Origin: Emticicia sp.
GTDB taxonomy: Bacteria; Bacteroidota; Bacteroidia; Cytophagales; Spirosomataceae
Length of the DNA: 50,136 bases
Direction: 5' to 3'
NCBI GenBank assembly: GCA_023254245.1
Contig: JALQYE010000007.1
Coordinates: 1 to 50,136 of the forward strand
The first letter of the stretch is position 1. The number at the start of each line of letters is the position of its first letter. The translations under genes and the position numbers were made by a program. This document shows positions 1 to 50,136 of the stretch, piece by piece. The notes under the pieces were generated by a model that searched no databases, was not told the origin of the DNA, and saw only the letters and a program-made list of their open reading frames with translations.

Positions 1-64
1 ACATGTAAAGCGAATAGCTATCAATAAATGAATGTTAAAAATAAATTTTTAAAAACTATTTAAT

Positions 65-706
65 ATGGAATCATTACTAAATAAAATCACAAAAAAAGCT
101 TTCTTCATTTTTACTATCATAACCCTAGTTAGTTTTTATGCTTTGGGGCAGAAGAAGAACGGAACTCCTCATTCCAATATAATTAACATTTCACCTTTTA
201 CTTTTCTGAAAGGACAGATTCCGATGGTTCATTTTGAACGAGTAGTTTACGGAAATCTTACAGCCTCTATAGGTGTAGCTCCTATATTATTTGGCCCCCT
301 GATTGGTTCATTGGTATTTCCACCTGACAAATTTAATGGTGGTATTGCAGTTGACCCAGAGCTTAGATGGTATGCTAAATCTGATAAAGTTATGGATGGC
401 TTTTACTTCGGTTTTTACAATTCTTATAGGTCATCAAAGTGGGAATCTTCTGTTTCTGCAAAAGATATTTTCAAGGTTAATACCACTCCTGACTTAAAGG
501 TTTCTTCAACCAAATTAATCGGAGGGATTCATTTTGGAACTCAAAGAATGCTCGGTGAACACTTTGCAGTTGATGTCAATGGAGGCATAGGTTTTTCTCG
601 TTCAAAAACATTCGCAAAAGAATATTCGTCTCAAAAACTTTATGATAAAACTACTGGTGGAGGTGTAAACTTAAAATTAGGCATTTCTTTAGGGTGGCGA
701 TTTTAA
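65..706 (+). CDS. Secreted/outer-membrane beta-barrel-like protein, unknown function
   Basis: 213 residues. The N-terminus has a basic start followed by a hydrophobic stretch (about residues 12-28) ending in ALGQ, which reads as a Sec signal peptide. The remainder alternates short polar and hydrophobic strands rich in Gly and aromatic residues. It ends in GISLGWRF, with the terminal Phe usual for outer-membrane barrels. This suggests a small porin-like or DUF3575-type barrel, but I recognise no specific family. The stop codon lies only 5 bases before the left inverted repeat of the IS element, so the native terminator or downstream gene may have been displaced. Function is not assigned. Confidence 0.7.
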   Translation: MESLLNKITKKAFFIFTIITLVSFYALGQKKNGTPHSNIINISPFTFLKGQIPMVHFERVVYGNLTASIGVAPILFGPLIGSLVFPPDKFNGGIAVDPELRWYAKSDKVMDGFYFGFYNSYRSSKWESSVSAKDIFKVNTTPDLKVSSTKLIGGIHFGTQRMLGEHFAVDVNGGIGFSRSKTFAKEYSSQKLYDKTTGGGVNLKLGISLGWRF

Positions 707-711
707 GAGAA

Positions 712-1624
712 AACTTGTTTAGGATTATAAAAGATTTCCAAAATAGGATGAATTTTGTGGTGCGAATCATAAAATCAAACTAAATGGAAATCTTGAGTAA
801 AGATAAAATAGAACACTATATTTTACCAAATTTAAGTGTCGGTTTACGTGGCAAAGAGTGCGAAACAGGCTTACTTTTAGAAATTGTTTCAGCAATTTTA
901 TACCGATTAAAAACAGGATGCCAATGGCGACAGCTACCTGTGAAACAGTTTTTTAGTAATAAAATATTGACGTGGCAAGGAGTTTATTATCATTTCAACG
1001 AATGGGTCAAAGACGGCTCATGGACAAAAGTTTGGCTTGAAATTTTAAAGACAAATCGCCAATATTTAGATATGTCAAGTGTGCAACTTGATGGTAGCCA
1101 TACACCAGCCAAACGAGGTGGTGAAGAGGTAGGTTATCAAGGCAGAAAAGCCTCAAAAACAACTAATTTACTATTTTTGGCGGACAATAAAGGGCAAATG
1201 TTGGCTTGTGCAAATCCGCAAGAGGGACAACATAATGACCTTTTTAATATCAAGGAACTCTTTAATGAACTTTGTGAAATACTCATCAAAGCGGGCATCA
1301 ATTTGAATGGTTTATTCCTCAATGCTGATGCTGGATTTGACAGTCAAGAACTTCGAGAACTATGTTATCAAAAAGGAATTTTCGCTAATATTGATTTTAA
1401 TCCCAGAAACAACGCTAATCAAAATGACAATTATGTCTATTTTGATGAAGAACTTTATAAAAGACGTACAGTCATTGAGCAAGCCAACGCTTGGTTAGAC
1501 AGTTTTAAAGTACTTTTAATTCGATATGAAACAAAGGCTATAAATTGGGTTGCGTTTAATTTTATCGCTTTTGCCGTATGTTTTCTAAGAAAAATTAACT
1601 TAAATACAAAATCCTAAACAAGTT
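712..1624 (+). mobile_element. IS5-family insertion sequence, apparently complete
   Basis: A single transposase gene is bounded by a perfect 15-bp terminal inverted repeat: AACTTGTTTAGGATT at 712-726 and its reverse complement at 1610-1624. The total length of 913 bp is within the usual range for small IS5-group elements. No direct target duplication is evident: the bases just outside are GAGAA on the left and CATCA on the right. The insertion could be old, the true ends could differ by one or two bases, or the duplication could be only 2-3 bp. It sits between the outer-membrane protein gene and the 3' end of the wecA-like gene without interrupting either. Confidence 0.85.
784..1617 (+). CDS. 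IS5-family DDE transposase
   Basis: 277 residues and uninterrupted. An N-terminal DUF4096-like segment (LLEIVSAILYRLKTGCQWRQLP, about residues 31-52) is typical of IS5-group enzymes. The DDE triad can be placed at D103 (QLDGSHT), D182 (NADAGFDS) and E232 in the signature YKRRTVIEQANAWLDSFK, which fits the Y-x2-R-x3-E pattern. Because one frame carries both parts, no programmed frameshift is needed. The ATG at 784 lies 57 bp inside the left inverted repeat, and the stop overlaps the right one. All catalytic residues are present, so the element could be active. Confidence 0.92.
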   Translation: MEILSKDKIEHYILPNLSVGLRGKECETGLLLEIVSAILYRLKTGCQWRQLPVKQFFSNKILTWQGVYYHFNEWVKDGSWTKVWLEILKTNRQYLDMSSVQLDGSHTPAKRGGEEVGYQGRKASKTTNLLFLADNKGQMLACANPQEGQHNDLFNIKELFNELCEILIKAGINLNGLFLNADAGFDSQELRELCYQKGIFANIDFNPRNNANQNDNYVYFDEELYKRRTVIEQANAWLDSFKVLLIRYETKAINWVAFNFIAFAVCFLRKINLNTKS

Positions 1625-1641
1625 CATCATTTCGCTTACAA

Positions 1642-2826
1642 TCAATTAGTACTTATTTCGCTTAATCTTAATTTTTCTTTAGCGGCAGGTGTAGTGGCAG
1701 TTGCTACTTTATCATTCACATTCAACTCTTCTTTTTTTAGTTTGAGTCTTCTTACCTCCAATAAATTACCTGCAACGAAATAACATATAAGCAAGAATAA
1801 AATGAAAAAACAAAGCTCAGTATTAGAGAAATAGCTTCGTGCAAAATAAGTTAATGCTGTAAAAAAGATGGTTGTAAAATATAGCGTAAAAGATGCTTGC
1901 ATGTGCGATAAATTATTATCTATCAATAAATGATGCATGTGCAATCTATCAGCTTTGAATGGAGATTTTCCCCGTAAAATTCTGATTGAAAATACTCGGA
2001 TAGTGTCAAAAATTGGGATAATTAAGATAACTACCGCAATGATAGGGGCACTTACAAATGAAATATCCGCTTCCCAAGCGTGCATCACATTTAAGTGAAT
2101 AAATTTTACAGCCAAAACCGTAATAATGTATCCAATAATCAAAGAACCAGTGTCACCCATGAATATTTTCTGGGTTTGAGAGAAATTGAAGCGAAGGAAT
2201 CCAACTAACGAACCTGCCAAACACAAAGCTAAACAGGCCAATGAATAATGGTGATTGACCAAGAACCACAAACCAAAACCCGTACTTGCAATCATGGCAA
2301 TTCCACCTGCCAAGCCGTCAATACCATCAATCAAATTGAAGGCATTAATCATAGCCACAAAAATGAAGATTGTCAGTAGAATACTGATAATATAAGGAAT
2401 ATGACTGATGCCAAAAATACCAAATAAGTCAGAAATACGTAAGTCGCTTCCGATAACTACAATGGCAGAAGCTAATACTTGTACTATCATTTTTTTGGTA
2501 GGTGAAAGAGCGTAAAGGTCGTCTTTTACTCCTAAAAAAAATAAAATAACAGTGCCAGCAAACACCTTGTGAATTAAAATCCCCTCGTCGCCAAAATTCC
2601 AAATCATATAGCCGATTAGGACGCCAGCGAAAATAGCGACTCCACCAAAAGTAGGAGTTGGAGTTTTGTGAGAACTACGTTTGACTGGATTATCCATTAA
2701 TCCACGAAGTCCGCTTATATTTATAATTACAGGAATAGAACGCAAGCTGATGACCATTGCGATTATGGCTGAAATTAAGATTTGGATTTGCTTATCAGGG
2801 ATAAGTGATTCGAATGTTGGAAACAT
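1642..2826 (-). CDS. wecA: Undecaprenyl-phosphate GlcNAc-1-phosphate transferase (MraY/WecA family)
   Basis: 394-residue polytopic membrane protein that would transfer a sugar-1-phosphate (probably GlcNAc-1-P) from UDP-sugar to undecaprenyl phosphate, the first step of cell-surface polysaccharide synthesis. Family motifs in order: KDD (101-103, Mg/substrate site), NAFNLIDGIDGLAGG (161-175), MGDTGS (223-228) and the WecA/TagO-type histidine cluster LHMHHL (295-300). The last distinguishes it from true MraY. A cytoplasmic polar tail of about 40 residues follows the last helix. The acetyltransferase gene lies upstream on the same strand, 105 bp away, consistent with a surface-polysaccharide theme. 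The exact sugar cannot be read from sequence. Confidence 0.88.
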   Translation of the reverse strand: MFPTFESLIPDKQIQILISAIIAMVISLRSIPVIINISGLRGLMDNPVKRSSHKTPTPTFGGVAIFAGVLIGYMIWNFGDEGILIHKVFAGTVILFFLGVKDDLYALSPTKKMIVQVLASAIVVIGSDLRISDLFGIFGISHIPYIISILLTIFIFVAMINAFNLIDGIDGLAGGIAMIASTGFGLWFLVNHHYSLACLALCLAGSLVGFLRFNFSQTQKIFMGDTGSLIIGYIITVLAVKFIHLNVMHAWEADISFVSAPIIAVVILIIPIFDTIRVFSIRILRGKSPFKADRLHMHHLLIDNNLSHMQASFTLYFTTIFFTALTYFARSYFSNTELCFFILFLLICYFVAGNLLEVRRLKLKKEELNVNDKVATATTPAAKEKLRLSEISTN

Positions 2827-2931
2827 CAGAACTATGTTTAATTTTATATTACTTGGTTAGTAATTACTATACAAAATAAATACTTTTTTTGATGTGAAAT
2901 CTAAAAAACTTAAATCTTTTTGCAGATTTAT

Positions 2932-3498
2932 TTATCTAATGGCGATTTCTCTTTGTCGAATAAGCTGAGCTGGATTACCCTGATAAATACCATAAGCATC
3001 TAACGATTTAGTAGCCACTGAATTGACAGATAAAACCGAATGTGAATAGCAAGTTACTCCACCACACACAACCGATTTCGCTCCAATCCAAACTCCTTCC
3101 TCAAGAATAATGTCTTTCACGATAAGGTCAAAACTGGGTTTCTTATAATCATGATTACCTGATAAGAGCATTGCTCCTTGTGATAAACAACAATTATCAC
3201 CAATTTTTACTTTTCCTAAGCTATCAATCCAAAGTTCCTCTCCCAACCACACATTATCTCCAATTTCCAGATTCCAAGGATATTTGATATTTATATTGGG
3301 TTTCATCGTTACGTTTTTACCAACTTTTGCTCCAAATAGCTTTAATAATGACTTTTTAATCGAACTCGGAATTAGCAAGTATGAATTAATAAACAGAGCA
3401 TTGATGATATACCAGATGGCAGATATTAAAAAGCCTCTTGTAAGATTCGACTGTTTATACCAATCATTATTATATTTTGATAAATCTGTTTTTTGCAT
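2932..3498 (-). CDS. wcaF: WcaF-type polysaccharide acetyltransferase (left-handed beta-helix)
   Basis: 188 residues. After an N-terminal segment with an aromatic hydrophobic stretch (about 20-45), hexapeptide repeats such as VGKNVT, IGDNVW, IGDNCC and IGAKSV form the left-handed beta-helix of acyl-CoA-dependent O-acetyltransferases. GNHDYKKPSFDLI and the closing GNPAQLIRQR are diagnostic of the WcaF/colanic-acid acetyltransferase branch. It would acetylate an exopolysaccharide or its precursor. It lies 46 bp after the prephenate dehydrogenase gene and upstream of the wecA-like gene on the same strand. A link with the latter is more plausible functionally. The acceptor is unknown. Confidence 0.85.
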   Translation of the reverse strand: MQKTDLSKYNNDWYKQSNLTRGFLISAIWYIINALFINSYLLIPSSIKKSLLKLFGAKVGKNVTMKPNINIKYPWNLEIGDNVWLGEELWIDSLGKVKIGDNCCLSQGAMLLSGNHDYKKPSFDLIVKDIILEEGVWIGAKSVVCGGVTCYSHSVLSVNSVATKSLDAYGIYQGNPAQLIRQREIAIR

Positions 3499-3544
3499 TT
3501 ATGACTAACGTTTGTGATTTTGGTTACCAAAATTATGTTAATTT

Positions 3545-4801
3545 TTAAATGTTTTGTAGCTTGGCAATTAGCAAACTACTTTTTGTTCGTCCTTCTTCGA
3601 GGCGGTCTGATAAATATGTTTTTGTTGCTTCAAAGTGCTTTCGGTAACTTTCTTTGTCGCCCATTTCAACAATATTGGCCCATTCGTGTACGGCAGTATG
3701 GAAAGCTAAATCTTCACCTCTGATGCTCTTGTCGAATAGAGCTGCTTTAATGGTTTCTTCGAGTAGATTTTCATTCATAAAAAGGTATTCGGCCATGCCT
3801 ACACGTAATTTGAATGGTGGTGTTTGACAAATCAAATTTTTATAAGGATTTGTCCCAAGTTTATGCCAAGTATCAACCATTGCCAAAAGACTTAAATGGG
3901 AATTTGGTTTATGCTCAAAATCTTGACTTAAACTAAATTCACTCATAATTTTATCATCCAGCATCAAATCGCCACTTTTATCTTTAAATACACTATCTCT
4001 TGCAGCATAGATTCTTTTTCTAAACTTTTTCTCGTCTTCTTCAATCATCAATTCAAAAAGCTCGCTTTCAGCTTTAGCATAGCTACGAACATCTCGTTTG
4101 GCATAAGGATTCTGAAGAGCTAAGCCTGAATAAACATGGAATTTATAGCTGTAAATTCGCAATGTCATTAATAATTTGACATTATCAAGACCATTTGGAT
4201 GTAAGGTGTTTTCCCAAGGATATACCTTACGGTGCATAAATGCAGTACCAATACTTTCAAATCCAATGTGTGTAACTGCTTGAATATCAGCCATCATTCG
4301 GTCATGAGCATGGAAATCTTCAAGTTGATGGATTGTTGAACCAATGGCACTGAGTATGGTTTGGGCTTGTGCAAATGCTTCATTGCTTGCTCGGTGATTA
4401 ACCAGTACTAAGGTTTGCCCAACAGGATTCACGGCTGGGCCATACAGTGCATGGCAGGTTACAATTTGAGCATCTTTTGGAAGGTGCTTTTCAAATGCAG
4501 CAATTTCTGGTGTTTTGACTGAGGTTTGACCAGCTACTATTGCACCATATTTGGTAGATGGGCCGCATTGGGCAGCAACTTTTTCAATGTTTTCGGCTTC
4601 TACTGAATAAAGAATAAAGTCGCATAAGCGAGAAATGGCGATGCCATCAGCAAGGATATTAACTCCAAATGGGCTTAGTTCTTGTTCTAATTTTTCACGG
4701 TTTTGCGGAAGGTCACATCCATACACCTCAAATCCTGCTTTTGCCCATATTCGGGCAAACATTTTGCCCATATCTCCTAAACCAATGATACCTAATTTCA
4801 T
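3545..4801 (-). CDS. tyrA: Prephenate dehydrogenase, yeast Tyr1-like type
   Basis: 418 residues. It would oxidatively decarboxylate prephenate to 4-hydroxyphenylpyruvate in tyrosine synthesis. The N-terminal Rossmann motif is GIIGLGDMG (residues 4-12). Conserved blocks YSVEA, GQTS, HALYGPAVN, INHR-like VNHR, QAVTH, YPWENTLHPNGLDNVK, LRIYSYKFHVYSGLALQNP and NSHLSLLAMVD follow. These blocks and the length recall the fungal NADP-dependent Tyr1 (about 450 residues) far more than the usual bacterial TyrA of about 280 residues. No chorismate mutase or ACT domain is visible. The Tyr1 comparison is from memory of that protein. See the finding on possible lateral transfer. Confidence 0.85.
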   Translation of the reverse strand: MKLGIIGLGDMGKMFARIWAKAGFEVYGCDLPQNREKLEQELSPFGVNILADGIAISRLCDFILYSVEAENIEKVAAQCGPSTKYGAIVAGQTSVKTPEIAAFEKHLPKDAQIVTCHALYGPAVNPVGQTLVLVNHRASNEAFAQAQTILSAIGSTIHQLEDFHAHDRMMADIQAVTHIGFESIGTAFMHRKVYPWENTLHPNGLDNVKLLMTLRIYSYKFHVYSGLALQNPYAKRDVRSYAKAESELFELMIEEDEKKFRKRIYAARDSVFKDKSGDLMLDDKIMSEFSLSQDFEHKPNSHLSLLAMVDTWHKLGTNPYKNLICQTPPFKLRVGMAEYLFMNENLLEETIKAALFDKSIRGEDLAFHTAVHEWANIVEMGDKESYRKHFEATKTYLSDRLEEGRTKSSLLIAKLQNI

Positions 4802-4808
4802 AAAAACA

Positions 4809-4899
4809 CCCCTAACCCCTCAAGGGGAATAAAAAAATAATTACCTTGCAAGTTAACTAAAAATACTAAAATTTAAAACTCCCCTTTAGGGCTTAGGCG
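4809..4899. repeat. Imperfect inverted repeat (CCCCTAACCCCTCAAGGGGAA type)
   Basis: The left arm at 4809-4829 and the right arm at 4878-4899 (ACTCCCCTTTAGGGCTTAGG) are imperfect reverse complements separated by about 48 AT-rich bases. Each arm is itself partly palindromic (CCCCT..AGGGG). The element fills nearly the whole gap between the divergent tyrA and DUF486 genes and abuts the DUF486 start codon. Elements of this look are, from general experience, common intergenic repeats in Cytophagales genomes. No transposase is present, so it may be a small non-autonomous element. Confidence 0.6.
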
Positions 4900-4900
4900 T

Positions 4901-5227
4901 ATGCGAACTATCTTATTACTTATTGTTTCTAATACTTTTATGACTTTTGCTTGGTATGGACATTTAAAACGACCAGACCTGCCAATATGGAAAGCTATTC
5001 TAATAAGCTGGGGAATAGCATTTTTAGAATATGTTTTCATGGTACCTGCTAATCGGCTTGGGTATGGTCAGTTCAATGCGTTTCAGCTTAAAACTATTCA
5101 AGAAGCAATTACGCTGGTGGTATTTGTTATTTTTGCGGTATTATATTTAAAAGAACCACTCAAATGGAATTATTTAGTTGGTTTTGGACTAATATTTCTG
5201 GCAGTTTGGGTGGTTTTTAAGAAATAA
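4901..5227 (+). CDS. DUF486 (DMT-like) small membrane protein
   Basis: 108 residues with four predicted transmembrane helices. Recognisable DUF486 features are the start RTILLLIVSNTFMTFAWYGHLK, the centre YVFMVPANRLGY and QFNAFQLKTIQEAITLVVFVIFA, and the end WNYLVGFGLIFLAVWVVFK. The family is a distant relative of drug/metabolite transporters, and its substrate is unknown. The ATG at 4901 directly follows the inverted-repeat element, leaving no room for a conventional promoter outside it. It converges on the HlyD-like gene with a 1-bp gap and no obvious terminator between them. Confidence 0.82.
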   Translation: MRTILLLIVSNTFMTFAWYGHLKRPDLPIWKAILISWGIAFLEYVFMVPANRLGYGQFNAFQLKTIQEAITLVVFVIFAVLYLKEPLKWNYLVGFGLIFLAVWVVFKK

Positions 5228-5228
5228 A

Positions 5229-6605
5229 TTATTGCTCGAATGCGGTTCGAATAGTATCAAAAATTCTTCCTAAGATACTAATGTCTTTGGTAATAACTTC
5301 GGCGTTGCCTTGCATTCCGTAGCGAAAAGAAAGCTTTTTCTTTGAGGTAGTCGTGAGTCCATTTGGAAGATTTACATAGACTTTATAAACACTCTGACTA
5401 CCTGTATTTGAAGTTATCGTTGACGACACATCGGCAATGGAAGCTACCTTTCCTTTTAACATTCCAAATTCTTTCTTACTGAAATTGTCTAAGATAATAT
5501 TTACGTTTTGTCCTTCGGCAATTTTGCCCGAACCCGATGCTTCCAAAAATAATTCTCCCACATACGAGCTTGAAAGAGCATTATTAATATTGCCCGTTGG
5601 TGGGATTATATTGGCAATTTCTTGGTTTTCATTGATGTATGAATTTTGCTTGATGAAATTCAAATAATTTACTTTTCCCGCAATTGTTGCTTTTAGTAGG
5701 TATCTTTGCTCCCAAACGTTGAGCTGGTTAAGCAGATTTGTATAGGCATCAAGAAGTAAATTATTAGAGTTAAGCTGACGGTCTTTTTGTTCAAAATCAA
5801 CTTCAACTTTTTGGCTTTGAAGTGTAATTATTCTATTTTGGTTTTCATCATAACTCGACTTTGCTGCTTCTACTGCCTTTAGTTTCTGAAAAACCTCATC
5901 TTGCTTTTGCTCTAATTGCTCAGTTGAAATACTACCAGCTTTGTGTAATGCTTTATAACGATTATCAAAATTTTTCTTTTGTAGATTATATTCATTCTCT
6001 AAAAGCTGAACTTGACGTTTTAGGCGTTCAGAAATCTGAATGTATTCAGAAATTTGCTTGTTGATACTTAGTTTACGCAAACTTGTGTTTTGTCCTCTAA
6101 TATCAAGCGAACCAATCTCTTTAATTTTTAATAAAAAATTATTGTAAGGCACTTGAAGTTCGCCCAATTGTAAATCATCAGTAAATTGACTGAGTGAGTC
6201 TGCATTTAATGTACTTACCGAACTGTTTTTGATAAAATTAAGCTTTTGTTTTAGTTTTAGAATATCATCATATTTGGTGGCACTTTTCAGATACCCTAAA
6301 ACATCATTTTCTTTAACCAACGATTTATCTGCTACGATAAGTACGATATTACCACTCGTGCGAGCCACAAGCGGCACGGGGGGATTATTTGAGGTTATGT
6401 TTATTTTTCCTTTGATTACATCTGGGTATTTAATAAAATAACTAAGAACTAATATGGTGGCAACAATACCAAATATGACCGTAAGACCCCAACGGAGTGT
6501 CCAGCCTGGCATTTCTGATAATATTTCATCTACTTCTTCACTTCGACGTGGCATATTTACTACACGTACGGGAGAAGGGTTCGTTTGTTGAATTTCGTTA
6601 GGCAT
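5229..6605 (-). CDS. HlyD-family membrane-fusion protein of the peptide exporter
   Basis: 458 residues. The short cytoplasmic N-terminus (RRSEEVDEILSEMPGWTLRWG) leads into a single transmembrane helix at about residues 38-58. Next come a lipoyl/barrel-sandwich half (ITSNNPPVPLVARTSGNIVLIVADKSLVKENDVLGYL), a long coiled-coil hairpin at about 120-300, and the second half plus beta-barrel (ATIAGKVNYLNFIKQNSYINENQEIANIIPP). It would bridge the inner-membrane ABC protein to the TolC-like channel. It is the last gene of the unit ABC-TolC-HlyD, 7 bp after the TolC-like gene. The SEEVxEILSxMP..LRWG start is typical of Bacteroidota adaptors paired with C39 exporters. Confidence 0.9.
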   Translation of the reverse strand: MPNEIQQTNPSPVRVVNMPRRSEEVDEILSEMPGWTLRWGLTVIFGIVATILVLSYFIKYPDVIKGKINITSNNPPVPLVARTSGNIVLIVADKSLVKENDVLGYLKSATKYDDILKLKQKLNFIKNSSVSTLNADSLSQFTDDLQLGELQVPYNNFLLKIKEIGSLDIRGQNTSLRKLSINKQISEYIQISERLKRQVQLLENEYNLQKKNFDNRYKALHKAGSISTEQLEQKQDEVFQKLKAVEAAKSSYDENQNRIITLQSQKVEVDFEQKDRQLNSNNLLLDAYTNLLNQLNVWEQRYLLKATIAGKVNYLNFIKQNSYINENQEIANIIPPTGNINNALSSSYVGELFLEASGSGKIAEGQNVNIILDNFSKKEFGMLKGKVASIADVSSTITSNTGSQSVYKVYVNLPNGLTTTSKKKLSFRYGMQGNAEVITKDISILGRIFDTIRTAFEQ

Positions 6606-6612
6606 TCTTAAA

Positions 6613-7911
6613 TCAATAATTTTTATCCAATTCTCCGATAAGCTTTCTAATAGTAATTTCGTAACTTTTTAGAGAATACATAGATTCTAAATAATTAAAA
6701 TTTGACTGTACATACTCTAATTGAATCGTGCGATATTCCAGTGCGTTTGAAAAGCCACTCTCTAAACGACCTTTAACTAATTGAAGGCTATTTCCTAAGT
6801 TTTTTACTAATTGTTGGTTCAATTTAACGGCTTTTAGCTGATTTTGGTAAGCTACAAAGGCATTGGTTAATTCAATTGAAAGTTCTTGTTTTAATTCACC
6901 AAGCTGAAGTTCACCAATCTTGTTTTGAATGATAGCTTCATTGATACTTCTTTTTATTTCGCCACCGTTATAAATTGGTATTGAAGCTCGTAAGCCTATG
7001 GTGAAGTTTGAAATATTTCCTTTAATCGGTGTATTCCCTTCAAATCGAGTCATAGAATAGCTTTTCCCAAGCCTACTGTTTAAGCCAATATTTGGATTAC
7101 GTTGACTTCTAACTAAATCAATTTTAGTTTTATTCAGATAACTAACTACTTGTTTGGCTAAAATTTCATTGTTTTGGCTGAACATTTTACTTCTAAGCAC
7201 TTCGAAATTAAGCTCATCTTTGTTTACATCTAACTTATCAGTCAAAACATAATTTTTAGATTTATCTGACCCTAAAACTAAATTTAGTTTGCTGAGTGCC
7301 GCTTGATATAAGTTTTCTTGTTGAAGATATGATGAAGAATCTATAAGAAATGAGTTTTCAGCTCTCAAAACTTCAAAATTACTGGCTTTACCAAGACTTA
7401 GTTGAAGTTTAGTATCATTGAGTCTGAGTTTCGATAAACTTTTTGTTTCTTTTAAAACCTGACTTTTTTCTCTTTCAATAATTGTTTTGTAATAAGATTC
7501 TATCACATCTTTGATAACACTGGCTTTGGTATTTTTTAGTAATTGCTCATTTTCTTTACTTAAATAATTAAGTTGAGTTTTCTTAATTGTTCGTTGATTT
7601 CCATTGTAAATCGTATAATTTGTATTAAAATCAGCATTTAAGCTATTATCACCGAAAACTCCCTTTACGAAGTTGATAGGAGAGTTGTTATTGCTATATA
7701 GGTTATTTTGTCCAACATCAAAACTTACTGACGGAAATCGCTCCGTAACACCTACTTGTTGATTAAGTCTGGCGATTTCGAGTTGTTGTTTTGAGATTTG
7801 TACTTTATAATTATTTTGCAAGCCAATTTTGATAGCATCTTCGAGCGAAAGCTGCGATTGTGCCATTAGCTTACAGGAAAAGAGTAAAAATATGATTAAA
7901 AATTTATTCAT
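6613..7911 (-). CDS. TolC-like outer-membrane efflux protein
   Basis: 432 residues. The signal peptide is MNKFLIIFLLFSCKLMAQ, followed by the classic opening LSLEDAIKIGLQNNYKVQISKQQLEIARLNQQVGVTERFPSVSF. Two OEP repeats are visible as two long helical hairpins, each followed by barrel strands (about 25-215 and 225-430). The second starts around NEILAKQVVSYLNKTKIDLVRSQRNPNIGLNSRLG. It should trimerise as the outer-membrane channel of the peptide exporter. It starts 9 bp after the ABC transporter stop and is followed 7 bp later by the HlyD-like gene, so the three are surely co-transcribed. Confidence 0.9.
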   Translation of the reverse strand: MNKFLIIFLLFSCKLMAQSQLSLEDAIKIGLQNNYKVQISKQQLEIARLNQQVGVTERFPSVSFDVGQNNLYSNNNSPINFVKGVFGDNSLNADFNTNYTIYNGNQRTIKKTQLNYLSKENEQLLKNTKASVIKDVIESYYKTIIEREKSQVLKETKSLSKLRLNDTKLQLSLGKASNFEVLRAENSFLIDSSSYLQQENLYQAALSKLNLVLGSDKSKNYVLTDKLDVNKDELNFEVLRSKMFSQNNEILAKQVVSYLNKTKIDLVRSQRNPNIGLNSRLGKSYSMTRFEGNTPIKGNISNFTIGLRASIPIYNGGEIKRSINEAIIQNKIGELQLGELKQELSIELTNAFVAYQNQLKAVKLNQQLVKNLGNSLQLVKGRLESGFSNALEYRTIQLEYVQSNFNYLESMYSLKSYEITIRKLIGELDKNY

Positions 7912-7920
7912 ATAATCTGA

Positions 7921-10113
7921 TTAATTGCCCAGTTCTAATTGATTCTTAACTAATTCATAATAAAATCCTCGTCGTTCGACCAATTCTTGATGTTTTCCTT
8001 CCTCAACGATTTCGCCCTGATGTAGTACCACAATATGGTCGGCATTTCGTACTGTGCTTAGGCGATGAGCAATAACCAAGACTGTTCGCCCAGCATAAAA
8101 CTGATTGAGATTTTCCATAATAAATTTCTCGTTATTGGCGTCTAATGCACTGGTTGCTTCATCAAAAAACAAGAATGGTGGATTCTTATAAATTGAACGA
8201 GCAATCAAAATTCGTTGTTTCTGCCCAATACTCAGCCCTTTTCCTTCGCCACCAATTTTAGTAGCTAAACCAAGTGGTGAAGATTCTATAATATCAAAAA
8301 TATTAGAAGCATAAACTGCATAATTGAGGCGGTCAGGGTCAGTTATTTCATCACTTCCTACAATGTTTTTCTCAATCGTATCCGAAAAAATAAAGCCGTC
8401 TTGCATCACTACACCGCATTGCTTTCGCCACCAACCTGTATGATAATCTTGCAGTTTTCTATTCCCAATAAAAATGTTTCCTCCGGTTGGGTCATAAAAC
8501 TTCAGTAATAATTTCATCAAGGTGGTTTTTCCACTACCGCTACTACCCACAAGAGCCGTTACTTTACCTTCTGAAAGAACTAAATTGATATTCTTTAATA
8601 TTTGTGGTGAAGACGGCCCGCCATAACTAAAGCTGAGGTTTTGAAAAATGATGTCTCGGTAATAAGAAAATTGAGCAGTACGTTGAACATCGTCTGGATT
8701 TTCATCTTCTTTTTTATGTATTTCATTCAATCGGTCAAGGCTTATTCGGGCATCTTGTGCAGAATGAACAAAATTTAGAAGTGTTCCGAGTGGAGCATTG
8801 GCTTGCCCGACAATTCCTTGTATCGAAAGCATAGTACCAAAAGTAATATCGCCCTCAACTACACCCTTAGCAGCCAAGAATGTTATTAATATGTCTTTCA
8901 GATGCGTAATAAAAAATGCTCCCGTTTCTTGATATTGGCTAAGCTTAAGGTCTTCGATTCCAATCTTGAATAATCTTGCTTGAATATTTTCCCATCGCCA
9001 ACGTTTTTGGTCTTCAATATTTTGAAGCTTTATTTCATTGATTCCTGTCACTAATTCAACTAAAGCACTTTGATTGTCAGCCAGTCGGTCAAATCTTCTC
9101 AAGTTAATGCGTCTACGGTATTTCAAGAAAACATAAATCCATGTAAAATACAGAATCATGCTAACAATGAAAATCAAGAAAATTGGTACACTGAATATAG
9201 CCAATAGTACACTAAAAATCAGCATATTAAATACGGAGAAGATTACACTCAGAGAAGAACTCGTTAGGAAGTCCTGTATAATGGAATGGTCGCTGATTCG
9301 CTGAAGGATGTCTCCTTGATTCCGAGTTTCAAAAAATGAAATAGGTAGCCGCATGAGCTTGGCTAAAAAATCAGAAATCAAAGAAATATTTACCCGATTA
9401 CTAATGAGCATCAAAATCCAGTTCTGAATAAAATTTGACACCATTTGACCAAAGAATAAAGCTAACTGCCCAAAAAGAATCAGATATATAAAATTCATAT
9501 CCTGATACTCAATCCCTCGGTCAACGACTGCTTGGGTCAAGAAAGGAAAAATAAAAGACAGGATAGCCCCAAGAAGCATCCCAACTCCGATTTGAATGAA
9601 AAAGCGTTTATACGGACGTAAATACCCCCAGAAATATTTGAGAGATAAACCTTCACGTTTGTCATCTTCGCTTTCATAGAACTTTTGCGTTGGCTCAAGT
9701 AAGAGGGCAATGCCTGGTGTGCCTTCTGGATAAACACCATTGTGCCAAGCCTCCAGAAACTCGCTATGTGTATATTTTTCAAGACCCAGTGCAGGGTCAG
9801 CAACCATAACGTGGGTTTTTGTTACCTCATACACTACTACAAAGTGGCGTTGACGCCAAAATACAATACATGGTTTTGGGGCGTCTTCAAGCAGAATATT
9901 AAATGGGATTTTTACTGCTTTTGTCCGAAAACCTATTGATTTAGCTCCATCACTTATACCAGCTAATGAAACACCAGTTTGGGTAATAAATGTTTTATCT
10001 CTAAGAAACTCTAAACTATAATTTTTACCGTAAAACTTCGAAATCATGCGTAGGCAAGTGGGTCCGCAGTCTACTGCATCAAGCTGACGGTAATGTGGGA
10101 AAACTTTTTTCAC
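7921..10113 (-). CDS. C39 peptidase-containing ABC exporter (double-glycine processing)
   Basis: 730 residues in the PCAT/LagD/ComA arrangement: C39 cysteine peptidase (about 1-130), six-helix exporter domain (about 165-440), ATPase (about 480-720). The peptidase triad is in place: C16 in DAVDCGPTC, H90 in RQRHFVVVYE and D106 in VADPALG. The ATPase has Walker A GSSGSGKTT (near residue 524), signature LSIGQKQR, Walker B FLFFDEATSALD and the H-loop IAHRLS. It should cleave leaders after Gly-Gly and export the core. Substrates are almost certainly the three GG-leader peptides encoded just upstream on the same strand. The ATG at 10113 is followed directly by the conserved KKVFPHYRQLDAVDCGP start. 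Confidence 0.95.
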   Translation of the reverse strand: MKKVFPHYRQLDAVDCGPTCLRMISKFYGKNYSLEFLRDKTFITQTGVSLAGISDGAKSIGFRTKAVKIPFNILLEDAPKPCIVFWRQRHFVVVYEVTKTHVMVADPALGLEKYTHSEFLEAWHNGVYPEGTPGIALLLEPTQKFYESEDDKREGLSLKYFWGYLRPYKRFFIQIGVGMLLGAILSFIFPFLTQAVVDRGIEYQDMNFIYLILFGQLALFFGQMVSNFIQNWILMLISNRVNISLISDFLAKLMRLPISFFETRNQGDILQRISDHSIIQDFLTSSSLSVIFSVFNMLIFSVLLAIFSVPIFLIFIVSMILYFTWIYVFLKYRRRINLRRFDRLADNQSALVELVTGINEIKLQNIEDQKRWRWENIQARLFKIGIEDLKLSQYQETGAFFITHLKDILITFLAAKGVVEGDITFGTMLSIQGIVGQANAPLGTLLNFVHSAQDARISLDRLNEIHKKEDENPDDVQRTAQFSYYRDIIFQNLSFSYGGPSSPQILKNINLVLSEGKVTALVGSSGSGKTTLMKLLLKFYDPTGGNIFIGNRKLQDYHTGWWRKQCGVVMQDGFIFSDTIEKNIVGSDEITDPDRLNYAVYASNIFDIIESSPLGLATKIGGEGKGLSIGQKQRILIARSIYKNPPFLFFDEATSALDANNEKFIMENLNQFYAGRTVLVIAHRLSTVRNADHIVVLHQGEIVEEGKHQELVERRGFYYELVKNQLELGN

Positions 10114-10296
10114 TCAGTAATATTTTAGTTAATTGCAATTGAAGATACGAAATTTGCCTTTGAAAAGATGTTTCTGCGGGCTGTTATACTTAGCTTCGTA
10201 CGCTGTTCAATAGAAAACAAAAACTAAGCCAATAAATAAAAAGAAGTATTTTATTTGCCGATTTGTTTTTTATCGCAATAGGTTACGTATATTAAT

Positions 10297-10333
10297 AAAA
10301 AAAAGCACTTTCAAGTCGAAAAGTGCTTTTTTT
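10297..10333. terminator. Rho-independent terminator between peptide genes and exporter
   Basis: The stem AAAGCACTTT / AAAGTGCTTT has flanking A and T runs on both sides, so it can work in either direction. On the minus strand it follows the last precursor gene (stop at 10353) and precedes the exporter gene by about 180 bases. It may limit read-through, so that peptide mRNA exceeds exporter mRNA. Confidence 0.8.
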
Positions 10334-10352
10334 ACTATACTTATTTTAAAAA

Positions 10353-10640
10353 TTATGCTGGTAGGCAAGTAGTTGTAGGCTTACAAGTACTTAACGAAAA
10401 TGAGAATGAAAACGAAATAGTTGGCTTACAAAGCGTTGTCGTAGGTGTCGGACATGTTGGAACTGTTGGACACGTTGGTACTGTGTAGCAAGGTGTTGGA
10501 GCTGGTGGTGGACATGTAGGAACTGTATAACAGGTTGTCTTTGGAAGACAAGTTCCTAATAAGCTTAATAGTCCGAAAGTACCACCTGCAACGTTATTAG
10601 TTTCGTTAGCTGAGATTTCAAATTGTTCGAAATTTTTCAT
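10353..10640 (-). CDS. Double-glycine leader precursor peptide 1, Cys/Pro/Thr-rich
   Basis: 95 residues. The leader MKNFEQFEISANETNNVAGG is 20 residues and ends in the GG cleavage site. The predicted core is 75 residues with nine Cys, built from TVPTCPPPAPTPC, TVPTCPTVPTCPTPTTTLC and similar units. An alternating SFSFSFSLS stretch lies near the C-terminus, and the end is TCKPTTTCLPA. Leader and position mark it as a substrate of the C39 exporter 240 bp downstream. It is the third intact member of a tandem array and the closest to the exporter. No known bacteriocin family is recognised. Antimicrobial, signalling or structural roles are all open. Confidence 0.85.
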   Translation of the reverse strand: MKNFEQFEISANETNNVAGGTFGLLSLLGTCLPKTTCYTVPTCPPPAPTPCYTVPTCPTVPTCPTPTTTLCKPTISFSFSFSLSTCKPTTTCLPA

Positions 10641-10650
10641 TTTGTTTTAG

Positions 10651-10666
10651 TTTTAAAAAGGTTCAC
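10651..10666 (-). promoter_or_regulatory. Shared upstream motif GTGAACCTTTTTAAAA, copy 1
   Basis: On the minus strand GTGAACCTTTTTAAAA ends 10 bases before the ATG of precursor 1. Near-identical copies precede the other three precursor starts, so it is probably a translation-initiation or post-transcriptional control element of this peptide family. Confidence 0.55.
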
Positions 10667-10682
10667 AATTATTTTACTATTT

Positions 10683-10928
10683 TTAATTTCCTGAGGTTCC
10701 TACTTGTGATGGTAAACAAACTGGAGTAGGCGGGGTGCAAGTTGTTGTACAAGTGGTTGGAGGAGGTGGACAAGTTGGTGTGTAACAGGTAGTTTTAGGA
10801 ATGTAGCTTGTAATTTTCGGGATACAATAACTGTAACTAAAACTAAAGTTAAAACCAAAGCAGAATGTTCCGCCTTCTGCACTGTTCATTTCGTTTAATG
10901 TTACTTCAAATTGGTCAAAAGTTTTCAT
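10683..10928 (-). CDS. Double-glycine leader precursor peptide 2, Cys/Pro/Thr-rich
   Basis: 81 residues from the ATG at 10928. An in-frame ATG three codons earlier (10937) is possible, but alignment with the paralogues favours MKTFDQFE as the start. The 20-residue leader ends SAEGG. The 61-residue core begins TFCFGFNFSFSYSYC, an alternating aromatic/Ser strand, continues with IPK and Cys/Pro/Thr units (TPTCPPPPTTC, TTTC, PVCLPS), and ends VGTSGN. Seven Cys are in the core. Precursor 1 starts 42 bp downstream. The leader is closely related to precursor 3, and so is most of the core, indicating tandem duplication. Confidence 0.85.
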   Translation of the reverse strand: MKTFDQFEVTLNEMNSAEGGTFCFGFNFSFSYSYCIPKITSYIPKTTCYTPTCPPPPTTCTTTCTPPTPVCLPSQVGTSGN

Positions 10929-10947
10929 ATCTATCATGTTTAAAAGG

Positions 10948-10963
10948 TTTCAAAAAGGTTCAC
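10948..10963 (-). promoter_or_regulatory. Shared upstream motif GTGAACCTTTTTGAAA, copy 2
   Basis: Minus-strand GTGAACCTTTTTGAAA lies about 20 bases before the MKTF start codon of precursor 2. It matches the elements before the paralogous genes, with one change. Confidence 0.55.
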
Positions 10964-10995
10964 TGTTTTTATATCACTCAATTTTAATTTACTTA

Positions 10996-11253
10996 TCAAT
11001 AGCCAGTTGCTCCAACTGCTGATGGTAGACAACTCGTAGTTGGTGTTGTACAAGTTTTAGTGGTGGTGCAAGTTGTTGGTGTGGGAGTTGGGCAAGTATA
11101 TGTTGGTGTTGTACAAGCTGTTGTTGGGGGGGCACAGTAAGTAGTTTTTGGAGCACAATAACTAAAACTTAGATTAAAGCCAAAACAGAATGTACCCCCA
11201 TCAATAGTGTTTATTTCGCTCGAAGAGATTTCAAATTGGTCAAAATTTTTCAT
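10996..11253 (-). CDS. Double-glycine leader precursor peptide 3, Cys/Pro/Thr-rich
   Basis: 85 residues from the ATG at 11253. A longer reading beginning at 11292 would add 13 residues that the paralogues lack and would run through the shared upstream motif, so I reject it. The leader MKNFDQFEISSSEINTIDGG is followed by a 65-residue core: TFCFGFNLSFSYCAPKTTYC, then Cys every 4-8 residues within Thr/Pro stretches (TACTTPTYTC, PTPTPTTC, TKTC, TSCLPS), ending VGATGY. Eight Cys are in the core. It is the first intact member of the array, and 67 bp separate its stop from precursor 2. Confidence 0.85.
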   Translation of the reverse strand: MKNFDQFEISSSEINTIDGGTFCFGFNLSFSYCAPKTTYCAPPTTACTTPTYTCPTPTPTTCTTTKTCTTPTTSCLPSAVGATGY

Positions 11254-11271
11254 TAGAATTTTAATTAGTTG

Positions 11272-11288
11272 TTTTAAAAAGATTACAC
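11272..11288 (-). promoter_or_regulatory. Shared upstream motif, copy 3 (GTGTAATCTTTTTAAAA)
   Basis: Minus-strand GTGTAATCTTTTTAAAA sits 18 bases before the ATG of precursor 3. It follows ATTGAG, as does the copy before the decayed fourth precursor. Confidence 0.5.
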
Positions 11289-11385
11289 TCAATATTTAAT
11301 TTATATACAATTTTTTTCTTGTTAAGTTGCTGTCATGAATCCGATTTATCGTACGATTAGATAGCCAATTCTGAAAAAAAAGTTT

Positions 11386-11565
11386 TCAGAAAAGTTTGGC
11401 ACGCTCTAAAGCATGGCACATAATTTGCACTATAAATACATAGAGATACTTAAACAGTGAAGCTGCAAGTTTAGGCAAGTAGAAATTGCTGCATAAGCCG
11501 AAATCTCTACTTACCATTTGATTCATCTCAATAATAGAGATTTCGAAGGGTACGAAGTTAATCAT
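11386..11565 (-). pseudogene. Decayed fourth precursor peptide (GG site lost)
   Basis: An open frame of 59 residues starts MINFVPFEISIIEMNQM. It aligns position by position with the other leaders (MKNFDQFEISSSEINTI), but the GG becomes SR (VSRDFG). The following FGLCSNFYLPK still echoes the core start FCFGFN..YC.PK. After that the Cys/Pro/Thr repeats are replaced by an unrelated sequence ending ALERAKLF. The shared upstream motif is intact at 11572-11587. The peptide could not be cut by a C39 peptidase in the usual way, so I read it as a decaying copy. A role as a non-cleaved decoy cannot be excluded. Confidence 0.6.
11413..11430 (+). promoter_or_regulatory. Sigma-54-like -24/-12 element A
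   Basis: ATGGCACATAATTTGCAC has GG and GC separated by exactly 10 bases, matching the sigma-54 consensus TGGCAC-N5-TTGC. It points right, inside the decayed precursor and opposite to the peptide genes. No plus-strand gene is evident downstream. Confidence 0.4.
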
Positions 11566-11571
11566 TTTAAC

Positions 11572-11587
11572 TTTTTTAATGGTTCAC
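11572..11587 (-). promoter_or_regulatory. Shared upstream motif GTGAACCATTAAAAAA, copy 4
   Basis: Minus-strand GTGAACCATTAAAAAA lies six bases before the ATG of the decayed precursor. It supports common ancestry of that ORF with the three intact precursors. Confidence 0.45.
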
Positions 11588-11634
11588 TCAATAGTAATTA
11601 TCTCAATAGTATAGGTTATATTGTTGTGTGTGCT

Positions 11635-11653
11635 TTGGCATAGTATTTGTACT
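11635..11653 (+). promoter_or_regulatory. Sigma-54-like element B
   Basis: TTGGCATAGTATTTGTAC with the same 10-base spacing as element A, but GT instead of GC at -12. It shares about 19 of 23 positions with A, including ACTATA just downstream, so the two look like copies of one element. Confidence 0.3.
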
Positions 11654-11719
11654 ATATACGTTAAGAAACATTTTAGCTGATTTATAAAGAAAAATCAAAA
11701 TTTATTTGTTTCTAATCTC

Positions 11720-11737
11720 TTGGCATGAAACTTGCCC
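11720..11737 (+). promoter_or_regulatory. Sigma-54-like element C
   Basis: TTGGCATGAAACTTGCCC has GG-N10-GC spacing. It is nearly palindromic, so a weaker minus-strand reading toward the peptide genes is also possible. Confidence 0.35.
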
Positions 11738-11740
11738 CTC

Positions 11741-11970
11741 TTGTCTAAGAGACCACATATATGCTATTTCCTTGGTTATTTACATGTGTTTTAATAAACA
11801 TCTGTAAAAATCCTTTTTTTAGGTGTTTATAGCACAAAAATGATACCACTTAATCATTTTTGGCAATATAAATATTTTTACTGCTTAATCTACCGAACAG
11901 TCATGCATTTTCTTCCACAATTAATTTTCTAAAAACCTGCTGTCATAAATAATCTTTGTGTTTTGGGTAT
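11741..11970. other. Intergenic stretch without a supported gene
   Basis: AT-rich sequence between the sigma-54-like elements and the amidohydrolase terminator. The only plus-strand frames beginning with ATG are 23 codons (11761-11832) and about 30 codons. Neither has homologues I recognise. I see no RNA gene here. Confidence 0.5.
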
Positions 11971-11971
11971 A

Positions 11972-11999
11972 AAAAAAGGATTACCCAAGTAACCCTTTT
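11972..11999 (-). terminator. Terminator after the amidohydrolase-like gene
   Basis: On the minus strand AAAAGGGTTAC / GTAATCCTTTT forms an 11-bp stem with one mismatch, followed by a T run. It lies 16 bases after the stop of the amidohydrolase-like gene. Confidence 0.7.
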
Positions 12000-12015
12000 C
12001 TATTTCATTCATCTT

Positions 12016-13320
12016 TTATTTTCCGCCGATTCCGTATTTATCAACGTATTTTTTGTAGAGCCTCTTTTGCTTATCGTCAAGGTCAATTTTTTTACCTCTG
12101 ATAAATGCGTAGCTTACTTTGTTAGTTCTCATATCCAAAATATCTCCTTCCGAAACCGCAATAGTAGCAAGTTTTCCAACTTCGAGTGTACCAACTTGTT
12201 TGTCGATTCCTAAGATTTTGGCATTATTGAGGGTAATCATTTTTAATGCATCTTCTTTATCCATGCCAAAAGCTGCACTTGTTCCTGCTACGAATGGTAG
12301 ATTACGAGTTTTATAAAATTCTTCAGTATAAAACATACCCGTAAGAATTCCTGCTTTCATCAAACGATTTGGAAGTTTATACGGATTCCAAACGTCTTCA
12401 TCTGAGTTATTTGGCAATCGGTGTGTTGGCGAAACAATCACTGGAATGTTATTGGTTTTCAAGAAATCAAGAGCTAAATCTGCTTCTTCACCGCCCACAA
12501 CTACAATATTTTTGATTTTAAATTTCTGAGCCATCTGACAGGCTTCAATTATCTCTTTACCGTAGTTTGTACGAATGTAAAGTTTTTTCGAGCCATCAAA
12601 TAAACCTCTCATAGCTTCAAGTTTAGCATTTTTTGGGTTTGGATTGCTTATTTCGCTATATGCAAGAGCATCGGCAATAAATCCTTGAAGCTCATTTTTT
12701 TGCTCAATGTATTTGTCGTTCTTTTTTACAACAAATCTTGCTTCTTCTGGACTAAACTGACGAGAAATCAAAGCAGGATAGTTCAACCAAACGCCATCAT
12801 CTTTCTTTAGAGCTGCATCTTCCCAGTTCCAGCCGTCGTATTCCATTACAGATGATGTTCCCGAAATAATTCCGCCTTCGGGAGTGGTTTGTCCAATCAA
12901 AACACCATTGCCACGAACCGTTGGGATAACCTCCGAATCAGTATTGTGTGCAATTAAAGCACGAATATTTGGGTTGAATTGACCTGTTTCGGCTTGGTCG
13001 AAAGTTGAGCGAACCGAGCCAATTTCAACTAAACCAAGCAAAGCAGCAGGAGCGATGATGCCAGGATAAACAGATTTACCTGCAACATTTATAACTTCAG
13101 TTGCGTTTTTATCAAAATTTGTGTTGGCATCGCCAATGGCAGTAATAACTCCTTTATCGAAAACAATTGTACCGTTCTGAATGATTTTTCCGTCACCAAT
13201 ATGTATTGTTCCTCCAATCAATGCAATTGGTTTTGACTGCGGAGCCGCAGGTGCAGGGTTTTGGGCAAAAACGCCAAATTTTATTAATAGTAAGCTTAGA
13301 AGTGATAAATGTTTTTTCAT
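12016..13320 (-). CDS. Secreted amidohydrolase-fold protein lacking metal ligands
   Basis: 434 residues from the ATG at 13320. The frame extends 18 codons further upstream, but the signal peptide MKKHLSLLSLLLIKFGVFAQ begins here. The fold is recognisable from the early strands (ALIGGTIHIGDGKIIQNGTIVFDKGVITAIG) and the closing ALKMITLNNAKILGIDKQVGTLEVGKLATIAVSEGD, as in imidazolonepropionase-like enzymes. The usual PG.ID.H.H metal motif is instead YPGIIAPAALLGL. The later histidines and the aspartate of (N/S)SDDA are also absent (PFVAGTSAAFG). It probably does not hydrolyse anything itself and may be a partner of the larger amidohydrolase at 17793-20876, whose N-terminal half is similarly degenerate. 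Confidence 0.8.
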   Translation of the reverse strand: MKKHLSLLSLLLIKFGVFAQNPAPAAPQSKPIALIGGTIHIGDGKIIQNGTIVFDKGVITAIGDANTNFDKNATEVINVAGKSVYPGIIAPAALLGLVEIGSVRSTFDQAETGQFNPNIRALIAHNTDSEVIPTVRGNGVLIGQTTPEGGIISGTSSVMEYDGWNWEDAALKKDDGVWLNYPALISRQFSPEEARFVVKKNDKYIEQKNELQGFIADALAYSEISNPNPKNAKLEAMRGLFDGSKKLYIRTNYGKEIIEACQMAQKFKIKNIVVVGGEEADLALDFLKTNNIPVIVSPTHRLPNNSDEDVWNPYKLPNRLMKAGILTGMFYTEEFYKTRNLPFVAGTSAAFGMDKEDALKMITLNNAKILGIDKQVGTLEVGKLATIAVSEGDILDMRTNKVSYAFIRGKKIDLDDKQKRLYKKYVDKYGIGGK

Positions 13321-13493
13321 TGAGCAGGTTTTAGTTTGATGAACAAATTTTGTGAAAAATACGGGTAATTCCAAATATGTTTTCTATTTAATTACATATT
13401 CATACAACACACTAAAAAGTAAGTTTATTATTCAGAAAAAAGTTTTATTTTTAAATTTTCCGAATAACTAAAAAAGCTTCTTAGGGCGAAATT

Positions 13494-14234
13494 ATGAGTA
13501 AATTATATACAAATTTAGCGAATGTTTATCATGAAATATATCAAACCCTGTTTGATTACGACGAAGAGTTTAAGTTTTACGATAAGTATTTAAGAGAAAA
13601 CCAGATTACGAGCGTTGTTGAAATTGGTTGTGGTACTGGAAACTTAGCCAAAAGATTACATGAAGCAGGATACGAATATCTTGGAATTGACCTCTTTGAT
13701 GAAATGCTGAAAATTGCCCAAAAGACGGCTCCATTGGCTAAATTTCGACAAGCTGATGCCCGAAGTTTTGAGCTGGAAGAAAAGCAAGATTGTGTTATCC
13801 TAACAGGGAGAAGCATTAGCTATTTAACCACTAATAATGACTTAATTAATACATTTAACTGTATTGCTGAAAGTTTAAAACAAGGCGGGCTATTGATGTT
13901 TGATGCCATTGATGCCAGCAAGTTATTTATTGATTTTACGAATGAAAAATTGGATACGCTAATGGCAACTTTTGGTTCGAACGAATACAAACGAATAAGT
14001 AAGAGCAAGAAGAATTTACAATCTGGCTGGACGTGGGATTGGGAGTCGGAATATTATCTAAAAAGTAATATTGGTGAATACGAAAAAATCGGTGAAGATT
14101 TTTCGACGCTTCGGGCGTTTTTAAAAGAAGAATTAAGTTTGTTTTTTAAAATCACTGGTTTTGAATTAGTGAAAATTTTACCTAAGCAATCGTATGCGTG
14201 GGATGATAATTTTTTTATTGTAAAAAAGGTATAA
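13494..14234 (+). CDS. Class I SAM-dependent methyltransferase
   Basis: 246 residues. Motif I VVEIGCGTGNLAKRL (about 41-55), acidic end of strand 2 YLGIDLFDEML (about 62-72), motif II region FRQADARSF, and a post-motif CVILTGRSISYL where a Thr-Gly-Arg replaces the more common hydrophobic Asp loop. The central GGLLMFDAIDASKLF closes the Rossmann core. The substrate is unknown. The next gene (GNAT acetyltransferase) starts after a single base, so the two are co-translated and may act in one modification pathway. It is divergent from the amidohydrolase-like gene. Confidence 0.88.
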   Translation: MSKLYTNLANVYHEIYQTLFDYDEEFKFYDKYLRENQITSVVEIGCGTGNLAKRLHEAGYEYLGIDLFDEMLKIAQKTAPLAKFRQADARSFELEEKQDCVILTGRSISYLTTNNDLINTFNCIAESLKQGGLLMFDAIDASKLFIDFTNEKLDTLMATFGSNEYKRISKSKKNLQSGWTWDWESEYYLKSNIGEYEKIGEDFSTLRAFLKEELSLFFKITGFELVKILPKQSYAWDDNFFIVKKV

Positions 14235-14235
14235 C

Positions 14236-14721
14236 ATGAATATTAGACGTTTCGATAAACAAAAAGATGCAGAAGCTGTTTGGGAAATCTTGCATTTAGT
14301 GGTTAAAGCTGGCGACACATTGGTCTTTGCACCCGATTCCACAAAAGAGAAGATGCTGGCTTATTGGTCAGCCGATGATAAATATGCGTATGTATGTGAA
14401 ATTGATAATCAAATTGTAGGCACATTTTATATCAAGCAAAATCAACCTGATTTAGGGGCACATGTAGCCAATGCGGGTTATTTAGTCCACCCAAATCAAA
14501 GAGGAAAGGGTATCGCAGAAACTATGTGTAGATTTTCATTAGACGAAGCACGTCGTCTGGGTTTTAAAGCGATGCAGTTTAATATAGTAGTAAGCACGAA
14601 TGAGGTAGCGGTAAGGCTTTGGCAAAAATGCGGATTTGAAATTATTGGCCGTTTACCTAAAGTTTTTCAGCATCAAAGTCTCGGTTTAGTCGATGCTTTT
14701 GTGATGTATCAATGGTTATGA
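14236..14721 (+). CDS. GNAT-family N-acetyltransferase
   Basis: 161 residues. The acetyl-CoA-binding motif A is VHPNQRGKGIAETMC (R/Q-x-x-G-x-G/A). Motif B is MQFNIVVSTNEVAVRLWQKCGFEIIGRLPKVF, typical of RimI-like/phosphinothricin-type GNATs. The C-terminal LVDAFVMYQWL resembles YncA-like family members, which often act on amino acids or small amines. The substrate is not determinable here. The ATG follows the methyltransferase stop by 1 bp. A strong terminator follows at 14727. Confidence 0.9.
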   Translation: MNIRRFDKQKDAEAVWEILHLVVKAGDTLVFAPDSTKEKMLAYWSADDKYAYVCEIDNQIVGTFYIKQNQPDLGAHVANAGYLVHPNQRGKGIAETMCRFSLDEARRLGFKAMQFNIVVSTNEVAVRLWQKCGFEIIGRLPKVFQHQSLGLVDAFVMYQWL

Positions 14722-14726
14722 AATAT

Positions 14727-14763
14727 AAAAAATCCTCCAAAATTCACTTTGGAGGATTTTTTT
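14727..14763. terminator. Bidirectional terminator
   Basis: AAAAAATCCTCCAAA / TTTGGAGGATTTTTT stem with A and T flanks. It serves both the acetyltransferase gene (plus) and the TonB receptor gene (minus), which converge here. Confidence 0.88.
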
Positions 14764-14781
14764 GACTTATTCTGGAGATTA

Positions 14782-17487
14782 TTAAAATCTGAAATTCAAA
14801 TTAGCAGCAAATGTTGTACCTAACTGGCTAAAATGTGAGCCATCATAAGTGACATTTGAATAACGACCGTTGAATGTAATTAAGTTTGTATTGATAAATA
14901 CCTGTTTAGGGTCTTTCAATACAGATTCGCCAGCTGCATTTAATGCAACTAATTTCCACTTAGGCATTACATTGAAAATATTATTAATATTTAAGCCTAA
15001 AGTTACACTCTTGCCCAATTGGAAATTTGCCCCCAAATCAGTAACAACTTTCGGCTCAAATACTGTCTTTAGATTTGAATCTAATCCATTTTGACGGAAC
15101 GTTGTAGGCCCAAATAAAGTATTATTTAGGTTAAAATTCATTTTACCAACAACATAATCAATACCTAAAATTGCTTTGTATTTAGGGCGTGAAGTAAGTA
15201 ATAATGCTTCTTGCGTTGCATCAATGATTGATTGTCCTGCCGATTTGATTAATGATGGTGTCAAGGCTTCACCAACTTTTTCATTTTTGATAGTATAGTT
15301 ACCAGCAAAATTAAATGCTAATTTGCCTTTGCCCATAACCACGTTTTTGTAGTTAGCTACAAAGTCCAAACCTTGGGTGAGGGTATTCATACCATTTACA
15401 AAGAAACTGACGGCAACAATGCCATTGTCTTTCAAGATTTTGTTTAAAGCGGCAGCTTGTGAACCACTTCCTGCTGCAATCTCTGAACTCAAGATAATTC
15501 TATTATCGACTTTAATGCTATAAAAATCTAAAGTAGCACTAAAGTTTTTGTTTGGATTAATACCTAAACCTGCGGTAAAGTTAAGAGAGTTTTCTGCTTT
15601 TAATTTTGGTACACCCAATAAGAAAGCTTGTGGGCTATAATTATTTACGATACCTTTTGTTTGAATTCCTTGGCCAGGAACAAAACTTGCCTGAGCCAAT
15701 TGTAAGTTGCTTTGGGCCATCGAGGGAGCTCTGAAACCAGTTGAGATTGAGGCACGAAGTGTTACCTTATCGTCAGCTAATTTATATCTTGTACTAATTT
15801 TCCATACGAACGCATTTCCGAAATCGCTGTATTTCTCTAAACGGGCAGTACCATCAATCAGGAATTTCTCAGTAATGTCGAATCCTAATCCTACGTATCC
15901 CCCAAAGTTATAACGAGTTGAGGTTTTAGCATTGGCAGCATTTGTACCTGGGAAAGAGTCAGCTCCTGGAGCAGTGGCATAAGAAGCGGTATCACCAGCA
16001 ATGATAGTATAATTCTCTGCTCTAAACTCACTACCCATCGAAAGATTTACTTTTTCGCTTAAAGCTTTTGATAAATCAATATTGCCTACATTGTGGCTGA
16101 AAGCATAACCACCTGGTTTAAATTGGATAGGACTATTTTTTCCTAATCCGCGATTTACAGAGTTACTAACTGTGTAAACTTGTTTATTTCCGCCAGTTGT
16201 AAAACTAACATCTGATTTCCAACCATTTTTCTCTGAACGAACACCAATCGTGGCGTTATAGTCATTCAAATCACCTTCAAAAGTTGGAACATAACCCAAA
16301 TATGGGCTACCTGCTGGAGTCAATAAACCATAATCGGTTGGTCTCCAGTATGGAGTACGATAGTTGGCAAAGCTATTTACTTTTTTGAATACATAAGCAC
16401 CAGTATAGTACAATTCAGTATTGGCAGTTAAACCAAAGCCTCCATTGACTGCAAATTTTGCAGCAGCAGTTTCAGGAGCACCATTGATATTTCCAGCATC
16501 TGGTTTCAATTTTAAGAAGGCTTGTACTTGTGAGAGAGGAACCCCAAATCCTAAATCCCCGTCTGCTTCGGCTTCGGCACTTACAACTCCTGGGCGATTC
16601 GCTAATCCAACGTGCGATAAAGCTACTGTATAGTTAATATAGCTTTTTTCTCCAAAATTAGCACCGTTGTTGAGTGTAAAACCAACAATACCACCATCAC
16701 CTTTGTGAGTTACACCCGTATTTAATGTAACCGAACCATACTCAAATTTGTCTTTTAAGATAATGTTCATTACACCTGCAATCGCATCTGAACCGTACTG
16801 AGCAGAAGCACCATCACGTAGTATTTCAACACGTTTGATTGCTTCTGTTGGAATTGCCGAAATATCTGCACCACTTTCGCCACGACCTGGAGAAGTCTGA
16901 ATATAAGTCAATGCACTTGAATTTTTGCGTTTTCCATTAATCAAAATCAATGTACGGCTTGGTCCCATATTACGGATTTCGTATGGGTCGAGCAATGAGG
17001 TTGCATCATTTACTGGGGTTTGGACTGTGTTGAAAGAAGGAACACGATACTGAAGGGCTTTGTCAAACGTTGTTTGACCTGTACTTTTCAAATCATTGGT
17101 AGAAACAATGTCAATTGGAAGTGGCGTGTCGGTCAGCGTTCGTTTCGAGTTACGGCTACCCACTGAAATAACAACTTCGTCGAGGGATGTAGCTGCATCT
17201 TTAAGTGTCACATTTACATCGCCTGATGCTGGAACATTTACACTTTGGGTTTCATATCCGATAGCAGATATTTCTAAAGTGGCATCGGCTGCAACATCAA
17301 GTTTAAATGAACCATTACCATCAGTAGAAGTTCCTTTGGTAGTTCCTTTGATTTTGACGCCAGCTCCAGGAATTCCTGAGCCACTTGCATCCTTGACTGT
17401 TCCGTTAATAGAACGTGTTTGTGCTAATAGGGTGGTACTTAAAAATAGCAAGCCCACTAACACCGAGTTGGTGAAAAATTTCATCAT
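14782..17487 (-). CDS. TonB-dependent outer-membrane receptor with carboxypeptidase-like N-domain
   Basis: 901 residues. Signal peptide (about 1-22), then a CarboxypepD_reg-like domain (RSINGTVKDASGSGIPGAGVKIKGTTKGTSTDGNGSF). The plug spans about 115-240, including MGPSRTLILINGKRKN and IKRVEILRDGASAQYGSDAIAGVMNIILKD, and the barrel of about 650 residues ends in LGTTFAANLNFRF. It imports an unknown ligand using TonB energy. Downstream in the direction of transcription is only the terminator. No SusD partner is present, so it is not a SusCD polysaccharide pair. The start may be Met1 or Met2. A promoter candidate lies at 17531-17563. Confidence 0.93.
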   Translation of the reverse strand: MMKFFTNSVLVGLLFLSTTLLAQTRSINGTVKDASGSGIPGAGVKIKGTTKGTSTDGNGSFKLDVAADATLEISAIGYETQSVNVPASGDVNVTLKDAATSLDEVVISVGSRNSKRTLTDTPLPIDIVSTNDLKSTGQTTFDKALQYRVPSFNTVQTPVNDATSLLDPYEIRNMGPSRTLILINGKRKNSSALTYIQTSPGRGESGADISAIPTEAIKRVEILRDGASAQYGSDAIAGVMNIILKDKFEYGSVTLNTGVTHKGDGGIVGFTLNNGANFGEKSYINYTVALSHVGLANRPGVVSAEAEADGDLGFGVPLSQVQAFLKLKPDAGNINGAPETAAAKFAVNGGFGLTANTELYYTGAYVFKKVNSFANYRTPYWRPTDYGLLTPAGSPYLGYVPTFEGDLNDYNATIGVRSEKNGWKSDVSFTTGGNKQVYTVSNSVNRGLGKNSPIQFKPGGYAFSHNVGNIDLSKALSEKVNLSMGSEFRAENYTIIAGDTASYATAPGADSFPGTNAANAKTSTRYNFGGYVGLGFDITEKFLIDGTARLEKYSDFGNAFVWKISTRYKLADDKVTLRASISTGFRAPSMAQSNLQLAQASFVPGQGIQTKGIVNNYSPQAFLLGVPKLKAENSLNFTAGLGINPNKNFSATLDFYSIKVDNRIILSSEIAAGSGSQAAALNKILKDNGIVAVSFFVNGMNTLTQGLDFVANYKNVVMGKGKLAFNFAGNYTIKNEKVGEALTPSLIKSAGQSIIDATQEALLLTSRPKYKAILGIDYVVGKMNFNLNNTLFGPTTFRQNGLDSNLKTVFEPKVVTDLGANFQLGKSVTLGLNINNIFNVMPKWKLVALNAAGESVLKDPKQVFINTNLITFNGRYSNVTYDGSHFSQLGTTFAANLNFRF

Positions 17488-17530
17488 AAAATTAAAGTGT
17501 TTATTTGGTTTTTGTTTAGATTAACAATTG

Positions 17531-17563
17531 CGAAGTTATGATTAATGTTTCCTAAAATGCAAA
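17531..17563 (-). promoter_or_regulatory. Candidate Bacteroidota-type promoter of the TonB receptor gene
   Basis: On the minus strand TTTG, then 21 bases, then TAACTTCG, one mismatch from the -33 TTTG / -7 TAnnTTTG pattern of the Bacteroidota primary sigma factor. It lies about 45 bases before the receptor start codon. Confidence 0.45.
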
Positions 17564-17743
17564 TAATCAGAATAATATTTTATTTTATATCAATAATGCG
17601 GAATAAAAAATTGACTTTTTGCCTTGTAACTTTATTAATTAAATACGAGTTGTTAATTTTTTTTAAAAATGAGTATATTTAACTACGTTAATTTTATAAT
17701 ATAACTATTTTTATTTATAATTGTATTATTTACACTTATAAAC

Positions 17744-17776
17744 AAAAAAGGCCTTGAAATTATCAAGGCCTTTTTT
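17744..17776. terminator. Terminator after the two-domain amidohydrolase gene
   Basis: A perfect AAAAAAGGCCTTGA / TCAAGGCCTTTTTT hairpin, 17 bases beyond the stop of the amidohydrolase gene on the minus strand. The remaining 17577-17743 stretch is very AT-rich and shows no gene. Confidence 0.88.
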
Positions 17777-17792
17777 GTTGGTTTAGAGAGAA

Positions 17793-20700
17793 TTACTCAG
17801 TTCCGTGAAATAAATTTGCACCGAAAATACGCCCACCCGATGCACATCTGCTACACTCTTCAGTATCACCCATTTCGAGAATGGTATCACAGTGAATGTG
17901 CTGATTTCTTCTTGGCATGGCTCTTTGAGTTGGATTTCCCGATGCTTTTTCAGTAAGCATTTTTAACATGATTCTGTTGCGTTCCTTCGCTAAATTTTCA
18001 CGCATTTGCTCATCTTTTTCGATGTCGAAATAAACGGTTCCGTCGATAATTGTTTTCTCTGGACGAGCGTAGATTGAAAGAGGATTGTTGTTCCAAAGTA
18101 CAACATCGGCATCTTTGCCAACTTTGATACTTCCCAGACGATTATCTAAATGTAGCATTTTAGCAGGATTCAGCGTTACCATTTTCCATGCTTCTTCTTC
18201 GCTCATGCCTCCATAAAGTACAGTTTTTGCTGCTTCTTGATTTAATCGACGTGCCATTTCTGCATCGTCTGAATTAATAGCTGTTGTTACTCCAACTTTA
18301 GTTAGAATTGCTGCATTATGGGGAATGGCTTCTTTTACTTCCATCTTATAAGCCCACCAGTCAGAGAATGTCGAAGCATTTACGCCATGTTCTTTCATTT
18401 TATCAGCTACCTTATAGCCTTCTAAGATGTGCGTGTAAGTATTGATATTGAAGTTGAAAGATTCGGCAACTTTCATTAACATATTAATTTCAGACTGCAC
18501 ATATGAGTGACAAGTGATGAAACGCTTTTTATTAAGGATTTCAACCAAGGCATCTAATTCAATTTCACGACGTGGTGGTGTAACTCCTGCTTTGTTGGCG
18601 AGGGCGTTGTATTCTTTCCATGCTTTTTCGTATTCTTTGGCACGTTGGAAAGCATCTGTAAATACTTGCTCAACACCCATACGTGTTTGAGGGAAACGGC
18701 CCGATGGTGAGGGGTTGTTTCCATTTTTTACGTTTTCACCCAAAGCAAACTTAATGAAGCCATCGGCACCTTTGATAAGTAAATTGTTTGGATTTTCGCC
18801 CCATTTCAATTTGATAAGTGCTGATTGGCCACCGATACAGTCGGCCGAACCGTGCAATAATTGTGAAGATGTAACACCACCAGCCAATTGACGGTAGATA
18901 TTGATATCATCCGAATTTATGGCATCTTCTTGACGCACTTCAGATGAAACACTTTGAACTTCATTGATTGAGAATAAAGCTATGTGTGAGTGTTCATCAA
19001 AAATACCATTTGTTAAGTGCTTACCAGTTCCATCAACAGTTTTACTTCCTGCTGGAGCAGTTAAGTTTTTGCCAACTTGAGCAATTTTTCCGTTTTGCAA
19101 TAAAACATCAGTATTTGCTACAATTCCTTCTTTTTCGTTGGTCCAAACAGTTGCATTCTTGATTAAAAGAGTTTCTTGTTGTGGCTTTTGTTCGCTGCCA
19201 TAAGCTGTGAAAGGATAAAGAACTTTTCCAACTTGAGGGACTTTTGCTTTGGCTGTATCTTTTTTAGCAACTTCTGCTTTGGTAGCTTCTTTAAAAGCAG
19301 CTTCCCATTTAACTTGTCTGCCATCACCCAAAATTGCATCACCTTTGATGTTCTTACCATCATAATATCCACTCAATCGAGTTTCGTTAGCATCTTTTTT
19401 ATCAAGTTTGGTTGTGATTGTCAACAAGTCGCTGATACGGCTAACTTTTGGAGTAGTTTTTACAGTATCGTTTGCAATAAATTGATAGTCAGGCTTGTCT
19501 ATTTTTCCAGTAATATTAAGTTTGTAATTGGATTTATCATCAATTTTTAAATCATAAACACCTCTAATATCAGTAACATTCATATCGCTCAAGATATAAC
19601 GCTTGCCTTGCACCCAGTTTTCGTAGATTACATTATCCTTATTGAAAAGATTGTCAGATGTAATAATAAAATTAGCCAACATTCCTTTTTTCAAGCTACC
19701 AACCATGTTATCTACTTTCAATAATTTGGCAGGGGCAGAGGTAAGAGCTTCAAGAGCTTTATTTTCTGGTAAACCGTATTCGATTGCTTTACGAAGATTT
19801 GTCCAAAATTCTGTTTTATTTCTTAAGCCTGAGGTTGTAAAAGCAAAATTTACACCTGCTTTAGCCAAAATGCTGGCATTAGCAGGAGCCATTTCCCAGT
19901 GTTTCATTTCGGTAAGGCTTACCATTGAGGCATCGAATGGGTCTTCAACATCATAGGCCGAAGGGAAATTTAGAGGAATGATTAAAGAATTCCCTAAACC
20001 TTTAATTTCATCAATTCGCTGGTATTCGTCACCCGCACCTTTAATGATATACTGAACGCCAAACTCTTTGCCAATTTTATCGGCTCTTAAAACTGCCAGT
20101 TTATCAGTTGCTTCATAAATTTGTGGAAGCGACTGCATTTCGTTGAAAGCATCTAAAGATAGATTTTTCTCCTGGGCTTTTCCACCTTTTTTATACCACT
20201 CTGCATCATAATATGTTTGACGGAGTAGAGCTACCGCACCCATCAACGAAACTGGATAAGTTTGTGTTGATGTTCCTTTATTAAGTGAATAGTGGGCTGA
20301 TGTTTTTGCTTTTAAGAGTACATTGTTCTCTTTATCGTCAGCGTAAGAAACAAACGCCGAAGTTCCACGAACAATACCATCGGCAATGTGTACAGCAGCA
20401 CTTCCGAAACCTATTTTACGCATTTCTTCTGCTTTTGCGGCGTTTACTTTAAATTCGGCTGTTGCATCAACTTCAGGTTTTACAGCTTGATTCCAATCAT
20501 AAGCACCTTTTTTATTAGACTCGAGTTGCGGGGCTCCTCCAAATCCTCGACCTGCACCTGCTGGGCGTTGAATTTCGGGCATTCCGTAGTCAGAGTAAAT
20601 GTCAATCAGTGAAGGGTAAATTCTTTTACCTTTTAGGTCATAGACTACAGTTCCTGCTGGTACTTGAAGGTCTTTGCCAACTGACTCGATAAAACCATTT

Positions 20701-20876
20701 TTGATGTAAATCATGGCATTATCAAGAACTGTCTGAGCATCAACTACAATGGTGGCATTCTTGAAAGCATACTGCGATGGTCTTTCGTCATAGACGCCAT
20801 TTCGTTGAAAGGTGACTTGAGAAAAAACAGAACCAGAGATGAGCGAAACAATGATTAAAGTAAGAAGTTTTCTCAT
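17793..20876 (-). CDS. Secreted two-domain amidohydrolase, N-half degenerate, C-half with metal site
   Basis: 1027 residues with signal peptide MRKLLTLIIVSLISGSVFSQ. The N-terminal half (about 25-450) has an amidohydrolase fold but reads YPSLIDIYSDYG where HxH is expected, and FTTSGLRN in place of the final Asp motif. The C-terminal half (about 570-1000) keeps the site: FDEHSHIAL (near 629-637), ITCHSY, YTHILEG and NSDDAEMARRL, as in imidazolonepropionase/prolidase-like hydrolases. It would hydrolyse a small cyclic or peptide-like amide in the periplasm, substrate unknown. A divergent pabB gene lies upstream. Its N-half resembles the stand-alone degenerate protein encoded at 12016-13320. Confidence 0.88.
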   Translation of the reverse strand: MRKLLTLIIVSLISGSVFSQVTFQRNGVYDERPSQYAFKNATIVVDAQTVLDNAMIYIKNGFIESVGKDLQVPAGTVVYDLKGKRIYPSLIDIYSDYGMPEIQRPAGAGRGFGGAPQLESNKKGAYDWNQAVKPEVDATAEFKVNAAKAEEMRKIGFGSAAVHIADGIVRGTSAFVSYADDKENNVLLKAKTSAHYSLNKGTSTQTYPVSLMGAVALLRQTYYDAEWYKKGGKAQEKNLSLDAFNEMQSLPQIYEATDKLAVLRADKIGKEFGVQYIIKGAGDEYQRIDEIKGLGNSLIIPLNFPSAYDVEDPFDASMVSLTEMKHWEMAPANASILAKAGVNFAFTTSGLRNKTEFWTNLRKAIEYGLPENKALEALTSAPAKLLKVDNMVGSLKKGMLANFIITSDNLFNKDNVIYENWVQGKRYILSDMNVTDIRGVYDLKIDDKSNYKLNITGKIDKPDYQFIANDTVKTTPKVSRISDLLTITTKLDKKDANETRLSGYYDGKNIKGDAILGDGRQVKWEAAFKEATKAEVAKKDTAKAKVPQVGKVLYPFTAYGSEQKPQQETLLIKNATVWTNEKEGIVANTDVLLQNGKIAQVGKNLTAPAGSKTVDGTGKHLTNGIFDEHSHIALFSINEVQSVSSEVRQEDAINSDDINIYRQLAGGVTSSQLLHGSADCIGGQSALIKLKWGENPNNLLIKGADGFIKFALGENVKNGNNPSPSGRFPQTRMGVEQVFTDAFQRAKEYEKAWKEYNALANKAGVTPPRREIELDALVEILNKKRFITCHSYVQSEINMLMKVAESFNFNINTYTHILEGYKVADKMKEHGVNASTFSDWWAYKMEVKEAIPHNAAILTKVGVTTAINSDDAEMARRLNQEAAKTVLYGGMSEEEAWKMVTLNPAKMLHLDNRLGSIKVGKDADVVLWNNNPLSIYARPEKTIIDGTVYFDIEKDEQMRENLAKERNRIMLKMLTEKASGNPTQRAMPRRNQHIHCDTILEMGDTEECSRCASGGRIFGANLFHGTE

Positions 20877-20953
20877 GGAGTAGGTTTAAGATGTTTGATG
20901 AATGAATGATATTGCGAATTTGACAAATTTTACTCAATAAACAAAACTAATAC

Positions 20954-20961
20954 TATTTTTG
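20954..20961 (+). promoter_or_regulatory. Possible -7 element upstream of pabB
   Basis: TATTTTTG matches TAnnTTTG. The -33 position is TTTA at 21 bases rather than TTTG, and the element is about 150 bases before the pabB start, so support is weak. Confidence 0.25.
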
Positions 20962-21110
20962 TGGTGAGAATAGCCGAATTAGCTAAAAACAATTGCTAAC
21001 GCTGATTTTTAAGCGACAAAACTATAAGCCAATCGTTTTAATAATCCTTCGTTGCTTTTGTTAATTTTTTGAATGAAAAACGCTGAGATTAAGTTAGAGG
21101 AATAGAAAAG

Positions 21111-22148
21111 GTGTATCAAACATTAATTAAAGTGAAATTGAATAGAGCAGAAAGTATAAAAGAAATTAATGATTTAGCCTCAAATAAAATCCCTTTTTTG
21201 ATGATTAGTGATTTTGAGGGTGAGGAGTCGATGATTTGTCCACTCAAAAACTTAAATTCAGAAAAGGTAAAATATTGGATAAATGGGGTTTCAAACCATA
21301 TAATTTCTAAGAAACAAAATTCTCAGATTACATTAAAGAAGTTTCCCATTTCATTGGAAGAATATCAACCAGCATTTGAACTTGTTCGAACTAATATCTT
21401 ACTCGGGAACAGTTTTCTGACAAATTTAACTTGTGCAACGGAAATTGAGCTAAATATAAATTTACATGAGATTTTTGAGCGAAGTGAAGCTCGCTATAAA
21501 GTGTTACTTGACGACAAATTTGTGTGTTTTTCACCCGAGATTTTTGTTCAAATAGATGAATTTGGGAAGATTTCGTCATTTCCAATGAAAGGGACGATTG
21601 ATGCAACCATCCCCGATGCCGAAAACATCATTTTAACTGACAAAAAAGAGTTTTATGAACATACAACGATTGTTGATTTAATAAGAAACGATATTAGTAA
21701 AGTAGCCAATGAGGTTTGGGTCGAGAAATTTAGGTATATTGATAAAATTCAGACCAGCGATAATAAAGAGATATTGCAGGTGAGTTCACAAGTAAGTGGT
21801 TTATTATCAAATGATTGGCAGCAGAATTTGGGTGATACCATCTACGCACTTTTACCTGCTGGTTCAATCTCGGGTGCTCCAAAAGATAAAACTTTGGCTA
21901 TTATTAATGAAGCTGAAAAGTACACCTATTCGACCAGATTCGGAGAAGTAGGCTACCGAAGAGGCTTTTATACTGGGATTTGTGGAATTTTTGACGGGAA
22001 AATTTTTGATTCGGGCGTGATGATTCGTTTTATCGAAAAAACAGAAAATGGTTTAGTTTATAAAAGTGGAGGCGGAATAACTGCCCGAAGTAGTGCTGAA
22101 AATGAGTATCAAGAAATGATTCAGAAAATTTATGTCCCTATTATTTGA
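21111..22148 (+). CDS. pabB: Aminodeoxychorismate synthase component I
   Basis: 345 residues from a GTG at 21111, preceded by AGAGGAA, one of the few Shine-Dalgarno-like sites in the window. It converts chorismate to 4-amino-4-deoxychorismate for p-aminobenzoate and folate. The chorismate-binding core is recognised from FPMKGTIDA, LIRNDISKVA, LLPAGSISGAPKDKTLAIINEAE and RGFYTGICGIFDG. It is a compact form lacking the long TrpE-like N-terminal domain. No glutaminase (PabA) is adjacent. The stop overlaps the pabC start by 17 bp, supporting translational coupling. Confidence 0.9.
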   Translation: MYQTLIKVKLNRAESIKEINDLASNKIPFLMISDFEGEESMICPLKNLNSEKVKYWINGVSNHIISKKQNSQITLKKFPISLEEYQPAFELVRTNILLGNSFLTNLTCATEIELNINLHEIFERSEARYKVLLDDKFVCFSPEIFVQIDEFGKISSFPMKGTIDATIPDAENIILTDKKEFYEHTTIVDLIRNDISKVANEVWVEKFRYIDKIQTSDNKEILQVSSQVSGLLSNDWQQNLGDTIYALLPAGSISGAPKDKTLAIINEAEKYTYSTRFGEVGYRRGFYTGICGIFDGKIFDSGVMIRFIEKTENGLVYKSGGGITARSSAENEYQEMIQKIYVPII

Positions 22149-22743
22149 AACAATTAAGTGCCAGAATCGGCAATTACATAATCTTTTTTACCATAACTGT
22201 AGGGTAAGATGGACGTTGGAAAACTTGTTTGGAATAATTGGCGATTTTGATTTTGAAAATATCATAGAAATTCCTGATTGGGTAGGCGAGGGGCTGTATC
22301 GATGCCGTGTGAGTTATGACGAGGAAATTAGTAAAGTAGAGTTTTTTGAATACAATTTTAAGCATCCGAGAATCATACAATTAGATGAATATCACTCATT
22401 TAAATACGAATTTAAGTATGAAGATAGAAGTGTATTTCAGAATTTATTAAATCTTTATCCAAAAGCTGATGATGTAATTATTACTCAATATGGCTTCCTT
22501 ACCGATGCAACTTATGCCAATGTAGCCTTTTTTGATGGCACAAAATGGTTTACGCCGAATACCTATCTACTTTTAGGAACAAAAAGAGAATACCTAATAG
22601 ATAATCAATTACTTTTTGAAGAAGAAATTGCAATAAAAGACCTAAAGAAGTTCAAAAGAATAGCTTTAATAAATGCCATGCGAGATTTAGATTTAAGCTA
22701 TGAATTTGAGCTGAATAATACAATTATTACAATAAAAAGCTAA
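22132..22743 (+). CDS. pabC: 4-amino-4-deoxychorismate lyase (class IV aminotransferase fold)
   Basis: 203 residues. PLP enzyme that releases p-aminobenzoate and pyruvate from aminodeoxychorismate. Visible family features are the opening LFETIKCQNRQLHNLFYHNCRV, the probable PLP lysine in FKYEDRSVFQNLL, and the signature ITQYGFLTDATYANVAFFDGTKWFTP. It is shorter than the usual 260-290 residues because the C-terminal part is compact, as in other Bacteroidota copies. It overlaps the end of pabB by 17 bp and is followed after one base by the flavin monooxygenase gene. Confidence 0.88.
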   Translation: MSLLFETIKCQNRQLHNLFYHNCRVRWTLENLFGIIGDFDFENIIEIPDWVGEGLYRCRVSYDEEISKVEFFEYNFKHPRIIQLDEYHSFKYEFKYEDRSVFQNLLNLYPKADDVIITQYGFLTDATYANVAFFDGTKWFTPNTYLLLGTKREYLIDNQLLFEEEIAIKDLKKFKRIALINAMRDLDLSYEFELNNTIITIKS

Positions 22744-22744
22744 A

Positions 22745-23884
22745 ATGACGATACATAAAAATATAATTATCGGTGCAGGGCCTTCGGGGTTATCTATTGC
22801 GGGACGATTGAGTAAATTGGGTGTTCCGTTTATACTTCTCGAAAAATCAGAAAATGTAGGCAACGAATGGCGGAATCATTATGACCGTCTCAGATTGCAT
22901 ACCGATAAAATTCACTCGGCCTTACCACATTTGCCATTTCCTGCTGATTACCCAACTTTTGTGCCGAAAGACCAGTATATTCAGTATCTTGAATCGTACA
23001 TTGAGCATTTTAAAATTCATCCAATTTATAAGCAAGAAGTTATTGATATAACAAAGAAAGAGGGTGTTTGGCACGTAAAAACCATAACAGATGAGTTTTT
23101 GGCTGAAAATGTAATCGTTTCGACTGGCTATAATCGAGTCCCAAAGGTTCCACATTTTATTAATGATGCTTTGTTTGAGGGAGAAATCATACATTCTAAC
23201 CAATATAAAAATGGTAAATGTTATGCAGGTAAGAATGTTTTGGTGGTTGGCTATGGTAATTCAGGAGCTGAAATAGCACTTGATTTATACGAAAGTGGAG
23301 CGAAAACTTTTGTCTCGATTCGGAATCCCGTCAATATTGTCAACAGAGAATTTTTAGGACATTCGACTCAAGGAATGGCTATCTTTCTTTCAAAATTTGG
23401 TAATTCGTTTTACGATTTTATTTCTAAGATTTTTAAGCGTCTTTCAACTGGTTCGATGAAAGATACGGGTATTCCTATTTCGCCACTTGCTCCATCCGAA
23501 CAGCTCCGAAAACAAGGTAAAGTACCCGTGATTGATGTCGGTACGCTACAACAAATTAAAGAAAAAAATATCATTGTTTTGCCTGATATTCAGGAGTTTA
23601 CACATGATTCAGTAGTTTTTAAAGATGGCCAACATATCAAGTTTGATGTTGTTTTGTTGGCAACGGGGTATCATGCACACTTAGAAAAAATAGTTAAAAA
23701 TATTGTGCCTTTACTTAATGAGCGTGCCTACCCGAAAGAGATGTGGAATGATACTGAAACCTACAAAGGATTATACTTTTTAGGTTTTAATTTACCTTTA
23801 ACGGGTATTCTTAGAGATATTAGCATGAGTTCTGCAAAAATTGCTCAAAAAATCATAGATTCTCGGGCACAAATAAAAAAGTAA
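22745..23884 (+). CDS. Flavin-containing monooxygenase-like oxidoreductase
   Basis: 379 residues. FAD-binding GAGPSGLSIAGRL (about 9-21), NADPH-binding GYGNSGAEIALDL (about 168-180) and an ATGYHAH motif near the C-terminus (VVLLATGYHAHLEKIV) place it in the class B FMO/YUCCA-like group. It would oxygenate a soft nucleophile or act as an NADPH oxidase. The exact FMO fingerprint FxGxxxHxxx(Y/F) is recognisable only loosely in FEGEIIHSNQYKN. It begins one base after pabC in the same operon, an unexpected partner for p-aminobenzoate synthesis. The substrate is unknown. Confidence 0.85.
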   Translation: MTIHKNIIIGAGPSGLSIAGRLSKLGVPFILLEKSENVGNEWRNHYDRLRLHTDKIHSALPHLPFPADYPTFVPKDQYIQYLESYIEHFKIHPIYKQEVIDITKKEGVWHVKTITDEFLAENVIVSTGYNRVPKVPHFINDALFEGEIIHSNQYKNGKCYAGKNVLVVGYGNSGAEIALDLYESGAKTFVSIRNPVNIVNREFLGHSTQGMAIFLSKFGNSFYDFISKIFKRLSTGSMKDTGIPISPLAPSEQLRKQGKVPVIDVGTLQQIKEKNIIVLPDIQEFTHDSVVFKDGQHIKFDVVLLATGYHAHLEKIVKNIVPLLNERAYPKEMWNDTETYKGLYFLGFNLPLTGILRDISMSSAKIAQKIIDSRAQIKK

Positions 23885-23957
23885 AACCAACTTCGATTGG
23901 CATGATATTGGCTTTGTTTTCACTAAAACAATATCATCTTAATAAACCAGCACGATT

Positions 23958-24284
23958 ATGCAATTGAAGAATCTTTTACCTGCCTTGATACTCTCTGCCA
24001 TGATTAGCCAACCAATTTTCGCTAAAGATGCAGACCGTCCTGAAATTAAATACTCAAATAAAAGATTTGAAGTAAAAGTACCTGAAAAGAAAGTAAAAAC
24101 TTTAGAAGTTGAAATCAGAGATATTCACGATAATTTGGTATATGGTACAAGGTATTATAATGTAAGTAACTTTGAAAAAATATATAACATCAGTCAATTA
24201 CCGAAAGGAAAATATTTTGTAAAAGTTGTTTCTGATGGCAATGTTTACCAAGATGTGATTAAAGTAAAACGTAGAAGCCTATAA
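23958..24284 (+). CDS. Small secreted protein, Ig-like/DUF3244-like
   Basis: 108 residues. Signal peptide MQLKNLLPALILSAMISQPIFA, then one beta-rich domain of about 85 residues: KTLEVEIRDIHDNLVYGTRYYNVSNFEKIYNISQLPKGKYFVKVV. The pattern (a modification of the chain, then LPKGKYFV, then G.VY) is common to small periplasmic Ig-like proteins and to T9SS-type C-terminal domains of Bacteroidota, but it is free-standing here. Its function is unknown. It has its own terminator and a 73-bp gap from the monooxygenase gene, so it could be a separate unit. Confidence 0.75.
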   Translation: MQLKNLLPALILSAMISQPIFAKDADRPEIKYSNKRFEVKVPEKKVKTLEVEIRDIHDNLVYGTRYYNVSNFEKIYNISQLPKGKYFVKVVSDGNVYQDVIKVKRRSL

Positions 24285-24302
24285 TGTTCATAATAATATT
24301 TG

Positions 24303-24335
24303 AAATGCCGAAAATTACAGTTTTCGGCATTTTTT
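24303..24335 (+). terminator. Terminator after the small secreted protein gene
   Basis: AAATGCCGAAAA / TTTTCGGCATTT stem with a T run on the plus strand, 18 bases beyond the stop. Confidence 0.85.
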
Positions 24336-24412
24336 ATGTTAAATCCAATAAAAAAAAACTCACGTAAATACATGAAGGGTTAGTAGCTTAACCTATGATG
24401 AAAAAAAAGGTT

Positions 24413-26515
24413 TTACGGCAAAGCAAAAGCAACATATTGATTTCCTTTTTTAGTGCCAAGTTTCGTGCCTCCACAAGCAATTACTATATATTGTTTGCCA
24501 TTTACTTGATAAGTAGATGGTGTTGCAAATCCTGCTGCTGGTAATTTTGTTTCCCATAGTAATTTACCAGTTTTTTTATCAAACGCTCTAAACATTCCAT
24601 CTTTGGTAGCAGCTATAAACAACAATCCACTGGCAGTGATGACTGGCCCACCATAATTTTCAGTACCTGTATTAGTGATGCCTTTTTCTTTGAGACTCTC
24701 TTCAAAACCAAAAGGTATTTTCCATAGAAATTCCCCTGTATTCAAATTAATCGCACTCATGGTTCCCCACGGTGGAGAGATAGCAGGTAGACCTTTATTA
24801 TCCAAAAATTTATTATAACCAGTGCTTTTGAAAGGTAAATATACAGGTTTTGAAATGGTTGCTGCTGTTCCTATTTCTTTTTTCTCATCACCGAATAAAA
24901 AAGATACTATTGCTTGTTTTTCATTAGCTGAAAGGGCCGTGAAACCAGGCATCATTCCTTTACCGTTTGCAATTATATTACTGACATAAGCTTTATCTCG
25001 TTTTTTAGAAATATCAATCAATGAAGGATAATTGGATTTAGGATTTCCTTTACGGTCGTTTCCGTGACAGGTGTTGCAATACGAAGCATAAAGTTTTTCG
25101 CCTGTACTGAGGTTTGCAGTATTATCTTCTTTTGGGGTTTTTACCATAGTTTGTATCCACGCCATTTCGTTGGCGTTTACATAAAGTATTCCCTCGGGGT
25201 CAGCGGCTGCACCACCCCATTCTGCACCACCATCATAGCCAGGTAGAATAACTGTGCCTTCTTTTGTGCCTGGGTGGTATAGAGAAGTTTTATATTTCTT
25301 GAAATTTTGTACTAATTCTGCTCGATTTTCGGCGTAGGGACTAATCTGCGATTCATCTAAACTATTTGATTGGCGAGCAAATGGGGCTGGTTTAGTTGGA
25401 ATGGGTTGAGTTGGCCAAGTAATTTCTCCTGTTAATGTCGATTTTGGAACAGGCATTTCTTTTATCGGAAAAATCGGTCTGCCATTTACTCGGTCAAAAA
25501 CAAAAACATAACCTTGTTTAGTAACTTGAGCTACCACATCTATTTTCTTTCCGTTTCGAGTAATTGTCATTAAGTTTGGAGGAGCTGGTAAATCTCGGTC
25601 CCAAATATCATGGTGTGTTGTTTGAAAGTGCCATAAACGTTTGCCTGTTCGTGCATCAAGAGCTAAAAGACAATTTGCAAAGAGATTCTGCCCTTTTCGA
25701 TTGGCTCCGTAGAAATCGTAGCCTGCTGAGCCAGTCGGTACGTAGATTATTCCTCTTTTTCTATCAACAGACATCCCTGCCCAGTTATTAGCTGCACCAG
25801 TGTATGTGTTTTTGTAAGCATCTTTCGGAAAGGTTTCGTAGCCAAATTCACCTGGGTAGGGTATTGTATGAAAAGCCCAAACCAATTTGCCAGTTTTAAC
25901 ATTAAATGCTCGAATATCTCCAGGAGCGGCATCTGCACCTTCAGAGAGCCGAAGAGGCATTACAATTAAATCTTCAAAAATTGTTCCTGGAGTATTTGAA
26001 ATCACGAACTTGTTTTGGGCAACTTCGGGTAAACCTGTGTGCAAATCTGTTTTTCCTTTATCACCAAACGATTCAATTGGTTTTCCTGTTGTAGCATCTA
26101 AAGCCCAAAGGTTAGGCCCAGCAGTGTATAAGATTCTTTTGTTTTCCCCATCTTGCCAATATGCCACACCACGACTTGTACTCGCCCAGTTTTTTAGTGG
26201 GTCGCCAAAACGCCAAATTTCTTTACCCGTTGTTGCATCAAGTGCAAATGCCTGAACAGCAGAGGTTACGCCATATAAAACTCCACCAACAATAATTGGA
26301 TTTACCTGCATTTGCCCCGAATCAGGTGTCGAATAAGTCCATGCAACTTGCAGTTTATCAACGTTTTCAGGCTTAATTTGAGTTAAGGTTGAATAATGAT
26401 TTCGGTCGGCACCACCTAAATACTCAGCCCAATCTACATCATCAGGTAAAGATTTAATTTGAAGAGATGAAGCAATAATAAATATCGCTAAGCCGATTAA
26501 TAGTTTAAGTTTCAT
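24413..26515 (-). CDS. PQQ-dependent quinoprotein dehydrogenase with cytochrome c domain
   Basis: 700 residues. A short signal peptide, then beta-propeller repeats of the tryptophan-docking type (LQVAWTYSTPDSGQMQVNPIIVGGVLYG, ALDATTGKEIWRFG, NLWALDATTGKPIESFG, LLALDARTGKRLWHFQTTHHDIWDRDLPAPPNL). Near residue 480 a c-type cytochrome domain is inserted: YASYCNTCHGNDRKG (CxxCH), with a Met ligand probably in GKGMMPGF. The propeller resumes at the end (GTMSAINLNTGEFLWKIPFG). This matches membrane-associated glucose/polyol quinoproteins. It would oxidise a sugar or alcohol in the periplasm. PQQ synthesis genes are not in the window. It lies 18 bp after the 1094-residue protein gene on the same strand. 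Confidence 0.9.
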   Translation of the reverse strand: MKLKLLIGLAIFIIASSLQIKSLPDDVDWAEYLGGADRNHYSTLTQIKPENVDKLQVAWTYSTPDSGQMQVNPIIVGGVLYGVTSAVQAFALDATTGKEIWRFGDPLKNWASTSRGVAYWQDGENKRILYTAGPNLWALDATTGKPIESFGDKGKTDLHTGLPEVAQNKFVISNTPGTIFEDLIVMPLRLSEGADAAPGDIRAFNVKTGKLVWAFHTIPYPGEFGYETFPKDAYKNTYTGAANNWAGMSVDRKRGIIYVPTGSAGYDFYGANRKGQNLFANCLLALDARTGKRLWHFQTTHHDIWDRDLPAPPNLMTITRNGKKIDVVAQVTKQGYVFVFDRVNGRPIFPIKEMPVPKSTLTGEITWPTQPIPTKPAPFARQSNSLDESQISPYAENRAELVQNFKKYKTSLYHPGTKEGTVILPGYDGGAEWGGAAADPEGILYVNANEMAWIQTMVKTPKEDNTANLSTGEKLYASYCNTCHGNDRKGNPKSNYPSLIDISKKRDKAYVSNIIANGKGMMPGFTALSANEKQAIVSFLFGDEKKEIGTAATISKPVYLPFKSTGYNKFLDNKGLPAISPPWGTMSAINLNTGEFLWKIPFGFEESLKEKGITNTGTENYGGPVITASGLLFIAATKDGMFRAFDKKTGKLLWETKLPAAGFATPSTYQVNGKQYIVIACGGTKLGTKKGNQYVAFALP

Positions 26516-26533
26516 AGTATAGGGTTGATTGGG

Positions 26534-29500
26534 TTATTTTTCTTCTTTTCGTTCATCAATATCATTTTCGGGTTCGTTGTCATAGGTTTCAAAAATTTCT
26601 GGGAATTTTGTTTTCAACCAACGATATTGCTTAGAAGTAAGGAAAATGAATCTCGGGCCGATTGATTCTTCTATATCTGCTTCGGAATAAACTTGATAAA
26701 ACATCCCATCTGACGAATGATTTTCAGCAATCGCACGATTCACTAAATCAACGAGTTTAGCTGTATCAAAGTCAAATAATTCGTAAGTAAGCTTTTCTTC
26801 TTTATTTTTGGGTTTTGGTAAGGCTTTTACAAATTGTTTTTCTTCATATTTTTTTCCGTTCGGCATCGTAAAACCATACATAAATATACGGTCGGAATAA
26901 TTACTTTTCTTCAGCGTTTTGGCGAAGTTATCCGTCAAGGTGGTAGGTTTAAACTGATTGCGAGAAATTTTACTCAACGAGTCAATGACCGATTTATACA
27001 CATCCTTGTAAGATTCAACATCCCAAATATTGCATTGTATAGTGATGTTTTTGAGGTTTTCGAGAACAGAAAGGCCATTGATTTGATATTTACGTAGGTT
27101 TACAATAAAATCATCTTTCTCTTGGTTCGACATTTTTCCAATCAACTCAATTTGTGTTAGTTCATCGATTAACGTACTTAAACTATCTCTACTATATTTC
27201 GTACCGTACATCGTAAAGTCGACATAGTTGTTGGGCAATGTTTCCTCTACGATGCTTGCTTGTGTACTGTCAAACAAGACAAAAGATAGTTTCGGACTAC
27301 GATAATCGCAGACAATAACCAAGCGATAAGGAGAAGCAATATCGGTTAGATAATCGTTTATAATTTTAAATTGATTCTCTCCAATTGAAGGAAAATAGTT
27401 GGCATTTGCTTTTTTTAGTGAATCTAAATTACTCTTGATTGTATGCTTTAACGATACGTTTAAAGTTTGTTTATAACTTTTTCCATCAATCAATGCTGAG
27501 ATATTTTGTTGTTCAAAATCAGTTTCAATACTATCAGTTTTATCTCTCAGATACCTGATTTCACTAAACTGTGTTTTAGGTAATAGTTTTTCGTTGAGTT
27601 TCTGCAATATATATGCATAGAGTTCGGTGTTCGACTTCTCTGCAAGTTCATTCATATCAATTACAACTACTTGCTTACTTTCTTTTAGAATATCCGATGG
27701 TTCCTTGGCTGATTTTAGGTCTTTTGCAGCATCTTCGGCCAGCAATTTTTCTCTTTTGAGTGCTTTTGTGAAGTTTTCGATGTTGAATGCTGCCACTTGT
27801 TGTTTATAATCGCCATACATAATTGGCTTTTCGGGGTCGTTCAATATTTCACTATGTTTTTTCTCAATGTACTCAGATTGTTTTTTAGTAAGGAATATAT
27901 AATTTTCGTTTCCTCCATAAGTAAAAGCCTTGCGGACATTGATTTTATAAAATGTGCCATCAATGTGGTTTTCTTCTAATGCACGGTTAATTTCTTCGAG
28001 CCAATCTTGGGTATTAAAAAATAGTGTACTAAAATTTAGCGAAAATTTATCATTGCTGGTTCCATCTTCTTCATTTGCCTTATCAATTTTATTTTTTGAC
28101 TCATATTTTTTGCCGTTTATTTTAAAGCTAACTATTAATTCTCGCTCTTTTTTGGGGCTTTTTTTAATTTCAGTTTCAAAATTATCGTTTACTTTTTCGG
28201 CTTTAAATGCCCCCCGCGAAATTTTCTCTAAGCTACCTATGAAGTTTTTGAACATCATTATTTGTTCATTTTCCTTCGATGGGAGTGGATTTATTTCAGC
28301 TATAACTTCAGGAAATTGGTTCAATAGATTTCGTTTAATATTAGTTGCATTTTTGGGTTCAAAACGCAATTCAACAATGGCGTTATCAATACTCGATGTC
28401 GCTGCTGTAGAGATAAGTCCAATCGTTTGAAACTCTTTAATCAGAGAATTTAGACTATCTCGGCTTTGCTTGTTTGAAAAATCTGTTTTTGTACCAAAAA
28501 GGCCCTCAAATATTGGATTTGTTTTATTTTTATCTTCAAACAAAACATTCTGAGTGCTATCAACCAATAGCACAGCTTTGCGTCCATCTCTAACTGATAA
28601 AAAAGGATTGTAGTCATTTCCGACAACAATTATCCTTTTTGAATCATGTTGGTCGGTTAAAAAATCATTGATTGATTGAAAATCTTTACTCGTAAAACCT
28701 GTCAAGAACGAAAAAGCTGTTGCGTAAGATTGAATGATGGAAGAATCAATACTAATATCAGGTGGTAAGCTTTTCTTGATTGTTTTTAATAACGAAAAGT
28801 CGGTATCTGCCTTTTGGGTATAGGTTCGGCCATTTACTGTATAACTCAACTTGAACCTATTTTGACTTCTTTCAAATATTGGAAAGTAAGGTACATTCAT
28901 CAATTTACCCTCATCAATTTTCGTGATTTCTGTTAATTGAATGTCTTTAAAGTCAAAGTTTGGAATAAGTTTTTGCTTGATTTCTTTCCAATAAGATTCA
29001 TATATTTCGCTTCGAGTCAGGTTTTTCTGTTCGGCAGGAATCATGATTACATTTTTGCAATGCGATATAATTTCAACTTTGCTTTTCAGTTCGTATGCTT
29101 TGTATGAATTTTTGAGTGTATTGGCATCACTGATAGATAGCATATTTTTGTGTTGTAAGCTATCAATTAACGAATATTGGCTTGCTTTTAATGAACTATA
29201 ATTATCATAGAAATAGGTTTGTCGGGCGGCATAAACAAAGAAGCCAAAATCTTTGATGAGTTTGATTTGGTCTTTTCTTAACCAAATGAGTAGTTCGTTA
29301 TAGACTTTTTCGTCGATTAGATTTATTGCTTTGAGTTTAGCTGCTAATTCTGAGTAATTGGCTTTAGATGGTCGGAGGTTTTGTTCGAGTCCCAGAAATG
29401 TTAATGGGTTATTTAATGCAATATTTCCCTCAATTTCAGTTTTAAAGAGCATTTTATCTCCCAACATTTTTTCGGATAATTCTCGCAGACGTACCAGCTC

Positions 29501-29818
29501 ATCAACCGCCGAACCTACATTTCTCATTAATTCAAATACTCCTAAAAAGCCCAAGATGGCAGTCCGAGATTTTATTAATGAATCAGGAACTTGATTGTTG
29601 CCAAATTGACTAATGGCACTGCCACTGCCGTAGCGTCGTTGGAATAATTTATCCTCTTTATTGACAATTTTTAAGAATGCGTCTTTGCCAAATTCAGTTA
29701 TGATTTCTTCTTTTTGGAGTGCATCAAGATAGCCTGCGATTTGTTTATCAGTAAGTTTTTGGGCAAACGTATGAGTAAAAGCGAGTAAAAATAAAAGTAG
29801 TGAGACTATTTTTTTCAT
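26534..29818 (-). CDS. Large secreted protein of unknown function with internal duplication
   Basis: 1094 residues, signal peptide MKKIVSLLLFLLAFTHTFAQ, otherwise mostly charged and soluble. Two diverged copies of a unit of about 340-390 residues can be aligned at about 269-658 and 731-1072. Paired landmarks are IINDYLTD/SINDFLTD, LFDSTQ/LVDSTQ, SRDSLSTLIDELTQIELIG/SRDSLNSLIKEFQTIGLIS, LSKISRNQFKP/LEKISRGAFKA, EENHIDGTFYKI/AENHSSDGMFYQV and FIFLTSKQYRWLKTKFPEI/YIFLTKKQSEYIEKKHSEI. The C-terminus is acidic (ENDIDERKEEK). I recognise no catalytic motif or known domain. A possible -7 element CTATTTTTG lies at 29841-29848. It precedes the quinoprotein gene by 18 bp, so the two are probably co-transcribed. 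Confidence 0.8.
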   Translation of the reverse strand: MKKIVSLLLFLLAFTHTFAQKLTDKQIAGYLDALQKEEIITEFGKDAFLKIVNKEDKLFQRRYGSGSAISQFGNNQVPDSLIKSRTAILGFLGVFELMRNVGSAVDELVRLRELSEKMLGDKMLFKTEIEGNIALNNPLTFLGLEQNLRPSKANYSELAAKLKAINLIDEKVYNELLIWLRKDQIKLIKDFGFFVYAARQTYFYDNYSSLKASQYSLIDSLQHKNMLSISDANTLKNSYKAYELKSKVEIISHCKNVIMIPAEQKNLTRSEIYESYWKEIKQKLIPNFDFKDIQLTEITKIDEGKLMNVPYFPIFERSQNRFKLSYTVNGRTYTQKADTDFSLLKTIKKSLPPDISIDSSIIQSYATAFSFLTGFTSKDFQSINDFLTDQHDSKRIIVVGNDYNPFLSVRDGRKAVLLVDSTQNVLFEDKNKTNPIFEGLFGTKTDFSNKQSRDSLNSLIKEFQTIGLISTAATSSIDNAIVELRFEPKNATNIKRNLLNQFPEVIAEINPLPSKENEQIMMFKNFIGSLEKISRGAFKAEKVNDNFETEIKKSPKKERELIVSFKINGKKYESKNKIDKANEEDGTSNDKFSLNFSTLFFNTQDWLEEINRALEENHIDGTFYKINVRKAFTYGGNENYIFLTKKQSEYIEKKHSEILNDPEKPIMYGDYKQQVAAFNIENFTKALKREKLLAEDAAKDLKSAKEPSDILKESKQVVVIDMNELAEKSNTELYAYILQKLNEKLLPKTQFSEIRYLRDKTDSIETDFEQQNISALIDGKSYKQTLNVSLKHTIKSNLDSLKKANANYFPSIGENQFKIINDYLTDIASPYRLVIVCDYRSPKLSFVLFDSTQASIVEETLPNNYVDFTMYGTKYSRDSLSTLIDELTQIELIGKMSNQEKDDFIVNLRKYQINGLSVLENLKNITIQCNIWDVESYKDVYKSVIDSLSKISRNQFKPTTLTDNFAKTLKKSNYSDRIFMYGFTMPNGKKYEEKQFVKALPKPKNKEEKLTYELFDFDTAKLVDLVNRAIAENHSSDGMFYQVYSEADIEESIGPRFIFLTSKQYRWLKTKFPEIFETYDNEPENDIDERKEEK

Positions 29819-29888
29819 TGGTCAATAATTCTTTTTTCTTCAAAAATAGATTAGAATATAGAAATAACCTACGTTTTGAAAAGACAAA

Positions 29889-29919
29889 AAAAAATCGCCG
29901 CAAATTGCAGCGATTTTTT
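29889..29919 (-). terminator. Terminator after the PD40-OmpA gene
   Basis: AAAAAATCGC / GCGATTTTTT stem with an inner GCAA/TTGC pairing and a T run on the minus strand, just after the stop at 29926. Confidence 0.82.
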
Positions 29920-29925
29920 AAGGTC

Positions 29926-31806
29926 TTAATACACGATGAATCTTACCCTTCGACTTTTTGAAGTATCTTCTTTGCCTTTAGAGTCCTTGATGATTTCTTG
30001 TTCGCCAAGACCTTTAACCAACATTCGGTTAGGGTCAACTCCTGCTCTTTTCAGATAATCTGCACAAGATTTTGCACGGCGTAACGAGATTTTTTGATTG
30101 ATAACTGCATCACCAACACTATCCGAATAACCTGACAGTTGCACATTCAATTTTGGATTTAATGTCATCAATTCGATTAAGCGATTGATGTCAATATAAT
30201 ATTCCGATTTCACAATAACTGAGTTTCGGTCGAAATACACATCATTAAGTGTGTATGTCTTCTTTGTTTCAAACGAAATATTGGGGTCACTTTTCAATTT
30301 AAAGGTTTCCGTTGGTTTACTCATATCTACCTCTGGAGCATTTACATAAGGGTTTTCCCTTTTATCGACTTTTGCAGCTGCAACAACAGGAGTACTGATG
30401 GTTTTAGCTTCAAGTTTAATAGTCTTGATAAATTTGTCATCCGCATCGTTTGTTTCTGGAATCCAGTTGCCTGTATAGTCAGCATTTCCACCACCCGATA
30501 CAGTCAGACCATATAGATTTCCAAATACTACCCTTGTATTATTATTGATATCGAGCGGAACAATCTGATTATTACTTAAATCAAATACTCTGATTTTCGC
30601 ATTGCTGATAACGTTATTGTCAGGCCCCAGCACTCTAATTGTATAGGCAATATTCTTAGGCATCATTTCAATCGTATTGTTGATTGTTTCAGTGCCATTC
30701 ACGTTTTCAAGACTAACTTTTATTTGATTTGCTGGCAAATATCCTGGAGCTTCGCAAGCTAATGTATAATTGTTTCCTGCTTTTAATTGCATTAATGATA
30801 CGCCATTTTTAGCTGAGAATGAAGCCGAATTTCGGCTATTCATGGCTACAAAAACCGAAGCATCAATAGGTTTCTTCGTCATGGCATCGACAACCATTAC
30901 ATTGACAGGTACTTGTCTTGCTCCTCTAAACTTATTCGGAAGCGGCGAAACATAAATATCTCCTTTAATTTCGATATAAACTTCTTCTGTATTACCAGAT
31001 ATTGCGGTGTATTCTTCGTTATTTGGTGTATTCAAGAAATCAACATCTTTTGGGAAAGTCCAAGTACCATCTTCTTGCAATTCGGTTTGATAAAGGTCAA
31101 AACCACCAGCACCTCCACCTCTGATTGAACTAAAAATGAGCGTTCTGCTATCGGGCATTAATGTTACTGCACGTTCACACTCAGAGTTGATGGGTTCGCT
31201 CATTTTCTCAAAATTTGTCCAAGTGCCATCATCCGTTTTATTTGCTACCCAAATCGTATAACAAGATTCTGTATTACGGTATTTTTCAAATTTTTCACGT
31301 ACGAAAAATAACATTTTACCATCTTGCGAAACGCTCGGACTTCCTTCATACATCGCCGTATTAAGTGGCTCACCTACATTTGTAGGTTCATTCCATTCGT
31401 TTCCAATGCGTTTTGCATAAAAAATATCTCTATCGCCAAACCCACTCGGAAAAATAGCGTCAAAGTACAATTCTCTTCCATCATAGGTGAGGCTTGTGCC
31501 CATTATTTTGCCTTTCTGAACTTTATCTGTGATTGATTTAATGAGCTGAGGAGTTTCCCAGGCAGCTGATTTGTCAGCACGGGAGCTCATAAATACTTTT
31601 GTACCATCCGGACGGTCTTGTACAAATACGAATGTTTTTCCGTCTCCACTTATTGAAAATGCGTGTTCACGATACTCTCTTGTGTTGATTGGAGCACCAA
31701 TAGATTTTAAGTTACTCTGGGCGATGGCATCATTGCTACCTAAGTAAGCAATTGCAGCTGCTAAAAGTACAACCTTTCTCATTTTTTTAGTCATTTTTGG
31801 GTTCAC
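29926..31806 (-). CDS. PD40-repeat/OmpA-domain outer-membrane protein
   Basis: 626 residues. The start is MNPKMTKKMRKVVLLAAAIAYLGSNDAIAQ with a signal peptide. WD40-like PD40 repeats (about 35-290) show units such as FSISGDGKTFVFVQDRPDG, GSPSVSQDGKMLFFVRE and LMPDSRTLIFSSIRGGGAGGFDLYQ. A carboxypeptidase-regulatory-like segment follows (about 300-390), and a C-terminal OmpA domain (about 515-620) contains VQLSGYSDSVGDAVINQKISLRRAKSCADYLKRAGV for peptidoglycan binding. It probably anchors or organises the envelope; similar proteins occur in gliding/T9SS contexts, though nothing here proves that. The gene is isolated by a terminator downstream. Confidence 0.9.
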   Translation of the reverse strand: MNPKMTKKMRKVVLLAAAIAYLGSNDAIAQSNLKSIGAPINTREYREHAFSISGDGKTFVFVQDRPDGTKVFMSSRADKSAAWETPQLIKSITDKVQKGKIMGTSLTYDGRELYFDAIFPSGFGDRDIFYAKRIGNEWNEPTNVGEPLNTAMYEGSPSVSQDGKMLFFVREKFEKYRNTESCYTIWVANKTDDGTWTNFEKMSEPINSECERAVTLMPDSRTLIFSSIRGGGAGGFDLYQTELQEDGTWTFPKDVDFLNTPNNEEYTAISGNTEEVYIEIKGDIYVSPLPNKFRGARQVPVNVMVVDAMTKKPIDASVFVAMNSRNSASFSAKNGVSLMQLKAGNNYTLACEAPGYLPANQIKVSLENVNGTETINNTIEMMPKNIAYTIRVLGPDNNVISNAKIRVFDLSNNQIVPLDINNNTRVVFGNLYGLTVSGGGNADYTGNWIPETNDADDKFIKTIKLEAKTISTPVVAAAKVDKRENPYVNAPEVDMSKPTETFKLKSDPNISFETKKTYTLNDVYFDRNSVIVKSEYYIDINRLIELMTLNPKLNVQLSGYSDSVGDAVINQKISLRRAKSCADYLKRAGVDPNRMLVKGLGEQEIIKDSKGKEDTSKSRRVRFIVY

Positions 31807-32135
31807 TGTGTAAGATTAACCATGTGTTCGATATTGATTATTGATTTTCAAATTCTGTGCCAAAATCTTATCAAACGGTATCAAAAATTAAATAAAAGCT
31901 TTTTTATTGCGTTTTTGGTGGTTATTCTATGTAATAAATGAATAAAAATTTATTTATTACGAACTTTAGGTGATGTGTTTTGATTTTCTTGTAATGACTT
32001 TTTTGAACAATCAATAATAAGTACCTACTTAATTTTGCTGCTTTTTGCGTAGTCTCGTTTTTTAAGTACTAATAAGATGTGTTCTAATTGCCAATATAAA
32101 TTCATATAACGACATTTAGACTAAATCTGTTTTTA
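31807..32135. other. AT-rich intergenic region
   Basis: No gene is supported. On the minus strand TTGGCACAGAATTTGAA at 31847-31863 resembles a sigma-54 element upstream of the PD40-OmpA gene, but it has GA where GC is required. On the plus strand TAATTTTG at 32030-32037 resembles a -7 element, with TTTG 24 bases upstream instead of 19-21. Confidence 0.4.
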
Positions 32136-32240
32136 ATGAGAAATATCAAAGATAAATCAATGAACAAATTTTTTAATGAGATAATACTAAGATTAGAGCC
32201 TAAAATGATTCGTAATGATTTAGTTGAAAATTGCCATTAG
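32136..32240 (+). CDS. Possible small ORF 1 (34 aa), perhaps part of a broken gene
   Basis: MRNIKDKSMNKFFNEII..., ending MIRNDLVENCH. It has protein-like composition but no homologue I can name. Four bases separate it from the next small ORF, which is in another frame. A single-base change would join them into one frame of about 83 residues, so they may be two pieces of a frameshifted gene. Evidence is only coding appearance and the terminator downstream. Confidence 0.25.
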   Translation: MRNIKDKSMNKFFNEIILRLEPKMIRNDLVENCH

Positions 32241-32244
32241 GCAA

Positions 32245-32391
32245 ATGCAGACTAAAATGATGAAAGAGATGATTTTTTTTGTTTTAACTGAAAAGATACT
32301 ACGAAACTTAGCAGAATTGAGTGAGACAGAATTTTTCATTTTGGGTTACATTATAGATTATAAGGAAAGCATTCACTATTTATTTAAGTAA
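32245..32391 (+). CDS. Possible small ORF 2 (48 aa)
   Basis: Begins MQTKMMKEMIFFVLTEKILR and continues NLAELSETEFFILGYIIDY. The helix-like spacing of hydrophobic residues and the terminator 20 bases after the stop suggest a real transcript. No family is recognised. It could be the 3' part of a decayed gene together with the preceding ORF. Confidence 0.3.
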   Translation: MQTKMMKEMIFFVLTEKILRNLAELSETEFFILGYIIDYKESIHYLFK

Positions 32392-32410
32392 ATTTATATG
32401 TTTTAAATTT

Positions 32411-32442
32411 AACTTTCAAAATTTTTTGAAAGTTTTTTTTTT
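32411..32442 (+). terminator. Terminator-like hairpin before hisG
   Basis: AACTTTCAAA / TTTGAAAGTT with a run of about ten T on the plus strand. It cannot belong to the minus-strand OmpA gene, so it implies a plus-strand transcript from 31.9-32.4 kb. Confidence 0.6.
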
Positions 32443-32482
32443 ACAATAACATCAAATGTTTTCAAGGATAACCGAATATAAT

Positions 32483-32514
32483 TTTGTCATTGACAAGCGA
32501 TTAAGTTAATTTTG
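32483..32514 (+). promoter_or_regulatory. Bacteroidota-type promoter of the hisG operon
   Basis: TTTG, 20 bases, then TAATTTTG: an exact match to the -33 TTTG / -7 TAnnTTTG pattern. Transcription would begin about 6 bases later, around 32520, some 25 bases before the hisG ATG. Confidence 0.7.
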
Positions 32515-32544
32515 TGCTTTGACCAAAGAAATTTTTCAATTCAA

Positions 32545-33414
32545 ATGCCAAATACAGATTCAATATTGAGAATTGCCCTCCAGAAATCGGGTAGATTGAG
32601 CGAGGATTCGTTTAGATTATTTAAAGAGTGCGGAATAAAGTTTGAAAGTGGTACAGGAAAACTCAAGACTTCCTCTTCAAATTTCCCTGCGGAATTTTTG
32701 TTTTTAAGAGATGATGATATTCCTGGATACGTAGAAGATGGTGTGGCCGATATTGGTATTGTAGGTGAAAATGTATTTGTCGAAACCAATCGTAAGGCAG
32801 AGGTAACCTATCGTTTAGGATTTTCTAAATGCCGTTTGTCGATAGCTGTTCCGCGTGGAGTAGACTACAAAGGAGTTGATGATTTTCAAGGAAAAAGCAT
32901 TGCTACTTCATATCCACGTATTCTTGCAAATTATTTGAAAGAACAGGGAGTAAAAGCCGAAATTCACGAAATTAGTGGTTCGGTCGAAATTGCCCCAAGC
33001 ATTGGTTTGGCCGAAGGTGTTTGTGATATTGTAAGTTCGGGAAGTACACTTTTGAGCAATGGTTTGAAAGAGGTAGAAACAATTTTTCGCTCGGAAGCAA
33101 TTTTGATTTCAAATAAAAAATTAGCAAAATCAAAACATGATACCCTCAACAAATTGTTGTTTAGAATCAAAGCTGTACAAACAGCACAAAATTATAAATA
33201 TATTTTGTTGAATGCTCCGAATGATAAACTCCAAGATATCATCAATATGATTCCTGGAATGAAAAGCCCGACTATCGTACCATTAGCAATGGAAGGCTGG
33301 AGTTCGATTCATTCGGTTTTGGAAGAAAATCAGTTTTGGGAAAATATTGAAGCCATTCGTTCGGCAGGAGCAGAGGGGATTCTGGTAATTCCAATTGAGA
33401 AAATGATTTACTGA
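32545..33414 (+). CDS. hisG: ATP phosphoribosyltransferase, long form
   Basis: 289 residues from the ATG at 32545. A TTG start at 32512 would overlap the -7 promoter element and is rejected. It catalyses ATP + PRPP to phosphoribosyl-ATP, the first step of histidine synthesis. Recognised by RIALQKSGRLSEDSFRL, the PRPP-loop region GVCDIVSSGSTLLSNGLKEV, and DIGIVGENVF. The C-terminal regulatory HisG_C domain (about 210-289: YKYILLNAPNDKLQDIINMIPGMKSPTIVPL) makes it the long, histidine-inhibited type needing no HisZ. It is followed by a Uma2-like gene and hisD. Confidence 0.95.
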   Translation: MPNTDSILRIALQKSGRLSEDSFRLFKECGIKFESGTGKLKTSSSNFPAEFLFLRDDDIPGYVEDGVADIGIVGENVFVETNRKAEVTYRLGFSKCRLSIAVPRGVDYKGVDDFQGKSIATSYPRILANYLKEQGVKAEIHEISGSVEIAPSIGLAEGVCDIVSSGSTLLSNGLKEVETIFRSEAILISNKKLAKSKHDTLNKLLFRIKAVQTAQNYKYILLNAPNDKLQDIINMIPGMKSPTIVPLAMEGWSSIHSVLEENQFWENIEAIRSAGAEGILVIPIEKMIY

Positions 33415-33442
33415 GCAGATTGTTGAATAAAACTTTATCAGC

Positions 33443-34021
33443 ATGATAACAAGTCTCGAACAATTAGACCTCACAAAGGCTTATACCTTTAAGGATTATC
33501 TTTCGTGGAGATTTCAAGAAAGAGTTGAATTGTTGCGTGGTTATATTGCTAAAATGTCACCTGCACCGACGAGTACACACCAAATAATTAGTAGTAATCT
33601 ACATTACAATTTGGGATACTTTCTACAAAAGAAGTCTTGCAAAGTGATAGCTGCCCCATTTGATGTCTATTTACCATCAATTAAAGGTGAAGGAGAAACT
33701 GTCGTTCAACCTGATTTGTGTGTAATATGTGATAAGACTAAAATAAAAAAACAAGGTTGCGTTGGCTCTCCTGATTTAGTTATTGAAATTCTATCACTCG
33801 GAAATTCACGGAGAGAGATGACTCAAAAATTTCAGATTTATGAGCAAGCAGGGGTAAGAGAGTACTGGGTTGTATATCCTTACGAGCAAGTTGTTCATCA
33901 ATATATATTAGAAAGGGAAAAATTTCAAGCATTACCCGTTGCTGAAAAAACGATAGTAAGCCAAATTTTACAAGGTTTTGAGGTAGATTTAGATACGATT
34001 TTTGATACAATCGTTGAGTAA
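33443..34021 (+). CDS. Uma2-family (DUF820) PD-(D/E)XK nuclease-like protein
   Basis: 192 residues. The Uma2 signature is clear: MSPAPTSTHQIISSNL, VVQPDLCVI (D91), SPDLVIEILSLGNSRREMTQKFQIYEQAGVREYWVVYP (E115, K129). The PD-(D/E)XK catalytic residues are all present. Such proteins are very frequent in cyanobacteria and scattered elsewhere, often in mobile contexts, and their target is unknown. It is inserted between hisG (28-bp gap) and hisD (21-bp gap) on the same strand, so it is transcribed with histidine genes. Confidence 0.88.
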   Translation: MITSLEQLDLTKAYTFKDYLSWRFQERVELLRGYIAKMSPAPTSTHQIISSNLHYNLGYFLQKKSCKVIAAPFDVYLPSIKGEGETVVQPDLCVICDKTKIKKQGCVGSPDLVIEILSLGNSRREMTQKFQIYEQAGVREYWVVYPYEQVVHQYILEREKFQALPVAEKTIVSQILQGFEVDLDTIFDTIVE

Positions 34022-34042
34022 AGAATTTTTAGAAAAAGATAA

Positions 34043-35317
34043 ATGAACATCATATCATTTCCACAACGCTCCGAATGGAAGCAACTTCTTGCTCGACCAG
34101 TGCAGGAAATGGCAGAAATTGAGCAGAAAGTATTACCTATTCTTCAAAAAGTAAAACTTGAAGGCGATGCTGCACTCAAAGAGTTTGCTCTGAAATTTGA
34201 TAAAGTAGAATTATCGAATTTTCAAGTTTCGCAAGAAGAAATTGATGCCGCTGAAAGCCAATTATCCGATGAGCTGAAAGAAGCAATACAGCAAGCATAC
34301 ACAAACATCCATACTTTTCATAAAGCTCAAAAACAAACCCCCGAAGTTATTGAAACGATGGAAGGAGTAAGATGCTGGAGAAAAAGTGTTGGTATTCAGA
34401 AAGTAGGATTTTATATCCCAGGCGGCACTGCTCCGCTTTTCTCAACAGTTTTGATGTTGGGCATTCCCGCTCAAATTGCTGATTGTCAAGAACGGATACT
34501 GTGTTCGCCGAGTAATCATCCTGCAATTTATTACGCAGCAAAATTAGTTGGTATTACCAAGGTTTTCCGAGTAGGAGGTGCTCAAGCCATTGCTGCAATG
34601 GCTTACGGAACCGAAACAATTCCGCAAGTTTATAAAATTTTCGGACCAGGAAATCAGTATGTAACAGCTGCCAAACAATTATTGAGCAAAGAAGGAGTAG
34701 CGATTGATATGCCAGCAGGCCCATCGGAAGTTGCTGTAATGGCTGATGATTCAGCTGTGCCATCTTTTGTGGCTTCTGATTTACTTTCTCAAGCCGAGCA
34801 TGGTTCTGATAGCCAAGTGTTATTAGTTTCTACAAGCAAAAAGTTTGTTTCTGCAGTAAACTTGGCCGTTTCTGGACAGTTGAATCGTTTACCAAGAAAA
34901 GACTTAGCGGCTAAGGCAATCGAAAACTCAAAAATTATCTTACTCGAAAGTCAACAAGATTGTGTAGAAATGCTCAACGAATATGCTCCTGAACATTTGA
35001 TTTTGGCGGTTGAAAATTATAATGAAATTGGTGAACAAATTATCAATGCTGGTTCGATATTTTTAGGTAATTATACTCCAGAATCATGCGGAGATTATGC
35101 TTCAGGTACAAACCATACACTGCCAACCAATGGGTATGCAAGGGCTTATAGTGGGGTTTCGGTAGATAGTTTTGTGAAAAAAATTACATTTCAAGAAATA
35201 TCAAAACAAGGTATTTTAAATATTGGAAGAACCGTAGAGTTAATGGCAGAAGCCGAATCATTAGAAGCTCACAAACGTGCAGTGACTCTAAGAATGGAGA
35301 GTTTATTAAACGAATAG
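34043..35317 (+). CDS. hisD: Histidinol dehydrogenase
   Basis: 424 residues, the normal length. It oxidises L-histidinol to L-histidine in two NAD-dependent steps. Hallmarks are FYIPGGTAPLFSTVLMLGIPA, QAIAAMAYGTETIPQVYKIFGPGNQYV, AGPSEVAVMADD, LLSQAEHGSDSQ (zinc/base residues), YAPEHLIL and GSIFLGNYTPESCGDYASGTNHTLPT. Only hisG and hisD of the pathway are present here. Transcription ends at the strong terminator 35335-35373, so the remaining his genes must lie elsewhere. Confidence 0.96.
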   Translation: MNIISFPQRSEWKQLLARPVQEMAEIEQKVLPILQKVKLEGDAALKEFALKFDKVELSNFQVSQEEIDAAESQLSDELKEAIQQAYTNIHTFHKAQKQTPEVIETMEGVRCWRKSVGIQKVGFYIPGGTAPLFSTVLMLGIPAQIADCQERILCSPSNHPAIYYAAKLVGITKVFRVGGAQAIAAMAYGTETIPQVYKIFGPGNQYVTAAKQLLSKEGVAIDMPAGPSEVAVMADDSAVPSFVASDLLSQAEHGSDSQVLLVSTSKKFVSAVNLAVSGQLNRLPRKDLAAKAIENSKIILLESQQDCVEMLNEYAPEHLILAVENYNEIGEQIINAGSIFLGNYTPESCGDYASGTNHTLPTNGYARAYSGVSVDSFVKKITFQEISKQGILNIGRTVELMAEAESLEAHKRAVTLRMESLLNE

Positions 35318-35334
35318 TCTGTTTTAAAATATAT

Positions 35335-35373
35335 AAAAAGAGGTACATAACTTTAAGTCGTGTACCTCTTTTT
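35335..35373. terminator. Terminator of the his operon
   Basis: A perfect 13-bp AAAAAGAGGTACA / TGTACCTCTTTTT hairpin. It also serves galM from the other side. Confidence 0.9.
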
Positions 35374-35378
35374 GTGTT

Positions 35379-36539
35379 TTATTTAGCCGAAAACTTATAG
35401 ACTGTTGTAGTTTGGTAAGTTTCGCCTGGTTTTAAAACCGTTGTAGGAAACTTAGCTTGATTTGGCGAATCTGGGTAGTGCTGAGTTTCCAAACAAAATC
35501 CAGTTCTGAATTTATAGTTAACTCCTTTGCCCGCAGGAACTCCATCTAAGAAATTACCTGTATAAAACTGCACGGCTGGCTCAGTGGTTAAAACTTCCAT
35601 TACACGGCCCGAAGTTGGTTCGTAAACACTTGCAATAGTTTTCAAAGTCTTGCTCGAATCAGTCGCAACCCAGCAATGGTCATATCCTTTACCATATTTG
35701 ATTTGAACATCTTTTGTATCATTGATTCTTGCACCGATTTTAAATGATTTAGTAAAATCAAATGGTGTTCCTGTTACTGCTTTGAGCTCACCAGTCGGAA
35801 TCAAAGTTTCATCAACTGGTAAAAATTTATCAGCATTAAGTGTTACTTCATGGTCGAGAATTTCTTTGCTAAAATCGCCTGTGAGGTTGAAATATGCGTG
35901 ATTCGTCAAATTAACAACCGTTGGTTTATCAGTAATTGCTTTATAGTCAATTTTTAAAGAATTATCTTTCTGTAATGTATAGATTACTTCTACATCTAAT
36001 TTGCCAGGATAACCTTCTTCGCCATCAGCGGAAGTGTAGGTGAGCTTTAGTTGTGGTTCTTCGCCATCAGTTGGTGTAGCAGCCCATAAAACTTTATCAA
36101 ACCCTTTCTTTCCACCATGTAAGGCATTTACACCATTATTTTGTGCTAATTCATACTGCTTACCATCGAGAGTAAACTTACCCTTCGCAATTCTATTTCC
36201 GTATCGACCAATTAATGCCCCAAAATATGGCACTCCTTTTAGATACCCACCTAAAGAATCACAACCTAAAGCCACATCAGCATACTTGCCATTTTTATCG
36301 GGCGTTGACCAATAGGTGATAATTCCACCGTAATTGGTGATTTTAATGACCATTCCACTGCTATTTTTTAGAGTGTAAAGGTCAACATTTTCGCCAGTTG
36401 GTAGCTGGCCGTAGCTTGTTTTTTCAATTTTGTTTGCTGTGGTAGTTGAATCGCTTGTGGTAGTTTCTGCTTTTTTTGAGGTGCAATTTTGGAATAACAA
36501 AGCACTACAAAGTAGAATACCAAGAACTTTTAATTTCAT
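35379..36539 (-). CDS. galM: Aldose 1-epimerase (galactose mutarotase), lipoprotein
   Basis: 386 residues. The N-terminus MKLKVLGILLCSALLFQNC is a lipoprotein signal with the lipobox Cys at 19, followed by a Ser/Thr-rich linker. The GalM domain begins TSYGQLPTGENVDLYTLKN. Family sites: GRYGNRIAKGKFTLDGKQY, GGKKGFDKVLW, NLTNHAYFNLTG (catalytic His region) and GFCLETQHYPDSPNQ (catalytic Glu). It interconverts alpha and beta anomers of aldoses, here at the periplasmic face. It shares a terminator with the his operon and has no close sugar-utilisation partner. Confidence 0.94.
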   Translation of the reverse strand: MKLKVLGILLCSALLFQNCTSKKAETTTSDSTTTANKIEKTSYGQLPTGENVDLYTLKNSSGMVIKITNYGGIITYWSTPDKNGKYADVALGCDSLGGYLKGVPYFGALIGRYGNRIAKGKFTLDGKQYELAQNNGVNALHGGKKGFDKVLWAATPTDGEEPQLKLTYTSADGEEGYPGKLDVEVIYTLQKDNSLKIDYKAITDKPTVVNLTNHAYFNLTGDFSKEILDHEVTLNADKFLPVDETLIPTGELKAVTGTPFDFTKSFKIGARINDTKDVQIKYGKGYDHCWVATDSSKTLKTIASVYEPTSGRVMEVLTTEPAVQFYTGNFLDGVPAGKGVNYKFRTGFCLETQHYPDSPNQAKFPTTVLKPGETYQTTTVYKFSAK

Positions 36540-36630
36540 AATTTAAGGAAGAGTTTAATATTGGATTGAATTCTGAAATGAGCTTGTAAGTTAACATTTT
36601 ATGTGTATTCAATCCAAAAAAATATTGTAA

Positions 36631-37224
36631 CTAAATCTGTCTCCATTGGAAGTCTTCCGTTGAATAATTAAAATATCCTCTTTTATTACCTTTCGCATTC
36701 AGAAAAACAAAATCCATTGCGGCTGCCTTGGTTTCAACTATACAAAAATTTTTTCGTGCAAAATCGAGCAATTCAGGTTCAATATCTTTTTGATTAATGT
36801 CAATAACTTCTGGTTCGGCTATAATACTACCTGATTTAGCATGTGTCGTGTAGCACATTTTACTGGCTAATCTTGAGTTATTCCAAGCAATGTTGGCTAA
36901 GTCATCATCATAATGGATTTCGGCTTTCGTATAAATTCTAAGCTGAAGCTTGAGCTCGGAATCATAAAATAGCCAACTCAGCGAATTGTTGTTTCTTAGG
37001 TTTTCGATTTTCTCAGAACGAATATCGGTATGGAAGCGAAGTGTTTTTTCTTCAATATTTACCTTTCTTAAAACTACGGTACGTTGCTCGGGAAAGTTAT
37101 TATTTATAGTGGCCACATAGGCTTGATGAAATGGTGACTTTGCTATTTTGACGGATTGTTTAAGTAAAAGCCAAATTTGTTTTTCAATTTCAATTAAATC
37201 GTTACCTAAAAGTGTTTCTCTCAT
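36631..37224 (-). CDS. Pyridoxamine 5'-phosphate oxidase-like FMN protein
   Basis: 197 residues. The split-barrel flavin fold is seen in SPFHQAYVATINNNFPEQRTVVLRKVNIEEKTLRFHTDIRSEKIENLRNNNSLSWLFYDSELKLQLRIYTKAEI. This matches the Alr4036/PNPOx-like branch rather than PdxH proper, since the C-terminal PdxH signature is replaced by FLNAKGNKRGYFNYSTEDFQWRQI. It binds FMN and probably oxidises or reduces a small substrate. A direct role in vitamin B6 synthesis is uncertain. It lies between galM and the tmRNA gene on the minus strand. Confidence 0.83.
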   Translation of the reverse strand: MRETLLGNDLIEIEKQIWLLLKQSVKIAKSPFHQAYVATINNNFPEQRTVVLRKVNIEEKTLRFHTDIRSEKIENLRNNNSLSWLFYDSELKLQLRIYTKAEIHYDDDLANIAWNNSRLASKMCYTTHAKSGSIIAEPEVIDINQKDIEPELLDFARKNFCIVETKAAAMDFVFLNAKGNKRGYFNYSTEDFQWRQI

Positions 37225-37312
37225 GAAAAGCTGAACAAGAATGTTAATGTTTACTGTAGTACAGAATTTATTTTTGAAACATCCTGTTCAATGCAAATGT
37301 TTAGGAGAAAAG

Positions 37313-37348
37313 AAAAGGCCTAATAATCATTTGATTATTAGGCCTTTT
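37313..37348 (-). terminator. tmRNA terminator
   Basis: A perfect 17-bp hairpin, AAAAGGCCTAATAATCA and its complement, two bases beyond the tmRNA 3' end. Confidence 0.9.
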
Positions 37349-37350
37349 AG

Positions 37351-37724
37351 TGGAGACGCAGGGACTCGAACCCTGGTCCGAACTTGGCAATCGACGAGCC
37401 TTCTACATGTTTATTCGGTCTTATTTATTCGAGAATAGGTCGGTGTCCGACATACCAAATCTAATCCTTAGAAACCTACATACTAATTACAAACAAGTTC
37501 CCCGCAAGTAATCGCCTCTGCAAGGTCGACACCCCGAACTCCCCAGCGGCAGAGGTTGGCCAAGGCGGGATGTGGCTAAATGGTTAATTCACTCCGGAAT
37601 TAAGCAGCCATGGCATACGAAGTATTGCCAGTTATTGTTCGGAAGAATTTTTAACAGGAGATTCTACCAACTCCCGACATGCTTTTACTCGCAACCACTC
37701 ACGCCGTCAAAACCGGTCGTCCCC
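37351..37724 (-). ncRNA. ssrA: Transfer-messenger RNA (tmRNA)
   Basis: 374 nt. The 5' end GGGGACGACCGGTTTTGACGG and the 3' end GGTTCGAGTCCCTGCGTCTCCA are diagnostic. GGGGACG pairs with CGTCTCC (one G-U) as the acceptor stem. CCA is not encoded. The tag frame at 37600-37629 reads GGC AAT ACT TCG TAT GCC ATG GCT GCT TAA, giving GNTSYAMAA if the resume codon is GGC. It rescues ribosomes stalled on broken mRNA together with SmpB. A T-loop, a T-stem and pseudoknot-forming GC-rich segments are visible in between. Plus-strand frames crossing this region are spurious. Confidence 0.96.
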
Positions 37725-37742
37725 AGTTGTATTCTACAAATG

Positions 37743-37774
37743 CAAAAGTACGCTTTTTAGTTCAATTTTGCCAA
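37743..37774 (-). promoter_or_regulatory. Promoter of the tmRNA gene
   Basis: On the minus strand TTG, 21 bases, then TACTTTTG, an exact -7 TAnnTTTG match with a -33 TTG. It lies about 18 bases before the mature tmRNA 5' end. Confidence 0.6.
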
Positions 37775-37973
37775 CTAAACTTTTTTTGAAAAATCACTGG
37801 TAGATGCCGCAAGTTTTACAAATAAATTTCATCTAAAGATTTACAAGCCTGAATAATCGTAGTTTTTGATACTTATTTTGTCTATTTGAACACCCCAAAC
37901 TGAATTTACATTTTGATAAAAATTTACGTTTAATTGAAATTTATTGCCAATCACTCTTAAATCTAATCAAAAT

Positions 37974-39143
37974 ATGAATGTAAAATCAGGTATTTTATGG
38001 GCTTCATTGTGCTTTTTAGCTTCGTTTTTTATCGCTTGTCAAAAAAACGAAGAACTGATTCCTACCGTCAGCACTACTAATCAAACCATTTCAGAAAACA
38101 CCACATTTAGGACTGATAATGCTATCGCTTCTACCGAAACTATTGCTCTGGGAAAAGCGTTATTTTGGGACCCAATCTTATCGGGTAAGCGAGATGTCGC
38201 TTGTGCGACGTGTCATCACCCTGCCAATGGCTATGCCGATAATCTTGATTTATCTATTGGAGTAAATGCAGTTGGCTTAGGTACGAATCGACATTTTTTA
38301 AATCCGAACACTTTTGCTTTCGTCAAACGCAATGCTCCGACTATCTTAAATACTGCTTTTAATGGTATGGATGCCAACGGAAATGTAAATCTTGCAACCG
38401 CCCCTATGTTCTGGGATTCGAGGGTTCGGAGTTTAGAGGCTCAGTCGGTCGAACCCATCAAGACTCTTGAAGAAATGCGTGGAAATGCCTATTCGGAAGC
38501 CGTGGCACTCGATAGTGTTGTGGCTCGTTTAAAACGTATTCCGCAATACCAACAATTATTTCAGAGTGCATTCGGTAATGCTCAATCTATCACAGCAGCG
38601 AATATGGGAATAGCGATAGCTTCTTTTGAACGAACTTTAGTGGCTAATAATTCGAGGGTTGACCGATATAAGGCTGGCGAAACTTCCGCTCTTTCGGCTT
38701 TGGAAATCAGAGGTATGAATGCTTTTCAGACGGTTGGCTGTGCCAGTTGTCATTCAGGAAATATGTTTTCTGATTATCAGCTGCATGTGCTTTCAGTGCC
38801 AGATAATGCAAAAAATGCACAATCTGATGCAGGAGCAAATAATACGTATGCGTTTCGTACGCCGAGTTTGAGAAATTTGAGAGTAACTGCACCCTATATG
38901 CACAGTGGCGTTTTTCAAACGTTAGATGATGTTATTAGATTTTATGCCAGAATTGCGGGAGGAAATTCACAGAATACAAATGTTACAGTTAGGCAAATTG
39001 ACCCACAAATTAGAAATTTGAGAATTGGTAATAATCAAGCTGCTATTGTGGCTTTTATTAATGCGTTATCGGATGATAATTTTGATAAGTCAGTACCAAC
39101 GAGTGTTCCGAGTAGGTTGAGTGTTGGAGGAAATATTAGATAG
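37974..39143 (+). CDS. Di-haem cytochrome c peroxidase, lipoprotein
   Basis: 389 residues from the ATG at 37974. A TTG 30 bases upstream is less likely because the lipoprotein signal MNVKSGILWASLCFLASFFIAC begins here. Two CxxCH haem sites are present: C77-A-T-C-H81 (VACATCHHPANGYAD) and CASCHS near residue 257. Other MauG/CcpA features are GKALFWDPILSGKRDVAC, RNAPTILN, MFWDSRVRSLEAQ, NMGIAIASFERTL, FRTPSLRNLRVTAPYMHSGVF and VVAFINAL-like AIVAFINAL. It reduces hydrogen peroxide or oxidises a partner in the periplasm. A single-gene unit with its own terminator. Confidence 0.93.
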   Translation: MNVKSGILWASLCFLASFFIACQKNEELIPTVSTTNQTISENTTFRTDNAIASTETIALGKALFWDPILSGKRDVACATCHHPANGYADNLDLSIGVNAVGLGTNRHFLNPNTFAFVKRNAPTILNTAFNGMDANGNVNLATAPMFWDSRVRSLEAQSVEPIKTLEEMRGNAYSEAVALDSVVARLKRIPQYQQLFQSAFGNAQSITAANMGIAIASFERTLVANNSRVDRYKAGETSALSALEIRGMNAFQTVGCASCHSGNMFSDYQLHVLSVPDNAKNAQSDAGANNTYAFRTPSLRNLRVTAPYMHSGVFQTLDDVIRFYARIAGGNSQNTNVTVRQIDPQIRNLRIGNNQAAIVAFINALSDDNFDKSVPTSVPSRLSVGGNIR

Positions 39144-39146
39144 TAG

Positions 39147-39183
39147 AAAAATAGGCTTTCGTTAATCAGCGAAAGCCTATTTT
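39147..39183. terminator. Terminator between the peroxidase gene and tex
   Basis: AAAATAGGCTTTCG / CGAAAGCCTATTTT hairpin serving both convergent genes. Confidence 0.88.
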
Positions 39184-39201
39184 GTCTAATTTATACAGAT
39201 G

Positions 39202-41322
39202 TTAAAACTTCATTGAAAGCCCGATACGTTTTCTTGGTATATCAATTTCCATTACTTTAACTTGAACTTTCTGATGCACCTTCACAACTTCGTTAGGGTC
39301 TTTAATGAAACGATTCGCCATTTGCGAAACGTGAACCAAGCCATCTTGATGCACGCCCACATCAACAAAACAGCCAAAAGCAGTAATATTGGTAACGATT
39401 CCTGGGAGAATCATACCTTCTTTCAAATCTTCGATGGTATGTACATCTGAAGCAAATTCAAATGCTTCGAGAGCCTCACGTGGGTCACGACCTGGTTTTT
39501 GAAGTTCTGATAAGATATCGTTTAGCGTTGGCAAACCAACTTTATCTGTTACATAATTTTTAAGAACAATTTTTGATTTAAGCTGCTCATTTCCAATGAG
39601 TTCGGCTACTTTTACGCCTAAATCTTTGGCCATTTTCTGCACAATAGGGTAGGTTTCTGGGTGAACCGCCGAATTATCCAATGGATTTTCAGCTCCACGA
39701 ATACGCAAGAAACCCGCACTTTGCTCAAATGCTTTTGCTCCTAATCTTGGTACTTTCTTTAATTCTTCTCTCGAACTAAATGCTCCATTTTTTGAACGAT
39801 ATTCAACAATATTTTGTGCTAAAGCAGGTCCTAAACCAGATACATAACTTAAAAGGTGTTTACTGGCAGTATTTAATTCAACTCCTACCAAGTTTACACA
39901 ACTTTCCACTACTGAGTCGAGGCTTTCTTTGAGCATTTTTTGCTCAACATCGTGCTGATACTGCCCAACCCCAATTGATTTTGGGTCGATTTTTACGAGT
40001 TCGGCCAATGGGTCCATTAACCTTCTTCCAATCGAAACCGCACCTCTAACGGTTACATCTTTATCAGGAAATTCTTCACGAGCAATTGGCGAAGCCGAAT
40101 AAATGGAAGCTCCTTGCTCTGAAACCATGTGAACGGCTGTTTTTAAATTACCATTTTTTACCACCGATTTCACCAACGATTCGGTTTCTCGGCTGGCAGT
40201 ACCGTTGCCAATTGCAATCGCATCAATTTTATATTCTAACACTAATTTTTTGATTACCGCTTCGGCCTCCATTTGTTTGGTCATCGGATAGATAACGGTG
40301 TCATAAATCAAATCGCCTTGTTCATTAAGGCACACAGTTTTACAACCAGTACGGAAGCCAGGGTCAATGCCCAAAACTCGTTTTTGTCCAAGCGGAGAAG
40401 CCAACAAAAGCTGACGAAGATTTGTTACGAAGATTTTAATCGCTTCACTATCCGCTTTTTGTTTCGATATATTACTAAATTCGGTTTCAATACTCGGTTT
40501 TAGAAGACGGTCATAAGAATCGCTGATTGCTTGCTCAACTTGCTCTTTAGCTTCGGGTAAGCCTCTTAAATAAATGCGGTCGAGAGCATCTACGCCACGT
40601 TCGGTTTCAATCGAAATATCAATGGATAAAAAACCCTCTTCTTCACCACGGCGTAGTGCCAAAAGGCGGTGTGATGGAATTTTTGAAAGCGGCTCCGAAA
40701 ATTCGTAATAATCTTGGTATTTGATACCGTCTTCTTTTTTTCCTTTTTTTACCTTTGATGTAATAATGGCTTCACGCTCAAATAGTCTTCTGACGGCGTT
40801 TCGGGCTTGAATATCTTCGTTAATCCACTCGGCCATAATATCTCTTGCTCCTTGAAGTGCTTCTTCAACGCTTTCAACTTTATCATTCAAGTATTTTTCA
40901 GCAATAGTTTCAATGTTTCTATCTTTTTGGGCAAAGATAACCTTTGCGAGTGGCTCAAGTCCTTTTTCGATGGCGATTGAAGCTCGAGTTTTGCGTTTTT
41001 GCTTGTAAGGTAGATACAAGTCTTCTAACTCGTTTAAGTAAAGTGCATTATTGAGTTTGGTGAGCAACTCAGGCGTCATTTTTCCTTGCTCTTCAATTGA
41101 TTTAATAATGGCTTCACGGCGTTTATCGGCCTCCAAAAATTTATTGTATAGGTCTTTGGTATCGGCAACTTGAACTTCGTCCATGCTACCAGTCATTTCT
41201 TTTCGGTATCGAGAAATGAATGGTACAGTGGCCCCTTCCTCTAATAAATTAATTGTATTTTGGATGCTCTTTTCGGGTACGCCCACTGTTTGGGCAATAA
41301 TCTGTATTTGTTTTGTGGTCAT
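39202..41322 (-). CDS. tex: Tex-family RNA-binding transcription accessory protein
   Basis: 706 residues. Tex N-terminal helical region (VPEKSIQNTINLLEEGATVPFISRYRKEMTGSMDEVQ), YqgF/RNase H-like domain (VLGIDPGFRTGCKTVCLNEQGDLIYDTVIYP, AIAIGNGTASRETE), tandem helix-hairpin-helix (YVSGLGPALAQNIVEYRSKNGAFSSREELKKVPRLGAKAFEQSAGFLRI) and a C-terminal S1 domain (LKEGMILPGIVTNITAFGCFVDVGVHQDGLVHVSQMA). The protein stops right at the end of S1, without the extra tail of longer homologues. It acts on nucleic acid in transcription/RNA turnover. A solitary housekeeping gene. Confidence 0.95.
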   Translation of the reverse strand: MTTKQIQIIAQTVGVPEKSIQNTINLLEEGATVPFISRYRKEMTGSMDEVQVADTKDLYNKFLEADKRREAIIKSIEEQGKMTPELLTKLNNALYLNELEDLYLPYKQKRKTRASIAIEKGLEPLAKVIFAQKDRNIETIAEKYLNDKVESVEEALQGARDIMAEWINEDIQARNAVRRLFEREAIITSKVKKGKKEDGIKYQDYYEFSEPLSKIPSHRLLALRRGEEEGFLSIDISIETERGVDALDRIYLRGLPEAKEQVEQAISDSYDRLLKPSIETEFSNISKQKADSEAIKIFVTNLRQLLLASPLGQKRVLGIDPGFRTGCKTVCLNEQGDLIYDTVIYPMTKQMEAEAVIKKLVLEYKIDAIAIGNGTASRETESLVKSVVKNGNLKTAVHMVSEQGASIYSASPIAREEFPDKDVTVRGAVSIGRRLMDPLAELVKIDPKSIGVGQYQHDVEQKMLKESLDSVVESCVNLVGVELNTASKHLLSYVSGLGPALAQNIVEYRSKNGAFSSREELKKVPRLGAKAFEQSAGFLRIRGAENPLDNSAVHPETYPIVQKMAKDLGVKVAELIGNEQLKSKIVLKNYVTDKVGLPTLNDILSELQKPGRDPREALEAFEFASDVHTIEDLKEGMILPGIVTNITAFGCFVDVGVHQDGLVHVSQMANRFIKDPNEVVKVHQKVQVKVMEIDIPRKRIGLSMKF

Positions 41323-41391
41323 CGTTCCAACCTTTTTTATAAAATCAGTATCTTATAACTAAATAATAATTTACAAAAATCTGATTAAATT

Positions 41392-41886
41392 ATGAAAATG
41401 CAACTTCTCATATTGATGATTCTTTCCACATTATTTTTATTGAATTGTGAAAAAGAAAGTGAAATGGCTGATAAACAGGCATCTATGAGTGATTATGTAA
41501 TTAATTATGGAACAAGTTTTGGTATGTGTGTAGGGCCTTGTAGGAAAGAAGTCAACGTATTGAATAACGAAATTGCATTTACAGTTTATTATACCGAAGG
41601 TAGAGGAGCAACTGGCGGAACACCAAAGACTTTTAAAGAAACTATAGAGGCAGCATTAAAAAATTCATTGACTAAAAGTCTTGATTATGAATTATTTAAA
41701 AAGCTCAACGAGATAGTTGGTTGCCCTGATTGTGCTGATGGTGGTGCCGAATGGATTGAGATTATAAAAGGAGATTCAAAGCATAAAGTAACATTTGAGT
41801 TTGGAAAAGCCCCCAAAGAAATTGAAAGTTTAGTGACTGTTTTACGAGAAAAAAAGACTTACTTTGAAGAAAAATATTTGAAGTAA
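41392..41886 (+). CDS. CxxC-type lipoprotein of unknown function
   Basis: 164 residues. Lipoprotein signal MKMQLLILMILSTLFLLNC with the lipobox Cys at 19. The mature part has two close cysteine pairs, MCVGPCRKEV and GCPDCADGG, about 60-70 residues apart, which could form disulfides or bind metal. The rest is a small alpha/beta domain (WIEIIKGDSKHKVTFEFGKAPKEIESLVTVLREKKTYFEEKYLK). This pattern resembles Bacteroidota DUF6438-like proteins, but I am not certain of the family. The flavoprotein gene follows after 3 bp, so co-expression is likely. Confidence 0.75.
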   Translation: MKMQLLILMILSTLFLLNCEKESEMADKQASMSDYVINYGTSFGMCVGPCRKEVNVLNNEIAFTVYYTEGRGATGGTPKTFKETIEAALKNSLTKSLDYELFKKLNEIVGCPDCADGGAEWIEIIKGDSKHKVTFEFGKAPKEIESLVTVLREKKTYFEEKYLK

Positions 41887-41889
41887 GGT

Positions 41890-43104
41890 ATGTATGATAT
41901 AATTGTTGTGGGTGGTGGAGCTGCTGGTTTTTTTGCTGCAATTAATGCCTCAGAAAAGAAAAAAAGCTTGAAAATAGCAATTTTAGAACGTGGGAGAGAT
42001 GTTTTGCAGAAAGTTAAAGTATCAGGTGGCGGGCGTTGTAATGTAACGCATGCTTGTTTTGAACCCGAAAGACTGGTAGAGTTTTACCCACGTGGCGAAA
42101 ACGAATTGCTTGAGCCTTTCAAAAGATTTAACCCCACCAACACGATTGAGTGGTTTGAGAGTAGAGGTGTAAAAATAAAAAAAGAAGCTGACGGAAGAAT
42201 GTTTCCAGTAAGCGATTCTTCGCAGTCGATAATTGATTGTTTGCTTGGGGCCGCTCGCCGAAATAATATTGAAATACTAACCAATTCGAGAGTGGAGTAC
42301 TTTGATTACATGCCAAATGAGCGTTCAAACTGGAAATTGCGGGTTTCGGGAGATAGAATCTTGTATACAAAAAAATTAATGATTGCCACAGGCAGCGATA
42401 CCGCCGTTTGGAGTTTACTCGAAAAACTAAAAATCAAAATCGTTGAGCCTGTCCCATCGCTTTTTACCTTTAATATCAAAGATGAGAAGCTGTCTGATTT
42501 AATGGGGCTTTCGGTACCCAATGCTATTATTACTATTCAGAAAACGCAGTTTGAAAGTAACGGTCCTACCTTAATTACTCATTGGGGACTTTCGGGGCCT
42601 GGAATATTAAAATTATCGGCTTGGGCAGCACGAGAATTGAATGCTTCAGCGTATAAATTTTCAATTAAAGTAAATTGGTTAGGCGAAAAAAACGTTGAAA
42701 CCGTGCGAAATCATTTGCATAATCAGATAAATATACTTCAGAAAAAGAATGTTATGGCTAATGCCGAGTTTGGGTTACCAATTAGATTATGGAAAAACTT
42801 ATGCAAAGCGGCTCAGATTGGAGAGTTTCAAAAATGGGCTGAAACAGGCAAAAAGCATATTCAGAGATTAGTTGAACAGCTTACAGCTTGCACATTTGAA
42901 GTGAATGGTAAAAGTACCTTTAAAGAAGAATTTGTAACCGCTGGCGGAGTAGATTTATCAGAACTTGATTTTGAAACATATAGCTTGAAGCAATATCCAA
43001 CGTTATTTATGGCAGGCGAAGTGCTAAATATTGATGCGGTAACGGGTGGATTTAATTTTCAAGCCGCTTGGACAGGTGGTTGGATTGCGGCACAAAATTT
43101 ATGA
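41890..43104 (+). CDS. BaiN/HI0933-type FAD-dependent oxidoreductase
   Basis: 404 residues. N-terminal FAD motif IIVVGGGAAGFFAAINASE, followed by ILERGRDVLQKVKVSGGGRCNVTHAC, the hallmark of the BaiN/RdsA (formerly aminoacetone-oxidase-like) family. LITHWGLSGPGILKLSAWAAREL and the C-terminal TAGGVDLSELDFETYSLKQYPTLFMAGEVLNIDAVTGGFNFQAAWTGGWIAAQNL complete it. The physiological substrate of most members is unknown. It overlaps the convergent DUF1801 gene by 6 bp at the 3' ends and starts 3 bp after the lipoprotein gene. Confidence 0.92.
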   Translation: MYDIIVVGGGAAGFFAAINASEKKKSLKIAILERGRDVLQKVKVSGGGRCNVTHACFEPERLVEFYPRGENELLEPFKRFNPTNTIEWFESRGVKIKKEADGRMFPVSDSSQSIIDCLLGAARRNNIEILTNSRVEYFDYMPNERSNWKLRVSGDRILYTKKLMIATGSDTAVWSLLEKLKIKIVEPVPSLFTFNIKDEKLSDLMGLSVPNAIITIQKTQFESNGPTLITHWGLSGPGILKLSAWAARELNASAYKFSIKVNWLGEKNVETVRNHLHNQINILQKKNVMANAEFGLPIRLWKNLCKAAQIGEFQKWAETGKKHIQRLVEQLTACTFEVNGKSTFKEEFVTAGGVDLSELDFETYSLKQYPTLFMAGEVLNIDAVTGGFNFQAAWTGGWIAAQNL

Positions 43105-43518
43105 TTTATTTTTGCGTCCAGCTTGAAGAATTTCGGCAAAAATTGATTTTTCATTAATATCATCGAGAATGATGGCTTCTTGAAGGATTTCCTTGAAAGA
43201 TACCTCTTTCTTTTTAAAATCTTCTAAATCTCTAAACGTAACTCCATGAATGAATTTTCTTTTTTTTGATTCCAATAACCCTTGTTCATTCGACATCTGA
43301 AAACCTCGATGAAATCCTACTTCCACTCCTGTGTTTTTCTTCAGAATAACAAAATAACAAAACTCATTTCTGACCCCAAACATGGCCGTATTAAACATAA
43401 AGCGTTCGCTCATTTTAGGGTGAGCATTCAAAATTGTTTTTCGGAGTTGAAATAATAACGCTGAAATTTCAGGTTCTTGGCTTTCAATAAAATCTTCAAT
43501 GGAAATGTATTTATTCAT
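43099..43518 (-). CDS. DUF1801-domain protein
   Basis: 139 residues. The family pattern is clear: SIEDFIESQEPEISALLFQLRKTILNAHPKMSERFMFNTAMFGVRNEFCYFVILKKNTGVEVGFHRGFQM, then RKFIHGVTFRDLEDFKKKEVSFKEILQEAIILDD. DUF1801/YdhG-like proteins are small, soluble and widespread, with no established reaction. It overlaps the upstream symporter gene by 8 bp (start inside the symporter's last codons), so it is translationally coupled to it. The 3' end overlaps the flavoprotein gene by 6 bp. Confidence 0.85.
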   Translation of the reverse strand: MNKYISIEDFIESQEPEISALLFQLRKTILNAHPKMSERFMFNTAMFGVRNEFCYFVILKKNTGVEVGFHRGFQMSNEQGLLESKKRKFIHGVTFRDLEDFKKKEVSFKEILQEAIILDDINEKSIFAEILQAGRKNKS

Positions 43519-44899
43519 CGTTAGTTGGTGTTTTTGTTATAATTGAGCCAATAATCATACCGCCAATACTTGCCAGTAACCCCCAAATCATTGATGGAAT
43601 TTCAGTTTCGTAGAACTCAAAGAATGTCCAAACGCCAGTTCCCAAAATCATAGAAAGAATTGCACCAAGAGCATTTGCTTTTTTCCAGTAAAGTCCCGCT
43701 ACTAAAGGTACAAATAAGGCTACAAGACTAAGAGCTGATGATTCGCCAACTAATTCATAAATTTCTGATTTATAAAGAGAAAGTGCAACCCCAAATAGGG
43801 TAATTCCGATTACCGAAAGCCGCATTATATGCAGTAGTTTTTTGTCGCTTATACGTTCTCCGTACAAAGGCTTAATCAAATTCTCGCCTAAAACCGTAGC
43901 AGGTGCTAATATTGCTCCACTGCATGTACTTAAAATTGCTGAAAGTAAAGCACCAAAAAAAAGGATTTGAATACCGATTCCTGAATGTTTTAAAACTAAT
44001 ATAGGAATAAGCATTTGAGAGTCTCCTTGTTTGAGGTCTTTATAGAGGATTGTTCCACACAAGGCAATCACTAAAGGCATCGATGCAACAGTGAGATACA
44101 TCAATGACGACCAGTAGGCACTTTTTACTGCAATATCTTCTGATTTTGCCGAAAGCGTTCTTTGAAATACATCTTGTTGTGGAATTGAACCCCATCCGAT
44201 AGTTATCCACGCCGCAAAGTAGCTAACCCAGCTTGTTAGTGAATTTTCTTTTGGCGTAAATTTAAAAAAGTCTGGTGGGGTTTTAGTTAGGACTTCATTA
44301 AATCCTCCTACTTCACTAACCAATTCGAGTGTAAGCACTAATAAACCAATGATAATTATAGCTGTTTGAATTGTATCTGTAATAGCCACTGACCACATCC
44401 CTCCAACATAAGTGTAGAATAATACAATTGAAGCACAGATGATAATTCCCCAAGCAAAAGGTATTTGAGCAATTGATTGTAAAACTATTGCTAATGCCAC
44501 GAGCTGAGCGGCTATCCAACTAAAATAAGAAGGTATTATAAAAATTGCAGAAATCCATTCAACCTTCTTGTTATATCTAATCCGAAAATAGTCACTAAAA
44601 GTTAGGATATTTAATCGGTAAAGTGGACGAGAAAAAAACATTCCAATTAAGAATAAGCATAAAGCTGCACCGAAAGGGTCTTCGATAACCCCCAGAAGCC
44701 CATGTTCTACGAATTCAGAACTTGCCCCCATAACAGTTTCAGAGCCAAACCAAGTTGCAAATAAACCTGACGCTACTACGTATATAGGCATTTGTCGGCC
44801 AGCGATGGCAAAGTCGTTGGAAGTTTTTACAAATTTTGAAGCATACCAACCAACAAAAATTGTTAGCAAAAGGTAAAGAATTATGAAGCTAATCAGCAT
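43511..44899 (-). CDS. Sodium:solute symporter (SSS family)
   Basis: 462 residues with about 13 hydrophobic helices. Family features are the first helix FIILYLLLTIFVGWYASK, ASGLFATWFGSETVMGASSEFVEHGLLGVIEDPFGAAL, the fifth-sixth helix YVGGMWSVAITDTIQTAIIIIGLLVLTLELV, and GSIPQQDVFQRTLSAKSEDIAVKSAYWSS. It couples an unknown solute (sugar, amino acid, proline or nucleoside) to sodium. The DUF1801 gene overlaps its end by 8 bp. It is divergent from the recombinase gene across 144 bp. Confidence 0.92.
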   Translation of the reverse strand: MLISFIILYLLLTIFVGWYASKFVKTSNDFAIAGRQMPIYVVASGLFATWFGSETVMGASSEFVEHGLLGVIEDPFGAALCLFLIGMFFSRPLYRLNILTFSDYFRIRYNKKVEWISAIFIIPSYFSWIAAQLVALAIVLQSIAQIPFAWGIIICASIVLFYTYVGGMWSVAITDTIQTAIIIIGLLVLTLELVSEVGGFNEVLTKTPPDFFKFTPKENSLTSWVSYFAAWITIGWGSIPQQDVFQRTLSAKSEDIAVKSAYWSSLMYLTVASMPLVIALCGTILYKDLKQGDSQMLIPILVLKHSGIGIQILFFGALLSAILSTCSGAILAPATVLGENLIKPLYGERISDKKLLHIMRLSVIGITLFGVALSLYKSEIYELVGESSALSLVALFVPLVAGLYWKKANALGAILSMILGTGVWTFFEFYETEIPSMIWGLLASIGGMIIGSIITKTPTNDE

Positions 44900-45043
44900 T
44901 TAATTGGCAAATTATTCGATTTGTTCTTAGTTTTATGCAAAAATCATAAAAAAAATGCAATTTGATGTGACTTTGCTTTTATATTACAGTCATTATTTAT
45001 ATTTTTCGCATTAGAAACCCAAATTTTAATTAATTACGCAGCT

Positions 45044-45877
45044 GTGACCCACCTTATTGAACGTTTTACAGAGATTTTGAGAAAAGGTAAGTATAATTCA
45101 CAAACGATAGCAGCCTATCGAAATGCCATTTTTGTGTTTTATAACCATTTTCGAGATTTACCACAAAGTAAGATTACCGAAGAACTGATTGCCGCTTATT
45201 TGGTTGACCTTGGAGAAAAAAAAGGGAGTAGTTTAGATGCTGCACTACAAGCAGGTAAAGCAATTAAACTATTTTATGAAGTTATTTTTAATCGAAAGTT
45301 GGGTATTAAGGCCAATGGAGAATCTAAAAGTGACAGCTTGCCCGAAGTTTTAACCGAAGAAGAAGTATCGAAAATTATTTCAGTTTTAGACAACCTAAAG
45401 CATAAAGCATTGATGTCGATTATTTACGCTGCAGGTTTGAAATTAAGCGATGTCTTGAACATGAAAACTACGGATGTTGATTTTGAAAAAAAGGAAATTA
45501 TTGTGTCTCCTTCAAAATCTGAAAAAGGCAGAACCTTGATGCTCCCCAAAAAATTAGTGCCAATCTTGAAAGCTTACATAGAGAAGTATAAACCGCAAGA
45601 TTTGCTTTTTGGTGGTGAAAATGGCAAGACGTATAGTCCAAGGAGTGTACAGTTAGTTTTCCAACAAGCTTTGAGTAAGTCAAAAATAGAAAAAGATGCT
45701 TCGGTGCATACACTCAGACACAGTTATGCAGTACATTGTTTAGAACGAGGAATGGATATACATTTACTACAAGAAATCTTAGGACATAAATATTTACAAA
45801 CTACCGCAATTTATAATCAAATTGCCCAAGTAGAACTCGTTAATATCCGTAGTCCATTTGAAGACCTTGATATGTAA
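45044..45877 (+). CDS. Tyrosine recombinase (XerC/D-like) with altered first catalytic residue
   Basis: 277 residues from a GTG at 45044. Core-binding SAM-like domain (about 1-85) and catalytic domain (about 100-265). Catalytic positions: the first Arg of the RKHRHY set is replaced by K133 in YAAGLKLSDVLNMK. The remaining residues are present: K in KSEKGRT, H222 and R225 (HTLRHSYAVH), H248 (LGHKYLQTT) and Y257 (AIYNQI). In XerD the corresponding motif is normally GLR. No att site, phage genes or transposon partner are nearby. It may be a chromosomal recombinase of the Bacteroidota type or a relic of a lost mobile element. Activity is uncertain. Confidence 0.88.
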   Translation: MTHLIERFTEILRKGKYNSQTIAAYRNAIFVFYNHFRDLPQSKITEELIAAYLVDLGEKKGSSLDAALQAGKAIKLFYEVIFNRKLGIKANGESKSDSLPEVLTEEEVSKIISVLDNLKHKALMSIIYAAGLKLSDVLNMKTTDVDFEKKEIIVSPSKSEKGRTLMLPKKLVPILKAYIEKYKPQDLLFGGENGKTYSPRSVQLVFQQALSKSKIEKDASVHTLRHSYAVHCLERGMDIHLLQEILGHKYLQTTAIYNQIAQVELVNIRSPFEDLDM

Positions 45878-45881
45878 TGAT

Positions 45882-45945
45882 TAATATTTAATGGTTGATG
45901 GTGAATTATTTGAATTAAACATTCACCATCAACCATTAAATATTA
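45882..45945. terminator. Long perfect hairpin between convergent genes
   Basis: A 25-bp perfect inverted repeat at 45882-45906 and 45921-45945 with a loop of 14 bases. Its core is TTTAATGGTTGATGGTGAAT and its complement, followed by a T-rich stretch. It probably acts as a bidirectional terminator for the recombinase gene and pdxA, but its length and the repeated ATGGTTGATGGT hint at a palindromic intergenic repeat. Confidence 0.7.
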
Positions 45946-45947
45946 TT

Positions 45948-47027
45948 TTAGTCTTCCATGCTGGCTTCTTTCAGTACGATTGTTTTCTTTTTCATTGAAC
46001 CTGCTTCTAAATCGGCTAATTCCTGACGATTTTTGGCAATATCAATAGCCATGTAGATGGCACTTAGCATTGAAGATTCATCGGCTATGTTTTTTCCTGC
46101 AATATCGTAGGCTGTTCCATGGTCAGGAGATGTACGTACTTTCGGCAAACCCGCCGTAAAGTTTACACCATTTTCGAAAGCTACCATTTTAAATGGCATC
46201 AAGCCTTGGTCGTGATACATGGCCAAAACTGCATCATAATTTTTCCAAGCGGCAGTACCAAAGAAACCATCGGCAGGAAATGGCCCAAATACCAAATTCC
46301 CTTTTTTCTTATACTCATTAATTGCTGGCTCGATTATTTCCTTTTCTTCATTTCCTAAAAGACCATTTTCTCCAGCATGCGGGTTTAAACCAAGCACCGC
46401 AATCTTAGGTTTTTGTTTACCAAAATCACGAATCAAAGAAGATTTGATTTGGTCTAATTTGGTGATTATTAGTTCTTTACTGATATTTTTCTTTACTTGT
46501 TCTAAAGGTACATGGGCAGTAGCAACACCTATTTTAAGGTCTTCACTGACCATAAACATCAATTCCTTATTTTTTACCCCAAAAGCATCGGCTAAAAATT
46601 CCGTATGACCTGGAAACTTGAAATCATCACTTTGGATATTGTGTTTGTTTATTGGTGCCGTGATTAAGGCGTCTATTTTTCCTGCTTTTAGGTCTTCAAC
46701 GGCTCTTTTTAATGATTCAAAAGCCAATTTGCCCGCATCTTGAGTAACCAAACCTGGTTGTACTTCAAGCGATTGGTCGCTCATGCAATTAATAACATTT
46801 ACTTGCTTATGATTGATTTGCTCAATCTTATGAATAGTAAAGAATTGCCAATCTTTTACGTCCATTAACTGGCGGTAACGATTAATTACTTTACCAGAAC
46901 CATAAATTACAGGAGTACAAATCTTATTTAGTCGATTGCCACCGACTGCTTTTATGATAACCTCAGGGCCGATACCATTGAAGTCACCGATGCTTATACC
47001 AATAACTGGTTTTTGAATTTCGCTCAC
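45948..47027 (-). CDS. pdxA: 4-hydroxythreonine-4-phosphate dehydrogenase
   Basis: 359 residues from a GTG at 47027 (VSEIQKPVIGISIGDFNGIGPEV). A longer frame back to a TTG at 47063 adds MFVLKSFKFCRK, which is not typical. PdxA oxidises 4-phosphohydroxy-L-threonine in the DXP-dependent pyridoxal-phosphate route. Hallmarks are GDFNGIGPEVI, ALITAPINKHNIQ, GHTEFLADAFGVK, LNPHAGENGLLGNEEKEII, GPFPADGFFG, MYHDQGLMPFKM and LPKVRTSPDHGTAYDIAGK. A 2-hydroxyacid dehydrogenase gene is divergent upstream. Confidence 0.93.
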   Translation of the reverse strand: MSEIQKPVIGISIGDFNGIGPEVIIKAVGGNRLNKICTPVIYGSGKVINRYRQLMDVKDWQFFTIHKIEQINHKQVNVINCMSDQSLEVQPGLVTQDAGKLAFESLKRAVEDLKAGKIDALITAPINKHNIQSDDFKFPGHTEFLADAFGVKNKELMFMVSEDLKIGVATAHVPLEQVKKNISKELIITKLDQIKSSLIRDFGKQKPKIAVLGLNPHAGENGLLGNEEKEIIEPAINEYKKKGNLVFGPFPADGFFGTAAWKNYDAVLAMYHDQGLMPFKMVAFENGVNFTAGLPKVRTSPDHGTAYDIAGKNIADESSMLSAIYMAIDIAKNRQELADLEAGSMKKKTIVLKEASMED

Positions 47028-47180
47028 TTTTCGACAGAATTTAAAAGATTTTAGGACAAACAAGATTATTTTTTACAAAAAATAACACAAAACTATGTCT
47101 ATCCGATACTGAACCTTAATTTTGCTGCAAGTTACTGACAATCATATTATAAAAAAAATCCAGTGAATACAAACAACGTT

Positions 47181-48119
47181 ATGAATAAAGGTTTGGTGTT
47201 AATAGCCGACGAAATGCACCTTAGTTTGATACCAATGCTCGAAAAAATAGGCTACAAAACCGATTATCAACCGAAAATTACAAGAAGCGAAATTTTTGAG
47301 AATATTGGTAAGTATGAGGGGTTAATTATTAGAAGTAAAACCTTTGTTGATGCTGATTTATTGACGAACGCTAAGCAACTAAAGTTTATTGGAAGGGCAG
47401 GAGCGGGCCTCGATTTGATTGATATTAAATACGTAGAGTCAAAGAATATTGCAATTTTTGCTGCTAATGAAGGTAATCGTGTAGCAGTTGCCGAACACGT
47501 ACTTGCAATGGTACTTTGTTTAATGAACAATATTCTAATTGCTGACCGTGAAGTAAGAAATGGTGTCTGGCAACGAGAAAAAAACAGAGGCTACGAATTG
47601 ATGGGAAAGACTGTTGGTTTGATTGGGTATGGAAATAATGGCAATGAAACTGCCAAACGTTTTAAAGCCTTTGGATGTGAAGTTTTGGCCTATGATAAAT
47701 ACAAATCAAATTTTTCTGATGAGTTTGTTTCTGAGACTTCGATGGAAACGATTTTTGAACGGGCTGATATTTTAAGCCTTCATATTCCTCTGACGAGTGA
47801 AACTAATACGTTGGTAGACAGTGCTTTTTTATTAAATTTCAAGAAAGATATAATTTTGATAAATGCAGCCCGTGGTGAGATTGTTTCATTGCGAGCGGTG
47901 GCTGATGGTTTAGAAACTGGTAAAATTAAAGGTGCCTGTTTGGATGTGTTAGAAAATGAAAAATTACAAAAACTTACGTCAGAGCAGAAAAAAGACTTTG
48001 AAAAACTGAGTACTTCGGAACGTGTAATTTTTACTCCACACATTGCTGGTTGGACGTTTGAGTCGTATATGAAGATTAATGAAGTTTTGGTCGAAAAAAT
48101 AGCGAGTTTAATAGCATAA
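47181..48119 (+). CDS. D-2-hydroxyacid dehydrogenase (phosphoglycerate dehydrogenase-like)
   Basis: 312 residues from the ATG at 47181. A GTG at 47163 would add MNTNNV. NAD-binding motif GKTVGLIGYGNNGNETAKRFKAFGCEVLAYDKY. The catalytic Arg is in INAARGEIVS, the catalytic Glu probably lies in the following LDVLENE, and the catalytic His is in IFTPHIAGWTFES. Substrates of this family include 3-phosphoglycerate and erythronate-4-phosphate. Divergent placement beside pdxA makes a role in supplying the B6 pathway (a PdxB-like step) an attractive inference, but SerA-like or other 2-hydroxyacid activity is equally compatible. TAATTTTG at 47117-47124 is a possible -7 element. Confidence 0.88.
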   Translation: MNKGLVLIADEMHLSLIPMLEKIGYKTDYQPKITRSEIFENIGKYEGLIIRSKTFVDADLLTNAKQLKFIGRAGAGLDLIDIKYVESKNIAIFAANEGNRVAVAEHVLAMVLCLMNNILIADREVRNGVWQREKNRGYELMGKTVGLIGYGNNGNETAKRFKAFGCEVLAYDKYKSNFSDEFVSETSMETIFERADILSLHIPLTSETNTLVDSAFLLNFKKDIILINAARGEIVSLRAVADGLETGKIKGACLDVLENEKLQKLTSEQKKDFEKLSTSERVIFTPHIAGWTFESYMKINEVLVEKIASLIA

Positions 48120-48198
48120 CGTTGCCTGTTAGTAAGTAGTAAATAATTGGTAATTTGGTACTTAAATATTAATAATTATATCTATTTCACGTAATTTA

Positions 48199-49563
48199 AT
48201 GAAAAAACGATTTTACTCGGCTTTACTCTTATGTTTTGTTATTTTAAATCTTACTGCTCAAAGTTTTACGGTAAGCTCAAACAAACGATTTATTTTGAAA
48301 GAAAATAAACCATTTGTTTGGGTGGGAGATACTGCTTGGGAGCTTTTTCATACCCTTGACCGTGATTCTGCTACTTATTATTTGAATAAAAGAGCAGAGC
48401 AAGGTTTTACAATTATTCAAGCAGTAGCATTGGCCGAGTTAGATGGCTTAAACACTCCTAATGCTTATGGTGACAAGCCTCTGATAGATAATGACCCAAC
48501 TAAACCTAACGAAGCATATTTTAAGCACGTTGATTTTATTATTGACAAAGCATATGAAGTAGGACTTACCATTGGTCTATTGCCGACTTGGGGTGATAAA
48601 GTATTTAAAGACCGATGGGGTACGGGACCAGAGATTTTTAACGCCGAAAATGCCAAAATCTATGGTAAATGGATTGCTGAAAGGTATAAAAATCGAAAAA
48701 ATATTATTTGGATTTTGGGTGGAGATAGAAACCCTCGTGCTGGTGCTGAAGATTTGACCATTTGGCGAGCAATGGCCAGTGGAGTTGTTGAGGCTTACGG
48801 TGGCAACGATAAAGTTTTAATTACTTTTCATCCACAACCTAATAAAGAAGGTGCGAGTGAGTGGTTTCATAACGATGATTGGTTTGATTTTAATATGTTT
48901 CAAACAGGGCATTGTCGCGATAATGATGTGTATAATCGCATAGCAGGTTCGTATGAACGTCCAAATACAAAGCCTGTAGTTGATGGTGAACCAATTTATG
49001 AAGACCATCCCGTATGTTTCAACGCCAATGATTTAGGGACAACTAACGCCTACGATGTAAGAAAAGCTATCTATTTGGATGTTTTTGCTGGGGCTTTTGG
49101 TTTTACTTATGGCTGCCATGATGTTTGGCAAATGTATCGTTCGACAACTACTCCTGTCAATGAGCCACATTTTTTTTGGAAAACAGCACTCGATTTGCCT
49201 GCTGCCAATCAAGTTAAATATTTAAAACGATTAATTGAGTCAAGGCCAATATTAGACCGAATCCCAGACCAATCATTAATTGTTGAATGCAATAACTCAG
49301 CATACGAGCGTATTCAGGCGACACGTGGCAGTGATTATGCTTTTATTTATTCGGCAATGGGAAAAAGTTTTACTGTAAATATGGAGAAAGTGTCTGGTAG
49401 TCAGTTGATGGGCTATTGGTTTAATCCTAAAAATGGGCAAGTCAAAGAAATTGGATTATTTTCGAATAAAGTTAAAAATCAATTTACGCCACCCACAAAT
49501 GGGTATGGACAAGATTGGGTTTTGGTTTTAGATGACGCTTCAAAAAAATATCCGAAGCCGTAA
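48199..49563 (+). CDS. Secreted GH140-like (DUF4038) glycoside hydrolase
   Basis: 454 residues, signal peptide MKKRFYSALLLCFVILNLTAQ. A (beta/alpha)8-like domain starts FTVSSNKRFILKENKPFVWVGDTAWELFHTLDRDSATYYLNKRAEQGFTIIQAVAL and continues VDFIIDKAYEVGLTIGLLPTWGDKV, NIIWILGGDRNPRAG, PVVDGEPIYEDHPV and FAGAFGFTYGCHDVWQM. The C-terminal part (about 360-450) is the beta-sandwich with YAFIYSAMGKSFTVNMEKVSGSQLMGYWFNPKNGQ. Family GH140 includes apiosidases acting on rhamnogalacturonan II, though this subfamily may cut something else. A terminator follows at 49571. Confidence 0.88.
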   Translation: MKKRFYSALLLCFVILNLTAQSFTVSSNKRFILKENKPFVWVGDTAWELFHTLDRDSATYYLNKRAEQGFTIIQAVALAELDGLNTPNAYGDKPLIDNDPTKPNEAYFKHVDFIIDKAYEVGLTIGLLPTWGDKVFKDRWGTGPEIFNAENAKIYGKWIAERYKNRKNIIWILGGDRNPRAGAEDLTIWRAMASGVVEAYGGNDKVLITFHPQPNKEGASEWFHNDDWFDFNMFQTGHCRDNDVYNRIAGSYERPNTKPVVDGEPIYEDHPVCFNANDLGTTNAYDVRKAIYLDVFAGAFGFTYGCHDVWQMYRSTTTPVNEPHFFWKTALDLPAANQVKYLKRLIESRPILDRIPDQSLIVECNNSAYERIQATRGSDYAFIYSAMGKSFTVNMEKVSGSQLMGYWFNPKNGQVKEIGLFSNKVKNQFTPPTNGYGQDWVLVLDDASKKYPKP

Positions 49564-49570
49564 TACATTT

Positions 49571-49621
49571 TTGGCCCCATCTAATCGAAATTTAAACTTT
49601 GATTAGATGGGGCCAATTTTT
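49571..49621. terminator. Terminator after the GH140-like gene
   Basis: A 16-bp stem TTGGCCCCATCTAATC / GATTAGATGGGGCCAA, followed by TTTTT on the plus strand. Confidence 0.9.
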
Positions 49622-49635
49622 AAATCAAGAGATTA

Positions 49636-50136
49636 CTAACGTCGTTTTTTTCTACTACTTTCTTCGTCCTCTTCCTCTTCTTCGTCCTCTTCCTCTTCTT
49701 CGTCCTCCTCCTCGTCTTCCTCCTCCTCCTCCTCCTCGTCTTCCTCTTCTTCCTCTTCTTCCTCTTCTTCACTGTCACCGTAGGTAAAGCTATAATTTTC
49801 TTCTATGGCATATTCTTCACAAAGGGCTTCTAAGTCGGCAATAAAATCGTCTGGATTTTCGGTTAGAATTTCAAAATTATTAATGTAAGTATATTCTACT
49901 CCATCTTCCTCTTGTGCTTCATAGTCGAAATAGAAATCTTCGTCGCTTTCAACATATTCCATGCAGAGTTCTTCTAATTTTGTGGCAAATTCTTCTGTAT
50001 CCTCTGTTTCAATCCAAAAATCAGTTACGTAAATCATCCCATCAACAGCAAAATTAGACTCTTCAGAGTCATCCCAAACCCCTTCGCTGAAATCAAGGTT
50101 TTCAACCGATTTGATTATCCAAGAGTCATGACCATT
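49636..50136 (-). CDS. Partial protein with LCxEY repeats and a long Asp/Glu tail
   Basis: The frame is open from the right edge of the window to the TAG at 49636, so at least 166 residues are visible. The ATG at 50037 is probably internal, because the upstream codons (reading NGHDSWIIKSVENLDFSEGVWDDSEE) are protein-like and uninterrupted. Two repeats are seen, each about 40 residues: DFWIETEDTEEFATKLEELCMEY and NFEILTENPDDFIADLEALCEEY, followed by acidic linker sequence. The C-terminus is a run of about 40 Glu/Asp closed by SSRKKRR. No known family is recognised. The acidic tail resembles charged low-complexity tails but has no assigned function. Confidence 0.7.
   Translation of the reverse strand, partial: NGHDSWIIKSVENLDFSEGVWDDSEESNFAVDGMIYVTDFWIETEDTEEFATKLEELCMEYVESDEDFYFDYEAQEEDGVEYTYINNFEILTENPDDFIADLEALCEEYAIEENYSFTYGDSEEEEEEEEEEDEEEEEEEDEEEDEEEEEDEEEEEDEESSRKKRR

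What the first reader, a model, noticed from the sequence alone, without database searches (positions are those of the whole stretch)
5229..11565. Complete C39 exporter with three Cys/Pro/Thr-rich double-glycine precursors
Seen: three tandem short genes with 20-residue leaders ending in GG, then on the same strand a C39-peptidase ABC exporter with an intact Cys/His/Asp triad, a TolC-like channel and an HlyD-like adaptor. Known: C39 exporters remove leaders after Gly-Gly and export the core. Inference: the set makes and secretes 61-75-residue peptides unlike the bacteriocin or lanthipeptide cores I know. No tailoring enzyme (LanB/C/M, radical SAM, YcaO, ATP-grasp) or immunity gene is visible, so the product may be a disulfide-linked unmodified peptide or an Thr/Ser-glycosylated one.
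Basis: partly seen in the sequence, partly recalled or inferred. Interest (0 to 1): 0.87.

Follow-up and report, generated by a model that had tools for sequence, protein, structure and literature searches.

The report
Secreted peptides with off-site glycosyltransferase
A bacterium carries three small genes for unusual threonine-, proline- and cysteine-rich peptides beside the machine that would cut and secrete them, and a close relative of one of them elsewhere in the same genome sits beside a sugar-attaching enzyme and an odd enzyme-like partner, which suggests sugar-decorated secreted peptides whose purpose is still unknown.

Summary
Observation confirmed: three tandem precursors on the minus strand (85, 81, 95 aa; 20-residue GG leaders), a terminator, then a complete C39-ABC / TolC / HlyD exporter. 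The locus is conserved in Emticicia aquatilis (precursor dN/dS 0.15-0.24).

No modifying gene typical of this kind lies beside the locus, but one set lies elsewhere in the genome. A fourth precursor on contig C222 (48 of 87 aligned residues identical to P3) sits beside a GT2 glycosyltransferase and a 250-aa protein. The E. aquatilis orthologue of that protein is predicted to have the LanB-elimination / thiopeptide [4+2]-synthase fold (Z 12.4-14.1; next 5.8). Both genes occur in 6 of the 7 family genomes with clear precursors (222 searched); the exception, G052, has precursor and exporter only. Three of the six gave no LanB or LanC hit. A homologous GT, with a weakly matching partner, sits in a split-LanB lanthipeptide cluster in G189.

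Best reading: a glycocin-like RiPP family, modified in trans by GT2 plus a SpaB_C-fold partner, cleaved after GG and secreted. Export is well supported; glycosylation is inferred; biological role unknown. New variant of a known kind.

The parts
10996..11253 (-). precursor P1, 85 aa, leader MKNFDQFEISSSEINTIDGG, core 65 aa (8 Cys, 22 Thr, 9 Pro)
   Evidence: orthologue in E. aquatilis, dN/dS 0.148
10683..10928 (-). precursor P2, 81 aa, leader MKTFDQFEVTLNEMNSAEGG, core 61 aa (7 Cys); an ATG three codons upstream (10937) is an alternative start
   Evidence: dN/dS 0.174
10353..10640 (-). precursor P3, 95 aa, leader MKNFEQFEISANETNNVAGG, core 75 aa (9 Cys); the one most like the glycosyltransferase-linked precursors (TFGLLSLL ... 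ISFSFS)
   Evidence: 48 of 87 identical to the C222 precursor; dN/dS 0.242
11386..11565 (-). ORF0, 59-aa degenerate precursor-like ORF; GG replaced by SR (GR in E. aquatilis)
   Evidence: leader-region repeat copy, 63%; same length in E. aquatilis, whose copy scores E 0.003 with the precursor profile; dN/dS 0.51
10298..10333 (-). terminator-like hairpin followed by T run, between P3 and the exporter
   Evidence: inverted repeat I4; fold of 10290-10352: -16.1 kcal/mol, z -4.16, 0 of 200 shuffles as stable
7921..10113 (-). C39-peptidase ABC exporter, 730 aa, GTG start
   Evidence: (TIGR01193 1.5e-128, below its cut-off); 98% identical to the E. aquatilis protein
6613..7911 (-). TolC-like outer-membrane channel, 432 aa
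   Evidence: OEP 2.4e-46; dN/dS 0.044
5229..6605 (-). HlyD-like adaptor, 458 aa
   Evidence: HlyD_3 4.4e-8, TIGR01843 1.3e-24 below its cut-off; dN/dS 0.02

Best explanation
The window holds the export half of a two-locus RiPP system. Three precursors are made; after modification in the cytoplasm the C39 domain of the ABC exporter cuts after Gly-Gly, and the ABC / HlyD / TolC conduit releases Thr/Pro/Cys-rich cores of 61-75 residues from the cell. The modifying half is encoded on contig C222: a GT2 glycosyltransferase that I expect to put sugars on Thr, Ser or Cys of the cores, working with a protein of the LanB-elimination (SpaB_C) fold that I expect to bind leader or core for it. The remaining cysteines would pair as disulfides. 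The product works like a glycocin: a secreted, disulfide-containing glycopeptide, most likely for antagonism. Shown by computation: genes, selection, export genes, homology of P3 to the C222 precursor, co-occurrence of precursor with GT and partner, predicted fold. Inferred: action in trans on P1-P3, sugar and site, role of the partner, cleavage, biological role.
For: P3 is homologous to the C222 precursor, which lies beside GT and partner. GT + partner + precursor are together in all 6 genomes that have the partner; in Emticicia, 3 of 11 genomes have precursors and the same 3 have GT and partner (Fisher p 0.006). Over 222 family genomes the 2x2 table is 6/1/1/214 (p 3e-10, not corrected for relatedness). 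GT and partner genes overlap by 4 nt in 4 of 6 loci. A GT homologue (37% identical over 325 columns) lies in a lanthipeptide cluster with its own C39 exporter. Three genomes of genus g23 have the pair but no hit for LanB-N, LanB-C or LanC. The two precursor loci without an exporter are in the two genomes that have the window-type export locus; in the window genome only one C39 was found. P1 and P2 leaders have Ile/Met/Val at -7 and -12, as most PCAT substrates do (passage of PMC12457901); P3 fits at -12 only. High Thr and odd Cys counts in P2 and P3 suit glycosylation (inference).
Against: No sugar, mass or enzyme assay. G052 (99% complete) has precursor and exporter but no GT at E<=1e-30 and no partner hit, so the pair is not always needed or was lost. 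The GT resembles general GT2 enzymes; no glycocin transferase stood out among its PDB matches and its C-terminal part is poorly modelled. No thioredoxin-like oxidase, usual in glycocin clusters, was seen beside the loci. E. aquatilis has two C39 hits, so its C2 precursor could use the other. The window genome is 81.6% complete. The partner fold was predicted for the E. aquatilis orthologue (80% identical), from 5 sequences.
Confidence: 0.55

Rival explanations
1. P1-P3 are exported unmodified apart from disulfides (class II bacteriocin-like or structural peptides); GT and partner serve only the C222 precursor.
For: No GT or partner beside the window-type locus in either Emticicia genome. G052 has precursor and exporter alone. 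P1 and P2 differ from the GT-linked precursors after the leader (TFCFGFN rather than TFGLLSLL).
Against: Both genomes with the window-type locus also carry GT and partner; P3 is homologous to the GT-linked precursor along its length.
Confidence: 0.25
2. The SpaB_C-fold partner is catalytic and the pair makes dehydroamino acids: GT activates Thr/Ser with a sugar, the partner eliminates it, and Cys adds to give thioether rings without LanB or LanC.
For: Fold matches elimination domains of NisB, MadB and MibB as well as [4+2] synthases. Three genomes have the pair without any LanB or LanC hit. Cores are rich in both Thr and Cys.
Against: No histidine is invariant among the five partner sequences, whereas a histidine serves in NisB elimination (recalled). 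G189 has a canonical elimination protein beside a separate partner-like protein. A sugar is a poorer leaving group than glutamyl (recalled chemistry).
Confidence: 0.1
3. The cores are not toxins but secreted mucin-like matrix or surface peptides.
For: Pro/Thr-rich cores with no acidic residues; no immunity gene recognised; a Crp-like regulator gene lies by the GT-linked precursors and by the G052 precursor.
Against: C39/GG export of small cores is typical of bacteriocins and signals; no repeat-length proteins or anchors seen.
Confidence: 0.1

Closest known systems
Glycocins (sublancin, glycocin F, ThgA/OrgA)
   Same: GG-type leader, C39 PCAT exporter, GT2 glycosyltransferase, Cys-rich core with Ser/Thr available (glycocin features from passages)
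   Different: Characterised ones are from Bacillota (passage); here Bacteroidota, with a TolC/HlyD conduit, 61-75-residue Thr/Pro-rich cores, a SpaB_C-fold partner, no thioredoxin seen, and modifying genes on another contig from the exporter in Emticicia. Gram-negative glycocin clusters have been predicted (Singh and Rao 2021, seen only as a citation)
Class I lanthipeptides of Bacteroidota with split LanB (pinensin type)
   Same: GG leader with C39 protease is frequent (passage of PMC7268733); elimination-domain-like protein; G189 carries a GT homologue inside such a cluster
   Different: No LanB-N, canonical LanB-C or LanC at the precursor loci, nor any hit in three genomes that carry the system; leaders lack the LxLxK motif by eye
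Thiopeptide [4+2] synthases (PbtD, TbtD) and LanB elimination domains
   Same: Predicted fold of the 250-aa partner
   Different: 9-15% identity, shorter by about 50 residues, no invariant His, no azoline or dehydratase genes alongside
Bacteroidetocins
   Same: Peptides of Bacteroidota with antagonistic role (abstract start seen)
   Different: Class IIa-like peptides; sequence not compared here

Membership tests
C39 peptidase ABC exporter (PCAT) with type I conduit | C39, TM and ATPase domains in one protein with HlyD and TolC partners | tested here: met
   motif strings
C39 peptidase ABC exporter (PCAT) with type I conduit | adjacent GG-leader substrates | tested here: met
   exporter adjacent in 7 of 9 precursor loci
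C39 peptidase ABC exporter (PCAT) with type I conduit | cleavage after GG and export | not testable with these tools
   needs an assay
glycocin | GT2 glycosyltransferase near precursor and PCAT | tested here: inconclusive
   met in G118, G061, G093, G047; in the window genome GT is on another contig than the exporter
glycocin | glycosyltransferase of the SunS / GccA kind | tested here: inconclusive
   GT2 domains and fold; no glycocin transferase recognised among 23 PDB sequence matches or the 50 fold rows shown
glycocin | sugar on Cys, Ser or Thr of the core | not testable with these tools
   needs mass spectrometry
glycocin | thioredoxin-like oxidase in the cluster (common, not universal) | tested here: inconclusive
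   none noticed in ORF lists of the loci; not searched with a family model
class I lanthipeptide | LanB glutamylation domain and LanC cyclase with the precursor | tested here: not met
   no PF04738, PF14028 or PF05147 hit in G061, G093, G047 (0 of 3); in G000 only a PF04738 fragment at C17:320-658
LanB elimination / thiopeptide cyclase fold (partner protein only) | SpaB_C-type fold | tested here: met
   model pLDDT 82.9; 12 best entries Z 12.4-14.1, rmsd 3.5-5.2, next 5.8
LanB elimination / thiopeptide cyclase fold (partner protein only) | sequence match to Lant_dehydr_C | tested here: not met
   no Pfam or NCBIfam hit; PF14028 finds nothing in G000, G061, G093, G047

The most novel reading that the evidence does not exclude
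A new lanthipeptide-like route in which a glycosyltransferase activates Thr/Ser and a stand-alone SpaB_C-fold protein eliminates the sugar, so that the Cys-rich cores form thioether rings without LanB or LanC; part of the peptides would leave through an exporter locus encoded apart from these enzymes.
Probability: 0.08. Interest if true: 0.88.

Novelty: new variant of a known kind. Interest (0 to 1): 0.58.

Why it matters
If true, it brings a glycocin-like pathway to cultured Bacteroidota with a partner protein not seen in the glycocin papers I read passages of, and shows that the modifying enzymes can be encoded apart from exporter and precursors, so that cluster-based mining of the window alone would call the peptides unmodified. 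It also gives a setting to test what stand-alone LanB-elimination-fold proteins do, a question raised in print (passage of PMC7268733).

Tried and rejected
Rejected as chance: weak precursor-profile hits. (200 genomes): 7 matched at E<=0.01; I kept 4 (G000, G094, G061, G093) and dropped G074, G102, G139, where the script found no precursor-like GG ORF. (390 genomes): 6 matched; kept G000, G047, G061; dropped G026 and G416 (no precursor-like ORF) and G479 (not examined). (222 genomes): 11 matched; kept 7 with E<=3e-26 best score; dropped G141 (neighbourhood read), G080, G008, G125 (E 2.4e-4 to 7.4e-3; neighbourhoods not read).

Led nowhere: plasmid searches (none; one partial Acinetobacter match to the GT); scan for Bacteroidota promoters by regular expression (none); 5' motif GTGAACCWTWAAAAA is not above chance in the window, and ATTGAGTG only modestly so (6 against 2.2 expected, 3 of 100 shuffles as many). 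The GT catalytic half matches 61 viral-contig loci, mostly over residues 1-200 of 332; not followed. In the phylum sample the GT was found in 1 of 395 genomes at E<=1e-25, the window's own. General Bacteroidota O-glycosylation (motif with Asp, recalled) considered and set aside: the cores have no Asp. The weak profile match between partner and the 271-aa G189 protein (probability 25%, E 7.5e-4, 82 columns) supports homology only together with gene order. Not searched: thioredoxins, immunity genes, metagenome collection; the place of the second C39 hit of E. aquatilis was not listed.
Full report
What is there. On the minus strand of the window three short genes follow one another: P1 11253-10996, P2 10928-10683, P3 10640-10353. 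Their 20-residue leaders end in GG; cores are 65, 61 and 75 residues, with 8, 7 and 9 Cys, 22, 14 and 20 Thr, and no D, E, R or H. After a strong terminator-like hairpin come a C39-ABC exporter, a TolC-like channel and an HlyD-like adaptor. Upstream of P1, ORF0 (11565-11386) is a fourth copy with a leader-like start but no GG.

Is it real. Search with the three-precursor profile in 200 family genomes found the whole locus in G094, which keeps gene order and flanks. dN/dS is 0.148, 0.174, 0.242 for P1-P3, 0.51 for ORF0, and 0.012-0.044 for the exporter genes: the precursors are selected as proteins, ORF0 perhaps weakly.

The second locus. With a profile of 8 precursors, the window's own genome gave a fourth precursor on contig C222. 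BLASTP aligns it with P3 at 48 of 87 identical; both cores begin TFGLLSLL and hold ISFSFS. Beside it are a 250-aa protein and a GT2 / Glyco_transf_7C-type glycosyltransferase, but no exporter in the 18 kb read. Domains of the GT were scanned in the G061 and G093 copies and against NCBIfam for C222 and G047. The same three genes are together in E. aquatilis C2, G118, G061, G093 and G047. The last four also have a C39 exporter there; E. aquatilis C2, like C222, does not.

Distribution. In 222 family genomes the 250-aa protein was found in 6, the GT in the same 6 and G189 (E<=1e-30), clear precursors in the same 6 and G052, and a C39 peptidase in 152. C39 presence is thus too common to be telling by itself; adjacency is (7 of 9 precursor loci). 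In Emticicia 3 of 11 genomes have precursors, and the same 3 have the pair. Relatedness is not corrected for. G052 is a real exception: precursor, exporter and regulator-like gene, no GT or partner. A scan of 84,980 species genomes with the partner profile gave 5 loci, a pattern-seeded scan that can miss distant relatives.

What the partner is. No Pfam or NCBIfam hit; PHROGs gave only weak hits (E 0.05-0.34). AlphaFold2 on five sequences, first the E. aquatilis orthologue, gave pLDDT 82.9, pTM 0.84. Foldseek: 8 PDB chains at E<=0.001, labelled pyridine synthases PbtD and TbtD and a [4+2] aza-cyclase; next NisB, MadB, MibB (E 0.0013-0.0046). VIA-align: 12 entries, all pyridine synthases, aza-cyclase, LanB-type dehydratases or TsrL, Z 12.4-14.1, then 5.8. 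So the fold is that of the LanB elimination domain. No His is invariant in the five sequences.

What the GT is. GT2 family by Pfam and fold; catalytic region well modelled, the last 55 residues not. Nothing in the matches identifies acceptor or sugar.

G189. Here a GT homologue lies with a C39 exporter, HlyD, a Cys-rich GG-type precursor, canonical Lant_dehydr_C, LANC_like and Lant_dehydr_N proteins. Next to the GT is a 271-aa protein weakly matching the partner (less than that for the canonical protein). This ties the GT to RiPP biosynthesis from another side and suggests that the partner is not the LanB elimination enzyme.

Lanthipeptide test. PF04738, PF14028 and PF05147 gave no hit in G061, G093, G047; they did in E. 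aquatilis (2, 2 and 3 hits) and G052; G118 had 2, 2 and 0; the window genome had one PF04738 fragment only.

How it most likely works. Precursors made at either locus are modified in the cytoplasm by GT and partner, cut after GG by the C39 domain and exported. That the window exporter serves the C222 precursor is supported by it being the only C39 found in that genome, which is 81.6% complete. That GT acts on P1 and P2 is less certain than on P3.

Known work. Glycocins characterised to 2022 were from Bacillota (passage of PMC9576775); clusters in Gram-negatives have been predicted (passage of PMC7616364, citing Singh and Rao 2021, not held). Stand-alone elimination-domain proteins in class I clusters, possibly with another function, are noted in PMC7268733 (passages). 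My searches listed no paper on this family by title or abstract start; most subscription papers are not in the library, so prior description cannot be excluded.

Verdict. Real, conserved, probably a glycocin-like RiPP system of Cytophagales with an unusual partner and split location. Interest 0.58.

Noticed in passing
window 11386-11565, minus strand: ORF0: precursor-like ORF with the GG lost, same length in E. aquatilis; decaying copy or a changed role.
   Followed up: partly
window 10975-10982, 11286-11293, 11585-11592, minus strand: ATTGAGTG lies upstream of P2, P1 and ORF0, and upstream of the GT-linked precursors of C222, E. aquatilis and G118; 6 copies in the window against 2.2 expected.
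   Followed up: partly
L015 about 11850-12390: Remains of a second GG precursor, broken by stops, between a GldC-like gene and the exporter of L. soyangensis; G061 and G047 have an open one in the matching place.
   Followed up: no
L027 8896-9459, L031 11276-11839, L032 12785-13459, L028 9841-10431, L015 8124-8690, L054 9458-10117: A Crp-like regulator gene lies convergent to the GT-linked precursors and to the G052 precursor; only the L015 copy was scanned (cNMP_binding). In L014 it reads as two ORFs.
   Followed up: partly
L063 4040-17083 (G189): Split-LanB lanthipeptide cluster that also holds a GT, a second elimination-like protein and a zinc-dehydrogenase-like protein.
   Followed up: partly
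window 784-1617: IS4/5-type transposase gene.
   Followed up: no
window 13494-14721, plus strand: Methyltransferase and GNAT acetyltransferase genes next to each other, kept in E. aquatilis; no evidence that they belong to the peptide system.
   Followed up: no
L065-L125 (viral contigs): 61 loci encode relatives of the catalytic half of the GT.
   Followed up: no
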